The notes below the pieces were generated by a model. It did no database searches. It saw nothing but the letters and a program-made list of their open reading frames with translations, and was not told the origin of the DNA. A stretch of 64,000 nt of DNA from assembly GCF_000613905.1 (NCBI RefSeq), contig NZ_BAJW01000002.1, positions 1-64,000 of the forward strand. The letters run 5' to 3'. The stretch's first letter is position 1. Every line of letters begins with the position of its first letter. The position numbers and the translations under genes are program-made. Below are positions 1 to 64,000 of the stretch, one piece after another. This DNA is from Acetobacter persici JCM 25330. GTDB lineage: Bacteria; Pseudomonadota; Alphaproteobacteria; Acetobacterales; Acetobacteraceae.

Positions 1-558
1 TCCATGGCCCGCCACGGCACGGCGGTCGCGGCGGGCCGGCGTGAGATGGTGCAACAGCTCTGCCTGTTCGCGCAGTCCAGCCTTGGTGCTTTTCCCGCCG
101 TGAATGTAACGTTGCTCTGTGAGATTGCAGAACAACTGGACCATGCTCCAGCACTCGCGGTGGAAGACTTGCTGCGGGAGCAGTTTGCCGCAAACCGCCA
201 GCAGGACAGGGAACGTGGGCGAGCAACATTTGGTGTGCATCGCACAGATTTCCGGCTTTCTGATTTGCAGACAGGTTTAGCGGCGGCAACAGCCAGCACG
301 GGGCAGCAGAAAGCGCTTCTTATGGGCACGGTGCTCGCCCATGCCCGACTGGTGGAAGATTATCGTGGCACGCCGCCCGTGTTACTTCTGGATGAACCTC
401 TGGTACATCTGGACCAGAACCGGCGCGGCTCTCTGCTTGAAATCGTGAAAGATTTCCGCACGACCGTGATCCTGACGGGAACAGACGAAGCACCTTTTGA
501 GGACTTGCGGGCACAGGCAAGCTTTGTTGCACTAAAACAAGGTAAATTTCCCGGATAA
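1..558 (+). CDS. recF: DNA replication/repair protein RecF (C-terminal part)
   Basis: C-terminal half of the SMC/ABC-like ATPase RecF, which helps load RecA at gapped DNA. The 5' end lies outside the window; the frame is open from base 1 and ends with TAA at 556-558. Visible motifs, counted from the Met at base 4: the ABC signature STGQQKALL (about 98-106), then Walker B and D-loop LLLDEPLVHLD (about 127-137). The end of the protein is intact. gyrB follows 110 bp downstream on the same strand. The usual bacterial order dnaA-dnaN-recF-gyrB suggests that the replication-initiation genes lie just to the left, but this is inference. Confidence 0.93.
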   Translation, partial: SMARHGTAVAAGRREMVQQLCLFAQSSLGAFPAVNVTLLCEIAEQLDHAPALAVEDLLREQFAANRQQDRERGRATFGVHRTDFRLSDLQTGLAAATASTGQQKALLMGTVLAHARLVEDYRGTPPVLLLDEPLVHLDQNRRGSLLEIVKDFRTTVILTGTDEAPFEDLRAQASFVALKQGKFPG

Positions 559-578
559 ATCGGGCGACTATCCCATAA

Positions 579-3107
<2,529 letters not shown>

Positions 3108-3137
3108 GAACGCAAGCGTTCTACCTCTGACAAAATG

Positions 3138-3168
3138 AATAGGGAGCCGTTTGCCTCCCTATTTTTTT
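3138..3168 (+). terminator. Rho-independent terminator of gyrB
   Basis: A 9-bp perfect stem, AATAGGGAG (3138-3146) with CTCCCTATT (3155-3163), overlaps a run of seven T (3162-3168). It lies 30 bp after the gyrB stop codon. Confidence 0.9.
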
Positions 3169-3246
3169 GCTTTCGGCTACTAAATATTACCTGATTTGCA
3201 ATGAATATGCGGGCTAAGCCGCGCCGCTACCATCCATATTGTCTGA

Positions 3247-3294
3247 CTGGCTTGCTGGCTTGCTGGCTTGCTGGCTTGCTGGCTTGCTGGCTTG
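3247..3294 (+). repeat. Octanucleotide tandem repeat, 6 x CTGGCTTG
   Basis: Six perfect head-to-tail copies of the 8-bp unit CTGGCTTG fill 3247-3294. They sit in the 315-bp space (3108-3422) between the convergent genes gyrB and kdsA, bracketed by a terminator on each side. On the minus strand a short open frame through the repeat would encode a Gln/Ala/Ser-rich tract. That frame starts inside the kdsA terminator hairpin, so I do not regard it as a gene. Nothing else was recognised in this intergenic region. Confidence 0.95.
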
Positions 3295-3348
3295 GACCAG
3301 GCGGCAATTGTAAAACCAAGTACAGATAAAAATGCAGACGGCTTCCAC

Positions 3349-3388
3349 AAAAAAATCGGGAAGAAGGCCTTAAACCTCTTCCCGATTT
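3349..3388 (-). terminator. Rho-independent terminator of kdsA operon
   Basis: The inverted repeat AAATCGGGAAGAAGG (3353-3367) pairs with CCTCTTCCCGATTT (3375-3388) with one bulged base. Read on the minus strand it is followed by a run of seven T (complement of 3349-3355). It lies about 35 bp downstream of the kdsA stop. Confidence 0.88.
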
Positions 3389-3422
3389 CCACATTTTCTT
3401 AAGCTGAAGACGGTCTGAATTT

Positions 3423-6028
<2,606 letters not shown>

Positions 6029-6367
6029 TTACTGTTTGGACGGAGCGGGTGGAGCCGGCGGTGCTGCGGGCTGGGCAGGCGCGGTCACAGCGGCGGGAGC
6101 TGGGGGCTGAGCCAGAATGTCATGCCCGGCACCCGTGGAAGACCCACGATTCAGAATGGCCAGCACCAGAGAAAGCAGCATGAACAACCCGGCAAGTACC
6201 GCAGTGGTGCGGGTCAGCAGGTTGGCTGTGCCCCGGCCGGACATGAAAGCCCCCATCCCCTGACTGCTGCCAATCCCAAGGCCGCCGCCTTCACTGCGCT
6301 GGATCAGCACAGTGCCTATCAGGGCTATGGTCACGCAAATATGCAGAATCAGCAGGGCTGTAGTCAT
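6029..6367 (-). CDS. secG: Preprotein translocase subunit SecG
   Basis: Small inner-membrane subunit of the SecYEG translocon. The 112 aa contain two predicted membrane helices (about 4-22 and 53-70). The family signature lies between them: IQRSEGGGLGIG, then RGTANLLTRTTA. The C-terminal tail is rich in Pro and Ala, which is common in alphaproteobacteria. It lies between tpiA and pyrG on the minus strand. A purine/pyrimidine-rich imperfect hairpin is visible around 5983-6016, between secG and pyrG, without a clear T-tract. Confidence 0.93.
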   Translation of the reverse strand: MTTALLILHICVTIALIGTVLIQRSEGGGLGIGSSQGMGAFMSGRGTANLLTRTTAVLAGLFMLLSLVLAILNRGSSTGAGHDILAQPPAPAAVTAPAQPAAPPAPPAPSKQ

Positions 6368-6393
6368 GTCGAGTTCCCGATAAAGTGCGGAAA

Positions 6394-7133
6394 TCAGGCA
6401 GCAGAAGCCGCGCCGATAATGGATAGGAATGCCTCTGCATTCAGGCTGGCACCCCCTACAAGGCCCCTGCTACATCTGTAAGGGACAGAATGGAAGCCGC
6501 ATTCTTGGCATTAACAGAACCACCATACAGAATCCTGAGCGTTTTGCCAGCCTCGCCAAACTGACGCACCAGCTCTTCACGCAGGAATTTCATGGTTTCG
6601 GCAATTTCGTCTTCCGTCGCAGCACGGCCGGTGCCAATGGCCCAGATCGGCTCATAAGCCAAAATACCGGAGAAATTGTCAGGCAGGGACCCTTTGATCT
6701 GCCAGCCCAGCGTATCGAAATGTTCGCCGCTTTCGCGCTGGTCTTCCGTCTCACCAATGCAGACAATCGGGGTCAGGCCAGCTTTTGCAGCAGCGACCGC
6801 TTTTTCCCGCACGGTTTCATCCAGTTCACCATGCTCCTGCCGACGCTCGGAATGTCCCAGAATAACGTAGGACACACCAAGGTCCGTCAGCATAGCCGGA
6901 GAAATATCACCCGTATGCGCGCCGGACGTGGCTTTGTGGCAATCCTGCGCCCCCAGAGCAATCGGGGAGGCCTTCAGTTTATCCGCCAGAAGAGCCAACT
7001 GCGTGAAAGGCGGGCAGGTGACAATATCCGGCAGAGTGGCCGGGAGTCCTGCCAGCAGAGCCTCAACAAGCGCCTGCGAATCACGGCTGGTGCCGTTCAT
7101 CTTCCAGTTGCCGACGATAATCTGTCTGGTCAT
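6394..7133 (-). CDS. tpiA: Triosephosphate isomerase (one apparent frameshift near the 3' end)
   Basis: Interconverts dihydroxyacetone phosphate and glyceraldehyde-3-phosphate. The start is the ATG at 7133, giving MTRQIIVGNWKMNG with the catalytic Lys. ILGHSERR (catalytic His) and AYEPIWAIGTG (catalytic Glu) follow. The open frame stops early at 6456 after DVAGAL. Restoring one base in the G/C run at 6462-6467 continues into LVGGASLNAEAFLSIIGA, the normal TPI C-terminus, ending with TGA at 6394 (246 aa). I infer a single-base sequencing deletion, not a real truncation. Confidence 0.93.
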
Positions 7134-7356
7134 ACGCCTCGTCCTTCCGTGCTGCCGGTGTCCGCATCCTGACTGCGTCACTCTGCCATAGAAAACAGGC
7201 TAAACCATACACTCGGCCTGTCGGGCAAGATGCCGCGTGCGTGTTTAGGGGCGTCCCGGTTTGTTCCCGCTGGTCAAGTCCGGCTGCTCCGCTTATGGTG
7301 CCGCGCCCGGGTTTGCTCGTGGCATAGTCTTTGTCTTCTCCCGGATCCCACGGTTC

Positions 7357-9275
7357 ATGATCTCCTATCTGCGTCGCGTTTTTGTTGAATCCTGGCTTGG
7401 GCGTGTCTGCGCCATCGTCATTTTCCTCGCTTTTATCGGCTGGGGGGTTGGGGATGTGCTCGGTTACATGGGCACGGAGACAGATATCGTGGCCAAAGTG
7501 GGCCAGCAGCGCATTACCTCGGCGGATCTTGCGCAGTCCCTGCAGGGAGAAATGCCGACCATCGCCAAACAGATGGGCGTGACAGACCCTGCACAGGTGC
7601 CTGCTGCCATGCGCCAGCAGATTGCCTATCAGGTTCTGCAACGGCTGATCGGGCAGGCGGAACTGCAGGAAGCCGCCCGCAAGCTGAAAGTGACCGTGCC
7701 AGATTCGGCCGTGCGGGATGAAGTTTTCTCTCTGCCTTACTTCAAAGGGGCCAACGGTCAGTTCGACAGAAATATTCTGAATGCGCGCCTGCGGGAGCGC
7801 GACATTCCTGAGCAGCGCTTTCTGACGATGATCCGTGATGATCTGACAAGCCGCACCGAATTGCAGCCGATTGGTCAGGCCGCGAGCGTGTCTGACACCC
7901 TCACCAAACGCCTGTCTGACTTCGGCCTTCAGACCCGGACGATTGACCTGATCCGTATTCCCTTTGCTGAGCAGACAACGCCTGCGGCTCCGGATGATGC
8001 GGTTCTGCGTCGCTATTACGCAAACCATCTGAACGATTTCCGGACCGCCGAACTGCGCCATGCCCGCGTTGTTGTGCTGTCTCCCGCCACAGTGGCTGAT
8101 ACGATCAGCATTGATGAAAAAGATCTGAAGCGCGTCTACGACGAAGAAAGCGACCGTTACCACGTGCCGGAAACCCGCGACGTGCAGGTTGTGACGATGC
8201 AGGATGAAGCACAGGCTCGTGCTGTTGCTGATGTCTGGACAAAAGGAGGAGACTGGAGTGCGGTGCAGGCGGCTGCCAAAGGTGGTGCGTCTGTTGAGAT
8301 GCCCGGCGCACGCCCCTCGGCCATTCCGTCCGAAAGTCTGAGCAAAGCTGTCTTTGCTGCCCCAATGAATGAGATTCAGGGGCCGTTTAAATCAGAAGGT
8401 GGCTGGGTTGTGCTACGCGTTACAAAAATAACGCCGCCCAAAGACACTCCTTTTGACATCGCCAAAAAGGAAATCCTTCAGCAGTATCGTGACGCGAAAG
8501 GCCCGTCTGTTGTTGGCGAACGAAGCCGCCAATTGCAGGATGCCATGGCAGGCAACGGTCTGGATGCCATCCCGACAGATATCGGTGCCGCGGCAGCCGC
8601 AGGCACACTGGATGCGCAGGGCAACACGCAGGACGCACCCCAGCACCGCTCCCTGCGTCCGGCAAACTGCGTGATGCCATTGTGCAGCAGATCTTTACAC
8701 AGACGAAAGGCGCGAAGCCGAACCTGACAGAAGGGCCTGACAATAGCTGGTATGCCGTTGAGGTCGACACGATTACCCCTGCCGCACAACTCTCTTTTGA
8801 TCAGTCCAGAGCAAAGGTTCTGGCCGCATGGCAGGCGGATGCCCGCAAACATGCCGCTGACGAACAGGCAACAGCCCTCTACACCGCAGCGCAGGAAAAA
8901 GGCAGCCTCGCCAACGTCGCGGGCGCAGGTGCACCGGTTGTAAAAGGCCTCGCATTCTCACGATCCGTCCCCAACAAAGCCATTCCGGTCGAACTCATGG
9001 ATTATCTGCCCCGCATGAAAGCCGGGCAGTCCGTGATGGCTGAAGATGCCGGGGAGTTTCTGGTCGCAACGGTAACCTCTGTCTCAACACCCAACCCCAT
9101 GGCGGATCTGGCGGGCTACCAGCGCCTGAAAACGGCTCTTGCGCAGTCCACTGGGGACGACCTGGTTGCGTCCTATGTTGAAGCACTCAGCAAGCGCACA
9201 CCGCCCGTTATCAACCAGCGGGCCGTGCAGGCAGCGTTGTCTTCCCTTGGGTTTGACGGAAGTGCCGCGCCATGA
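7357..9275 (+). CDS. ppiD: PpiD-like peptidyl-prolyl isomerase, SurA_N/parvulin type (apparent frameshift)
   Basis: Membrane-anchored periplasmic folding factor. The start is the ATG at 7357. A single membrane helix (about 14-34, VCAIVIFLAFIGWGVGDV) is followed by a SurA_N-like helical domain, a parvulin-like region and a conserved C-terminal part. The frame breaks at the CCCC run 8638-8641; one restored base joins the two halves into 639 aa, ending at 9275. The stop overlaps the trpE start by 4 bp. The transcript probably continues into the trp genes. The exact catalytic activity of the divergent parvulin domain cannot be judged from sequence. Confidence 0.87.
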
Positions 9276-10810
9276 GCGTTACAGCGCGCATTGCGGCCTC
9301 TCCGTCACGCGAGGCCTGTCAGGACGCATGGAAGGCAGGAAAGCCGTCCGTTGTCTTCTCTGTGGAACCGGCAGATCTGCTCACCCCGGTTTCCGCATAC
9401 ATGCGCCTTGCCGGGTTTGATGGTGGCACGGGGCGTTACACGCTCCTGCTGGAAAGCGTTGAAGGCGGGGTGTCACGCGGTCGGTATTCCGTGATTGCCC
9501 TGAAACCGGATCTGGTGTGGACCTGCCACAACGGGCAGGTCACAGTTGATGAAAACCCGGCACAGCCTGATACTCAGACCCGTTCCGTCGATGGCGCGGC
9601 TCTGGACTCCCTGCGCAGCCTGATCCGCGACACGCAGCTTGATCTGCCAGCAGGCCTCCCTCCCATGATTGCCGGGCTCTTCGGTTATCTGGGGTATGAC
9701 ATGGTGCGGCAGATGGAATATCTGCCTGACGCCCCGCCGGATGACCTCAACCTGCCGGAAGCCGTCATGATGCGCCCCGGTCTGTTTGCGGTTTTTGATA
9801 CGGTCAGTGATGAGCTTATTCTCGCGGCTCCGGTCCGCCCGGCAGCAGGGGAAGACGCCGGGGCAGCGTGGAATAAAGCGCAGGCTCTTCTCTCCCGCGC
9901 ACGCACCTGTCTGGCCGGGGCTTTGCCCGCTGCCTCTGACGCTGCGGCGCCGTTGGCGTTTGAAGCACCGCACTCCACATTCTCGCGCGAAGAGTTCTGT
10001 AACGTCGTCAAAAAAATTCAGGACTACATCGCTGCAGGGGATGCCTTTCAGGTTGTTCCCAGTCAGCGTTTTTCTGCTCCGTTTACGCTGCCGTCTCTGG
10101 CGCTGTATCGCTCTCTGCGCCGCGTCAACCCGGCACCGTTCCTGTTCCATCTGGATCTTGGGGCGTTTTCGCTCGTGGGGTCATCGCCTGAAATTCTGGT
10201 GCGGCTGCGTGACGGCACCATGACGGTCAGACCTCTGGCAGGCACGCGCCCACGCGGCAAGGATGAAGCCGAAGATCTGTGGCTGGAGCAGGATCTGCTG
10301 GCGGATGAAAAAGAACGCGCCGAGCATCTGATGCTGATTGACCTCGGCCGTAATGACGTGGGGCGTGTCTGCAAGCCGGGTTCCGTCCATGTCACAGAAC
10401 GGTTTGTGATCGAGCGTTTCAGTCACGTCATGCACATCTCCTCCAACGTGGAGGGCACAATCCGGCCCGATCTGGACGCTCTGGATGCCCTGGTTGCCGC
10501 GTTCCCGGCGGGGACGCTCACGGGTGCGCCCAAAATTCGCGCCATGGGAATTATTGACGAAATTGAGCGGAGCCGCCGGGCGACATATGCCGGGTGCATC
10601 GGGTATTTCGGGGCAGGGGGGGATATGGACACCTGCATCGGACTGCGCATGGCCGTTGTTAAAGACGGCATGATGCATGTGCAGGCCGGATGTGGCGTTG
10701 TGGCCGATAGCGTGCCCGAACTGGAATATGAGGAAACCCGCCACAAAGCCCGTGCTGTTTTCCGGGCTGCGGAAGAAGCCATTCACTATGCTACACAGGC
10801 AAAGGGCTGA
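9272..10810 (+). CDS. trpE: Anthranilate synthase component I
   Basis: Converts chorismate to anthranilate with ammonia or with glutamine delivered by TrpG. The 512 aa are full length. The LLLES motif near residues 58-62 corresponds to the tryptophan feedback-binding element of the family. The chorismate-binding domain shows VGSSPE, the RPLAGTRPRG block, IDLGRNDVGRV, and FPAGTLTGAPKIRAM. The ATG overlaps the ppiD stop (ATGA). I see no leader peptide or attenuator in front of it, as there is no intergenic space. Confidence 0.97.
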   Translation: MSVTARIAASPSREACQDAWKAGKPSVVFSVEPADLLTPVSAYMRLAGFDGGTGRYTLLLESVEGGVSRGRYSVIALKPDLVWTCHNGQVTVDENPAQPDTQTRSVDGAALDSLRSLIRDTQLDLPAGLPPMIAGLFGYLGYDMVRQMEYLPDAPPDDLNLPEAVMMRPGLFAVFDTVSDELILAAPVRPAAGEDAGAAWNKAQALLSRARTCLAGALPAASDAAAPLAFEAPHSTFSREEFCNVVKKIQDYIAAGDAFQVVPSQRFSAPFTLPSLALYRSLRRVNPAPFLFHLDLGAFSLVGSSPEILVRLRDGTMTVRPLAGTRPRGKDEAEDLWLEQDLLADEKERAEHLMLIDLGRNDVGRVCKPGSVHVTERFVIERFSHVMHISSNVEGTIRPDLDALDALVAAFPAGTLTGAPKIRAMGIIDEIERSRRATYAGCIGYFGAGGDMDTCIGLRMAVVKDGMMHVQAGCGVVADSVPELEYEETRHKARAVFRAAEEAIHYATQAKG

Positions 10811-10864
10811 GTTCTTGCTCTTCCGTCATTTGACCCGTGTGCCGCATAAGGTCATCATAAAGTC

Positions 10865-11461
10865 ATGATCCTTCTGATCGATAATTATGACAGCTTTACC
10901 TTCAACCTTGTCCATTATCTGGGCGAGCTTGGGGAGAGCTGCGATGTGCACCGCAACGATTCTCTGACGGTCACAGAGGCTCTGGCGCTTCAGCCAGAAG
11001 CAATTGTGCTCTCGCCGGGGCCGTGCTCCCCGAATGAAGCCGGGATCTGCTGTGATCTGATTGCAGCCGCCGCCGGAAAAATTCCGGTTTTCGGGGTGTG
11101 CCTCGGGCATCAGGCAATCGGGCAGGTCTTTGGGGCCAAGGTTGTGAGGGCCGCCACGCCGATGCATGGCAAGATCAATCCAGTCTTCCATAATGGCAAA
11201 GACGTTTTTGCGGGCCTCCCCAGCCCCTTTAATGCCACGCGCTATCATAGCCTCACTCTTGAGCCGTCAAGCATTCCTGACAGCCTTGAGGTCACAGCGT
11301 GGACCGAAGATGGCGTGATTATGGGGGTATGCCATAAACAGCATCCCATCTCTGGTGTTCAGTTTCACCCGGAAAGCATTGCATCAGAATACGGGTACGA
11401 TCTTCTGAGGAACTTCCTTGAAGACGCTCGGGCCTGGAACAAGAAGAAAACAGCGGCCTGA
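10865..11461 (+). CDS. trpG: Anthranilate synthase component II (glutamine amidotransferase)
   Basis: Glutaminase subunit delivering ammonia to TrpE. The 198 aa form a class I amidotransferase with the nucleophile elbow [10 protein letters not shown] (Cys79) and the His-Glu pair in FHPESIASE near the C-terminus. An oxyanion-region [10 protein letters not shown] is also visible. It starts 54 bp after trpE, and the trpD start follows its stop by one base, so the three genes are evidently co-transcribed. It could also serve as PabA for folate synthesis; no separate pabA is seen in the window. Confidence 0.95.
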
Positions 11462-11462
11462 C

Positions 11463-12584
11463 ATGGCGGAGATCATTCTTTCTCCCTCAGCAGATCCGGA
11501 CGTTTTTTTTACTTCCATCCTCAACACCCTCGCGCATGGGAAGACACTGACCAGCGCAGAGGCTGAAGCCGCCTTTGGCATCATCATGGACGGCACACTC
11601 CCGGCAGAGCGCGTCGCAGCGTTCCTGATGGCGCTGCGCGTGCGTGGAGAAGACGCCAGAGAAGTGCAGGGGGCCGTCACAGCGTTAAGAAACCGTATGG
11701 TCTCTGTGCCGCACGTACCTGCAGACACCATCGACGTATGCGGGACAGGCGGTGACAATTACGGCACCCTCAATGTCTCTACAGCCGTGGCGTTTGTGCT
11801 GGCGGCCCTTGGCGTGCCCGTAGCCAAACATGGGAACCGGGCCGTCTCGTCACGCGCCGGGGCATCAGACGTTCTGCAGGCGCTGGGCGTGCCCTTGCTG
11901 GCAGATCCTCAGCAACTCTCTCTCCAGCTTAACCAGCATAAGCTGGTTTTTCTTGCTGCCCCCTATCATCACCCGGCCATGCGGCATGCAGCCCCGATCA
12001 GAAAAGCGCTGGGTATCCGCACCCTGTTCAATCTGCTGGGGCCGATGGTGAATCCGGCAGGTGTCCGGCATCAGCTCATTGGTGTGTTTGCTCCGGAATG
12101 GTTGCAGCTTGTGGTGGACGTGTTGCACCAGCTTGGCTCGGAGAGAGTCTGGGCTGTCTGCGGTCAGCCTGTGGGAGAAACGCAGGGGATTGACGAACTG
12201 ACGCTGGCTGGCCCCACCCGTGTTGTGGCGCTTGAAAACGGCACAACCCATTCCCTTGTTATAGAGGCCGAGATGGCGGGGCTGTCTTACGCGCCCGTTT
12301 CTGCCATTCAGGGGGACGATGCTCAGCATAATGCTGAAGCACTGGAAGCCTTGCTCCGTGGTGCCCATGGGGCTTATCGTGATACTGTTTTACTGAACGC
12401 CGCCTGTGCCCTGCATGTGGCTGGACGACGTTCAATCCTGACGGGTTTGCAGGTAAACCCGCAGGCCTTTAGAGAGTCCGTGGCCGATGTCAGCCGCGTG
12501 CTTGATAATGGCGCCGCGCTAGCGGTGCTGACCGGTTTGCGTACATCATCTTCTGGTACGTATGCTCAAGACAAGACAGGATGA
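11463..12584 (+). CDS. trpD: Anthranilate phosphoribosyltransferase
   Basis: Transfers the phosphoribosyl group of PRPP to anthranilate. The 373 aa begin at the ATG at 11463, one base after the trpG stop; upstream extension into trpG is unlikely. Motifs seen: CGTGGD (about 93-98) for PRPP binding, NVSTA, KHGNRAVSS (about 122-130) for anthranilate and phosphate, and a FNLLGPMVNPA block. It overlaps trpC by 4 bp. It is slightly longer than the common 340 aa because of a C-terminal extension. Confidence 0.96.
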   Translation: MAEIILSPSADPDVFFTSILNTLAHGKTLTSAEAEAAFGIIMDGTLPAERVAAFLMALRVRGEDAREVQGAVTALRNRMVSVPHVPADTIDVCGTGGDNYGTLNVSTAVAFVLAALGVPVAKHGNRAVSSRAGASDVLQALGVPLLADPQQLSLQLNQHKLVFLAAPYHHPAMRHAAPIRKALGIRTLFNLLGPMVNPAGVRHQLIGVFAPEWLQLVVDVLHQLGSERVWAVCGQPVGETQGIDELTLAGPTRVVALENGTTHSLVIEAEMAGLSYAPVSAIQGDDAQHNAEALEALLRGAHGAYRDTVLLNAACALHVAGRRSILTGLQVNPQAFRESVADVSRVLDNGAALAVLTGLRTSSSGTYAQDKTG

Positions 12585-13453
12585 TTATGAACGAAATACC
12601 CAATTCGTCCGCCGCTGGAAATCCCGACGCAGAGGCCTGCATTCAGGCTGATCACATGCCGGATGTACTCTCGCGGATCTGTGCGCGGACAAGAGTTGAG
12701 GTTGAGCACCGTTCAACCCTCGTCTCGCTGAAAGAGATGATGGCCAAAGCGCAGGATGTAAAAGACGCGCCGCGCGGCTTTGGACGTGCCCTGAAGGAAA
12801 AGGCTGCTGACAGAACAGTCGGGCTGATTGCTGAAATCAAAAAAGCCTCCCCCTCAGCAGGTATCCTGCGTGAAGAGTATGACCCCGCCCAGATTGCTGT
12901 TGGCTATGAACAGGCAGGGGCTGCCTGCTTGTCTGTTCTGACAGAAAGCTCCTGCTTTCACGGCCAGAATGAAGATCTCCAGATTGCGCGCGCGGCCTGC
13001 TCTCTGCCAGTACTGCGCAAAGACTTCATTCTTGACCCCTGGCAGGTTTATGAAAGCCGGGCGATGGGTGCGGACTGCATTCTTATCATCATGTGCATCC
13101 TGACAGATGAAGAAGCCCTGAGTCTGGTCGACCATGCCAAGGGGCTGGACATGGATATTCTGGTGGAAGTGCACGATGAGGAAGAGCTGAACCGCGCGCT
13201 CGCGCTGGATACCTTCCTGATTGGCATTAATAACCGCAATCTCAAGACGTTACAGACGGATATTGAGACAACAAAACGCCTTACGCCACTGGTGCCCCCA
13301 GACCGGATTATTGTCTCTGAAAGCGGCATCAAGACGCATGGAGACGTCATGGCGCTAGCCGAAATTGGCGTGACTGGTTTTCTTGTTGGAGAGTCTCTGC
13401 TGCGTCAGCCTGACCCCGGCAAGGCGGCCCGTGCGCTGCTCGGATTTGCGTGA
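12581..13453 (+). CDS. trpC: Indole-3-glycerol phosphate synthase
   Basis: TIM-barrel enzyme that closes the indole ring. The 290 aa are monofunctional, with no TrpF domain. Motifs seen: [46 protein letters not shown] (listed as key residues), [10 protein letters not shown], and [10 protein letters not shown] with phosphate-binding GFLVGESLL near the end. The start ATG overlaps the trpD stop; an alternative ATG lies two codons downstream. The first 20 or so residues are not conserved. Confidence 0.96.
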
Positions 13454-13454
13454 C

Positions 13455-13931
13455 GTGCCTGAAAAGACGCTGACGCATCTTAATACATCCGGTCATGCGC
13501 ACATGGTGGATATCTCAGAAAAAGCTGACACACACCGCAAGGCAATTGCGACAGGCTCTATTTCCATGCTGCCCGAAACCCTGAACATGATTGTTTCAGG
13601 CAGCATGCCGAAGGGTGACGTTCTGGCAACAGCCCGCATCGCAGGCATTATGGCAGCCAAGAAAACGGCGGATATCATACCGCTTTGTCACCCACTGCCC
13701 CTCAGTCGTGTTTCGGTTGATCTGCTCCCGGCAGATGACAAAATCGAGATCACCGTTTCTGTTACAACAAAAGGCGCAACCGGGGTCGAAATGGAAGCGT
13801 TAACTGCGGTAAGTGCCGCAGCGCTGACCCTGTATGACATGTGCAAGGCGGTTGATCGGGGCATGAGGATTGACGGCATCAGGCTCCTGCATAAAAGCGG
13901 GGGACGATCAGGCGACTTTAATGCGGAATAA
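13455..13931 (+). CDS. moaC: Cyclic pyranopterin monophosphate synthase MoaC
   Basis: Second enzyme of molybdenum-cofactor synthesis. I chose the GTG at 13455, one base after the trpC stop. It gives a typical N-terminus ([20 protein letters not shown]) and 158 aa, close to family length; a longer frame would run into trpC. Motifs seen: [30 protein letters not shown] and KSGGRSG at the C-terminus. Its position at the end of the trp run is common in alphaproteobacteria. Whether moeA follows elsewhere cannot be seen. Confidence 0.94.
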
Positions 13932-14030
13932 TTGAGGGACGCTTACGGGCTCCTTCACTTTGACATAAACCCTGTCCCTGTAACTGACTGAGTTCGCAGT
14001 ATAACTTTTAAAGCCAATAAGGATGAGCCG

Positions 14031-15041
14031 ATGACGGCGGGTCAAAAAAACGTAGCACGCGTGGGAGGCAACGGCCCCTCCTTAACCCGTGAGCAATTCA
14101 TTGATGCATTTCATGAGATGTTGCTGATACGCCGGTTTGAAGAAAAAGCGGGCCAGCTTTACGGCATGGGGCTGATTGGCGGTTTCTGCCATCTCTATAT
14201 CGGGCAGGAAGCCGTCGTCGTCGGGATTCAGATGACGCTGAAGGACGGTGACAAGCTGATCACCTCCTACCGTGACCACGGACAGATGCTGGCTGCCGGA
14301 ATGACGCCGCGCGGCGTTATGGCTGAACTGACCGGCCGTGCCACCGGGTATTCCCGCGGTAAGGGCGGGTCCATGCACATGTTCTCCCGCGAGAAAAATT
14401 TCTACGGCGGACACGGTATTGTCGGCGCGCAGGTCGCGCTGGGCATCGGGCTGGCATTCGCCAACAAATACCGTGGAACGGATGAAGTCTCAGTCGCGTA
14501 TTTCGGGGACGGTGCCGTCAATCAGGGGCAGGTGTATGAAAGTTTCAATCTGGCTGCGCTCCATAAGCTGCCCTGCCTGTTTGTGATTGAAAATAACCTC
14601 TACGGCATGGGGACGAGTGTGGAGCGCGCCTCGGCCTCGCACGAACTCTGGCGGAATGGTGAGCCATGGGGTATCCCCGGTCGCCGTGTTGACGGCATGG
14701 ATGTTGCCGCCGTGCATGAAGCCGCAGCCGAGGCCGTAGCCCATTGCCGTGCGGGCAAGGGGCCGTACCTGCTTGAGATGATGACGTATCGTTATCGTGG
14801 TCATTCCATGTCTGACCCAGCCAAATACCGTAAGCGTGAGGAAGTGGATGAAGTCCGCAAAACGCGTGACCCCATTGAACATGTCCGGCGGATTTTGATG
14901 GATGCGGGGGTCAGTGAAGACGACCTGCGCAAGATTGAAGACGATATCAAAGCGACAGTGAACGATTCTGCTGAATTCGCGCAGACAAGCCCCGAGCCTG
15001 ATCCTGCCGAGCTTTATACAGATGTGCTGCTAGAGGCGTAA
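14031..15041 (+). CDS. pdhA: Pyruvate dehydrogenase E1 component, alpha subunit
   Basis: Thiamine-diphosphate-dependent decarboxylase subunit of the PDH complex, paired with PdhB. The 336 aa fit the alphaproteobacterial alpha2-beta2 E1 type. Motifs seen: the TPP-binding signature GDGAVNQGQVYESFN, IENNLYGMGTSVERAS, and the phosphorylation-loop-like YRGHSMSDPAKYR. An AAGGA ribosome-binding site (14018-14022) precedes the ATG. A TTGACA hexamer at 13960-13965 and TATAAC at 14000-14005 lie upstream but are badly spaced relative to each other, so no promoter is called. Confidence 0.96.
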   Translation: MTAGQKNVARVGGNGPSLTREQFIDAFHEMLLIRRFEEKAGQLYGMGLIGGFCHLYIGQEAVVVGIQMTLKDGDKLITSYRDHGQMLAAGMTPRGVMAELTGRATGYSRGKGGSMHMFSREKNFYGGHGIVGAQVALGIGLAFANKYRGTDEVSVAYFGDGAVNQGQVYESFNLAALHKLPCLFVIENNLYGMGTSVERASASHELWRNGEPWGIPGRRVDGMDVAAVHEAAAEAVAHCRAGKGPYLLEMMTYRYRGHSMSDPAKYRKREEVDEVRKTRDPIEHVRRILMDAGVSEDDLRKIEDDIKATVNDSAEFAQTSPEPDPAELYTDVLLEA

Positions 15042-15047
15042 CGGATT

Positions 15048-16420
15048 ATGGCGACAGATATTTTAATGCCGGCTCTTTCCCCGACCATGACGGAAGGCGC
15101 TCTGGCACGCTGGGTTAAAGCGGAAGGGGATGCGGTTTCTATTGGCGATGTGCTTGCCGAGATTGAAACCGACAAGGCCACCATGGAAGTGGAAGCTGTC
15201 GAAAGTGGCGTTCTGGGCCGTATTCTCGTGCCCGAAGGGACGCAGGATATCGCGGTGAACACCCCGATTGCCATCCTGGTGGCTGAGGGTGAAGCTGTTC
15301 CCGATGCAGCATCCGCGTCGACAACCACATCAGAACCAAAGTCAGAACTGCCTACACAGACGCCGGTTGAACAACCGCCTTCTGCACCCGCCCACGTTGC
15401 CAGCACTCTGCTGAATGCTCCGGAGCCGGAAAAAGACTGGGGGCCGACGACTGAAATTACCGTGCGGGAAGCTTTGCATGACGCCATGCAGGCGGAACTG
15501 CGCCGGGACCCCGATGTTTTTCTGATCGGCGAAGAAGTCGCGGAATATCAGGGGGCTTACAAAATCTCTCAGGGCCTTCTGGCTGAGTTTGGTGACAAGC
15601 GTGTCATTGACATGCCAATCACCGAGCATGGTTTTACAGGCATGGCGGTTGGTGCAGCCCTGACGGGCCTGAAGCCGATTGTGGAGTTCATGACCATGAA
15701 CTTCTCAATGCAAGCTATTGATCATATTATTAATTCTGCCGCAAAAACTCTTTATATGTCTGGTGGACAGATGGGGTGCCCCATTGTCTTCCGTGGTCCA
15801 AACGGCGCGGCTGCCCGCGTCGGCGCACAGCATTCTCAGTGCTACGGGAGTTGGTATGCCCACGTTCCGGGCCTTAAAGTCGTGGCACCGTGGTCCTCGG
15901 CAGATGCCAAAGGGCTTCTCCGCGCGGCTATTCGGGACCCGAACCCGGTTGTCGTGCTTGAGAACGAAATTCTCTATGGCCGCAAATTTCCATGCCCGGT
16001 TGATGAAGACTTTATCCTGCCCATCGGCAAAGCAAGATTGAGCGGGAAGGGCGCGATGTGACCATCGTGACATTCTCCATCATGGTCACAACGGCACTGG
16101 AAGCAGCTGAGGCTCTGGCTCAGCAGGGGATTGAAGCTGAAGTCATCAACCTGCGCAGCCTGCGCCCGCTGGATACGGCAACTATTGTAGAAAGCGTGAA
16201 AAAAACCAGTCGTCTGGTCACGTTGGAGGAAGGCTGGCCGTTCGCGGGGATCGGCGCCGAAGTGGCGATGCAGGTCATTGAACATGCTTTTGACTGGCTG
16301 GACGCACCGCCTGTGCGCGTTGCTGGCGTGGATGTTCCGATGCCGTTTGCCGCCAATCTTGAAAAACTGGCCCTGCCACAGCCCGAGCACGTGGTTGATG
16401 CCGTGCGTCGCCTGATCTGA
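15048..16420 (+). CDS. pdhB: Pyruvate dehydrogenase E1 beta subunit with N-terminal lipoyl domain (apparent frameshift)
   Basis: The beta subunit of E1 carries an extra N-terminal lipoyl domain (about 1-80, with lysine in [12 protein letters not shown]). A Pro/Ser/Thr linker follows, then the transketolase-like E1-beta body ([31 protein letters not shown]). The frame breaks at the AA at 16034-16035. One restored A gives [16 protein letters not shown] and the normal C-terminal transketolase domain, ending at 16420 (457 aa). The fusion of a lipoyl domain to E1-beta is known in alphaproteobacteria. The lipoyl coding segment closely resembles that of pdhC. Confidence 0.93.
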
Positions 16421-16430
16421 GGAAAAAGAG

Positions 16431-19133
<2,703 letters not shown>

Positions 19134-19142
19134 TCCGCAGAG

Positions 19143-19177
19143 CAGACGGCATCATCGCGTGGGTGTGATGCCGTCTG
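19143..19177 (+). terminator. Hairpin after lpd, possible terminator without T-tract
   Basis: A 12-bp perfect stem, CAGACGGCATCA (19143-19154) with TGATGCCGTCTG (19166-19177), starts 10 bp after the lpd stop. No run of T follows, so it may act as an mRNA 3'-end stabiliser or a weak terminator before lipA. Confidence 0.55.
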
Positions 19178-19266
19178 ACGCACCAATCTGGGCGTTCTTA
19201 CCTTGACGCAGCGGTAAGAGCGTTCCAGTTCTTTTTAAACCCGGAGTTGTGGGAGCCGGTGATACC

Positions 19267-20241
19267 ATGTCAACACGCGTCTTGATTGACCATCGGAAAG
19301 GCGGCGCCAGTAAAGCCCGCCACCCGGAAAAGGCACACCGGCCGGACAACCCGATTGCCCGCAAACCCGAGTGGATCCGCGTTAAAGCGCCCACGCACCC
19401 CGTGTATCACGAAACACGTAAGCTGATGCGGGACAACCGTCTGGTGACGGTGTGTGAAGAAGCAGCCTGCCCCAACATCGGGGAATGCTGGTCCCAGCGC
19501 CATGCAACCATGATGATCATGGGAGAGATCTGCACACGCGCCTGTTCTTTCTGTAATGTCACCACAGGTCTGCCGCATGCTCTGGATGCGGATGAACCAA
19601 CCCGCGTGGCTGAGGCTGTCGCCAAGCTGGGGCTGCGCCATGTGGTGATTACATCCGTGGACCGGGACGATCTGGAAGATGGCGGGGCACGGCATTTTGC
19701 ACGGGTCATCACGTCCATCCGGGATGCCGCACCAGAAACGACCATTGAAATCCTGACTCCTGATTTTTTACGCAAAAACAAAGCTCTGGAAGTTGTTGTT
19801 GACGCGCGACCTGACGTATTCAACCACAATCTGGAAACGGTGCCACGCCTCTATCCGAGCATCCGCCCCGGCGCGCGCTACTATCAGTCCATGCGTCTTC
19901 TGGACCGGGTGAAGCAGCTTGATGCCTCTATTTTCACCAAGTCCGGCCTGATGCTGGGGTTGGGGGAAGAGAAAATGGAAATCGCTCAGGTCATGGATGA
20001 TCTGCGCATTGCGGATGTAGATTTTATTACCATGGGCCAGTATTTGCAGCCTACGGTGAAGCACGCGGCCGTTGCCCGTTTTGTCACCCCCACTGAGTTT
20101 GAGGAGTATGGCGCAATGGCTCGCGTCAAAGGTTTTCTTCAGGTCAGTTCAAGTCCGCTGACCCGTTCATCCTACCATGCTGACTCGGATTTTGCTGAAT
20201 TGCGGCAGACACGCAATGCCCGCCTTGCGGGGGCGAACTGA
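19267..20241 (+). CDS. lipA: Lipoyl synthase
   Basis: Radical-SAM enzyme inserting two sulfurs into protein-bound octanoate, producing the lipoyl groups used by the PDH subunits just upstream. Both iron-sulfur sites are visible: the auxiliary cluster in [12 protein letters not shown] and the SAM cluster in CTRACSFC. The C-terminal RSSYHAD contains the conserved Ser ligand. I prefer the ATG at 19267, with GGGAG 11 bp upstream; a GTG at 19249 is an alternative start. The stop shares its last base with the next gene's ATG. Confidence 0.96.
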
Positions 20242-20717
20242 TGCCTAAACACGCAGAAAAGCGTGTTCTCGCGTACAGGGCTGACCAGATTTTTGATCTT
20301 GTTGCAGATGTTGAACACTACCCGGATTTTCTACCCTGGTGCGTTGCTGCGCGCGTCCGCACGCGCACCGCAACGGAGCTGGTTGCTGATCTGACAGTGG
20401 GGTTTGGTCCCTTCCGGGAGAGCTTTACCTCTCGCGTAACGCTCAACCGACCCGACACCATTACAGTGCAGTATGAAAAAGGGCCGTTCCGCTACCTTAA
20501 AAATCTGTGGAAATTCACACCTGACCCTCGCGGCTGTGTTGTAGAATTTTTTGTCGATTTTGAATTCCGGTCCCGCATCCTTCAGGCCGCTATTGGCGTT
20601 GTGTTTGGAGAAGCTGTTCGTCTCATGGTTTCCGCATTTCTGCGCCGGGCGCGGGACGTGTACGGACCACCGGAGACAGCGGCATCTTTGCCGGATGAAC
20701 ATCCGGTTGCCCAATAG
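20241..20717 (+). CDS. Coq10/RatA-like START-domain protein
   Basis: A SRPBCC/START-fold protein of 158 aa, similar to the Coq10/RatA family. In mitochondria Coq10 binds ubiquinone and supports respiration; in E. coli RatA has been described as affecting ribosome association. The N-terminal signature is visible: a VLAYRADQIFDLVADVEHYPDFLPWC block, followed by FVDFEFRSRILQ. It overlaps lipA by one base, and lipA-coq10 adjacency is common in alphaproteobacteria. I favour a ubiquinone-binding role by context but cannot prove it. Confidence 0.85.
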   Translation: MPKHAEKRVLAYRADQIFDLVADVEHYPDFLPWCVAARVRTRTATELVADLTVGFGPFRESFTSRVTLNRPDTITVQYEKGPFRYLKNLWKFTPDPRGCVVEFFVDFEFRSRILQAAIGVVFGEAVRLMVSAFLRRARDVYGPPETAASLPDEHPVAQ

Positions 20718-20777
20718 TTCACCGAGGGGTGAGGCAGGCTGCTCCCCCTAAAATACGCAGGGTTGTTGTTACGGGAC

Positions 20778-20820
20778 GCAATTTTCTATACATTACCAAT
20801 CTGTTGGAAAATTGCTTTTT
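20778..20820 (+). terminator. Hairpin with T-tract between coq10-like gene and small secreted gene
   Basis: The inverted repeat GCAATTTTC (20778-20786) and GAAAATTGC (20807-20815), with a 20-nt loop, is followed by TTTTT (20816-20820). It lies about 60 bp after the START-domain gene and 40 bp before the next ATG. It could end the pdh-lipA-coq10 transcript. The stem is AT-rich, so strength is uncertain. Confidence 0.5.
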
Positions 20821-20859
20821 ATAAAAGCAGTCCGGCGTTTTGAATAAGGACAGACGATT

Positions 20860-21233
20860 ATGAAAAAAATCTTTGCTGCGACGGCTCTCATTTCCGCCGC
20901 GCTGGCTGCAAGCCCGGTTTTTGCGGCTACGCACCCCGCCCACAAACATGCTGCGCATGAAGCCGCTGCAAAAAAGCAGCCAACGGTGATTCCTCCACCG
21001 ATGATCTGAACAGCAAGAGCCTGTCTGACGCGCAGCGCGCAAATGCCCCTGCTTTTGCTGCGGCCCCGACTGCTCCGACCGCCGTTGTTCCGGGCACGAC
21101 AGTTGGCGTCCCGGCTGCTGGCACGGGCGTTACAGCTCCGGCTGCTCCCACGGCCCCGACTCTGCCGAGCGTGACGGCTCCTGCTGCCCCGACCGCAACG
21201 GTCCCGGCTAACGCTCCGGTTTCTGGTCAGTAA
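20860..21233 (+). CDS. Small Ala/Pro-rich secreted protein (apparent frameshift in an A-tract)
   Basis: Unrecognised protein. The ATG at 20860, with AAGGA just upstream, encodes a clear Sec signal peptide (MKKIFAATALISAALAASPVFA). A His/Ala/Lys segment follows. The frame hits TGA at 21007. Adding one A to the A6 tract at 20970-20975 opens a frame reading AAKKAANGDSSTDDL and then about 70 residues of low-complexity Ala/Pro/Thr/Val repeats (APTAPT-like), ending with TAA at 21231-21233; total 124 aa. The repeat tail suggests a periplasmic or cell-envelope protein. The missing base may be a sequencing error or real slippage. Confidence 0.7.
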
Positions 21234-21288
21234 AAAACAATAAGATCCTAAATTTGCAGCTTAATCTGCATTAAAGGCTTGATCATCA

Positions 21289-21324
21289 AGAGCGTTAGAG
21301 GGGTATCCCTCTAACGCTCTTTTT
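21289..21324 (+). terminator. Strong terminator, probably bidirectional
   Basis: A long stem, AGAGCGTTAGAGGG (21289-21302) with CCCTCTAACGCTCT (21307-21320), has a 4-nt loop and is followed by TTTT. It lies between the small secreted gene (plus) and the end of cinA (minus, stop at 21338), so it can serve both. Confidence 0.88.
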
Positions 21325-21337
21325 GTATACGAAAACG

Positions 21338-21853
21338 TTAGCCAACACGCTGCAAAACAAGATTAAGAGCATGCATGGCCGCCTGAGAGCGAATGGCTGT
21401 GCGGTCCCCTTTGAAAATCCGGAAGTCTGCCTGCACGTCACCGTCTCGCACGGCCGTACCGAACCAGACCAGCCCAACAGGTTTATCTGCTGAACCCCCA
21501 CCCGGACCGGCAATACCGGACACGGAGACAGAATGCGTTGCATCCTGCGCGACACGCAGCGCACCAGCAGCCATCTCTCGCACCGTCTCAGCACTGACCG
21601 CACCGAACTTCTGTAACGTCGCGGTGCCAACCCCCAGCACAGAGCGCTTCATGCTGTTAGAATAGGTCACAAGGCCACCCTCAGTGACATCAGAAGAGCC
21701 TGCATGATGTGTCAGAAGTGCCGCCACCAGCCCGCCTGTGCAGCTTTCTGCCGTCACCAGTTTTGCGTCTGCTTTCCGAAGGGTCTCAAGAAGCAAGCCT
21801 GACCGCTCTATCAGTTCGGACGCGAAGTCGGGGGCCAGAAGAGAGAAAGACAT
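21338..21853 (-). CDS. CinA-family nicotinamide-nucleotide amidohydrolase (PncC type)
   Basis: Stand-alone CinA C-terminal domain that deamidates NMN to nicotinate mononucleotide in the pyridine nucleotide cycle. The 171 aa start from the ATG at 21853. Motifs seen: VTAESCTGGLVAALLT, GGLVTYSN-MK, GAVSAETVREMA and SVSGIAGPGGGSADKPVG. The N-terminal MoCF domain of full CinA is absent, as is usual in proteobacteria. It follows pgpA by 5 bp on the same strand. Confidence 0.92.
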   Translation of the reverse strand: MSFSLLAPDFASELIERSGLLLETLRKADAKLVTAESCTGGLVAALLTHHAGSSDVTEGGLVTYSNSMKRSVLGVGTATLQKFGAVSAETVREMAAGALRVAQDATHSVSVSGIAGPGGGSADKPVGLVWFGTAVRDGDVQADFRIFKGDRTAIRSQAAMHALNLVLQRVG

Positions 21854-21858
21854 TGCGT

Positions 21859-22347
21859 TCAACCTCGGGAAAAGGGAAGGTGACGCGCCATTAACCGGGC
21901 TGATTTAATGCAGGCAGCCGCCATAGCGCCTGCTATCAGATCATCCCCCATGATCCCTGTGGCACCATGTTTTTGGTCCATATACCCGACAGGTCCCGGC
22001 TTTTTGATATCAAACAGGCGGAAGAGGGCAAACGCCAGCACAGCAAGGCCAAGACTTCTGCGGGTTGACGCAGGGTCCTCCGGGTTTTCGGGCAAGCAGG
22101 CCAGCAAACTGACCCACATGCCAGCAACCTCATCAATCACAATCCAGCTGTAATCTTCCCCATCTCCCGCCTGATCAGCCGCCCACCAGCCCGCCACGGA
22201 AACAGCACCAATCGCCCCGAGCAGGATTTTGGGCCGCCTGAGCAGCGGGAGCCCCAGCGCCAACGCGGCCAGAGACCCGACGGTGCCGGGCGCGCGAGGC
22301 GCCAGACCACATCCGCCGAATGTTGCCAGAAAACGGGACGGTGTCAT
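21859..22347 (-). CDS. pgpA: Phosphatidylglycerophosphatase A
   Basis: Inner-membrane phosphatase producing phosphatidylglycerol, the substrate of the cardiolipin synthase found at 32.5 kb. The 162 aa start from the ATG at 22347; the in-frame upstream part overlaps the transglycosylase gene. Motifs seen: GLAPRAPGTVGSL, VIDEVAGMWVSL, FALFRLFDIKKPGPVGYMD and GIMGDDLIAG. Several membrane helices are predicted. It starts 2 bp after the upstream lytic transglycosylase stop. Confidence 0.93.
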   Translation of the reverse strand: MTPSRFLATFGGCGLAPRAPGTVGSLAALALGLPLLRRPKILLGAIGAVSVAGWWAADQAGDGEDYSWIVIDEVAGMWVSLLACLPENPEDPASTRRSLGLAVLAFALFRLFDIKKPGPVGYMDQKHGATGIMGDDLIAGAMAAACIKSARLMARHLPFSRG

Positions 22348-22349
22348 GC

Positions 22350-24319
22350 TTATTTCCCCATCGCTGCGTAAATGGTCATGTTTTCCCACACGCGCTGAAC
22401 GTAATTCCGGGTTTCCGAGAAGGGAATGGATTCGATCCAGTCGATCATCTCATCCTGAGAGGCTCCGCTGCGACCCGGATCTCCCGAGGCAGCAAGCCAG
22501 CGGGAAAGCCGGCCCGGCCCCCCGTTATAAGCCGCAGCCATGTAGGGCACGACAGAGCCGAATTTGTCCTGAAGATAAGACAGATACGCCGAGCCCAGCG
22601 CCAGATTATTGTTCGGGTCATGCAAGCCGGATGCTGTTGCCGCCGAGACAGACACACCAGCCCGATGCACCATATCCCCGGCAGTCGAGGGTTTAAGCTG
22701 CATCAGACCAATGGCGTTGGAGGAACTGATAGCGTCCGGATTAAAGTTGCTTTCCTGACGCGCCAGACCCAGCACCAGTCCGGACGGGAGCCCCGACGCC
22801 GGAGAAGCATACGGCGCAGGCCAGCCGGAATGGAGCAGAAAAAGCCCGTCACGACCGAGCTGACGAGAAACCGCGACGGACACATCCGGCAAGCCGAGCT
22901 TCATGGCCAGATCACACAAGGCGAGCTTGTCTGAGATGGAAACAAGTTGCTGGCTAAGCAGGGTCAGGAAATCCCGCGCATGCGGTTTATCCCCCCATGA
23001 CACGAGCAACTGCGCGGCCTGAACAAGATCACTCCCCGCAAGACGACTGGCAGAGGCTGATGGCGCACGCTCCGTAGCAAGCGCCTTCGTGACGGACGGC
23101 GGAATATGCTCCGGGGCAAGGAGCGTCGTCTCATTTCCCGCCAATTGTGCAGCAGCCATCTGGCCATAGAATGTACCGGGATATCCGGCTGCTTTCTGCC
23201 AGTCCGCCTGAGCAGATACGTCGTCCTGCGCGACATGGCGGGCACGCCCGAGCCAGTAAAATCCGCGGCTCTTACTAATTAGCGACGCAGAATCAGCCAG
23301 AGGCCTGAAAAAAACGTCTGCCTGTGCGGGATTGTGCATCTTCTGCAAAGCAATCCAGCCACTGAGAAACTGTGCATCCAGACGATTTGCGCCGGTGGTG
23401 AGGGTATCGTTCGCCAGAGACAACGCATCGTCATTCTGCCCGTCCTGCAGCAGTTCCCGCGCCAGCGCGTCGCGCTCCCGCCAGAAAGCCGGATGGCGTG
23501 CTTTTGCTTCGGCCTGCACCCCTGTCGTTTTCCAGAGTGCGGCTGCCTCGGCGTCACGCTTCTGCGTCCGCAGCCAGCGCAGATGGTCCAGAATCAGATA
23601 GGGATCATCAGCCTCAGAAGCGGGCAGGGAGGCTGCCAGAGCATCTGCACCGGGGTCATTCGCCCGAAAGGCGAGGCGTGCTTGTGCCTGCTTTTGACGG
23701 ATGAACTCAGATAGGGAAGTGTCTGACGCGCAGCGGCCAGAGAGCCCGCTTTTTCTTCACGGTTAAACCGAAGCCATGAGGCCTCAGGCGTCAGAACCTG
23801 CGGAAATGTGCCGGACAGAGCAGTCGCCGCCGCGGCGGAATCATTCCCGTTCATCCACGCCTGCTTCGCCTCTGCTGCCAGATGGCCGGCAAGCCCGGAC
23901 GTCGCGCTGCCCCCCTGAGAGGCGCACTGCGCAAGAGCAGGACCGTAATTGAGCGTCTGTGCGCAGAGACGGGCCAAAACAGCAGAATCAGTCTCTTTGG
24001 ATAAGGCCTGCTGCATCCGGGTCTGCAAAAGCTGCCAGCGTGGCCACACCGGGCGCGTTTTTAGAAAATCCGCATAGTCCTGAGCACTTGCATGTGATGA
24101 ACCGACCAGACTCAGCCAGACGGTCAGGCGGTCTGACACGGAACCTGATGCATATGTCTGTGAGGCCGGAACAGCCACGGACTGCGGTTCCGTGACCTGA
24201 GATGCCGGTCCGGCGGCAGACGGCCCCGTCTGAGCAGGCGCTGAGCACGCGCTGAGAAGCAGAAAAGCCAGCGGCAGAGATGCCTGCCGACGCCATGCGG
24301 AAAAATGTAAAACTGACAT
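22350..24319 (-). CDS. Soluble lytic murein transglycosylase, lipoprotein (apparent frameshift)
   Basis: Cleaves the glycan strand of peptidoglycan. From the ATG at 24319, the N-terminus carries a lipoprotein signal with lipobox LLSAC. A long superhelical domain rich in Ala and Trp follows, then a C-terminal SLT catalytic domain with ARQESNFNP (catalytic Glu), SSNAIGLMQLKPSTA and AAYNGGPGRLSRW. The frame breaks near 23714-23716 (GGG on the plus strand). One restored base gives LPLSEFIRQKQAQARLAF and a 656-aa protein like Slt70. It is followed closely by pgpA and cinA. Confidence 0.92.
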
Positions 24320-24392
24320 TCCCGGAAGATCAGCGATCCCGCATGCGCTGGCAAGCCATGATCTGCCGGGTAAAAAGAACGGCGTCTGCCCT

Positions 24393-25058
24393 TTAGTGAG
24401 AGAGCGGCAGATGCGTCCAGACTTCACCGCCGCCTTTCACAATCAGTTCGATGGCAACTGCCAGAACAATCAGCAGACCAACCCAGGAAATCCACTTATA
24501 CCGGTCCAGCAGACGGGCGATAAAGGATGCAGCAACCCCCATCAGCAAGACTGACAGCACAAGACCGACGACCAGCACAGCCGGATGTTCCGCCGCCGCT
24601 CCGGCAACGGCCAGCACATTATCCAGACTCATGGAAAGGTCAGCGAGGAGAATACGGAACACAGCCTTGCCAAAGCTGCCGGGCGGGGGATCACCCTCGG
24701 CATCGTTATGCTGGCCTGCGCGCATCTCGCAATACATGCGCCAGCACACCCACGCCAGCAGCAACCCGCCAGCCAGTGTCAGGCCAATAATCTGAAGCAG
24801 TTGCACTGCCACAAGGGCCATAAGAATACGGATAACAGCCGCAAGCGCGATCCCGGCAAAAATCGCTTTCCGTCGTTCACTGACAGGCAGGGAACGCACG
24901 ACCAGCCCGATCACAACGGCGTTATCTCCTGCCAGCGTGACATCAATCATCACAACCTGAAGAAATGCGAGAAGGGCTTTCAGGCTGAAAGCATCAAGAA
25001 AACCGTGCACGAAAACTCCGATTCGGGAAGCTGAGACCGGGAAAATCAAGCTGAACAT
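24393..25058 (-). CDS. TerC-family (YjbE-like) integral membrane protein
   Basis: Polytopic membrane protein of 221 aa with about seven predicted helices. The paired TerC signatures DVTLAGDNAVVIG and DLSMSLDNVLAVAG supply the conserved acidic residues. Relatives are linked to metal (often manganese) export or metalation of exported proteins. The substrate here is unknown. I looked for a manganese riboswitch upstream and did not find a convincing one. The true start may be a GTG about 16 codons further in. It is divergent from purB. Confidence 0.9.
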   Translation of the reverse strand: MFSLIFPVSASRIGVFVHGFLDAFSLKALLAFLQVVMIDVTLAGDNAVVIGLVVRSLPVSERRKAIFAGIALAAVIRILMALVAVQLLQIIGLTLAGGLLLAWVCWRMYCEMRAGQHNDAEGDPPPGSFGKAVFRILLADLSMSLDNVLAVAGAAAEHPAVLVVGLVLSVLLMGVAASFIARLLDRYKWISWVGLLIVLAVAIELIVKGGGEVWTHLPLSH

Positions 25059-25166
25059 CCTGAAATAGCCCCGACTGTCAAAGTTTTTTGTTTCACGGGC
25101 AGACGTAGCGCCGGGAATCGGGTAGAGAGGCGCGCATCATTCCGCTCTCAGGAGGAACACCGCGTT

Positions 25167-26515
25167 ATGGTGCCGCGCTATACTCGCCCCGTTATGGCCG
25201 CTATCTGGTCGCCTGAAAATCGCTACCGCATCTGGTTTGAGATTGAAGCACTGGCCTGTGAAGCCATGGCCGAATATGGCGCTGTGCCAAAAGACGCCGC
25301 AAAGGTTGTGCGTGAAAAGGGCGATGCCGCAATGGCCGCGTTCTCCGAGGCCGATCTGGCGCGCATTGATGAGATCGAAGCTGAAACCCGCCACGATGTC
25401 ATTGCCTTCCTGACCTGGCTTGCTGAGAAAGTTGGTCCGGAAAGCCGTTTTGTGCATCTGGGCATGACGTCTTCCGATATTCTGGATACCTGTCTGGCTG
25501 TGCAGCTGACGCAGGCGACTGACCTGCTCCTGAAAGATCTGGACGATGTTCTGGATGCCCTGCGCACCCGTGCGTTTGAGCACAAACATACCCTGACCAT
25601 CGGCCGCAGCCACGGCATCCATGCTGAGCCGACCTCCTTTGGTCTGAAACTGGCCGGGCACTATGCTGAGTTTGTCCGCAACAAAGAACGCCTTGAAACT
25701 GCCCGTGCGGAAATTGCCACCTGCGCCATTTCCGGTGCTGTCGGCACGTTTGCGCATCTGGACCCGCGCGTTGAGTCCTATGTAGCCGAACGCCTTGGCC
25801 TGAAGCCGGAACCCGTCTCCACGCAGGTTATCCCGCGTGACCGGCATGCTGCTTATTTCTGTGCGCTCGGCGTTATTGCCAGCGGCATTGAGCGTCTGGC
25901 CATTGAAGTACGCCATCTGCAACGCTCTGAAGTGCGCGAAGCAGAGGAGTTCTTCCATAAAGGCCAGAAGGTTCCTCCGCCATGCCGCATAAGCGGAACC
26001 CGGTGCTGACGGAAAACCTGACGGGTCTTGCCCGCCTTGTCCGCTCCGCCGTAATTCCCGCGCTTGAAAACGTGGCGCTCTGGCATGAGCGCGATATCAG
26101 CCACTCTTCCGTTGAACGGAACATCTGCCCCGATGCGACGATCGGACTGGACTTCGCTCTGGCTCGTCTGGCCGGCATGATGAGCAAGCTGCTGATCTAC
26201 TCGGACCGGATGGCTGCCAATATTGAAAGCCTTGGCGGTGTTGTCCATTCCGGTGAGGTTCTGCTGGCTCTGGCCCGTGCAGGTCTCTCCCGTGAGGATG
26301 CCTATCGCATTGTTCAGCGCAACGCGATGGAAACATGGACCAAACTCGGCACACCGGAAGGCCTTACGTTCCGTGAAAATCTGGCCGCAGATCCGGAAAT
26401 TTCCGGGCGTATTCCGGCTGAAACACTGGATGCCGCAATGGATAGCCGCCAGCACCTGAAGGCGCTGGATGGCCTGTATCAGAAAGTCTTTGGGGAACCC
26501 GGCCCGGCGCTGTGA
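25167..26515 (+). CDS. purB: Adenylosuccinate lyase (apparent frameshift)
   Basis: Acts twice in purine synthesis: SAICAR to AICAR, and adenylosuccinate to AMP. A strong AGGAGG (25150-25155) precedes the ATG at 25167. Motifs seen: HLGMTSSDILDTC, GRSHGIHAEPTSFG and the superfamily signature SSAMPHKRNP. The last of these appears only after restoring one G at 25970-25971 (AAGG for AAGGG). The corrected protein is 449 aa. It heads the purine gene run purB-purC-purS-purQ-purL. Confidence 0.95.
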
Positions 26516-26571
26516 GCGGGGGTCTCCCTATATCCTCCACGGCCGAAGCCTGCTATGACGCGTCTGAAGAA

Positions 26572-26595
26572 GGGAAGGCTGTTTACAGTCTTCCC
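26572..26595 (+). other. Hairpin in the purB-purC spacer
   Basis: GGGAAGGCTGT (26572-26582) and ACAGTCTTCCC (26585-26595) form an 11-bp near-perfect stem with one G-U pair and a very tight loop, 57 bp after the purB stop. There is no T-tract. It may be a processing or pausing element. Confidence 0.5.
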
Positions 26596-26642
26596 CCGGA
26601 CCGGTTGCAGGGATCGGTTTTAAACGTTCAAGACAGGTAAGG

Positions 26643-27416
26643 ATGACCATGGCCCGTCGCCGCCAGCTTTACGAAGGTAAAGCCAAAATCCTTTTTGAAG
26701 GTCCGGAACCCGGCACTCTTGTGCAGTATTTCAAGGATGACGCCACGGCTGGCAACGGTGCGAAAAGCGGCGTCATTACCGGAAAGGGTGTGCTGAACAA
26801 CCGCATCAGTGAGCATCTGATGCTGCTGCTGCAGGATATCGGCATTCCCACGCACTTCATCCGGCGCATCAACATGCGTGAGCAGCTCGTCAAGGAAGTC
26901 GAGATTATTCCGCTTGAAGTTGTTGTCCGCAACATTGCCGCGGGGAGCATTGCCAAGCGCTTCGGGATTGAGGAAGGCACACGCCTGCCGCGGACCATTG
27001 TGGAATTTTACTACAAAAACGACGCGCTGAATGATCCGCTGGTCTCTGAAGATCACATTATCGCTTTTGAATGGGCGTGCCCTCATGACCTTGAGGACAT
27101 GACGTCCATGGCCATGCGGGTGAATGACTTCCTGTGTGGCCTGTTCAGCGGTATCGGCATTCAGCTTGTCGACTTCAAGCTCGAATTTGGCCGGTCCTGG
27201 GAAGGCGACGACATGCGGATTGTTCTGGCGGATGAAATTTCACCCGACAATTGCCGTCTGTGGGACAATCAGACCAACGAAAAACTTGATAAGGACCGTT
27301 TCCGCCGCGATCTGGGCAATGTCCGGGAAGCCTATCAGGAAGTTGCCCGCCGACTGGGCATTCTGCCCGAAGCAGGCAATGGCGGAGATATGAAGGGTCC
27401 GGAGACCATGCAGTGA
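26643..27416 (+). CDS. purC: Phosphoribosylaminoimidazole-succinocarboxamide synthase
   Basis: ATP-dependent ligase forming SAICAR from CAIR and aspartate, the substrate of PurB. The 257 aa are family length. Motifs seen: [50 protein letters not shown]. Two Met codons are possible (26643 and 26649). An AGGTAAGGATG region precedes them. The gene is intact. Confidence 0.97.
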
Positions 27417-27444
27417 CTATGCCGACAGGAACGGGGGCTTCATC

Positions 27445-27687
27445 ATGAAAGTACGTGTAACCGTCATGCTTAAGGAAGGTGTGCTTGACCCACAGGGGAA
27501 AGCCATCGGCCACGCATTGCACACACTGGGCTTTCCGGGCGTGAATGACGTCCGGGTTGGTAAGATTATTGATCTGGATGTGGACGGCACAGATCGTGCC
27601 GCCATCCAGAAACAGGCCGAAGACATGGCACGGGATCTTCTGGCCAATCTGGTCATTGAAGACTTCAGGGTAGAGGTGCTGGGATGA
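27445..27687 (+). CDS. purS: Phosphoribosylformylglycinamidine synthase subunit PurS
   Basis: Small structural subunit of the three-part FGAM synthase (PurS-PurQ-PurL), which bridges the glutaminase and synthetase. The 80 aa match the family length, with KVRVTVMLKEGVLDPQG at the N-terminus and the GFPGVNDVRVGK block. Its presence agrees with the short form of PurL downstream. The stop overlaps the start of the next gene (ATGA). Confidence 0.95.
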   Translation: MKVRVTVMLKEGVLDPQGKAIGHALHTLGFPGVNDVRVGKIIDLDVDGTDRAAIQKQAEDMARDLLANLVIEDFRVEVLG

Positions 27688-28055
27688 AGCGCCTCGCTCT
27701 GATCGCCCTTGGTGGCACGCTGCTGGCACCTGCTCCGGCGCATGCCCAGCGTATTTCCCCCATGCAGACTGGTAACTTTGCCCGCGTGTGCAGCCGTCCG
27801 GCTGGCACCACGGTTTGTGATGCCTATATCACCGGTGTTGCAGATGCCGTTGCTCTTTCCAAGATCAATGACCGGAATGAAGGCGATGCTTCTGCTCCGG
27901 CCGGCTTCTGCGTCCCGACGTCAGAAAACGGCGCTGCCATGCGCGTCAAAGTTCTGGCATGGCTGAAGGCGCATTCTGAAGCGCTTTCCAAGCCTGTGGG
28001 CGAAAGCGTCTTCAAGGCTCTGCATGACTCCTACCCGTGTAACGGCGCAAAATGA
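27684..28055 (+). CDS. Rap1a/Tai-like secreted protein inserted in the purine operon
   Basis: A 123-aa protein with a Sec signal peptide (cleavage likely after AHA, residue 21) and four Cys (36, 45, 76, 119) that could form two disulfides. The pattern (VC near the start, [12 protein letters not shown], a helix with a V-LAWLKAH core, C-terminal YPC) resembles Rap1a/Tai immunity-type proteins, so it is probably periplasmic. It overlaps both purS and purQ by 4 bp and is therefore translated within the FGAM-synthase operon. No effector or secretion gene is nearby. Function unknown; the family assignment is by pattern only. Confidence 0.7.
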
Positions 28056-28753
28056 AAGCAGCGATTGTTGTCTTTCCGGGCACCAACCGTGAGCGCGATA
28101 TGGCTATCGCACTGCGGCGTGTTACCGGACAGGAACCCCGTATGGTCTGGCATCGCGATACCGACCTGACCGGGATTGACCTCGTTGTGCTGCCGGGCGG
28201 CTTCAGCTACGGGGATTACCTGCGCTGCGGCGCCATGGCGGCTCATTCTCCCATCATGACGGAAATCCGCAGCTTTGCGCAAAAAGGCGGCCATATTCTG
28301 GGCGTCTGCAACGGCTTTCAGATCCTGACCGAAGCTGGCCTGCTGCCCGGTGCGCTGCTCCGCAATGCCAATCTGCGCTTCCTGTCTCAGGACTGCCATC
28401 TGCGGGTGGAGCGCACCGACACACCCTTTACCCACAAGTGGCAGAAAGGGGATGTGTTCCGCACACCTCTGGCCCATGGGGATGGCAATTACACGGCAGA
28501 CCAGAGCACGCTGGACCGACTGGAAGGTGAAGGCCTTATTGCTTTCCGCTATGCCACCGCCAAAGGGCAGGTGCAGGCTGATGATGATGCCAGCAACCCC
28601 AATGGCAGCGTGAACAGCATTGCGGGTATCCTGAGCGAAAATACCCGGATCTGCGGCATGATGCCTCACCCGGAAGATCTTGTTGACCCGCTGATGGGCG
28701 GCGTGGACGGTCTGCCGCTGTTTGAAGGTCTTGTGGAGGCTCTTGTCCGGTGA
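28052..28753 (+). CDS. purQ: Phosphoribosylformylglycinamidine synthase subunit PurQ
   Basis: Glutaminase subunit of FGAM synthase. The 233 aa show a class I amidotransferase fold with [15 protein letters not shown], the nucleophile elbow [19 protein letters not shown] (catalytic Cys) and the HPED triad segment near the end (GMMPHPEDL). It overlaps the upstream Rap1a-like gene (ATGA) and the downstream purL (GTGA). Confidence 0.96.
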
Positions 28754-30946
28754 AAAAGACCGTTGATGACTCTCTGGCCCGGGAATTCGGGCTGACGTAT
28801 GAAGAATATGCACGTGTTGTGACCATTATGGGCCGCACACCCAGCCTGACGGAGCTTGGTGTGTTCTCGGTCATGTGGTCCGAGCACTGTTCTTACAAAT
28901 CCTCCCGCAAATGGCTGCGCACACTGCCCACCACAGCCCCCTGGGTCATTCATGGACCGGGTGAAAATGCCGGTGTGGTGGATATCGGACAGGGTTATGC
29001 CGCCATCTTCAAGATGGAAAGCCATAACCATCCGTCCTTTATCGAACCGTATCAGGGTGCCGCCACAGGTGTTGGCGGTATTCTGCGTGACGTGTTCACC
29101 ATGGGTGCGCGCCCCATTGCCAACCTGAACGCTCTGCGTTTTGGCAACCCGGAAACACCCCGCACGCGCCAGATTATTGATGGTGTCGTGCGCGGGATTG
29201 GCGGCTACGGCAACTGCGTCGGCGTGCCGACGGTTGGCGGGGAAATCAATTTCCACCCGGCGTATGATGGTAACCCGCTGGTCAACGCCATGACGGTTGG
29301 CCTCGCCCGGAAAGACCGGATTTTCCTTTCTGCCGCAGCAGGTGTCGGGAACCGGTTGTGTATGTTGGCTCCCGCACGGGGCGTGATGGCATTCATGGTG
29401 CCACCATGTCTTCCGCCGAGTTCGACGAAAATGCGCTGGCGAAGCGTCCGACCGTGCAGGTTGGCGATCCGTTCATTGAGAAGCTGCTGATTGAAGCCTG
29501 CCTGGAACTGATGGCAACAGACGCCATCGTTGCCATTCAGGACATGGGGGCCGCCGGCCTGACCTCTTCCGCCGTGGAAATGGCCGGGAAGGGCGGGGTC
29601 GGGATCGAACTGGATCTGGACGCCGTGCCGCAGCGTGAGCCGAACATGACGGCTTATGAAATGATGCTGTCTGAAAGCCAGGAGCGTATGCTCATGGTTC
29701 TCAAACCGGACCGCACGGAAGTCGCCCGTAAGATTTTCGAGAAATGGGAATTGGACTTCGCCATTATCGGGCATCTGACGGAAACCGGCCATATTGTGGT
29801 GAAGCACAAAGGCAGGTGGAAGCCGATATTCCACTGGACCCGCTGGCGGATCAGGCTCCGATTTACGATCGTCCGGCCGCAAAACCTGCTGTGCCGGAAC
29901 CGCTTGGGCCGGTGCATGCGCCAGTTTCTCTGGATGCAGCCCTCCTCAAGATGGTTGGCTCGCCAGATCTCGCTTCACGCGCATGGGTGTGGAACCAGTA
30001 TGACAGCACGGTTGGCGGTCAGACCGTCCGCCGTCCGGGGGCTGCTGACGCCGCGATTGTCAAAATTGAAGACACATCCCTGGCGCTGGCAATCACGACA
30101 GACTGCACGCCGCGCTACTGCCATGCCGACCCGAAAACCGGCGGCGCACAGGCTGTCGCGGAAGCATGGCGCAACCTGACAGCAACGGGTGCCCGCCCGC
30201 TGGCCGTGACGGACAACCTCAATTTCGGCAACCCTGAAAAGCCGGAAATTATGGGGCAGTTTGTCGCGGCGATTGAAGGCATGGGCGACGCCTGCCGCGC
30301 CCTGGACTTTCCGGTCGTGAGCGGCAACGTCTCTCTGTATAACGAGACGCGCCAGCCGGACGGTTCTGCTCTGGCCATTCTGCCCACCCCGGCCATTGGG
30401 GCACTGGGTGTGCTGGATGATGTGCAGAAAGCCGTGGGTCTGGGCATGGCTGAAAACAAAGCCGTTGTTCTGATCGGGGAGACCCGGGGAGAACTGGGCC
30501 AGTCCATCTGGCTGCGTGAAATTCTGGGCCGAGAAGACGGCGCGCCCCCGCCGGTTGATCTGGCCGCTGAAAAGCGGAACGGCGATTTCGTGCGGCAGGA
30601 AATTCTCAGCGGCACAGTATCCGCATGTCATGATCTGTCTGACGGCGGCCTGCTGGTTGCTGCGGCGGAAATGGTCATGGCCACAGGCATTGGCTGTGAA
30701 CTGGAAAGCCCTGACAGCGGCATCCGGCCTGAAGCGTTCTGGTTTGGGGAAGATCAGGCCCGCTATCTGGTTTGTGTAGAAAATGCCTCTGAATTCTGCG
30801 CCCGCGCAGAGCAGGCCGGCGTTCCCGCGCGTCTGATCGGCCAGTCTGGTGGAAATGATTTGATTTTACCCAGTGGCGTCACAATATCTGCTGCACGGCT
30901 TGTTGCTGCACATGAGGCTTTTTTTCCGGCCCTGATGGCCCGTTGA
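28750..30946 (+). CDS. purL: Phosphoribosylformylglycinamidine synthase subunit PurL (two apparent frameshifts)
   Basis: Synthetase subunit of the short (PurSQL) type. It starts with GTG at 28750, overlapping the purQ stop. Motifs seen: [42 protein letters not shown], and in the second half [16 protein letters not shown] and [10 protein letters not shown]. Two one-base losses break the frame: CC at 29352-29353 (restores [20 protein letters not shown]) and C at about 29813 (restores [16 protein letters not shown]). With both corrected the protein is 732 aa, the normal size. Two independent inactivating hits in an essential-type gene argue for sequencing error. Confidence 0.95.
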
Positions 30947-30970
30947 GTCACTGAAAGGGATCTGTAAGCC

Positions 30971-31201
30971 ATGGCGATGTCCGCCACTGAACTTGAGACG
31001 TATCTTCGTCAGGCTTTCCCCGATGCACAGATCAGAATTGATGATCTGTCCGGGGACGGTGACCATTATTCCTGTTCTATCGTGAGTGAGGCTTTCAAAG
31101 GCCTCAACCGCGTCAGGCAGCATCAGCTTGTCTATCAGGCCCTGCAGGGCCACATGGGTGGCAAGCTCCATGCTCTTGCACTGCAAACGTCTGCGCCCTG
31201 A
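30971..31201 (+). CDS. BolA-family protein
   Basis: A 76-aa BolA/IbaG-type protein with the helix-turn-helix-like fold and the conserved His/Cys region (SCSIVSEAFKGLNRVRQHQLVYQAL). BolA proteins form [2Fe-2S]-bridged complexes with monothiol glutaredoxins, and grxD lies 40 bp downstream. Likely role: iron-sulfur trafficking or iron sensing in the cytosol. The start ATG follows the purL stop by 24 bp, so it may be co-transcribed with the purine genes. Confidence 0.92.
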   Translation: MAMSATELETYLRQAFPDAQIRIDDLSGDGDHYSCSIVSEAFKGLNRVRQHQLVYQALQGHMGGKLHALALQTSAP

Positions 31202-31241
31202 ACGGCGTATTTTTCCGCTTTTTTAGCAAGGATTCAGGTTC

Positions 31242-31580
31242 ATGTCTGAAACTGTCAAACAGCAGATCCAGAACGAAATTGAGACAACCCCCGTCATTCT
31301 GTTCATGAAGGGTGATGCCGACTTCCCGCAGTGCGGCTTTTCCGCGCGCGTGGTGCAGATTCTCGAGCATCTGGGTGTTCCGTTCAAGTCCGTGAATGTT
31401 CTGGCCGATGCCAGCATCCGTCAGGGCATTAAAGACTTCTCAAACTGGCCGACCATTCCGCAGCTTTATATCAAGGGTGAGTTCATCGGCGGGTGTGACA
31501 TCGTGACTGAAATGTACCAGTCCGGGGAACTGCAGACGCTGCTGAAAGAAAAAAATATCCCTCTTAAGGCTGCTTCCTGA
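31242..31580 (+). CDS. grxD: Monothiol glutaredoxin Grx4/GrxD
   Basis: CGFS-type glutaredoxin of 112 aa that binds a shared [2Fe-2S] cluster with glutathione and a BolA partner. Motifs seen: VILFMKGDADFPQCGFSARVV (single active Cys), WPTIPQLYI (cis-Pro) and the GSH-binding GGCDIVTEM. The adjacent bolA strongly supports the iron-sulfur role. The gene is intact. Confidence 0.96.
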   Translation: MSETVKQQIQNEIETTPVILFMKGDADFPQCGFSARVVQILEHLGVPFKSVNVLADASIRQGIKDFSNWPTIPQLYIKGEFIGGCDIVTEMYQSGELQTLLKEKNIPLKAAS

Positions 31581-31649
31581 TTTTTTAAGTTGTCAGGCAA
31601 TCAGAGGGCTGTGTAGTCTGGCAACAGACAAACAGAGGTGGGATTTTTG

Positions 31650-31955
31650 ATGATGCGTTTTCCGTTTATGCGCTGTGCCTTCGCTTTTGTTGGTTTGAGC
31701 GCTGGCGTTTCTGCCGTTAACTCCTCAGCGCACGCGGAACGCGTCATTTCTGATCTGGAAGCCAGCAAGCTGACCTTCGCGTCTCTTACGGCAGTGCCTG
31801 CACCTGTGGTGCATGTTCATCGTGCCAGCCATGTTGTCCATGTCGCCAGCCATCAGTCTCACGGCGCTACGTCTCACAGCATGGTGCATCTGGTTTCTTA
31901 CCATCCTGCCAAACATGCTGCGTCCCATGCAGCAACCCGTCGCCATCGTACTTGA
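31650..31955 (+). CDS. His-rich secreted protein of unknown function
   Basis: About 101 aa from the ATG at 31650 (AGAGGTGGG upstream). An N-terminal hydrophobic signal (CAFAFVGLSAGVSAVNSSAHA) is followed by a short mature part. The mature part is very rich in His, Ser, Ala and Val (HVHRASHVVHVASHQSHG and similar), ending in a basic RRHRT. His density suggests metal or acid-linked binding, but this is only inference. It lies downstream of bolA-grxD with its own terminator. No family recognised. Confidence 0.6.
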   Translation: MMRFPFMRCAFAFVGLSAGVSAVNSSAHAERVISDLEASKLTFASLTAVPAPVVHVHRASHVVHVASHQSHGATSHSMVHLVSYHPAKHAASHAATRRHRT

Positions 31956-31980
31956 TACGCTTCGGCCTCTAACGTCTTTG

Positions 31981-32015
31981 AAAAAGCGCGGTCTGCTTCT
32001 GGCACCGCGCTTTTT
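31981..32015 (+). terminator. Bidirectional Rho-independent terminator
   Basis: AAAAAGCGCGGT (31981-31992) pairs perfectly with ACCGCGCTTTTT (32004-32015). T-runs exist on both strands. It ends the His-rich gene on the plus strand and yraN (stop at 32016) on the minus strand. Confidence 0.9.
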
Positions 32016-32456
32016 CTACATCTGGCGTATAATATCCCTTACCCAGTACAGCGCGTTCTGCTCATCCACAGCAATCAGATCAAACCGTAACTCTTCGTAA
32101 GACCAGTGCGGATACATCGCCAGCAAACATTCCGCTGCCCGGTAAAGACGCCTTTGCTGTGCAATCGTCAGACATTCTGCGGCGCCGCGTAATGTTTTGC
32201 GCTTTTTTACTTCCACAAAACAAATCAAACTACCTTTGCGCATGACAATATCAATCTCGCCACGGCGTGTGCGGGCTCTTTTTAATAGAATAGACCAGCC
32301 TTCTTTTATACAAGCGGAACAGACGGCCTCTTCCGCGCTCAACCCGTCCTGATAAGCCCGTGCACCACGTATCTGCCGCGCAAGCCTTTGTCTTGTCGGT
32401 TCCGGTCCGATAGCATCATGTCTGCCTGTCACCGTTTGATTCCTCTCTGGATGCAT
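32016..32456 (-). CDS. UPF0102 (YraN-like) endonuclease-fold protein
   Basis: A 146-aa protein of the YraN/UPF0102 family with a restriction-endonuclease-like core: GLSAEEAVCSACIKEGWSILL, RTRRGEIDIVMRKG and CFVEVKKRK (the D-ExK-like motif). The biological role of the family is not settled; links to recombination or Holliday junctions have been suggested by fold. It is divergent from the cardiolipin synthase gene, starting almost back to back. Confidence 0.88.
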   Translation of the reverse strand: MHPERNQTVTGRHDAIGPEPTRQRLARQIRGARAYQDGLSAEEAVCSACIKEGWSILLKRARTRRGEIDIVMRKGSLICFVEVKKRKTLRGAAECLTIAQQRRLYRAAECLLAMYPHWSYEELRFDLIAVDEQNALYWVRDIIRQM

Positions 32457-32464
32457 TGTGCCCC

Positions 32465-33891
32465 ATGACGTTTGATATTCTGCCGCATTTTTCTCTGGTG
32501 ACAGTCACGATCATTCGTTTTGTGCTGGTGACAGGTGTTGCGTTGCATATTCTGCTGACAAAAAGAAACACCTCCTCGGCCATAGGCTGGATCGGCATTT
32601 GTGTTCTCATGCCCGCCCTGGGAACGGTGCTCTACATCATGTTTGGAATCAATCGTGTACGCCGTCTGGCTAAAAAGCTGGTCAGCGGCCGTTCCTCTCA
32701 TAAATTTGACGACTCTCACAGTTCATCATGGAACAGGGAACTGAACGGGCAATTTGCTCCCCTCGCCACGATGTTGGTAAACTGACCAGCCGCCCGCTTG
32801 TAGGGGGCAACAAAATCGTTCTCCTGCATGATGGAGATGGTGCTTACCCGCTCATGCTGAACGCAATTGAAAATGCAGACCATAGCATTCTGCTGTGTTC
32901 TTACATTTTCCGGAATGATCACATTGGCGGCGTCTTTATCGAAAAACTGATTGCTGCCCGGCAGCGCGGTGTTGAGGTGCGCGTTCTGGTCGATGGGATT
33001 GGAAGCGGTTATTTTCTGTCACCCGTCTACCGTCGGTTAAGGCGGGCAGGGGTGCCCTGCGCACGGTTTATGCATTCCATGTTGCCCTGGCGGATGCCGT
33101 TCCTGAACCTGCGCGACCATCGAAAAATTCTGGTGATTGATGGCCGGACTGGCTTTATGGGCGGCCTGAACATTGCGGATGAAAATCTCGTATCCCAAAG
33201 GCCACCCAAACCGGTTTCGGATACCCACTTTCAGCTTGAAGGGCCGGTGGTCAGACAACTGGCAGAAGCCATTGCCTGGGACTGGTATTTTGTAACGCAG
33301 GAAGTGCTTGCCGGAGACATTTACTTCAAGGAACACACCAGCACCGGGGAATCGGTTGCCCGTATTGTCACAGCCGGCCCCGATACGGACCTTGAAAAAA
33401 TTGAATATACCATGCTGCAGGCCATTACGCTGGCCCGGCGGCAGGTCCGGCTTATGACGCCCTATTTCCTGCCGGGGTCGCGCGTCATGTCGGAACTGGC
33501 TCTTGCGGCTCTGCGGGGGGTGCAGGTGGATGTTGTTATTCCCCTTCAGAGCAATCACCCACCGCTGGACTGGGCCTGTGCTGCCAATATCTCCCCTTTG
33601 CTGGATGCAGGAGTGCGCGTCTGGCGCGTCAATCCGCCTTTTAATCATTCCAAATTGTTAGTGGTTGATCGGGCATGGTCTTTTGTCGGCAGTTCCAATC
33701 TCGATATCCGTAGCCTGCGTCTGAACTTCGAGATTAATATGGAAACCTACGATGTGCTGATGGCAGAAATGCTGGATGATTTCATCTGCCACCATCGCAA
33801 CCGCCGTCTGACGCATCATGATCTGGATAAACGCAATAAACTGATCCAGATCCGGGATGCGGCAGCCCGTCTGTTCATGCCGTATCTATGA
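32465..33891 (+). CDS. cls: Cardiolipin synthase, PLD family (apparent frameshift)
   Basis: Membrane phospholipase-D-type enzyme making cardiolipin from phosphatidylglycerol. I take the ATG at 32465 rather than a TTG at 32456. Two N-terminal membrane helices (about 8-28 and 38-56) precede two HKD motifs, seen as LRDHRKILVIDGRTGFMGGLN and FNHSKLLVVDRAWSFVGSSN (as key segments). The frame breaks at GG 32776-32777; one restored G gives ATMLGKLTSRPLVGGNKI and 475 aa. The gene converges on, and overlaps by 6 bp, the EEP gene at 33886. Confidence 0.94.
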
Positions 33892-34589
33892 GGCAACAGA
33901 CGCCAGAAGCTTGATATCAGGCCGTAACTGAACCGCGATCGGCCGATGGTCTGAGGCAAAAACCGGCAGAACGCGGGCATTCAGGCAGGTCATACCTTCC
34001 ACCAGGCACCGATCGATACGGATAGGAAGGAGATCGGCCATACGATGCGTCGGCGCTTTTGGCCCCACGTCACTAAAGCCCGGCACCATCGTCGGCCCGA
34101 CAAGATTGAAGTCCCCCAGAATAGCGCAGGGTGCGGGAAGCAGCGACGCAATACGCCGAAGCTGCCGCCGGTTCAGCACCTGCCGTGTGAGAGATGCACA
34201 TTGGCGAGTGAGAAGGGACCATAATCAATAATCTGGGCATGACGCTTCACAACTGCGCCGGAAGGAATAGTGCAGGCGCGGGGTGTGCGCGCAAAAGGTG
34301 TCCGGCTCCAGCATGCAGGCCCATGAATTCGGCCGGGCAGGGGAGCGCGGGCGTAGTACCCACCAAGAATGTCTGGGAGAACATCAATTTCAGCCGTGGC
34401 TTCCTGCATAAGCAGAATATCCGGGTTTTCGGCTTCGATCAGCGCCACAACATCATGGACCGTCGCCCCGGTTCTGCGCAGCAGGTTCCAGCTTATAATT
34501 CTGGTACTGTCCTGCTCTCCGGCACTCAGGGGCCGGATCTGCTTTTTGCGGCGATGCGCATCCATGAGACGGAGAAAATGACGCCTCAT
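33886..34589 (-). CDS. Endonuclease/exonuclease/phosphatase-family protein (apparent frameshift)
   Basis: An EEP-fold metal-dependent hydrolase of 234 aa after correction. Family motifs in order: IISWNLLRR, LMQEA, ANVHLSHG, ILGDFN, IDRCLV and SDHRPIAV. These are the catalytic Asn, Glu, His, Asp-Asn and Asp-His residues. The frame breaks near 34182, where one C is missing (GGC for GGCC); restoring it joins HLSHGQVLNRRQLRRI. It overlaps the AI-2E transporter gene by 4 bp. Substrate unknown; relatives next to cls genes are often of this kind. Confidence 0.87.
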
Positions 34590-35674
34590 GAAGGCAGTCT
34601 CCTTTGATCATCTGAAGAATGGGACGATGGTTGCTGTGCAGCGAATTCAACAGTTAACGTGAAACCCACCGCAAGCAGGATTGGACCCAGAAAAATTCCC
34701 AGACCGCCAAACGCCATAACGCCCCCAATCACGCCCAGTACGGTCAGCAGGTAAGGCAGCTTGCTCCCCCGCGCAATGAAAAGCGGGCGAATAATATGGT
34801 CCGCACCGGAAATCAGCAGGATACCATACAGCAGCAGCAGAACCCCTTTGCCGACGTGATGTTCCGCCATCAGCCACAGGGATGCAGGCACCCAGACCAG
34901 TGGCGCGCCAATCGGCAACACTGCCAGAAAGGCTGCGAGCACACCAAACATGACCGGCTCTGAAAGCCCCGTCAGCCAGAACCCGACGCCGGTCAGAATA
35001 CCCTGAATAATTGCTGTCCCCAGAATGCCGTAGACTGTCCCGCGCACGGTCCCGCCAATAATATGGAGGTGCCGCCCGGCATGTGGCCCTGCAATGCGGG
35101 TGATGACGGCCTTGAGCGTATCGCCCAGAGAAGAACCGCTTAGCCAGAAAAAAAACGCAATAAACAGCGCCATCACCAGATGCAGAGCTCCGTTGGCAAC
35201 CTGCATGAAAAGCACCAGAAGAGACTGGATAATATCACCCGCGTACGGCCGCAGACTGGCCCCCAGATGATCAAAATCATGGCTCCAGTGCTGCCACTGG
35301 CTGGCAAAATCCTGCCCCACCATGGGCAGGGACGTGAGCCAGACGGGAGGAGGGGGGATCTGGTGAGAAAAGCTGAAAAGAGCATTGAGGCGGGAGGCCC
35401 AGCGCGGACTGGCGGCTATGGTCGTGGACGCCAGAAAAGCGAGGGGAATGACAAAGCCAACAGCACACAGAAACGTCATGATCAGACTTGCGGCCAGAGC
35501 GCTCATTCGGCGCCTGAGATGCTGGAAGACGGGCCATGTCGCGTATGTCAGCACACCGGCCCATAAAATGGCGGAGGAAAACGGAGCGAGGACGATAACG
35601 CATCCGTAGGCTATCCCTCCGAGGAGCAGAGCCAGCATGATCCGTTCTGTTGTCAGTGTCAGCCCATCCATCAT
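34586..35674 (-). CDS. AI-2E family transporter (PerM-like membrane protein)
   Basis: Polytopic inner-membrane protein of 362 aa with about eight predicted helices. C-terminal family segments seen: VLPIGAPLVWVPASLW, then LISGADHIIRPLFIARGSKLP and GGVMAFGGLGIFLGPILLA. The family includes the autoinducer-2 exporter TqsA and Na+/H+ antiporters, so the substrate is open. It is co-oriented and overlapping with the EEP gene, divergent from the XRE regulator. Confidence 0.9.
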   Translation of the reverse strand: MMDGLTLTTERIMLALLLGGIAYGCVIVLAPFSSAILWAGVLTYATWPVFQHLRRRMSALAASLIMTFLCAVGFVIPLAFLASTTIAASPRWASRLNALFSFSHQIPPPPVWLTSLPMVGQDFASQWQHWSHDFDHLGASLRPYAGDIIQSLLVLFMQVANGALHLVMALFIAFFFWLSGSSLGDTLKAVITRIAGPHAGRHLHIIGGTVRGTVYGILGTAIIQGILTGVGFWLTGLSEPVMFGVLAAFLAVLPIGAPLVWVPASLWLMAEHHVGKGVLLLLYGILLISGADHIIRPLFIARGSKLPYLLTVLGVIGGVMAFGGLGIFLGPILLAVGFTLTVEFAAQQPSSHSSDDQRRLPS

Positions 35675-35783
35675 GGCAGCAGTAAACCACGGATTTGGGG
35701 CTTTGTCTGGTCTGTTAAAGCCTTTTCAGCCTCACGGCAGAAACATACCCGGGGCTGGTATCTAGGATTGTCAGGCCGTAGCA

Positions 35784-35879
35784 TTGACGGGATTTTACAA
35801 TATGTTAATTAACGCATTATTAACGATACTATTCGATAAAGTATTTTGTTTATAACATACTGATTCATAAGGTGAGATC
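35784..35879 (+). promoter_or_regulatory. AT-rich regulator promoter region with inverted repeats
   Basis: The stretch before the XRE gene is unusually AT-rich for this window. It contains TTGACG (35784-35789), the palindrome GTTAATTAAC (35804-35813), and the interrupted inverted repeat ATACT-n9-AGTAT (35826-35844). TATAAC (35851-35856) and AAGGTGAG close to the ATG follow. These could hold a promoter and an autoregulatory operator, but spacing does not define a single clear promoter. Confidence 0.4.
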
Positions 35880-36761
35880 ATGACTGCCGTCACAATGCAT
35901 CTTGGTGAGATTGGTCAGCAGTTAAGAGCTTTTCGCCTTGAATCGGGGATGCGGGCTGACGAAATTGCGGCACGTCTTGGGGTCTCCCGCGCAGCACTTT
36001 ATCGTTACGAAAAAGGCGAAGTGATTAAACTGGACACTGTCCAGCGACTTGCTGAACTCCTCAATATTTCTCCCCTGACCCTGCTTGGGGTCGGATTCGA
36101 ATATTATAGTTCTCCAAACAATTTTTTCCAAAAAATTACACAAATTGAAGGTGATGTCGAGCAGATCCTTCAGGTCTCAGACCCTGTCTGCTATCAGGTT
36201 ACATCGCCTGCGTATGATGCCATCCTGCTGGAAGCACATGCCAGCCATTCTGAAAAAGAACTCCGTTCTGCCTCGGCCCAGCCGGTCATTCTGGCGCTGT
36301 CAAAACGACGTGCGCTCTATAGCCAGCGCAAGCCCTCCATTACCTCTATGCTTCCCGAAAATCAGGTTATAAATTTTCTGACGCATGGAGTGGGTGCGGG
36401 GATTCCTATGTCCGAAACATTACGGCATAAAGCGCGGCAGGTTGCTGTACAGGAAATACGGAATATTATTACCTTAATTGATTCCGTCCCAATGGGGCTT
36501 CAATTTAGCGTCATTCCTAAAAACATCACGACGACATCCTGCATCTTCATGCGCAGGAGCGAACTGGCGGCAGTCGCCATTAACCCGTTTCTGTGTGAGT
36601 GCGCCGTAGAAAACTCTGCAGGCGTTGCCATGATTACGTCGTCTCCGGAAGCCGTTGCAACGCACCAGACCATGCTTGAGTCAGTCTGGCAGGCCTCTCT
36701 CAAAGGGCAGGACGCCATTGAGTGCCTGAAAAGTCTGGTCGCCCATCACGGAGCCGTCTGA
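35880..36761 (+). CDS. XRE-family transcriptional regulator with uncharacterised C-terminal domain
   Basis: A 293-aa protein. The N-terminal helix-turn-helix (about 9-66: IGQQLRAFRLESGMRADEIAARLGVSRAALYRYEKG, as key residues) is a typical Cro/C1 domain with R-x-E-K-G at the end. The remaining 220 residues have no motif I recognise. They may be a ligand-binding domain, with blocks such as QVTSPAYDAILLEA, LIDSVPMGLQFSVIP and EAVATHQTMLESVW resembling sensing domains of some XRE or LuxR regulators. The upstream region is AT-rich with inverted repeats. Targets unknown; it precedes sseA by 91 bp on the same strand. Confidence 0.85.
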   Translation: MTAVTMHLGEIGQQLRAFRLESGMRADEIAARLGVSRAALYRYEKGEVIKLDTVQRLAELLNISPLTLLGVGFEYYSSPNNFFQKITQIEGDVEQILQVSDPVCYQVTSPAYDAILLEAHASHSEKELRSASAQPVILALSKRRALYSQRKPSITSMLPENQVINFLTHGVGAGIPMSETLRHKARQVAVQEIRNIITLIDSVPMGLQFSVIPKNITTTSCIFMRRSELAAVAINPFLCECAVENSAGVAMITSSPEAVATHQTMLESVWQASLKGQDAIECLKSLVAHHGAV

Positions 36762-36852
36762 AAACGCCGCTTTTTAAAGGTCTGGCTCATACCTTTTCGG
36801 GCAGACTTGCTTTACCGTCCTACAAGACCTTGTTGTTCCGGGATTGAAAGTC

Positions 36853-37698
36853 ATGTCTCCTCTTATCTCTGCCCAGACTCTTGCCGCCAGCCTGGAAAAA
36901 CGCACGTTTTGCATTCTGGATGCAACGGCGCTTCTCCCCGGAGAAACCAGCAACCCTGATGAGGCTTTTCTGAAAGCGCACATTCCGGGCAGTCTGCGGT
37001 TTGATATCGACCTTTTTTCTGACCCGGAAAGCACACAGCCCCACACTGTCCCTTCTGCAGCCCGCTTTGGGCGGTTATTCGGTGCGCTCGGCATCAGCCG
37101 CGCAACGCCAGTCGTTTTTTATGATCAGGGCAATACGGCTTCTGCATGTCGGGGATGGTGGCTGGCCAGACTATTCGGCCATGAGCAGGTTTTTGTGCTG
37201 GATGGTGGTTTGCCCGCCTGGCAACGTGATGACCATCACCCCACATCGACAGGGCCTGCGCAGCAGCCGACAGCCCAGCCTTACACAGCCCGGACCCATT
37301 TTTCTCGTGTGAAGGGACTGGGGGATATGCTGGACATTGTTTCCGGCACTGTTCAGCCCATTCTGGATGCCCGATCTGCCGCACGATTTTATGGAGAGGT
37401 GCCTGAGCCTCGCCCCGGTCTGGCCTCTGGCCATATGCCGGGCGCTTTCAACCTGCCTTATAAAACGCTGCTCTCAGAGAACGGACATTTTCTCCCTGCA
37501 GAGCGCATCCGGGACATTTTTCTGGAGCTAGGCCTGCCGCAAACACCGCCTGCCGTGACAACCTGCGGGTCCGGTATGACCGCCTCTGTTCTGAACGTCG
37601 GCCTTGCTCTGGCTGGTTTTGACGAAGGAGCACTCTATGACGGATCATGGGCAGAATGGGGCGCAACGCCAGACGCACCTGTGACGAAAGGACGCTGA
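36853..37698 (+). CDS. sseA: 3-mercaptopyruvate sulfurtransferase / rhodanese-like
   Basis: Two-domain rhodanese of about 281 aa transferring sulfane sulfur. The N-terminal inactive rhodanese domain has FDIDLFSDPES and WWLARLFGHEQVFVLDGGLP. The C-terminal catalytic domain has DARSAARFYGEVPEPRPGL and the active-site loop TTCGSGMTAS, where CGSG(V/M)TA marks the mercaptopyruvate type. The ATG at 36853 is preferred to an upstream TTG. metC starts 4 bp after its stop, pairing two sulfur-amino-acid enzymes. Confidence 0.94.
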   Translation: MSPLISAQTLAASLEKRTFCILDATALLPGETSNPDEAFLKAHIPGSLRFDIDLFSDPESTQPHTVPSAARFGRLFGALGISRATPVVFYDQGNTASACRGWWLARLFGHEQVFVLDGGLPAWQRDDHHPTSTGPAQQPTAQPYTARTHFSRVKGLGDMLDIVSGTVQPILDARSAARFYGEVPEPRPGLASGHMPGAFNLPYKTLLSENGHFLPAERIRDIFLELGLPQTPPAVTTCGSGMTASVLNVGLALAGFDEGALYDGSWAEWGATPDAPVTKGR

Positions 37699-37701
37699 AG
37701 A

Positions 37702-38913
37702 ATGACTTCTGAAACCACCGTAACCCAAGGATGGGATAAGCTTTCCTCCACGCTCACCCGGCTGGCCAGACCCGAAATTCTGCCCGAAGGTTCGCCCGTC
37801 AATATGCCTCTGACGCGCGGCTCCACAGTGCTGTTTCCCACATTGAAAGACATGCAGAAGCAGGGCCAGAAGCGCTTTGACCATGACTATATCTACGGCG
37901 CTATGGGCACCCCGGTTCAGCATGAACTGGAAAAAGCGATCGCGGTGATTGAAGGCGGCACAGACTGTCAGGTAGTCTCTTCTGGCCTCGCGGCCTGTAC
38001 CACGCCCCTCCTTGCGTTTCTGAACGCCGGGGATCATTGCCTGCTGCCAGATTCCGTCTACAGCCCGACCCGTCGCTTTGCCGAAAATGTGCTCAAACGC
38101 TTCAGCGTGGAAATATCCTATTATCCACCCCGCGCCTCAGCAGAAGAGCTTGGCAGGCTGATGCAGCCCAATACGCGTGTCCTGTTTGCGGAAAGCCCCG
38201 GCAGCCATACGTTTGAAGTGCAGGATATTCCCATGCTGGCCCGGATCGCGCATGCGCATGATGCCAGACTGATGCTGGACAATACGTGGGGTTTTGGGAT
38301 TTTTGCACCGTTTGCGCACGGCGTGGATATTTCCATTCAGGCGCTCACCAAATACCCCTCCGGTCATTCCGATGTGATCGCGGGTGCTGTCACCGTGGCG
38401 AAAACAGAAGACTGGCACCTGTTGCGGGACACAGCCATTCAACTGGGCCAGCTTGCCGGACCGGATGATTGCTGGCTAACCCTGCGTGGCCTGCATACTA
38501 TGGGTGTACGCCTGTCCCATCAGGCCCGCTCCGCTTTGCAAATTGCGCAATGGCTGAAAAACCGGCCGGAAGTGGCCCGTATTCTGCACCCGGCCTTCCC
38601 GGACTGCCCGGGTCATGAAATCTGGAAACGGGATTTTACGGGAGCAGGCAGCCTGTTCGGCTTTGTGTTGAAAAACACGTTCAGCCAGAAGGCTATGGAA
38701 GCCATGATTGACTCACTCAGGATGTTTGGCATCGGCGCATCATGGGGTGGGTATGAAAGTCTTGTGCTGCCGACCAGCAAAAGCATTACCCGTAACTTTC
38801 CTTCTGTTGAGACCGAAGGACCTGCAATGCGACTGCAAATTGGGCTGGAAGCGCCGGAAGACCTCATCGCGGATCTGGAGCAGGGGCTAATTGTTCTGAA
38901 GGCTCAGAACTGA
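37702..38913 (+). CDS. metC: Cystathionine beta-lyase
   Basis: PLP-dependent Cys/Met-metabolism enzyme of 403 aa that cleaves cystathionine to homocysteine, pyruvate and ammonia. The Schiff-base lysine is in SIQALTKYPSGHSDV. Other family blocks: YIYGAMGTPVQHELE, MLDNTWGFGIFAPFAHGVD and the C-terminal RLQIGLEAPEDLIADLEQ. The sequence resembles the alphaproteobacterial MetC group, but related gamma-synthase or lyase activities cannot be excluded. Likely co-transcribed with sseA. Confidence 0.93.
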   Translation: MTSETTVTQGWDKLSSTLTRLARPEILPEGSPVNMPLTRGSTVLFPTLKDMQKQGQKRFDHDYIYGAMGTPVQHELEKAIAVIEGGTDCQVVSSGLAACTTPLLAFLNAGDHCLLPDSVYSPTRRFAENVLKRFSVEISYYPPRASAEELGRLMQPNTRVLFAESPGSHTFEVQDIPMLARIAHAHDARLMLDNTWGFGIFAPFAHGVDISIQALTKYPSGHSDVIAGAVTVAKTEDWHLLRDTAIQLGQLAGPDDCWLTLRGLHTMGVRLSHQARSALQIAQWLKNRPEVARILHPAFPDCPGHEIWKRDFTGAGSLFGFVLKNTFSQKAMEAMIDSLRMFGIGASWGGYESLVLPTSKSITRNFPSVETEGPAMRLQIGLEAPEDLIADLEQGLIVLKAQN

Positions 38914-38919
38914 GGCGCT

Positions 38920-40419
38920 CTAATCCTGCCCGGAGCGAAGCCTGAAGGTCGCAGCTTCGGCAATGTGGGGGGACTGGATCTCAGTCTCCCCGGCCAGATC
39001 GGCAATGGTGCGGGCGACACGCAGCATGCGGGTATAGCCTCGTGCTGAAAAGCGGAACCGTGTTGCCACTTTTTGCGCCAGTGTCTGAGCGGAATCCGTG
39101 ACCGGCATCTGCTCAAGAGTTGCCTGTGCGTTTTTCACGCCGTCCTGCCGGGCATATTGCCGTTGCCGGGCCATTGCCACCCGTTGCGCGACCGGAGCAC
39201 TGGACTCTCCTGACGGACCAGACAGATAATCCAGCGGCACAAAAGGCTGCATGGCGACATGGATATCGATCCGGTCCAGCAACGGGCCGGACAGCCGCGC
39301 CATATAGTCTTCCCCACACCGTGGGGCTTTGCGGCACTCCTTACTGGCATCCCCCAGATAGCCGCAGCGGCATGGGTTCATCGCGGCAATCAACTGGAAG
39401 CGGGCAGGGTATGTCACATGCAGGGCGGCACGGGCAATACTGACCCTGCCAGTTTCCAGAGGCTGGCGCAGTGCCTCCAGTGCGGAGCGGGAAAACTCCG
39501 GCAGTTCATCCAGAAACAGAACCCCGTGGTCTGCCAGACTGATTTCACCGGGGCGTGCTTTGTTTCCGCCCCCCACAAGGGCGGGCAGCGTTGCAGAGTG
39601 ATGCGGGTCTCTAAACGGTGGCCGTCTAACGGGGCGGCCATCTTTTAGCAGCCCGGCAGCACTGTAAATGCGTGAAACATCCAGACTTTCCCGCTGTGTA
39701 AGATCCGGCAACAGGCTGGGCAGACGCGCAGCCAGCATAGATTTTCCGGCTCCCGGTGGTCCTGAAAGCAGAATGGAATGGCCGCCTGCCGCCGCAATTT
39801 CCAGCGCCCTGCGTCCGGTTTCCATCCCCTTAATCTCGGAAAGGTCTGGTAACGGCTGGTCTGCTGGGACCGGCTCCATCTCCGAAAACACGGGCGGAGT
39901 AAGTGTCTGAAGACCTGTGAAATGATTGATCAACGCCAGAAGTGTTGGCGCACCCAGAATGGCAATATCGCCCCCACACAGAGCTTCCTGCGCCTGCATG
40001 GCCGGGCAGATCAGCCCCAGAGAGAGCGCGGAGGCTTCAATTGATGCCGAAAGCACACCCGCTACCGGATTCAGCCGACCATCCAGAGATAACTCACCCA
40101 GCGCCGCAAAGCGTGCCACCTCTTCATACGGCAGAACTTCCATGGCACAGAGCAGAGCCAAAGCGATGGGGAGATCGAAATGCGATCCCTCTTTGGGGAT
40201 ATCCGCTGGCACAAGATTGATAACAATCCGCTTGGCGGGAAGCGCCATCCCCATAGACGTCAGGGACGCACGCACGCGCTCCCGTGCCTCGGCCACTGCT
40301 TTGTCAGGCAGGCCGACAATCAGAAATGCCGGGAGGCCGGATGAAATCTGGACTTCAACCCAGACTGGCCGCGCCTCTATCCCGGCAAACGCAAAACTCC
40401 GGATGCGGGAATTAATCAT
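38920..40419 (-). CDS. comM: YifB/ComM-family Mg-chelatase-like AAA+ ATPase
   Basis: About 499 aa. The N-terminal part is ChlI-like (FAFAGIEARPVWVEVQISSG), the central AAA+ ATPase carries Walker A SGPPGAGKSMLAARLP and Walker B VLFLDELPEFS, and a Cys cluster (CRCGYLGDASKECRKAPRC) is typical of this family. The C-terminus is Mg-chelatase-like. ComM acts as a helicase promoting branch migration during natural transformation in some bacteria. I prefer the ATG at 40419 to a GTG at 40425. The gene is intact. Confidence 0.93.
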   Translation of the reverse strand: MINSRIRSFAFAGIEARPVWVEVQISSGLPAFLIVGLPDKAVAEARERVRASLTSMGMALPAKRIVINLVPADIPKEGSHFDLPIALALLCAMEVLPYEEVARFAALGELSLDGRLNPVAGVLSASIEASALSLGLICPAMQAQEALCGGDIAILGAPTLLALINHFTGLQTLTPPVFSEMEPVPADQPLPDLSEIKGMETGRRALEIAAAGGHSILLSGPPGAGKSMLAARLPSLLPDLTQRESLDVSRIYSAAGLLKDGRPVRRPPFRDPHHSATLPALVGGGNKARPGEISLADHGVLFLDELPEFSRSALEALRQPLETGRVSIARAALHVTYPARFQLIAAMNPCRCGYLGDASKECRKAPRCGEDYMARLSGPLLDRIDIHVAMQPFVPLDYLSGPSGESSAPVAQRVAMARQRQYARQDGVKNAQATLEQMPVTDSAQTLAQKVATRFRFSARGYTRMLRVARTIADLAGETEIQSPHIAEAATFRLRSGQD

Positions 40420-40443
40420 TCCCACTCCTGATGGTCATAAAAG

Positions 40444-41697
40444 TCAGTGCCCCTGATAAATCAGGCGCGCACGAATGGTGCCTTCAAGATCACGCAGAGC
40501 ATGCAGAATGGTATCGTCAGTGTCCTTGTTTCCGCCCGTATCTGCTTCCACAACCACATACCCGATTTCACCATCCGTCTGGAGAAACTGCGCGGTGACG
40601 TTGCAGGTCTGCTTCAGAAAAATCTCGTTCAGGCGCATCATCATGCCCGGCACGTTGTGGTGAACGTGCATGAAGCGTGTGCCGCGCGGGCTCTGCGGGA
40701 GCTGCACGCCGGGGAAATTGACCGCCCCGAAGGTGGAGCCCACATCGGAATATTCAACCAGCTTGCGCGCCACTTCCACACCAATACGTTCCTGCGCTTC
40801 CGCAGTGGAACCACCGATATGCGGGGTCAGGATCACATTATCCAGTTCCATCAGCGGCGTTGCCAGCCGATCGTTCGGGCCTTTTGGCTCCTTGGGGAAC
40901 ACGTCCACTGCCGCCCCCAGAAGGTGCTTGTCTTTCAGGGCTTCCGCCAGAGCCTCCAGATCAACCACGTTGCCACGTGCGTTATTGATCAGGAAGGAAC
41001 CTTTTTTCATGGCCCGGATCTGTTCTGCGCCCATCAGATTAGCGGTGCTGGCCAGTTGCGGCACGTGCAGGCTGACAACATCACTCTGGCTCAGCAGATC
41101 TTCCAGCGTATCCACTGGTGTCGCATTACCGTGACCGAGTTTATCGACAACATCATAATAGATCACGCGCATCCCAAAGGCTTCCGCCAGAACGGAAAGC
41201 TGTGAGCCAATGGAGCCGTACCCCACAATTCCCAGAGTCTTGCCGCGCACTTCCCAGCTATTGGCAGCAGATTTGTTCCACAGCCCCTGATGGCAGCCAA
41301 TGGAGCCGGGGAAAATGCGGCGCATGAGCATCACAATTTCGCCCATGACCAGTTCCGCCACCGAGCGCGTGTTGCTGTAGGGGGCGTTAAACACCGGGAT
41401 ACCGTTCATCCGGGCAGCTTCCAGATCAACCTGATTGGTACCGATGCAGAAGCAGCCGATGGCAATCAGACGATCTGCACCTTCAAGAACCTCTTTTGTA
41501 AGCTGCGTGCGTGAGCGGATCCCCACAACATGCACGCCTTCCAGAGCTTTTTTCAGGGCATCGCCTTCCAGCGCTCCCTTGTGGCGCACCACGTTCTCGT
41601 AGCCGCTGGCTTTCAGCAGCGCGACAGCACTGTCGTGAACGCCTTCAAGCAGGAGAATGCGGATCTTATCCTTGGGGAGGGACAGTTGCGTGCTCAT
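40444..41697 (-). CDS. serA: D-3-phosphoglycerate dehydrogenase
   Basis: First enzyme of serine synthesis, 417 aa. NAD-binding Rossmann motif GIVGYGSIGSQ, catalytic region NNARGNVVDLEAL, and the His/Glu pair in LTPHIGGSTAEAQ are visible. The C-terminus is an ACT-like domain (HNVPGMMMRLNEIFLKQTCNV), as in the E. coli-type, serine-inhibited form. It lies 18 bp upstream of comM (same strand). The region upstream (41698-41796) shows no clear promoter. Confidence 0.96.
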   Translation of the reverse strand: MSTQLSLPKDKIRILLLEGVHDSAVALLKASGYENVVRHKGALEGDALKKALEGVHVVGIRSRTQLTKEVLEGADRLIAIGCFCIGTNQVDLEAARMNGIPVFNAPYSNTRSVAELVMGEIVMLMRRIFPGSIGCHQGLWNKSAANSWEVRGKTLGIVGYGSIGSQLSVLAEAFGMRVIYYDVVDKLGHGNATPVDTLEDLLSQSDVVSLHVPQLASTANLMGAEQIRAMKKGSFLINNARGNVVDLEALAEALKDKHLLGAAVDVFPKEPKGPNDRLATPLMELDNVILTPHIGGSTAEAQERIGVEVARKLVEYSDVGSTFGAVNFPGVQLPQSPRGTRFMHVHHNVPGMMMRLNEIFLKQTCNVTAQFLQTDGEIGYVVVEADTGGNKDTDDTILHALRDLEGTIRARLIYQGH

Positions 41698-41796
41698 GAG
41701 GAATGACCATACCTGTTGTGCCGAAGCGCAGGCCTATCGCAAAATGCGGTAAATTCATAGGTCTGACGCAGTGAATCGTTAAAATCAGTGTGCCTG

Positions 41797-42591
41797 TCAG
41801 TCATGCCCGGCAAGCGTACGCACGGCTTCGGCATGGAGTGCGGCATCGCCCGCAGCCAGCACCGTCCGGTCTCCATCCAGTCTCAGGGGGCTACCGTCCC
41901 ACGCTGTGATTTTCCCGCCAGCGCCTTCAATAACCGGCACCAGAGCCGCCCAGTCCCACGGGTTCATATCGCATTCTGCAATCAGATCGACCTGACCAAG
42001 GGCCAGCAACCCATAGGCATAGCAGTCTCCGCCCCATGTCATGCGTCTGGCACGGGCTTTCAGGGTTTTCCACCGCTCATGCGGAGCACTCTCCAGCATT
42101 TCAGGCGACGTGCAGGAGAGCTCCGCATCTGCCAGACGTGGGCAGGAACGCGTGACAGGTGCCCCACCAAGAGGCGAGATAAAGCGGGTGGGCTGTCCGG
42201 CCACACCAATCCAGCGTTCCTGCAGAACAGGCTGGTCAATTACGCCCAGCACAGGCTGGCCGTCCCGCAACAACGCAATCAACGTGCCAAACAGGGGGCG
42301 TCCTGTCACAAAGGCGCGTGTGCCATCTACCGGATCAAGCAACCACCGATACCGCGCTGCGTCATTCACAAGCCCGAATTCTTCCCCAAATACGCCATGG
42401 TCTGGCAGGCGTTCAGCCAGAATGGCCCGCATTACCCGCTCAGCCGTCCGATCCGCAATCGTAACCGGGCTTTCATCCGCCTTGTCTGACACACTGATGC
42501 CACGCCGGAACCACGGCCGCACTACGCAGCGGGCAGCCTCGGCCATCATGGTGGCTACATCCAGAAACGGTGTCAGATCATCATCACTCAT
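41797..42591 (-). CDS. hisN: Histidinol-phosphatase, inositol-monophosphatase type
   Basis: IMPase-fold phosphatase of 264 aa with the metal motifs GEEFG, LDPVDGTRAF and WDWAALVPVIEGAGG. The form with DPVDGTRAFVTGRPLFG is typical of HisN, which dephosphorylates histidinol-phosphate in bacteria lacking HisB-type phosphatase. Other IMPase activities are possible. Its ATG overlaps the cytochrome c stop by 4 bp. A second IMPase-family gene is at 57.6 kb. Confidence 0.9.
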   Translation of the reverse strand: MSDDDLTPFLDVATMMAEAARCVVRPWFRRGISVSDKADESPVTIADRTAERVMRAILAERLPDHGVFGEEFGLVNDAARYRWLLDPVDGTRAFVTGRPLFGTLIALLRDGQPVLGVIDQPVLQERWIGVAGQPTRFISPLGGAPVTRSCPRLADAELSCTSPEMLESAPHERWKTLKARARRMTWGGDCYAYGLLALGQVDLIAECDMNPWDWAALVPVIEGAGGKITAWDGSPLRLDGDRTVLAAGDAALHAEAVRTLAGHD

Positions 42592-43115
42592 GGCGTTACC
42601 TTAGGCTCGGGGGAAGGAGCGGGGGCGTCAGCGTCCCCCAGTGTGTGCAGATACGCGATAATATCCGCCCGCTGGGCCGGGTCCTGCAAACCAACCAGAG
42701 ACATCCGGGTGCCGGGCGCAAAGCGGGAAGGGGAGGTCAGCCAGTCTGACAGCGCCTGATCCGACCAGACATGAGCATGCTGCCCTTTAAGGGACTGAGA
42801 ATACGAGTAGCCTGAGAGCCCGGCAATCTGCCGCCCTGCAACACCCGCCAGATTAGGCCCTACACCGTCGGAAGCTCCGTCATTCACCGCATGGCAACTC
42901 GTGCAGACCTGATGCACAAGAGCATCCCCTCTCTCCACATCCGCATGCGCCATGAAAGGGGCGATCGGTTTATTCTCCAGACCGGGAAGAGAAAATGCAG
43001 GTTTTGCGGGAGCGGTGTGCGGTACAAAGGCTGCACTCGCGGCATAACAGACCCAGACGCCAACCCCGGAAAGCAGAAAGGCCGCCCCGAGCCGATTAAG
43101 AAACATGCTGTCCAT
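42588..43115 (-). CDS. Membrane-anchored c-type cytochrome
   Basis: 175 aa from the ATG at 43115. An uncleaved-looking N-terminal helix (about 9-30) is followed by a periplasmic domain with one heme motif CTSCH (71-75) and a distal ligand Met in GTRMSLVG (about 138), as in cytochrome c-550/c-552 class I. The C-terminus is Pro-rich. It may shuttle electrons to a terminal oxidase or dehydrogenase; the partner is not in the window. It is translationally linked to hisN and divergent from kdsB. Confidence 0.92.
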   Translation of the reverse strand: MDSMFLNRLGAAFLLSGVGVWVCYAASAAFVPHTAPAKPAFSLPGLENKPIAPFMAHADVERGDALVHQVCTSCHAVNDGASDGVGPNLAGVAGRQIAGLSGYSYSQSLKGQHAHVWSDQALSDWLTSPSRFAPGTRMSLVGLQDPAQRADIIAYLHTLGDADAPAPSPEPKVTP

Positions 43116-43265
43116 ACGAGAAGCCGGGTCCTCCGGTTGCGTTTGGCTCACGCCTTTCCTACACTGCGCGCCGCTTCCTGATAACAAAGGGCACCGTGCC
43201 GGTTTCGGCAGCGTTTTCACACTGTTTCCAAGGCTATATTCCGTGCCGTATTCCAGAGCAAGCTG

Positions 43266-44000
43266 ATGATTTCCCCGCTTGTCATCATTCCCGCCCGGCT
43301 TGCCTCCACACGCCTGCCCAGCAAACCACTGGCCGATATCGCTGGGCGCGCCATGATTCTGCGCGTGCTGGATGCGGCAATGGCTGCGGATGTGGGGCCT
43401 GTTGCGGTTGCTGCGGCGGATCAGGAAATTTGTGATGCCGTCACACAGGCCGGTGGCCGTGCGGTGCTGACAGACCCGGACCTTCCGTCTGGATCCGACA
43501 GAGTCTGGCAGGCTGCACAAACTCTGGACCCTGACGGCGTGCATGACGTGATTATCAACATGCAGGGTGACCTGCCTACCTTTGCGCCGGATGATCTGCG
43601 TGCCGTGATGCAGATTATGCCTGACCCGACCTATGATATTGGCACGCTGGTCGCACCTGTGCTGTCTGATGAGGAAAAAGGCGCCTCTTCCGTCGTGAAG
43701 GTTGCCTGCCATTTTGAAAGTGATACCGTCTGCGCGCCTGCTCTGTATTTTTCCCGATCTGCGATTCCCTGGGGTGAGGGAGCATTATGGCATCATGTCG
43801 GTGTCTACGGCTGGCGACGGGGCGCGCTGAAACAATTTGTCTCCCTGCCGGAATCTGGCCTTGAGCGACGGGAAAAACTGGAACAGCTTCGCGCTCTGGA
43901 AGCCGGAATGCGCATTGGCTGCACCCGTATTGAGACCGCCCCCTTCGGCGTGGACACCCCAGCAGATCTGGACCGGGCCCGGCAGTATTTTAAGGCATGA
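43266..44000 (+). CDS. kdsB: 3-deoxy-manno-octulosonate cytidylyltransferase
   Basis: Activates Kdo as CMP-Kdo for WaaA. The 244 aa show the nucleotidyltransferase N-terminus VIIPARLASTRLPSKPLADI, the CTP site DLPSGSDRVWQA, the INMQGDLP metal-binding segment, and the sugar-site HHVGVYGWRRGAL. GMRIGCTRIET and GVDTPADL lie near the end. It overlaps pheA by 4 bp (ATGA). The gene is intact. Confidence 0.96.
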   Translation: MISPLVIIPARLASTRLPSKPLADIAGRAMILRVLDAAMAADVGPVAVAAADQEICDAVTQAGGRAVLTDPDLPSGSDRVWQAAQTLDPDGVHDVIINMQGDLPTFAPDDLRAVMQIMPDPTYDIGTLVAPVLSDEEKGASSVVKVACHFESDTVCAPALYFSRSAIPWGEGALWHHVGVYGWRRGALKQFVSLPESGLERREKLEQLRALEAGMRIGCTRIETAPFGVDTPADLDRARQYFKA

Positions 44001-44905
44001 CACACGCAATGACCGACAAGATCATCGCCTTTCAGGGCTCTCTGGGAGCCTATTCCGACCTCGCGTGCCGCACCGTCAAACCCGGCTGGCGCACACTGCC
44101 CTGCAAGACCTTTGCCGGAGCTATAGAGGCCGTCCATACGGCCCGCGCAGACCTCGCCATGCTGGCGTGTGAGAACAGTCTGGCGGGGCGCGTGCCGGAC
44201 ATTCATACGTTACTGCCAGCGTCCGGCCTCCACATTGTCGGGGAGCATTTCCAGCGGATTGAGCATTGCCTGCTGGGAGTTCCCGGAGCAACGCTTGCAG
44301 ACATAAAGCGGGTCCACACGCACCCCGTGGCCATGGGGCAGATCTGCAACCTGCTGCGTGATCGCGGTCTGACACCTGTGACGGAGTTTGACACCGCAGG
44401 CGCTGCGGAACTGGTCGCTCTGTGGGGGAAAAAAGAAGAAGCCGCCGTCGCGTCCGAACTGGCAGCGGAGCTCAACGGGCTGGAAGTTCTGCTGAAAAAC
44501 GTGGAAGATGCGAAACACAATACAACGCGCTTCTATATTGCCTCCCGCACGGCAGAGCGGCCACCCTGCGGTACCCCGCATGTGATGACGACGCTGATTT
44601 TCAACGTCAAAAACATTCCCGGCGCACTTTATAAAGTGCTGGGAGGCTTTGCGACCAACGGCCTGAACATGACCCGGCTGGAAAGCTACATGACGGGCGG
44701 AAGTTTTGCCGCAACCCGGTTTCTGATGGACGTAGAAGGCCATCCGGAAGAAGACCGGCTCGGCAAAGCGTTGTCAGAACTTGAATTTTTTGCCGAGAAC
44801 GCCGAAATTCTGGGCGTATACACGCAGTCGCCGTTCCGGCGGCATATGACCAGCACATCCTCTGAAGACCAGACTTCAGGGATTGCAGACGCCATTTCGG
44901 GATAG
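43997..44905 (+). CDS. pheA: Prephenate dehydratase
   Basis: Converts prephenate to phenylpyruvate for phenylalanine. 302 aa, monofunctional with no chorismate mutase domain. Motifs seen: FQGSLGAYSDLA, the LACENSLAGRVPD block, NTTRFYIASR (TRF motif of the active site) and an ACT regulatory domain with GALYKVLGGFATNGLNMTRLESY (key residues). An alternative ATG at 44009 gives MTDKIIAF. kdsB-pheA-dapA-smpB are in one direction with short spacers. Confidence 0.95.
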   Translation: MTHAMTDKIIAFQGSLGAYSDLACRTVKPGWRTLPCKTFAGAIEAVHTARADLAMLACENSLAGRVPDIHTLLPASGLHIVGEHFQRIEHCLLGVPGATLADIKRVHTHPVAMGQICNLLRDRGLTPVTEFDTAGAAELVALWGKKEEAAVASELAAELNGLEVLLKNVEDAKHNTTRFYIASRTAERPPCGTPHVMTTLIFNVKNIPGALYKVLGGFATNGLNMTRLESYMTGGSFAATRFLMDVEGHPEEDRLGKALSELEFFAENAEILGVYTQSPFRRHMTSTSSEDQTSGIADAISG

Positions 44906-44915
44906 ACGACAGCTC

Positions 44916-45804
44916 ATGTCAGACACACGCTTTACAGGCTCCATCACCGCCCTGATTACCCCCATGAATCGGATGGCAGTCTGGACTTCACATCTTTTGA
45001 ACATCTGGTGAACTGGCAGATTGAAGAAGGAACGTCAGCCCTCTGCGCCATGGGAACAACGGGAGAAAGCCCGACCCTGTCGCATCAGGAACATCACGAG
45101 GTTATTGAACGCGCCATCAAGGTCTCTGCTGGCCGCGCGCCCGTAATCGCAGGCGCAGGCTCCAACAGCACCGCAGAAGCTGTTGATCTGGCCCGCCACG
45201 CTGAAAAAGCCGGAGCCTCTGCGGTTCTTGTCGTGACACCCTATTACAACAAACCAACGCAGGAAGGCCTCTACCGGCACTTTATGGCGGTTGCGGATGC
45301 CATTTCCATTCCGGTTGTGCTCTATAATATTCCCGGCCGGTCCGTTGTTGAAATCAGCGTAGAAACGACCGCACGTCTGGCCCGCCACGCCAATATTATT
45401 GGCGTAAAAGATGCCACAGCCAATCTCCTGCGTCCGCTCCAGGTGCGTCGGGCCGTCAGCAAGCCATTCAATCAGTTGTCTGGTGAAGATGGTACGGCGG
45501 TCGCATTCCTCGCGGCCGGTGGAGATGGCTGCATCAGCGTCACCTCCAACATCGCCCCCGCGCTGTGCGCGCGTGTGCAGGCTGACTGGCAGGCAGGCCG
45601 TGTGGCTGACGCCATTGCCGTGCAGGACAAACTCCTGCCGTTGCATGATGCACTGTTTTGTGAAAGCAATCCGGCGCCGGTCAAATACGCCGCAAGCCTT
45701 CTGGGGCTGGCCGGGGAAACATGCCGCCTTCCGCTCGCGCCCCTTACGGATCTTCACGCCAGCTTGTTAAGGCCGCGCTGGTTGATGCCGGACTGCTGAA
45801 CTAA
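44916..45804 (+). CDS. dapA: 4-hydroxy-tetrahydrodipicolinate synthase (two apparent frameshifts)
   Basis: Class I aldolase of the lysine/diaminopimelate pathway, condensing aspartate semialdehyde and pyruvate. The ATG at 44916 gives FTGSITALITP. The frame breaks at about 44970 (one C missing; restored reads MNPDGSLDFTSFEHLVNWQ). It breaks again near 45748 (one G missing; restored reads LTGSSRQLVKAALVDAGLLN), ending with TAA at 45802-45804, 296 aa. Motifs seen: GTTGESPTLS, VVTPYYNKPTQEGLY, YNIPGRSVVEIS and catalytic Lys in IIGVKDATANL. Confidence 0.94.
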
Positions 45805-45807
45805 CTC

Positions 45808-46305
45808 ATGGCGAAGAAACCCGCAAAGGCGACCATGATTTCTCATGGTATTGCCGCACAAAACCGCAAGGCACGCTTTAACTACACGATTACGGAAACC
45901 ATTGAGGCAGGGATTGTTCTGAAAGGGGCTGAAGTCAAAAGCCTGCGTCTGGGAAGGGCGACAATTGCGGAAGCCTTCGCTGCAGAGCGCGACGGAGAAC
46001 TGTGGCTGCTCAACAGCTATATCCCTGAATATCAGGGGGGCGTTCTGTCCCGTTTTGATACCCGCGCCCCACGTAAACTCCTGCTCCACAAGAAGCAGAT
46101 TGAAAAATTTCTTGGCGCGGTGGCGCGGGAAGGGGCGACTCTGGTGCCTCTCGATATTCATTTTAACGCCCGTGGCTGCGCAAAAGTCACACTGGGGTTG
46201 GGTGAAGGCAAAAAGAGCGTTGATAAACGCCATGCCATAGCCGACCGTGACTGGCAGCGCGACAAAGCGAGGCTACTTCGCAACAAAGGCCGCGGGGACT
46301 ACTAA
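45808..46305 (+). CDS. smpB: SsrA-binding protein SmpB
   Basis: Binds tmRNA and escorts it to stalled ribosomes. The 165 aa are family length. Motifs seen: AQNRKARFNYTI, GIVLKGAEVKSLRLGRA, NSYIPEYQGG and the C-terminal basic tail beginning KKSVDKRHAIADRDWQRDK. It starts 3 bp after the corrected dapA stop, a common alphaproteobacterial order. tmRNA itself is not in the window. Confidence 0.97.
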   Translation: MAKKPAKATMISHGIAAQNRKARFNYTITETIEAGIVLKGAEVKSLRLGRATIAEAFAAERDGELWLLNSYIPEYQGGVLSRFDTRAPRKLLLHKKQIEKFLGAVAREGATLVPLDIHFNARGCAKVTLGLGEGKKSVDKRHAIADRDWQRDKARLLRNKGRGDY

Positions 46306-46371
46306 CGCCTGCCTTTCTCAGCCCGCCGTGTTCCGATTATTTCAGGATTTGCCAAGCAAAATCGCAGGCAT

Positions 46372-46399
46372 AAAAAAACCCCGCACAAGGCGGGGTTTT
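46372..46399 (+). terminator. Bidirectional terminator between smpB and the cold shock gene
   Basis: AAACCCCGC (46376-46384) pairs with GCGGGGTTT (46390-46398), flanked by seven A (46372-46378) and four T. It serves smpB on the plus strand and the cold shock gene (stop at 46426) on the minus strand. Confidence 0.9.
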
Positions 46400-46425
46400 C
46401 CTGTTTTATACGGTGAGTATAAAAC

Positions 46426-47136
46426 TTAGTCTGCGTCGATTGCAGCGGCTTCCGGACCTTTCTGGCCCTGAACAACGCGCACATTCGTCACCTGACCTTC
46501 GTTGAGGCTGGCAAGACCAGAACGCTCAAGAGCAGAAGCGTGAACAAAGATGTCTTTGCCGCCGCCATCAGGCGTGATGAAGCCAAAGCCTTTGGTCGCG
46601 TTGTACCATTTTACGGTACCACGGACTTCTTCAGCAGAGGACAGATCCGGAGCCGGACGCGGTGCGCGGCCACCAAAGCCACCAGCAGCGCGCGGCGCGC
46701 CACCAAAACCACCAGAACGCGGACGTTCCGGCTGAGCCGTGCTTTCATCAACGGAAATGACTTCAGCAACCTGACGACCCTTCGGACCCTGACCGATGCG
46801 CACGGACAGGGTAGCACCGGGGCTTACGCCATCGTGGCCAGCCTGAGACAGGGCATTGGCATGCAGGAAGACATCGCCAGAACCATCGGACAGTTCAACA
46901 AAGCCGAAGCCTTTTTCGCTGTTGAACCATTTGACAGTCGCTCCGATTTCCGGACCGGAAGCGATAACCTGCGGGCCACCACCTCCTGCGGGTCTGCGCG
47001 GAGCATATCCGCCACGGTCACCACCGCCGCCGCCAAAAGCGGGACGTTCGCCATAGGAAGGCGTTGACATAAAATCATCGTCAAATCCGCCGCGGCGCGG
47101 AGAACGAGAGCTGCGGTCGGTCCTGTTACTTCTCAA
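46426..47136 (-). CDS. Cold shock protein with two CSD domains and Gly/Arg-rich linkers
   Basis: 236 aa with two cold shock (S1-like) domains: the first around residues 62-130 ([25 protein letters not shown]), the second around 165-234 ([24 protein letters not shown]). These RNP1 and RNP2 motifs bind single-stranded nucleic acid. The N-terminus and the linker are rich in Gly, Arg and Pro. The start is uncertain: the TTG at 47136 with AGGA 10 bp upstream, or the ATG at 47070. Double-CSD proteins are typical of alphaproteobacteria. Confidence 0.88.
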
Positions 47137-47445
47137 CGGTCTTGATCCTGGAGCATGGAGAAGGCATTTGCTTCTCCAGATATTGAAAAACGGGTAAGGT
47201 GGTCTGCAACCACACCCAGTGATGACTTACCATACCGGCATTGTCGTCGCTATAGAAAAGCATGGAACTGATCCGGGTTTCATCTCTTTTCCGGACTATA
47301 ACATTTTTGTGACACCCAGACCGGAAATACAGACCTCACTCCTTCTTCCGCAGGGCGGATGGCCGGAAATCAGGGTTTCTTGTTGCCGCGCAATCAACTA
47401 AAGAAAATAAAACTGACTCTGCATTGGCAGAACGAGAGGAAAGCT
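47137..47445. other. 309-bp divergent intergenic region, cold shock gene / LpxR-like gene
   Basis: It separates two divergent genes and so should hold both promoters; none is clear by eye. A perfect 7-bp hairpin, GGAGAAG (47157-47163) with CTTCTCC (47171-47177), lies about 20 bp upstream of the cold shock start and could be part of its 5' leader. GAGAGGA at 47434-47440 is the ribosome-binding site of the LpxR-like gene. A short open frame at 47219-47401 shows no coding character. Confidence 0.5.
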
Positions 47446-48507
47446 ATGTCCGCCGTCATGAAATTACCCCACGTGAGGTATATTGCTGCCGCAACCCTTA
47501 TGCTGGCTGGCACCGCTCTGGCCCCTCGCTCCGTTGCACATGCAACGCCCTTGCAGGACAAGCAGGGCACATGGACTCTGCAAGGTGAGAACGATGCTGT
47601 TTCGACTCTGAAAGGCACATCTGACCAGTACTATACCAGTGGCCTGCGGCTGAACTGGACCTCCGGCACCGATACGCTTCCCACCCCCATAGCCGCCATT
47701 AACAAGGCCATCTGGGGCAATGGGGTGCAGCGCATCAGCATGGGTCTCCAGCAGATGATTTTCACGCCGCGTGACACCCAGTCTTCCAGCCCGTGGGGGG
47801 CTGGCCAGCAGCAGTCAAGCCTGCTGCGTGACCGGCCTTACTCCAGCCTTCTGCTGGGCACCATCAACCTGATTAATGATACAGACACAACGCGGAGCGT
47901 GTTTGGTATTCAGGCTGGCGTCATGGGGCCTGCGGGCCTTGGTCGCCAGCTTCAGAACGGCTTCCATGGTGCGATCGGGGATACCAAAAATCAGGGCTGG
48001 CAGCACCAGTTGCAAAATCAGCCTATTTTTCAGGTGCAGGGTGGGCGGACATGGCGTCTGCCGATTGTGGATCTTGGCCCCATTCAGTTTGATACGCTGC
48101 CCTCAGCCGCAGCCGCCATTGGCGACTACCAGATTTACGGCAAAATCAGCGATATGATCCGCTTCGGGCAGGGGCTTGACAGTGACTTTGGCACCCCCAC
48201 CATTCAGGCTGCGGGCACGGACGGAACGGACGCCTATAAAGCAACCCGACCAGTCGCCTGGTACTTTTTTGGCGGTGTGACGGGTGAGGCCGTGGCGTAT
48301 GATGCCTCTCTTGAAGGCAACACCATGCGCAGCAACTCCCTGCATGTGAACAAGAAGTGGGACGTGGGTGAAATTCACGCTGGTCTTGCCGTGATGTTCT
48401 ACGGGCTTCGCGTCTCTTACAGCCAGGTCTGGCAGACTCAGCAGTTTGATGGTGCCAAATCAGGCCTGTTCAATTACGGGTCGCTCATGGTTTCAGCCAA
48501 GTTCTGA
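47446..48507 (+). CDS. LpxR-family outer-membrane lipid A deacylase-like protein
   Basis: 353 aa with a signal peptide (about 1-33, ending near ALAPRSVAHA). Family pattern of LpxR beta-barrels: GENDAVSTLKGTSDQYYTSGLRLNW near the mature N-terminus (conserved Asn-Asp and YT-x-G), GVMGPAGLGRQLQNGFHGAIG (key Gly-Pro, Gln-Asn and His residues), then GWQHQLQNQP. It ends with an aromatic residue (SAKF), as usual for OmpA/BAM substrates. In Salmonella LpxR removes the 3'-acyloxyacyl group of lipid A. The activity here is inferred by family only. Confidence 0.87.
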   Translation: MSAVMKLPHVRYIAAATLMLAGTALAPRSVAHATPLQDKQGTWTLQGENDAVSTLKGTSDQYYTSGLRLNWTSGTDTLPTPIAAINKAIWGNGVQRISMGLQQMIFTPRDTQSSSPWGAGQQQSSLLRDRPYSSLLLGTINLINDTDTTRSVFGIQAGVMGPAGLGRQLQNGFHGAIGDTKNQGWQHQLQNQPIFQVQGGRTWRLPIVDLGPIQFDTLPSAAAAIGDYQIYGKISDMIRFGQGLDSDFGTPTIQAAGTDGTDAYKATRPVAWYFFGGVTGEAVAYDASLEGNTMRSNSLHVNKKWDVGEIHAGLAVMFYGLRVSYSQVWQTQQFDGAKSGLFNYGSLMVSAKF

Positions 48508-48696
48508 TCCGACCGATACAAAAACAGGCACATGCTCAATAAATAGGCGTTAACTTTCCGTAATTGTTCTTTTTTTGTGGTTTTTGCGCAACTTTATGAA
48601 GTTTCTGCCTCATTCTGAGGCGCAGAACCACGTTTTGTCTTGGCGTTAAGGAAATCGCCATTTTACATTTGACCTCAGAAAGACCTCTGGTGTTCG

Positions 48697-49071
48697 ATGG
48701 AAATGGAACTTCTGATGCCGCGTAAGAATGATGCCCCGTCTGTCAGCAATGTCGTCCCGTTCCAGATGGAAATTCTGTCTGGCCACCGGGAATATCTCTC
48801 CCGCTGGCTGCATGCAGGACAGCCCATGGGCGTCTGTGATGCCGACATTTTTTCCGTTGAGCAGCGGCAGGCAGGGGTCTCTTCGGGCTACGTTCTGATC
48901 TGGGTTCGGGAAACACCAGACCCGGCCTACAAAGTCTATTCCCGCGGCAATAGCTGGGTTGTGATGGACGCCATCCGGGAAAATGTTCTGGGCCAGTTCC
49001 GCTCCTTTGCAGACGCGCTGCACATGGTGCGTCCGGTCCTGCCGCGCCCCGAGAAAATAGTCGCCGCATAA
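48697..49071 (+). CDS. Hypothetical protein
   Basis: 124 aa, no signal peptide or membrane helix. I do not recognise the family. It has a mixed composition with PFQMEILSGHREYLSRWLHAG, GVCDADIFSVEQRQAG and a GYVLIWVRETPDPAYKVYSRG block, which looks like a compact alpha/beta fold. The start could be any of three near Met codons. The upstream spacer (48508-48696) has a bulged hairpin (48603-48627) without T-tract, and a good terminator follows the gene. Confidence 0.65.
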   Translation: MEMELLMPRKNDAPSVSNVVPFQMEILSGHREYLSRWLHAGQPMGVCDADIFSVEQRQAGVSSGYVLIWVRETPDPAYKVYSRGNSWVVMDAIRENVLGQFRSFADALHMVRPVLPRPEKIVAA

Positions 49072-49127
49072 GATGCATTGTGGCGTTACCGCGCCGCATT
49101 TTCTCTTCAGACACGGTCTTCTTCTGC

Positions 49128-49163
49128 AACACTCTGATGCGCGGCGTCAGAGTGTTTTTTATT
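49128..49163 (+). terminator. Rho-independent terminator of the hypothetical gene
   Basis: The perfect 10-bp stem AACACTCTGA (49128-49137) with TCAGAGTGTT (49147-49156) is followed by TTTTATT. It separates the hypothetical gene from the OpuAC-like gene. Confidence 0.87.
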
Positions 49164-49309
49164 GGCGTTTTTCCGGTTCTGCCCGCCCGTGAGAAAGACG
49201 CCGCGTTCCACAAGAAGAGCAGTAAAGCGATTTCAGGGATTGCACATCTGCGCTTCTCCTGCTGCAAGGTCTCAATAAGACCTGTAAGCCTGACGTTAAG
49301 GATGATGAT

Positions 49310-50059
49310 ATGACGACGATAACTCTCGCCCACCCGGACTCAACAGTGCATGAGGCGACAGCGGCGGCTATCATCCGGGTTCTTGAAGCCAATGACGTAG
49401 AGCCGGAGATTGTCATTGGGCCAAAATCGGCTCTGGCTGACATGCTTAAAAACGGTGAGATTGATCTCTATGTTTCCGCATGGTTGCCTGATGATGATTC
49501 CGATCTGCTCGCCCCCGGCGTCACCCCCCTCGGCAAGCTGTTTCAGCCCAGCGCATGCTGCTGCATTTCACGCGAGGATGGCCCGGTTGTCTCCCTGACA
49601 GACGTCGCACAGGCGGGGCCGGAACTATCCCGGACCATCATCACTCCGGCGTCACTGCGCAAGCATGTTGAACAGATGCTCACGGATTACGCACTGGCAG
49701 ACGCAGGCTTTACCCTCAAGGTCCTGCCGGATGAAGAAGCTCTTGCGTCCATAACGGCAGCCCTGAACAGTAAAGACTGCATCCTTATGCCGCTTGTTCA
49801 GCCTTGCTTCCTGTTCCATCAGGGTGGCTTTCGTATTCTGTCTGACCCCAAGGGCAGCATGGGCAAAGAGCAGGAAGCCAGTATGTTGATGCGCCCCGGG
49901 CTGACAGACGATATGGATCAGGACTTACAGGACGAACTGGATGAACTGATGCTGAGCACCAAGGTGATCAGCGCCATGGACTTTGCCATGCGCACAGAAG
50001 GTCTGACGGCGGATGAAGCCGCAGAATCCTGGCAGCGGGGCAAACTGCTGCCTCGCTAA
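49310..50059 (+). CDS. OpuAC-like substrate-binding protein without signal peptide
   Basis: 249 aa resembling the glycine betaine/proline ABC substrate-binding domain (PF04069-like): an early ITLAHPDSTVHEATAAAIIRVL block and GEIDLYVSAWLPDDD, which is the ligand-loop pattern. No signal peptide or lipobox is visible: the first residues are MTTITLAHPDS with AAGGA just upstream. No permease or ATPase gene is next to it. An unusual Cys triplet (83-85, SACCCIS) is present. It may be a cytosolic binding or sensor protein; function unknown. Confidence 0.75.
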   Translation: MTTITLAHPDSTVHEATAAAIIRVLEANDVEPEIVIGPKSALADMLKNGEIDLYVSAWLPDDDSDLLAPGVTPLGKLFQPSACCCISREDGPVVSLTDVAQAGPELSRTIITPASLRKHVEQMLTDYALADAGFTLKVLPDEEALASITAALNSKDCILMPLVQPCFLFHQGGFRILSDPKGSMGKEQEASMLMRPGLTDDMDQDLQDELDELMLSTKVISAMDFAMRTEGLTADEAAESWQRGKLLPR

Positions 50060-50073
50060 AGGAGACACTGCGC

Positions 50074-51332
50074 ATGACAAACCAGAACGGCTCCGACACG
50101 CGGGATACTGAACTGGCGGCACAGTATGAAGCCTATCCCTACCCAGAGCGTAATCCGCAGGATGAAGCCACACGGTTGCTGATTGGCAGCCCCAGCCATC
50201 TGCGTGAAATTGACTATTGGGTTTTTGGCGCACGTCGCCCCTGCAGCCAACCGCTTCGTGCCCTGATTGCCGGGTGCGGCACCGGGATGGTGCAATCATG
50301 CTGGCGACCCAGATGGCGCGCGCGGACAGGCCGGGGGAAGTTCTCTGTGTGGATCGCTCCCGTCATGCGCTGTCCATTGCGCAGGAACGCGCCAAAATTC
50401 GGGATCTCAGCAATATCCGGTTTGTAGAAGGGTCGCTGACGGACCTGCCGAACCTTGATCTCGGTCTGTTTGATTATATCGATTGCTGCGGCGTGCTGCA
50501 CCACCTTCCGGACCCTGACACCGCACTGGCGGGGCTGGAAGCCGCTCTTGCGCCGGGCGGCGGTATGGGGCTGATGGTTTATGCCCCGTATGGCCGCACC
50601 GGCGTCTATATGCTGCAAGACGCTCTGGGGGAGCTGGCTCCCTATGAGGAAGCGCCCGCAACACGGCTCGACATGGCCAGACGTGTGATGCGCCATCTGC
50701 CTGCCACAGCGTGGCTCAGGCAAAATGGGAATTTTGGAGACCATCTGAGCGGCGGAGATGCCGGGCTGTATGATCTGCTCTTGAACCCAAGAGACCGCGC
50801 TTATACCGTTGGCGCGTTTCTAGACCTGCTGGACGGGGCAGGGCTGGAAGCCTCCAGCCTGATGGAACCCGCCCGGTATGATCCGGCTCTTTTCCTTCCT
50901 GATCCCAGAATCCGGGTCCGCATTGCGCAACTCCCGGCTCGGCAACAGGCCACGATTGCGGAAGCCTTGATGGGAAACATGGCGACGCATGTTGCCTATG
51001 TTGTCCGCAAAGGCGCACGCATTACGCCCCCAGATGCCTCCTCATTTGATGCCGTGCCGGTCATGCGTGAAATCCCCGGCATTGAACTGGCAAAACAAAT
51101 GCGTGCCGACCACACACTGCCTTTCGCATTCGGGACGCTGGTTGTGCCTATCCCGTTACCACCGCAGGCTCGGGGGCTTCTGCCTCTTATTGACGGGGAA
51201 CGCACGGTGGGCGATCTGGCGGCTGTCCTCGCAACGCGCGGCGTTCCGGAAAACAAGTTCCGAACCGTTTGGCAGGAGACCTTTCAGACACTGGAACGCC
51301 TGAACCGCGTGCTGCTTCTGCCGCCTGCATGA
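50074..51332 (+). CDS. Class I SAM-dependent methyltransferase (apparent frameshift)
   Basis: 419 aa after correction. The SAM-binding motif I is ALIAGCGTGDGAIML, reached only if one G is restored in the GGG run at 50284-50286. Then come VLCVDRSRHAL (acidic loop), FVEGSLTDLP and FDYIDCCGVLHHLPDP (motif IV). A C-terminal extension of about 170 aa after the methyltransferase core has no recognised domain. Strong ribosome-binding site AAAGGAG. The stop overlaps the next gene (ATGA). Substrate unknown. Confidence 0.85.
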
Positions 51333-51874
51333 GGTCCGGCGCGCCTTCAGGCAGGAGAGACAAACAGCCAACTCTTCCAATTATTATTTTCGGAGCGGCG
51401 CTTCGTGCAAACGGAACGCCGTCTCCCGCCTTGCGGCACAGGGTGCAGGCCGCTGTGCAGTTTGGAGCAAGACAGAACAAACCGCTTTACCTTGTAACAG
51501 GTGGCGTTCCGCGTAACGGCGTGACGGAAGCCGCAGTCATGCGAGATATGCTTCTGGCGGCCGGTGTTTCCTCAGAAAACATTCTTGAAGACCCTGCCGC
51601 AACGGATACGTTCGATTCAGCCGTCAACTGTACGAAAATTCTGGAAAAACAGGGATTTTCCGGTGCTACTATCGCCCTGAGCACCAGCACCTATCACCGG
51701 CCGCGCTGCCTTTTACTCATGCGTCTGGCAGGCTGGACGGTACGGGCTGTGCCTTTCCCGTTCCCCGTAACCGGCCGGAACGCAAAACTCCGCACACTCC
51801 TGCGCATCGGGCATGAACTGATCGCCAGCGTGTGGGATGCTTTTCTGGTCATATGCTGGCGTATTGTGCGCTGA
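51329..51874 (+). CDS. YdcF/DUF218-family protein
   Basis: 181 aa from the ATG at 51329, overlapping the methyltransferase stop. The DUF218 pattern is visible: IIIFGAALRANGTPSPALRHRVQAAV, YLVTGG, EDPAATDTFDSAVN and STSTYHRPRCLLLMR. Family members (YdcF, SanA, ElyC) bind SAM or act in envelope biogenesis. No N-terminal membrane anchor is seen, so this looks like the soluble YdcF branch. Function is uncertain. It is translationally coupled to the methyltransferase. Confidence 0.82.
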   Translation: MRSGAPSGRRDKQPTLPIIIFGAALRANGTPSPALRHRVQAAVQFGARQNKPLYLVTGGVPRNGVTEAAVMRDMLLAAGVSSENILEDPAATDTFDSAVNCTKILEKQGFSGATIALSTSTYHRPRCLLLMRLAGWTVRAVPFPFPVTGRNAKLRTLLRIGHELIASVWDAFLVICWRIVR

Positions 51875-51985
51875 GCACGGGCGGCGTATCCTGACAGCCT
51901 CTCCTTTCAAACAGCACTCCATGAACTGCGTTTGATCTGATTTCAGCCTGACAGGCTTGAAGAACCTCTTGAAACAGTAGGTATT

Positions 51986-52930
51986 ATGGCTGTTTACGCT
52001 TTTATCTTTCCGGGGCAGGGAAGCCAGTCCGTCGGTATGGGGGCAGAGCTTGCCGCCGCCTTTCCTTCAGCACGCGCCGTGTTCGAAGAAGTGGATGATG
52101 CGCTGGGCGAAAAACTCTCCCAAACCATTTTTGAAGGGCCCATGGAGGCTCTGACCAGCACGGAAAACGCGCAACCGGCTCTGATGGCTGTGTCCATGGC
52201 CGTGCTCCGCGTTCTTGAAGAACAGGGCGGTCTGGATCTGGCTGGAAAAGTCACGCTGCTGGCCGGGCACTCACTGGGTGAGTATGCGGCTCTTGCGGCC
52301 GGTCGTGCATTTGGCGTTGCTGACGCCGCGCGTTTGCTGCGCACCCGTGGCCTTGCAATGCAGAAAGCCGTACCGGCAGGTGAGGGCGGCATGGCGGCTC
52401 TGATCGGTGCCACTCTGGCCCAGACACAGGAAATCTGTGAAAAAGCCGGGAAGGGCGGTGTGCTGGAAATCGCCAATGATAACGGCGGTGGCCAGATTGT
52501 TATTTCCGGCACGATGGCCGCGATTGATAACGCAATCACGCTCGCAAAAGAGATGAAGATCAAGCGCGCCGTGAAACTGCCCGTCTCAGCGCCGTTCCAT
52601 TGCTCCCTGATGCGCCCGGCAGAAGACGTTATGGCCGAGGCTCTGGCAAAAGCAGATATCGCAGCCCCGATCATCCCCGTGATTACCAATGTTACTGCCG
52701 ACAAGGTGAGCGATCCGGATGCGATTCGTCAGGCCCTGACAAAGCAGGTGACAGGCCGTGTCCGCTGGCGCGAAAGCGTGGAAGCCATGACAGGCGTGGG
52801 TGTCGATACGTTTATTGAAATTGGTGCAGGAAAAGTGCTTTCAGGCCTTGTGCGCCGCATTGATCCGGAAGTTTCCACCAGCTCTGTCGGCACGCCCGCA
52901 GAGATCGAAACCCTCCTGAAATCTTTTTAA
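51986..52930 (+). CDS. fabD: Malonyl CoA-ACP transacylase
   Basis: Loads malonyl groups on ACP for fatty acid synthesis. 314 aa. N-terminal FPGQGSQSVGMG, nucleophile motif GHSLGEYAAL (Ser), catalytic-Arg region RTRGLAMQKAVPAG, and PVSAPFHCSLM with the catalytic His. First gene of a fabD-fabG-acpP-fabF-mltG run; fabG starts 19 bp after its stop. A promoter should lie at 51875-51985 but is not evident. Confidence 0.97.
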   Translation: MAVYAFIFPGQGSQSVGMGAELAAAFPSARAVFEEVDDALGEKLSQTIFEGPMEALTSTENAQPALMAVSMAVLRVLEEQGGLDLAGKVTLLAGHSLGEYAALAAGRAFGVADAARLLRTRGLAMQKAVPAGEGGMAALIGATLAQTQEICEKAGKGGVLEIANDNGGGQIVISGTMAAIDNAITLAKEMKIKRAVKLPVSAPFHCSLMRPAEDVMAEALAKADIAAPIIPVITNVTADKVSDPDAIRQALTKQVTGRVRWRESVEAMTGVGVDTFIEIGAGKVLSGLVRRIDPEVSTSSVGTPAEIETLLKSF

Positions 52931-52949
52931 AACAACGGAATAAGAATTT

Positions 52950-53693
52950 ATGTTCAGGCTTGATGGAAAAACCGCCCTTGTGACGGGTGCGTCCGGCGGT
53001 ATTGGGCGTGCAATTGCCGCTGCCCTGCATGCTCAGGGTGCGACAGTCGTTCTGTCCGGCACGCGGGAAGCCGTGCTGCAGGAACAGGTTGCAGAACTCG
53101 GCGGGGAGCGGGCGTTTTATGTCACTGCCAACCTCTCCGACGCCGCGGAAGCCGATGCGCTGGTTGGCAAGGCAGAAGAAGCCGCAGGCGCACCGCTGGA
53201 TATTCTGATCAACAACGCAGGCCTGACGCGGGACACACTGGCGCTGCGCATGAAGGATCAGGACTGGGATCAGGTTCTGAATGTCGACTTGTCTTCCCCG
53301 TTCCGTCTGTGCCGCGCTGCCCTGAAAGGCATGCTCCGCCGCCGTGCTGGCCGCATTGTGAACATTGCATCCGTTGTCGGCACGACTGGCAATGCGGGAC
53401 AGGCCAACTATGCCGCTGCCAAGGCCGGAATGGTCGGCATGAGCAAATCTCTGGCGCAGGAAGCCGGTTCCCGCGGCGTGACGGTCAACGTCGTCGCCCC
53501 CGGCTTTATTGTGACACCCATGACAGATGTTCTGCCGGACGCACAGAAAGAGAAACTGACCAGCGCCATTCCGCTTGGCCGCCTTGGCAAACCGGAAGAT
53601 GTCGCCTCGGCCGTTCTGTATCTGTGTTCGGAAGAAGCCGGGTGGGTTACAGGCTCAACGCTGCATGTTAATGGCGGCATGGCTATGGTATAA
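52950..53693 (+). CDS. fabG: 3-oxoacyl-ACP reductase
   Basis: NADPH-dependent short-chain dehydrogenase of 247 aa reducing beta-ketoacyl-ACP. Motifs seen: ALVTGASGGIGRAIA (coenzyme), INNAGLTRD, IVNIASVVG (catalytic Ser) and NYAAAKAGMVG (Tyr and Lys). Position between fabD and acpP is the classic order. The 272-bp gap to acpP (53694-53965) has a GGCTC/GAGCC hairpin and no gene that I can support. Confidence 0.97.
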   Translation: MFRLDGKTALVTGASGGIGRAIAAALHAQGATVVLSGTREAVLQEQVAELGGERAFYVTANLSDAAEADALVGKAEEAAGAPLDILINNAGLTRDTLALRMKDQDWDQVLNVDLSSPFRLCRAALKGMLRRRAGRIVNIASVVGTTGNAGQANYAAAKAGMVGMSKSLAQEAGSRGVTVNVVAPGFIVTPMTDVLPDAQKEKLTSAIPLGRLGKPEDVASAVLYLCSEEAGWVTGSTLHVNGGMAMV

Positions 53694-53965
53694 ACACGGC
53701 CGGGACGCTATTGCTTCAACAGGTCGTGCAAATTGTTTCCGGATGTGGCAGACAGGCTCGGCAAATGAGCCGGATGCAGGTATCCGGAACACACCAGAAC
53801 GGTTCATGTTGGCGTGAGCCGGAAAAACGTGCTAAGCGCCCGCAACCCTGTTGCACAGGAGAGGAGAGAGCGACATGCTCATCCTGACCCGCAACAGGCA
53901 AACTGGCAGACTTAAGCGCCTAGATAACTTGCCCGCTTTACAGGGCACATAGGAAGCAGAGACAG

Positions 53966-54205
53966 ATGAGCGAAATCGCTGACAAGGTTAAGAAAATTGT
54001 GGTCGAGCATCTCGGCGTTGAAGAAAGCAAGGTCACGCCGGAAGCGTCGTTCATCGACGATCTGGGCGCAGACAGCCTTGATACCGTTGAACTCGTGATG
54101 GCTTTTGAAGAAGCTTTCAACGTCGAGATTCCGGAAGACGCTGCTGAGAAGATCGCCACGGTTAAAGACGCGATTGACTACATCGAGAAGCAGAAAGCCG
54201 CCTGA
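53966..54205 (+). CDS. acpP: Acyl carrier protein
   Basis: 79 aa, highly acidic, with the phosphopantetheine site [18 protein letters not shown] (Ser about 38). Carries growing acyl chains for FabF, FabG and also for the lipid A acyltransferases. An AGGAAGCAGAGACAG segment just upstream includes the ribosome-binding site. It may have its own promoter in the 272-bp gap before it, as acpP often does. Intact. Confidence 0.98.
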
Positions 54206-54249
54206 TTCAGGCCGTTATTTTTGCGGACTAACAGAAGGTCCCTCACTCC

Positions 54250-55575
54250 TTGAGGGGCCATACAGATTCAAGCGGGGAGCGGGCTGGTTTGTTGCAGTCG
54301 GCCGGAGCAAATTCGGGCCGGAGACGCGTCGTCGTCACCGGTATGGGCATGGTGGGTCCTCTGGGCCTCGGTGTCGAAAACGTATGGTCACGTCTGATCG
54401 CAGGGGAAAGCGGGATTGGTCGAATCACGCATTTTGACCCCAGCGATCTGCCTGCGCAGGTTGCCGGACAGGTGCCGGAAGGACCGACTTCTGAAGGAAA
54501 GCTGACGCTTTCTGACTGGGTCTCGGTCAAAGACCAGCGCAAGATGGACCGTTTTATTCATATGGGACTGGTCGCAGCGACTGAAGCTGTGGAGGATTCC
54601 GGCTGGAAACCTCAGACTGAAGAAGAAAAATGCGCCACAGGTGTGATGATTGGCTCGGGCATTGGTGGTCTCCAGACCATTTATGACGCCTCCATCACGG
54701 TGCATGAAGGGCGTGCAAAACGTCTCTCCCCCTTCTTCATTCCATCAGCCCTCATCAATCTTGTCTCCGGGCATGTGTCCATCAAATACGGTTTCCAGGG
54801 GCCTAACCATTCTGTGGTGACAGCCTGTGCAACCGGTGTGCATGCCATTGGTGACGCCGCACGGCTCATCATGTTCGGGGATGCGGATGTGATGGTTGCA
54901 GGTGGTGCGGAAGCTACTGTCTGCCCACTGGGAATTGCCGGGTTCTGCTCCGCTAGAGCGCTTTCAACCGGGTTTAATGCAACACCGGAAAAAGCCTCTC
55001 GCCCGTGGGACAAAGACCGTGACGGTTTTGTCATGGGGGAAGGCTCCGGTGTGGTCGTGCTCGAAGAGTACGAACATGCCAAGGCCCGTGGCGCCAAGAT
55101 CTACGCGGAAATCGTAGGGTATGGCATGTCCGGGGATGCCTACCACATTACGGCACCGGCAGAAGGGCATTACGGGGCATTCCGCGCCATGCGCTCTGCC
55201 CTGAAAAGTGCTGGCGTTACGCCGGCAGATATCGGCTACGTCAACGCCCACGGCACCTCCACAATGGCGGATGACCTTGAGCTTGAAGCTGTCGAGCGTC
55301 TGTTTGGGGATGATGCCCGCACGCTGGCAATGTCTTCCACCAAATCCGCCACCGGGCATCTGCTGGGTGCTGCGGGGGCGATTGAAGCCATTTTCTGCAT
55401 GCTTGCCATCCGTGACAACGTGGCACCTCCCACGCTTAACCTTGATAACCCGTCACGCGAGAGCGTGATTGACCGGGTCGCGCATACAGCGCAGCAGCGG
55501 CAGATTAATGTTGCTCTGTCCAACAGCTTCGGCTTTGGCGGCACAAATGCCAGTCTGGTTGTGCGCGGCGTCTGA
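54250..55575 (+). CDS. fabF: 3-oxoacyl-ACP synthase II
   Basis: Elongating beta-ketoacyl-ACP synthase. Catalytic triad visible: ACATGVHAIGDA (Cys), NAHGTSTMADDLELE (His), SATGHLLGAAGA (His), and C-terminal NSFGFGGTNASLV. The start is uncertain because no ATG lies before the conserved RRRVVVTGMGMVGPLGLG. TTG at 54250 is the outer limit (441 aa). TTG at 54289 or 54292, with a GGGGAG element upstream, would give a more usual length of about 427. Confidence 0.95.
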   Translation: MRGHTDSSGERAGLLQSAGANSGRRRVVVTGMGMVGPLGLGVENVWSRLIAGESGIGRITHFDPSDLPAQVAGQVPEGPTSEGKLTLSDWVSVKDQRKMDRFIHMGLVAATEAVEDSGWKPQTEEEKCATGVMIGSGIGGLQTIYDASITVHEGRAKRLSPFFIPSALINLVSGHVSIKYGFQGPNHSVVTACATGVHAIGDAARLIMFGDADVMVAGGAEATVCPLGIAGFCSARALSTGFNATPEKASRPWDKDRDGFVMGEGSGVVVLEEYEHAKARGAKIYAEIVGYGMSGDAYHITAPAEGHYGAFRAMRSALKSAGVTPADIGYVNAHGTSTMADDLELEAVERLFGDDARTLAMSSTKSATGHLLGAAGAIEAIFCMLAIRDNVAPPTLNLDNPSRESVIDRVAHTAQQRQINVALSNSFGFGGTNASLVVRGV

Positions 55576-55586
55576 TACAGGACGAT

Positions 55587-56582
55587 ATGCGCAGGTTCTT
55601 ATCGGTCGTGTTCCTTCTGCTCCTTCTGGGAGCAGGGGGAACCACCCTTAAAGCATGGTTTGATTATAAAAATCCGGGGCCACTCGCTCAGGAAACCGAT
55701 GTTGTCATTCCGCATGGCGACTATCTCAGCACAATTCATACCTTACAGCAGGCTGGAGTTCTTCACTCGGGGTTCTGGACAGAACGCCTTTCTCTGGTCG
55801 CTGTGCTGCTGACCCGCAAAGATGGCCAGTTGCATGCTGCAGAACTGCATTTCCCGGCCTTTGTCTCCATGCAAGAGGCTTTGCGTATTCTGCGCCACGG
55901 CCGCCCGGTTCTGCACAGGCTGACCATTCCGGAAGGGCTGACAGCGCATCAGATTCAGGCTTTGCTTCAATCCGCGCCTTTTCTGACAGACGATGCCCCG
56001 TTGCCGCCTGAAGGCAGCATCATGCCAGAAACCTATAGTTATTTGCGGAATACCAGCAGGCAGAAGATGCTGGAACGCATGCAGGCCGCCATGACAAAAG
56101 CGGTTCAGACACTGTGGGAGAAACGGACCCCGCTGCCGGAAATTCCTGATGAACAGGCGTTTGTGACGCTGGCTTCTCTGGTGGAAAAAGAAACCGCTCT
56201 TCCTGCTGAGCGGCCACTTGTGGCACGGGTCTTCATCAATCGCCTGCAACAGGGGATGAAGCTGCAAACGGACCCGACGGTGATTTATGCCCTGACGAAC
56301 GGGGCCTCTCCCCTGGGCAGGCCGCTGACACATTCGGACCTTCAGATCACCAGTCCGTATAACACCTACGCCAACGCAGGCCTCCCACCGGGGCCAATCT
56401 GTTCACCCGGCCTCTCCTCGCTGGAGGCCGTGGCGCACCCGGCGAGCGGAACCATGTTGTATTTTGTGGCGAACGGGCAGGGAGGCCATAATTTTGCGGC
56501 CAGCCTCGCTGAACATAATAAAAATGTGCAGATTTTCAGGCAAAAGAAACAGGCGGATCACGTCCTCACGCCCCGGCAATAG
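55587..56582 (+). CDS. mltG: Endolytic murein transglycosylase MltG
   Basis: 331-aa YceG-like protein with an N-terminal membrane anchor (about 4-24). It terminates nascent glycan strands. Motifs seen: SIMPETYSYL, SLVEKETALPAERP (catalytic Glu), VARVFINRL, LQTDPTVIYAL and SPYNTYANAGLPPGPICSPG. It follows fabF by 11 bp, a common order in proteobacteria that links fatty acid and wall synthesis. Confidence 0.95.
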   Translation: MRRFLSVVFLLLLLGAGGTTLKAWFDYKNPGPLAQETDVVIPHGDYLSTIHTLQQAGVLHSGFWTERLSLVAVLLTRKDGQLHAAELHFPAFVSMQEALRILRHGRPVLHRLTIPEGLTAHQIQALLQSAPFLTDDAPLPPEGSIMPETYSYLRNTSRQKMLERMQAAMTKAVQTLWEKRTPLPEIPDEQAFVTLASLVEKETALPAERPLVARVFINRLQQGMKLQTDPTVIYALTNGASPLGRPLTHSDLQITSPYNTYANAGLPPGPICSPGLSSLEAVAHPASGTMLYFVANGQGGHNFAASLAEHNKNVQIFRQKKQADHVLTPRQ

Positions 56583-56611
56583 GGGCACGAGGTAACCGCT
56601 ATAGAAGGTAT

Positions 56612-56634
56612 AAAAGGCGCGATGGCTTCGCGCC
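56612..56634 (-). terminator. Terminator of the SYLF gene (minus strand)
   Basis: Six-bp GC stem GGCGCG (56616-56621) with CGCGCC (56629-56634). Read on the minus strand it is followed by TTTTAT (complement of 56610-56615). It also lies just after mltG on the plus strand. Confidence 0.65.
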
Positions 56635-56641
56635 CTCAGGC

Positions 56642-57493
56642 TCATTTTATCGGAGCCAGATTTTCATGCTTTACGCTGCCCATACTGCCCGAGCCAGTCG
56701 TGCTGACGGCATCGCTGCCGATTGTGTCCGTGTCGGTTGCAGCATTCCGCCGTGCTGAAGTGGTTGTTTTCCCTGTGGTCCCTGTAGAGGGAGCCATTTT
56801 GCCATAACGGGTTAGCACACTGCGTAGCGGGTCAGCCCCCGGATTGTTGACGCGCATGGACACGACGATATCTTCCGGCCCCACGCTCTGGCTGTAATAA
56901 GACCGGTTGGCATCACTGTTAACTGTCAGCTTTGTGCCACCCAGCGCCGCGCCAGCAAAAAGCCCCTGAGATTTCTGCGCGACAAGAATGTCCGTATTGC
57001 TGGCCCCTGCGTTGCCCCGCTCAACATTGCTGCTGAGGGTTGCGAATGAAACACCCGCATTGGCACCAAACTGAAACTGGCTATCCAGCAACGCCTGCAA
57101 CCCACGGTCCGTCATGACAAAAAACATGGCCTGAGAATTCTGCACGCCGAGCTGAATACCAAAGGATGCCGTGCTGAGCGTATAAAATGCCGGATCAGAC
57201 CATGACCCGCGCGCATCACGCGCCAGCAGCAGGCAGCCACCGCCAGCTCCGCCAAAAGCGATAGACATCCGGAAAATGGAGGGACACACCATCACGGCAC
57301 GGGCTTTGCCCAGATTGATGGCGACATTGCTTTGCGCCGTCGCCCCCACAAAAATGTCCTGCACCGTCAACGCGGCCTTATCGACCAGCGTTTGTCCGCT
57401 ATCCGCTGCATGCGCCAGAACGGGCGCGCAACTCAGGGCAGTCGCCATCCCCAAAGCAAGAGAAAAGGAGGAAAAACGGTGAAATGACCGCAT
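56642..57493 (-). CDS. SYLF/Ysc84-domain lipid-binding secreted protein
   Basis: About 283 aa from the ATG at 57493, with GGAG 9 bp upstream. A Sec signal (FSLALGMATALSCAPVLAHA) is followed by a SYLF-type domain: LGKARAVMVCPSIFRMSIAFGGAGGG, YTLSTASFGIQLGVQNSQAMFFVM and SNTDILVAQKSQGLFAGAALGG (key segments). Family members bind phosphoinositides or lipids in eukaryotes; bacterial roles are not well defined. The C-terminus is Thr/Ser-rich and low complexity. Probably periplasmic or outer-membrane associated. Confidence 0.82.
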   Translation of the reverse strand: MRSFHRFSSFSLALGMATALSCAPVLAHAADSGQTLVDKAALTVQDIFVGATAQSNVAINLGKARAVMVCPSIFRMSIAFGGAGGGCLLLARDARGSWSDPAFYTLSTASFGIQLGVQNSQAMFFVMTDRGLQALLDSQFQFGANAGVSFATLSSNVERGNAGASNTDILVAQKSQGLFAGAALGGTKLTVNSDANRSYYSQSVGPEDIVVSMRVNNPGADPLRSVLTRYGKMAPSTGTTGKTTTSARRNAATDTDTIGSDAVSTTGSGSMGSVKHENLAPIK

Positions 57494-57587
57494 TCTGGTC
57501 GTCTCCATTATGGGCCTGAATGAGTGGCCAAGCCTTACGTCTCGTTTGTGGCGGCAGAATGGCCCGAATACCATCCCTCTCCACAGC

Positions 57588-58384
57588 TTAATCGAGAGAA
57601 ATTCCTACGGCAGAGGACAGAGCCTGCGCAATATGCGGGTTTGCTGCAAGAATTGTTGCCGGGCCTGTCAGCCCGCCGTCCCGCAGAAACGGGGAAACAC
57701 ACGCCCCGGCTTCCGCCAGCAGGGGGAGCGCTGCCGCAACATCCCACAGATTAATGACAATTTCGATATAGCCATCAAGACGCCCACATGCGACGTCCGC
57801 CAGCGCCAGCGCACCGGAACCACCAGACCGCGGCATGGCGCCCAGATCCATAATGGCGTCAATTTTTTCCATAAAAACAGATTTTGGAACCCGGTTGCTC
57901 CAGCCCATCTCAATCATGGCGCTGGCAGGGTCCGTTACCGGTGAAGCCTGATCCGCTTCCCATTGAGAAACGCACCGTGACCACGCAGAGCCGTGTAAAC
58001 CTCGCCAAGCGCGGGGGCCTCAATCACACCTGCCACCGGTTCATCCCCGTCCAGCAAGCCCAGAGACACACACCAGCGGTTCCGGCCCCGGGCATAGTTG
58101 GAAGTTCCATCAATCGGATCGACAACCCACCGCAGGCTCCCCGCACGGGCAACGCCTCCTTCTTCCCCCTGAAAGCCATCATCCGGAAAGAGCGCCTGCA
58201 TCCTCTGGGCAATAAAGTTTTCAACAGCGCCATCAGCTTCCGTCAGCCAGTCCTGCGCGGATTTCTGCTTTCCCTCCGGGCCACCCGGAGCAGGCCGCAT
58301 GGACATGGCAAGACGCGCGGCATCCTGCACCACAGCACGGGCGGCTTCCAGACGACAGGCAAGAGCGGGGCTGGGTGAAGGCAT
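57588..58384 (-). CDS. Inositol monophosphatase family protein (apparent frameshift)
   Basis: 265 aa after correction. Metal-binding motifs: GEEGG (about 74-78), VVDPIDGTSNY and INLWDVAAALPLLAEAG. The frame breaks at CC 57947-57948; one more base restores KRIRASPVTDPASAMIEMGWSNRV. IMPase-fold enzymes include SuhB, CysQ and HisN; this one cannot be assigned further. A separate HisN-like gene is at 41.8 kb, so a different substrate is likely. Confidence 0.85.
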
Positions 58385-58498
58385 ACGAAAACGGCTCCAG
58401 TTTCAGATCATTTTACAAAACAGGAGCATATCCTGAAGTCCGGGTGGAGGCGACCACCTTTCTCCTCAGAACAGCACTCGGCCGCCGCCCATATCGGC

Positions 58499-59419
58499 TC
58501 AGGCGTGTTTTTTATAAAGTTCTTTCGGCCAACGCCGATGTAGCCACAGCCAACTTTCCGGTTTACGCCGGATCCAGCTTTCAAGCCGGTCATTTACCTG
58601 TTGAACCAGCAGGCGCAGATCCTCTTTTTTATCGCCAGTATCCGGCAACGCCATCGGTGGCTCCACCACTATCCGTAAACGCGCCGGGCCAAGCCGCTCC
58701 ACGTAGCCGGGAATGACTGCGCACCGGTAGCGAAGCGCCATCGCCGCGAGGGCCGGGGCCGTCATGGCAGGGCGTCCGAAAAATGTGGCTTCAACGCCAT
58801 CATTCATTTTCTGGTCTACCAGCATTCCTAGACGCCCCCCCTTGGAGACATACGCCAGCGCCTCCCGCGCGCCACGAGCGCCCTTGGCAAAAAGAGGCAT
58901 GGGGGTAGGGGCCATAGCCGCATCCCGCAAGTCACGGATCATGCCGTCAATCAGAGGGTTTCCGGCGGCGCGGTAAAAGGAGGCAAAGGGCGTGCCATGC
59001 CGGGCAACACCCGGAGGCAGCATCTCCCAGTTGCCAATATGGCCAGAGACAAACAGGACAGCCCCGCCACGTTTTGCCTGTTCTTGCAGATAGTCGGCCC
59101 CCTGAACTTCAAACCCCGGTCCGCTTGGCGTGTTTTCCTTCAGGCTGGATAAATGCGGAAGTTCCCCGACCGTACGTCCCAGATTTTCCCACACGCCTTT
59201 TACAATACGCGCCCGCTGCACCGCATCAAGCTCAGGTATGGCCAGTTGCAGATTTCTATCTGCTATTTTTGAAACCGGCAGAAGCGGCCCCAGAACCCGG
59301 CAAAGCCCCCCGGCAAAACTGGATGCCCGCGCAGGTCCCATCCTTAAAAACAGATTAAGCAGTCTCTGTGCAGCCCAGGCTTCCAGACGCATCAGCCGCG
59401 TTACAGGAGCCGCACTCAT
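58499..59419 (-). CDS. LpxL/HtrB-like lauroyl (acyl) acyltransferase
   Basis: 306-aa inner-membrane-associated acyltransferase adding a secondary fatty acid to Kdo-lipid A. The HX4E catalytic motif is SGHIGNWE (His127 and Glu132). Other blocks: LVDQKMNDGVEATFFGRPA (acyl-donor/phosphate binding) and the C-terminal WIRRKPESWLWLHRRWP (key residues). It overlaps lpxK by 4 bp and belongs to an lpxL-lpxK-waaA-DUF374 run, consistent with lipid A maturation. Which acyl position it modifies is unknown. Confidence 0.9.
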   Translation of the reverse strand: MSAAPVTRLMRLEAWAAQRLLNLFLRMGPARASSFAGGLCRVLGPLLPVSKIADRNLQLAIPELDAVQRARIVKGVWENLGRTVGELPHLSSLKENTPSGPGFEVQGADYLQEQAKRGGAVLFVSGHIGNWEMLPPGVARHGTPFASFYRAAGNPLIDGMIRDLRDAAMAPTPMPLFAKGARGAREALAYVSKGGRLGMLVDQKMNDGVEATFFGRPAMTAPALAAMALRYRCAVIPGYVERLGPARLRIVVEPPMALPDTGDKKEDLRLLVQQVNDRLESWIRRKPESWLWLHRRWPKELYKKHA

Positions 59420-60405
59420 AGCGCCCTCTGACCCAAAAGCTGATCCAGCAATGCTTCAGGGGCTTGCGGGTCCGACCAGTTCAGCCCGACGCCCACAGTC
59501 ATGAGTTCTTTTCTGAAGGCCAGCGGGAACCGGACCGTGTCCTTTGGCGTCGTGACAAGCTGTGCATCAGCCTGCCGGGCAAGTGTAGCGAGATGCTTCA
59601 TATCTCGCTCTTTATAAAAATAATGATCAGGAAAAGCGAGGCACTGCACGGGCTCAACTCCAGCCCGCCGCAAGCCTTCAAAAAATTTGGAGGGCCGCCC
59701 AAGCCCGGCAAATGCCAGACAGCGCTTGCCTTTGAGGGCGAGCACATCCTGACCGGTTTGCAGGTCAGCCCGCAAAACGTCAGGTAACTGCTCCGCATAC
59801 TGTGTGAGAAAACCAGTTTGGTCTGTGCCGATCAGCAGAACAGCAGACGCTCGTGCCAGAGCCGCAGCGGGGGCCTCCCGCAAAGGGCCGGCTGGCAGAA
59901 CATGCCCATTGCCCAGCCCCACAGCGCCATCCACGATCAGTAATGAGAGATCTTTATACAGACCCGGATTTTGGAAACCATCATCCATAATCAGACAGGA
60001 CGCTCCTGCGGCAACAGCCGCACGGGCAGACGCTGCCCGGTCCCCGCCAACCCATGTCGGGCATTGCTGGGCAAGAAGCAGCGCTTCATCCCCCACATCC
60101 CGTGCAGAATGGCGCGCAAGATCAACCTGCGTCGTTGTTTTAATGCGGCCGCTATACCCCCGGGTGAGCGCATGAACGGCCACCTGCCGCGCCTTTAACC
60201 GGGCAACAAGGTCCAGCACAACTGTCGTCTTGCCAGTGCCACCCGTCGTCAGGTTCCCGCAACACAGAACAGGGACAGAGGCTTTCCACCCTGTTTTTTT
60301 CTGCCGGTTTGCCGCACAGGCGGCCACCAGCGCAGCACAGGGCGCAAGCAGAAAGGGCAATAGTCTCGCCTGAGGGTCTGACCAGAAGCGGGGAGGGCGG
60401 ATCAT
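59416..60405 (-). CDS. lpxK: Tetraacyldisaccharide 4'-kinase
   Basis: Phosphorylates the lipid A disaccharide to lipid IVA. 329 aa with a short N-terminal hydrophobic segment, Walker A GNLTTGGTGKTT (50-61), ALTRGYSGR, DVGDEALLLAQ and the Walker-B-like LIMDDGFQNPGL, then a LPAGPLREA block. Overlaps waaA upstream (4 bp) and the LpxL-like gene downstream (4 bp). Intact. Confidence 0.95.
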   Translation of the reverse strand: MIRPPRFWSDPQARLLPFLLAPCAALVAACAANRQKKTGWKASVPVLCCGNLTTGGTGKTTVVLDLVARLKARQVAVHALTRGYSGRIKTTTQVDLARHSARDVGDEALLLAQQCPTWVGGDRAASARAAVAAGASCLIMDDGFQNPGLYKDLSLLIVDGAVGLGNGHVLPAGPLREAPAAALARASAVLLIGTDQTGFLTQYAEQLPDVLRADLQTGQDVLALKGKRCLAFAGLGRPSKFFEGLRRAGVEPVQCLAFPDHYFYKERDMKHLATLARQADAQLVTTPKDTVRFPLAFRKELMTVGVGLNWSDPQAPEALLDQLLGQRAL

Positions 60406-61717
60406 GCGGGCAGAAGTGCCAGAATTTTATCCGCCAGCTGCTCTGGCAGAGCCATATTAGCGGTCGCAACAGCCTGTGCCTGCTCTGCACAGGCCTTCCG
60501 GCGGGCCGGATTTTCCAGCATAGCACTCACCCAGTCCACAAGGTCTGCTGCCGTAGAAACGGTCACGACGCTCTCACCCAGAATGGCAAATGCCTCCTGA
60601 AAATTCTGAATACGGGGGCCGGTTGCCAGCGCACATCCCAGCCGGGCGGGTTCAAAAGGATTATGCCCGCCGCCGCCTGTCCTGACATCCGGCAGACTGT
60701 TCCCGATGAAAGCAAAGTCCGCCAACCGGTAAAATAGCCCTAATTCACCAAGCGTATCACACACCCAGACTGCGTCCGTTCGGGCCGGAACCTGCCCCTG
60801 CGCCCTGCGGGGAGCGCCTCCAAAAAGCGCACTGATTGCCGCACCCCGCTCCGGATGGCGCGGGACAATAATGGTCAGAAGGGATGGAAAACGTGCCTGT
60901 AAAATCTGGAGGACCGGCCGCAACGCATATTCTTCACCCTCATGGGTGGACGCCGCCAGAAAAACGGGGCGTCCGGCAAGCTGCTGCTGCACGGATTGCA
61001 GTGCCACCTGATCCACAGGCAAGGGCGGGGCTGCTGTTTTAAGGTCGCCAGTTATGGCCAGAGATCTTGCTCCAAGCTGCTGGAAATGCTGAGCATCCGC
61101 GTCAGATCGCGCGGCAATCCAGGCAAACCGCTCCAGCATCCGCCGTGTGACAGGACGAAACCTGCGCCAGTTTTTAAAAGAGCGCTCTGACATCCGTCCA
61201 TTAACAAGCGCCACAGGAATATTCTGCTGGTGACACAGGCCAATCAGGTTCGGCCAGAGTTCACTTTCCGTGAAAACCACGGCCTGCGGTTGCCAGTTCG
61301 CCAGAAACCGTCGGCCCCAGCGCGGCACGTCAAGCGGCACAAACTGATGCACAAGCCGCGGATGCGTCAGACGTTGCTGCAACAGGCGAGCGGCTGTCAC
61401 CGTTCCGGTTGTCAGCAGCACCGTGACGGTTATTTTTTTCTCCAGACACCGCTGCACGAGAGGCAAAATAGAAACAAGTTCCCCCACGCTGGCCGCATGG
61501 AACCAGATCAGCGGACCTATTGGGCGAGCCTGTGAGGCAAAGCCCATTTTTTCCCGTACCCTGTCTGGCAGTTCCTTCCCGCGCACCTGCCGCCAGCGCA
61601 GCAAAAAAGGCAGGGCAGGGGCCAGCCCCGTCGCAACCCAGTGCCAGACCCGGGAGGGTTGAAGAGACAGAGGCGCAAGCCAGATTTTCTCTTTCTGGCG
61701 TCCGATGATCCACCCAT
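60402..61717 (-). CDS. waaA: 3-deoxy-D-manno-octulosonic acid transferase (apparent frameshift at N-terminus)
   Basis: GT-B type glycosyltransferase attaching Kdo to lipid IVA. Motifs seen: LIWFHAASVGELVSILPL, LLTTGTVTAARL, FTESELWPNLI, VPRHPERGA and GGHNPFEPARLG. The body starts in one frame only at residue 12 or so. The ATG at 61717 lies in another frame and is linked by one A missing in the AAAA run (plus strand TTTT 61685-61688), giving MGGSSDARKRKIWLAPLS and 438 aa. In the uncorrected frame no start codon lies near the conserved N-terminus. Confidence 0.9.
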
Positions 61718-61729
61718 GGCTGCTCAGCT

Positions 61730-62411
61730 TCAGCCATAACCTGCGTGATAGCCTCGGCAAGAAGACGATCCGCACTCTGCTCCGCCTGAAGCTCTTTATC
61801 CCGCGCAAGAGTAAGAGGGGCACCGCAGACAAAATGCCCGCGCCCGAAGGGCAGCGGTAAAATCATCTTGTCCCATGAGTTCAGACGGAACCCCCGGCAC
61901 GTCGCACCGACGGGTATAATCGGTTTTTTAACAAGGGCAGCCAGTGCCGTAGCACCTTGCTGGGCCTCTCGGCGCGGGCCCTGGGCCCATCTGGCGTAAT
62001 GGCGACAATGCCACCATGCCGCAATCTGGACCGCAGGCCCCGTAAAGCCGCTGCTCCACCCTTGTTTTTGCCGCGTGTGTCCGATGATCCGGCAATAGAC
62101 CAGATTCGCCATTTCCCGACGATATCCGCAATCAGCCGCCCATCCCGGTTCCGGCTGATCAGCACATGCAGGCGCATGGACGGGTTTTGCGGCTCCGCCC
62201 ACCACCACAGGGCAGGTGTGAGAGGCAGGACCTCATGCCAGAAAGCCACAACAGCCGTGCGGCCATCCTCACACGTGAGAAACCTGCGCGCCTCCGGGTC
62301 GATACTGAAAGTCCAGCGCGTTGTGCGCAGGGTGAAACCCAGATAACCCCGGATTGTGCTGATAAGGAATTTTCGAAAAAACGGCCCGGCGGAGAACGAA
62401 AGACGCGGCAC
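61730..62411 (-). CDS. DUF374 lysophospholipid-acyltransferase-like protein (frameshifts; 3' end uncertain)
   Basis: About 227 aa starting with GTG at 62411 (GGGAG upstream). A cytosolic-side acyltransferase-like family with WHEVLPLTPALW, HVLISRNRDGRLIADI, and ITPDGPQGPRREAQQG. The last segment appears only after restoring one base near 61983-61985. The 3' end is not clear: a second missing base near 61740 would end it at the TGA at 61730-61732, 12 bp before the waaA start. Without it, the frame runs far into waaA. Neighbour of waaA and lpxK, so a role in lipid A or envelope lipid synthesis is likely. Confidence 0.75.
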
Positions 62412-62429
62412 AGCGCCCGTTCTCCCGCG

Positions 62430-62917
62430 CTATGCCAGCCTCCGCCTGAGAGCAAAGCCTTCTGGCTGCTCATCCAGAACAGATGCTGATACGCCACCGT
62501 AAATGCCTCATGCGCCTTCCGCCAGACAGCAGGATCAGCTTCATCCGGCAGGACAACCGTCGTTACCCCACAACGGAGCAGAAATTCATACTGGTCCGGC
62601 AGAATATGCCCGCCAGCGCGAATTTCACCTTTAAAACCAAGATGCTCCCGCAATGCGCGCGCCTGCGTGAAAGGCCGACCATCCCGAAAGACCGGAAAGG
62701 TCAGCACAACAACATCCAGCCGGGGCAAGGCATCGCGCAGAGTCTCAGCCTCATCGGCGGAACCCAGCACCACACCCAGCCGCGCATCATCATTGCGGCC
62801 AAGTCCTTCAGAAAGACGGGCCAGCGGCACCAGAACATCGCCTGCCGGAAGAGGCTCACCCTCAACGGCAGTCTTCCACGTGTCCTGAATAATATGGCCG
62901 TTTTCAAGCAGGGGCAT
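62430..62917 (-). CDS. DUF934 protein (apparent frameshift)
   Basis: 162 aa after correction. DUF934 proteins accompany assimilatory sulfite reductase genes, with a proposed but unproven auxiliary role. Recognisable blocks: PLARLSEGLGRNDDARLGVVLG, FPVFRDGRPFTQARALREHLGF, GHILPDQYEFLLRCG. One T is missing near 62483; restoring it gives VAYQHSVLDEQPEGFALRRRLA and a stop at 62430. Its start overlaps the sulfite reductase gene by 14 bp. Confidence 0.83.
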
Positions 62918-64000
62918 ATGCGGCGTCCTTGAATGGTGCTGTGCCGAGACGGCGGCATGTTTCAATAAACCGTTCACCCGCCGTCCGTCTGGAAAGATAC
63001 GTATCAATGATCCGGGCGATTGCATCAACCGTTTCATCTTCCGACATAGCCGACCCCAGAATTTGCCCGACCGAGGCATCCGCCCCTCCGGCGGACCCGC
63101 CAAGCGTAATCTGGAACGCTTCTTCCCCCCGTTTATCAACGCCCAAAATACCAATATGCCCGGCATGGTGATGCCCGCAGGCATTGATACAGCCGGAAAT
63201 ATTCAGCCTTAACGGCCCGATTTCCCGCTGGAGATCGGCATTGGCAAAGCGGGAACTCAGCTTTTGCGCAATAGGAATGGAACGCGCGTTGGCAAGCGCG
63301 CAGTAATCCAGCCCCGGGCAGGCAACAATATCGGTAATAAAGCCGATATTAGCTTCCCCAAGCCCGTTTTTCTCCAGAGCCTGCCAGACGTCATACAGGG
63401 CATCCTGCCGCACATGGCCCAGCACCACGTTTTGCAGATGCGTGATCCGCAACTCCCCAAAACTATAGCGGTCCGCGAGATCCGCCAGCAGATCCATCTG
63501 CGCTGAGGTCACATCCCCCGGAATCCCACCGGCCGGTTTGCACGACACGGTGACGGACGCATAGCCGGGCTGTTTGTGGGCATGCGTATTGGTTCTGACC
63601 CACGCATCAAACGCATGATCACTTTTACGCTGGGCCACCAGTTTTTCAGCAGCATCTCCCGCCGGAGCAAAATCGGGCGCGCCAAAGCGTGCACGAATGG
63701 CTTCAACGGTGGCCTCCGGCAGGCGATAGCGTGCCCGGTCCATCGCAGAAAATTCCGCATTGACCTGACTGAGAAATTCTTCCGCACCCAGAGCCTGCAC
63801 CAGAATTTTGATCCGGGCCTTGTAGATATTATCGCGCCGCCCGTGTGCGTTATAAACGCGCAGAATGGCTTCCAGATAAGCAATCAGGTCTTCTTCCGGC
63901 AGATCATCGCGCAGCCTGACGCCGATAATAGGGGTTCGCCCCAGCCCTCCGCCGACGAAAACCTCAAACACCGGGCGGCCATTATCGCCCTCACGCGCAA
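62904..64000 (-). CDS. cysI: Nitrite/sulfite reductase, hemoprotein (partial, 5' end outside window)
   Basis: C-terminal part of a siroheme-dependent reductase. The four Cys ligands of the siroheme/[4Fe-4S] site are visible as CPGLDYC (C-x5-C) and CINAC (C-x3-C in NISGCINACGHHHAGHIG). Upstream blocks: GGGLGRTPIIG and YKARIKILVQALG. The reading frame stays open to the window end at 64000, so about the N-terminal third to half is missing. With DUF934 behind it, assimilatory sulfite reduction (CysI) is more likely than nitrite reduction, but this is context-based. Confidence 0.9.
   Translation of the reverse strand, partial: AREGDNGRPVFEVFVGGGLGRTPIIGVRLRDDLPEEDLIAYLEAILRVYNAHGRRDNIYKARIKILVQALGAEEFLSQVNAEFSAMDRARYRLPEATVEAIRARFGAPDFAPAGDAAEKLVAQRKSDHAFDAWVRTNTHAHKQPGYASVTVSCKPAGGIPGDVTSAQMDLLADLADRYSFGELRITHLQNVVLGHVRQDALYDVWQALEKNGLGEANIGFITDIVACPGLDYCALANARSIPIAQKLSSRFANADLQREIGPLRLNISGCINACGHHHAGHIGILGVDKRGEEAFQITLGGSAGGADASVGQILGSAMSEDETVDAIARIIDTYLSRRTAGERFIETCRRLGTAPFKDAAYAPA

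Follow-up and report, generated by a model that had tools for sequence, protein, structure and literature searches.

In Acetobacter persici, the gene at 49310-50059 of the window that we analysed, a stretch of 64,000 nucleotides, encodes a protein of 249 amino acids, an OpuAC domain that is conserved widely, carries an invariant tail and has probably been repurposed. We tentatively favour the reading, held with somewhat less than even confidence, that this is a cytosolic protein of the OpuAC fold, repurposed in acetic acid bacteria, which would serve as a ligand-responsive sensor or adaptor with a docking tail and not as part of an importer. An earlier note on this DNA had already seen the OpuAC fold, the missing signal peptide and the missing importer and had thought a cytosolic location possible, all of which stand; the quaternary amine that it proposed as ligand and the tie to the neighbouring methyltransferase fare worse, and the main surprise beyond it is the wide conservation and the tail. 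The features of the gene itself are the following:

49223-49225, + strand: TAA stop codon in frame upstream, with 28 open codons between it and 49310
49310-50059, + strand: coding sequence of the 249-amino-acid protein, started by ATG
49481-49483, + strand: codon of W58, the only Trp of the betaine prism that is kept
49556-49564, + strand: codons of the triplet Cys83-Cys84-Cys85
50030-50056, + strand: C-terminal tail WQRGKLLPR, residues 241-249, bearing the family signature WQRG[KR]LxxR

The reading frame has the extent that had been described for it, with an AAGGA 5' of its ATG, and it is a real gene under strong purifying selection. Indeed, dN/dS amounts to 0.030, 0.040 and 0.057 against three close relatives (saturation left two more pairs without a value), and such an excess of synonymous changes over replacements indicates that the gene is functional. 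Its closest named relatives are those of Acetobacter malorum, A. cerevisiae and A. orleanensis, with a protein identity of 94-95%. The absence of a signal peptide is borne out by the 28 in-frame codons 5' of 49310, which include zero ATG, GTG or TTG. Across the family, 18 of 72 loci have a stop in frame no more than five codons ahead of the start, equivalent to 17 of 63 distinct 5' ends, where the 72 are the 73 family loci minus one with a broken frame and the start codon was set by hand in ten of them; in the remaining loci the open frame extends further 5', with possible upstream start codons in some. Taken together, these stops and the missing upstream start make it very unlikely that a signal peptide is masked by a base error near 49300, the escape route that had been left for an exported protein, and we rejected this candidate. 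The same observations bear on the reading of an ordinary betaine-binding protein of the periplasm whose start was mis-called, or of a decaying remnant, to which membership of the OpuAC family would lend itself but which the 5' stops, the lack of an upstream start, dN/dS values of 0.03-0.06 and the failure to find an importer largely contradict, so that we regard it as scarcely credible.

The fold assignment is carried by both profile and structure. The Pfam OpuAC profile PF04069 matches residues 3-241 (E 1.8e-22, 80.6 bits against a cut-off of 21.2), and at E 0.01 no NCBIfam family matches the protein. Its AlphaFold model has a mean pLDDT of 95.6 and a pTM of 0.89, and the best match of this model among solved folds is the open form of lactococcal OpuAC (3l6g: Z 24.7, rmsd 2.5, 238 residues aligned), with the closed form (Z 23.7), Borrelia ProX and ChoX (2reg, Z 22.5) close behind. 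The glycine betaine/choline-type fold that had been read from the sequence is thus confirmed by both approaches.

As for the importer, no permease or ATPase gene flanks 49310-50059. In the organism's own assembly (236 contigs, 91% complete), no other OpuAC match exceeds the Pfam cut-off, a second and partial one reaching 14.1 bits, and a search with the ProV profile TIGR01186 returned 41 loose ABC ATPase stretches, none of them above the cut-off (best 225.9 against 326.6 bits). Within these flanks and this assembly, the claim that the protein has no transporter partner is therefore upheld. As it has no signal peptide and no importer was found, the protein is most likely cytosolic, which had also been proposed. 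Compared with what defines the binding protein of an importer, the leader is absent, no cognate permease or ATPase gene adjoins and no ProV match in the assembly passes its cut-off, and the Trp prism and carboxylate contacts are wanting by alignment. Annotated relatives are named as binding proteins of ABC transporters, to which the 249-amino-acid protein cannot readily belong.

This protein is not isolated. When it was used as a query against Acetobacteraceae, 82 of 299 genomes gave a match, of which 74 were counted as members; the other 8 were set aside as ordinary binding proteins (six loci were fetched, five of them having a leader or a long 5' extension; L070 is cut at a contig edge, and G269 and G293 were judged on genus and score only). 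Profile A1, whose 54 rows are what remains of 71 family proteins after removal of 10 near-copies (61) and of 7 more omitted by choice, matches 124 of 200 genomes in the order sample, 110 of them to the profile end with E <= 6e-58, and the 14 others, with E no better than 2.5e-19 and read in part, were likewise set aside. Also left out of the rows were L045 and L078, which have broken frames, and the weak canonical matches, and some loci represent one genome present in two collections (L002/L035, for example). Of 49 genomes from the genus, 47 have the family, the misses being one 68% complete assembly and one genome of 1.5 Mb; one carrier has the gene in two pieces and one, with 9% contamination, has two copies. 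Most carriers have a single copy, including many with genomes of about 2 Mb. A near-universal protein of the genus with an invariant tail makes a tractable experimental target.

Outside Acetobacteraceae, the matches stop before the profile ends. Of 289 genomes sampled from the class, 27 match at 1e-8, 23 of them outside the family Acetobacteraceae, and the furthest reaches position 242 of 247; in the phylum sample, 20 of 398 match at 1e-14, 14 of them outside, and none goes past position 239. No match from outside Acetobacteraceae spans the whole profile in these two samples, within which the full tail-bearing form is confined to Acetobacteraceae. No viral relatives were confirmed. In a maximum-likelihood tree of 73 rows, the 54 family rows fall on one side of a branch with a support of 100/100, their monophyly being tested against 6 signal-less and 13 other, canonical relatives, which are small comparison sets taken from search returns (the start of L106 was chosen, its frame being longer). 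The protein of the window has its place in this clade and carries the WQRG[KR]LxxR C-terminus, the two marks that define the family. Among the inspected part of the literature matches, we recognised no paper describing a signal-less OpuAC family of acetic acid bacteria.

The tail is the most constrained part of the protein. Q242, R243, G244, L246 and R249 are found in all 54 rows, W241 in 53, and a Lys or Arg at position 245 likewise in 53. The mean column entropy is lowest at 241-249, with 0.51 bits against 2.4-2.8 for the blocks in 81-160, and conservation is strongest over residues 201-249 as a whole; in helix 1, A18, R23 and A27 are likewise invariant. Each of the invariant tail residues is encoded by 2 to 5 different codons, which means that the constraint acts on the protein. 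Q242, G244, L246, R249, D205, D208 and E239 each occur in at most one of the 19 signal-less and canonical relatives. From this pattern we infer that the conserved C-terminal face is a docking face.

The ligand pocket has followed the opposite course. In lactococcal OpuAC, according to the accessible part of PMC2861598, betaine is held by a Trp prism, in which W484 is named, and its carboxylate is contacted by a His and by the backbone of G437/V438; the His number given there (392) misses a His in the numbering of our alignment, by which we mapped the pocket onto the 249-amino-acid protein, and the His five residues after W377 was used. W58, which aligns with lactococcal W377, is Trp in 53 of 54 family rows, in 6 of 6 signal-less and in 13 of 13 canonical relatives. 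The choice of His agrees with the W225/H230 pair of Bacillus subtilis OpuAC. The N-terminal prism Trp is S11 here (Trp in 0/54 family against 12/13 canonical rows) and the equivalent of W484 is V163 (24/54 against 13/13), and the full three-Trp prism is found in none of the 54 family rows against 12 of 13 canonical ones, one Trp of the three being left in our protein. The carboxylate-contacting His is D63 (His in 4/54 against 10/13, with gaps beside position 63 in 20 rows; Asp in 47/54), and the Gly of the ligand loop is A114 (Gly in 2/54 against 13/13). With prism Trp, His and loop Gly gone, the betaine pocket appears largely dismantled.

What is kept instead is an alternative set, made of H14 (48/54), D63, Y/F78 (54/54), Q164 (45/54) and P165 (53/54), which homology suggests to sit on the cleft, and D52, P60, P165 and W58 are kept as in betaine binders. 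This set matters for the possibility that we are dealing with a ligand-free docking or scaffold protein, in which the OpuAC fold would serve as a fixed platform with a vestigial cleft, and nothing but the C-terminal face with its tail would matter. Conservation does peak at 201-249, the betaine-coordinating residues are lost or variable, and cleft-side residues differ between genera (W/C/L/F at position 84, W/A/F/V at position 163), which also fits a cleft that is out of use; but the conservation of W58, D63, H14, Y/F78 and P165 exceeds what would be expected there, and we find this explanation unlikely, if still one to be reckoned with.

The retained residues also bear on the ligand that had been put forward, a quaternary amine (choline or a betaine, for instance), for which the protein would be a cytosolic sensor or scavenger. 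The nearest folds are indeed betaine and choline binders, and since the second prism Trp, at 163, is present in 24 of the 54 members next to the kept W58, D52, P60 and P165, part of the family may bind some quaternary amine. In the protein of the window, however, only W58 is left of the three prism Trp, a loss of pocket aromatics being what the earlier note had itself held to count against its proposal, and the His has become Asp and the loop Gly is gone, these being the contacts given in the accessible part of PMC2861598. By alignment, the proposal is thus weakened to the point where we judge it rather improbable. The conserved H14, D63 and Q164 could alternatively belong to an active site. 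An enzyme arisen from a binding protein would then be a counterpart of cyclohexadienyl dehydratase, which is reportedly the enzyme of the solute-binding-protein-to-enzyme study. Enzymes evolved from solute-binding proteins are described in the accessible part of PMC7683729 and provide precedents, but there is no invariant catalytic-looking pair or triad, and the residues found in 54/54 rows lie mainly in helix 1 and at the C-terminus, all of which renders an enzyme quite doubtful to us.

The triplet Cys83-Cys84-Cys85, which had been singled out as unusual, is present, and its wider meaning does not follow: of the 54 aligned rows, 7 have CCC, every one of them from Acetobacter, and the triplet is specific to that clade. 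For this reason it was rejected as a conserved metal or redox site. C84 co-occurs with C166 in 11 rows, and as these are confined to one clade, the coupling is probably a single event. One may combine these residues with the tail into a bolder picture, that of a cytosolic metabolite sensor, defining the clade of acetic acid bacteria, which would have lost its leader, swapped its ligand and gained a basic docking tail for the regulation of a partner, possibly the type II fatty-acid synthesis encoded nearby, and in which the change from W84/H166 to C84/C166 in Acetobacter would make the site thiol- or metal-responsive; we give it only a slim chance.

The surroundings of the gene are as follows:

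49128-49156, + strand: terminator-like stem-loop of 13 pairs followed by a T run, 3' of the upstream gene, a consensus match only
50074-51332, + strand: class I SAM methyltransferase gene, starting 14 bp downstream, a neighbour and not an obligate partner
51269-51874, + strand: YdcF/DUF218 gene (PF02698, 7.2e-22), given from a mechanical ORF start, the true start being probably later
51986-52930, + strand: fabD-like acyltransferase gene (PF00698), which heads the fab run
52950-53693, + strand: fabG-like short-chain reductase gene (PF13561, 3e-62)

The stem-loop at 49128-49156 suggests that the gene at 49310 opens a new transcription unit, in a region with 6 terminator-like sites against 3.7 in shuffles. 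No RNA family reaches its gathering score in 45000-53000. Further upstream, 47359-48507 encodes an outer membrane protein of the LpxR family (PF09982, E 5.8e-73) that is syntenic in 14 of 15 named Acetobacter loci, the exception being L044, and 48697-49071 encodes a protein of 124 amino acids, 63-94% identical across the Acetobacter loci that show it and without Pfam or NCBIfam match at E 0.01.

The start of the methyltransferase gene at 50074 is confirmed. Its frame is interrupted here, with one intact frame of about 420 codons in a relative, and the break is probably an assembly or sequencing error. This gene lies directly downstream in 51 of 73 family loci. Among 23 tested carriers without an adjacent methyltransferase, 19 have no copy anywhere and 4 carry one elsewhere (G001, G022, G048, G295), and it is present in 10 of 12 tested genomes that lack the family. 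Co-occurrence across the 36 tested genomes thus led us to reject it as an obligate partner and to see in it an old neighbour that is not required, so that the functional tie suggested by its proximity is not sustained.

In most carriers read, the family adjoins a fab gene run. Of the 43 family loci that have wide flanks, 38 show a same-strand FabD downstream, and the 5 others (L047, L051, L052, L053, L062) have no FabD in range; in L055, a gene on the opposite strand intervenes before fabD. An operon requirement is unsupported given L055 and these five loci, which make a link to fatty-acid synthesis only a lead. In L048, a one-strand and mostly tight series is made of a ferritin-like gene, the family gene, the methyltransferase, YdcF, fabD, fabG and a beta-ketoacyl synthase. 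The first of these (L048:3932-4759), directly upstream of the family gene, encodes a ferritin-like or desaturase-like protein with weak FA_desaturase_2 and rubrerythrin matches, and by our reading similar-looking genes occur in L055, L060 and L068.

Returning to the sensor or adaptor that we favour, its functioning can be pictured in three steps. A betaine-type binding domain, related to importer proteins, would have been repurposed in acetic acid bacteria. It would open and close on a small cytosolic ligand other than classical betaine, held in the cleft by a putative set composed of H/Y/F8, H14, W58, D63, Y/F78 and Q164-P165. Its state would then be relayed to a putative partner through the C-terminal face, with D205, D208, E209 and WQRG[KR]LxxR.

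The best matches outside the family include a second set of OpuAC proteins that stand alone and have no evident signal peptide, in L104, L114, L115, L118, L120 and L127-L131 (the annotated start of L131 lies further upstream). Five of these genes have the following coordinates:

L104:4803-5564
L114:4836-5618
L115:4846-5622
L118:5001-5774
L120:4965-5786

They come from Acetobacter (L104, where it is a second OpuAC gene), Paraburkholderia, Phaeobacter, Rhizobium, Vibrio and Leisingera, and where they are annotated, it is as ABC-transporter binding proteins. A GINPGAGISRFS-like loop is common to five aligned members, as are WLPxSHG and PLWxPQ, and the 249-amino-acid protein, having neither a GINPGAGISRFS-like loop nor WLPxSHG, falls outside the group. 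The profile built from five of them matches, at 1e-40, 4 of the 397 genomes sampled from the phylum, and in one of these, G056, it is the family member that matches, which makes the group rare in that sample. Eight of the 10 loci have a LysR gene no further than about 4 kb away (by Pfam in L104, L114 and L115, by annotation in L120, L127, L128, L129 and L131, not in L118, whose genes are only listed, nor in L130), two Vibrio loci being near-copies. Several loci are also near alcohol dehydrogenase, quinone reductase or RidA genes. In the tree, signal-less OpuAC proteins stand between the 54-row family and exported binding proteins, and, the tree being unrooted, the group may possibly be ancestral to the family or intermediate toward it.

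Among known systems, Pfam solute-binding profiles also catch single-domain proteins of the cytosol, a class noted in the accessible part of PMC9602780, which our protein resembles by its binding-protein fold, its probable cytosolic location and a presumed alternative function; that part names no OpuAC family of acetic acid bacteria. With the choline-binding protein ChoX (2reg) it shares the fold and, in our reading of the alignment, an acidic residue near position 63, whereas ChoX is by its title the binding protein of an ABC transporter, and position 163, where ChoX has a Trp in the alignment, holds Val in our protein. The OpuAC domain of lactococcal OpuA (3l6g/3l6h) is alike over the whole chain and in the Trp that W58 matches, and differs in that permease, ATPase and export are missing here, that the remaining two Trp of the prism, the His that contacts the carboxylate and the Gly of the ligand loop have not been retained, and that the WQRG[KR]LxxR tail is present. 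The second signal-less group is like the family in having no evident signal peptide and mostly no adjoining importer, with the exceptions of L120, beside sugar-ABC genes, and L130, beside TRAP genes; in the latter, from Phaeobacter inhibens, the signal-less gene (L130:4483-5292) lies inside the TRAP run, flanked by the genes of the TRAP binding protein and of the small permease. It differs from the family in that the aligned signal-less members, L106 included, keep W58, W163 and His63 throughout and, with one exception, the loop Gly, and have no WQRG tail. The family offers a clear example of how a binding domain leaves its importer, and this signal-less group, which keeps betaine-type residues, is a possible intermediate that still exists in other bacteria.
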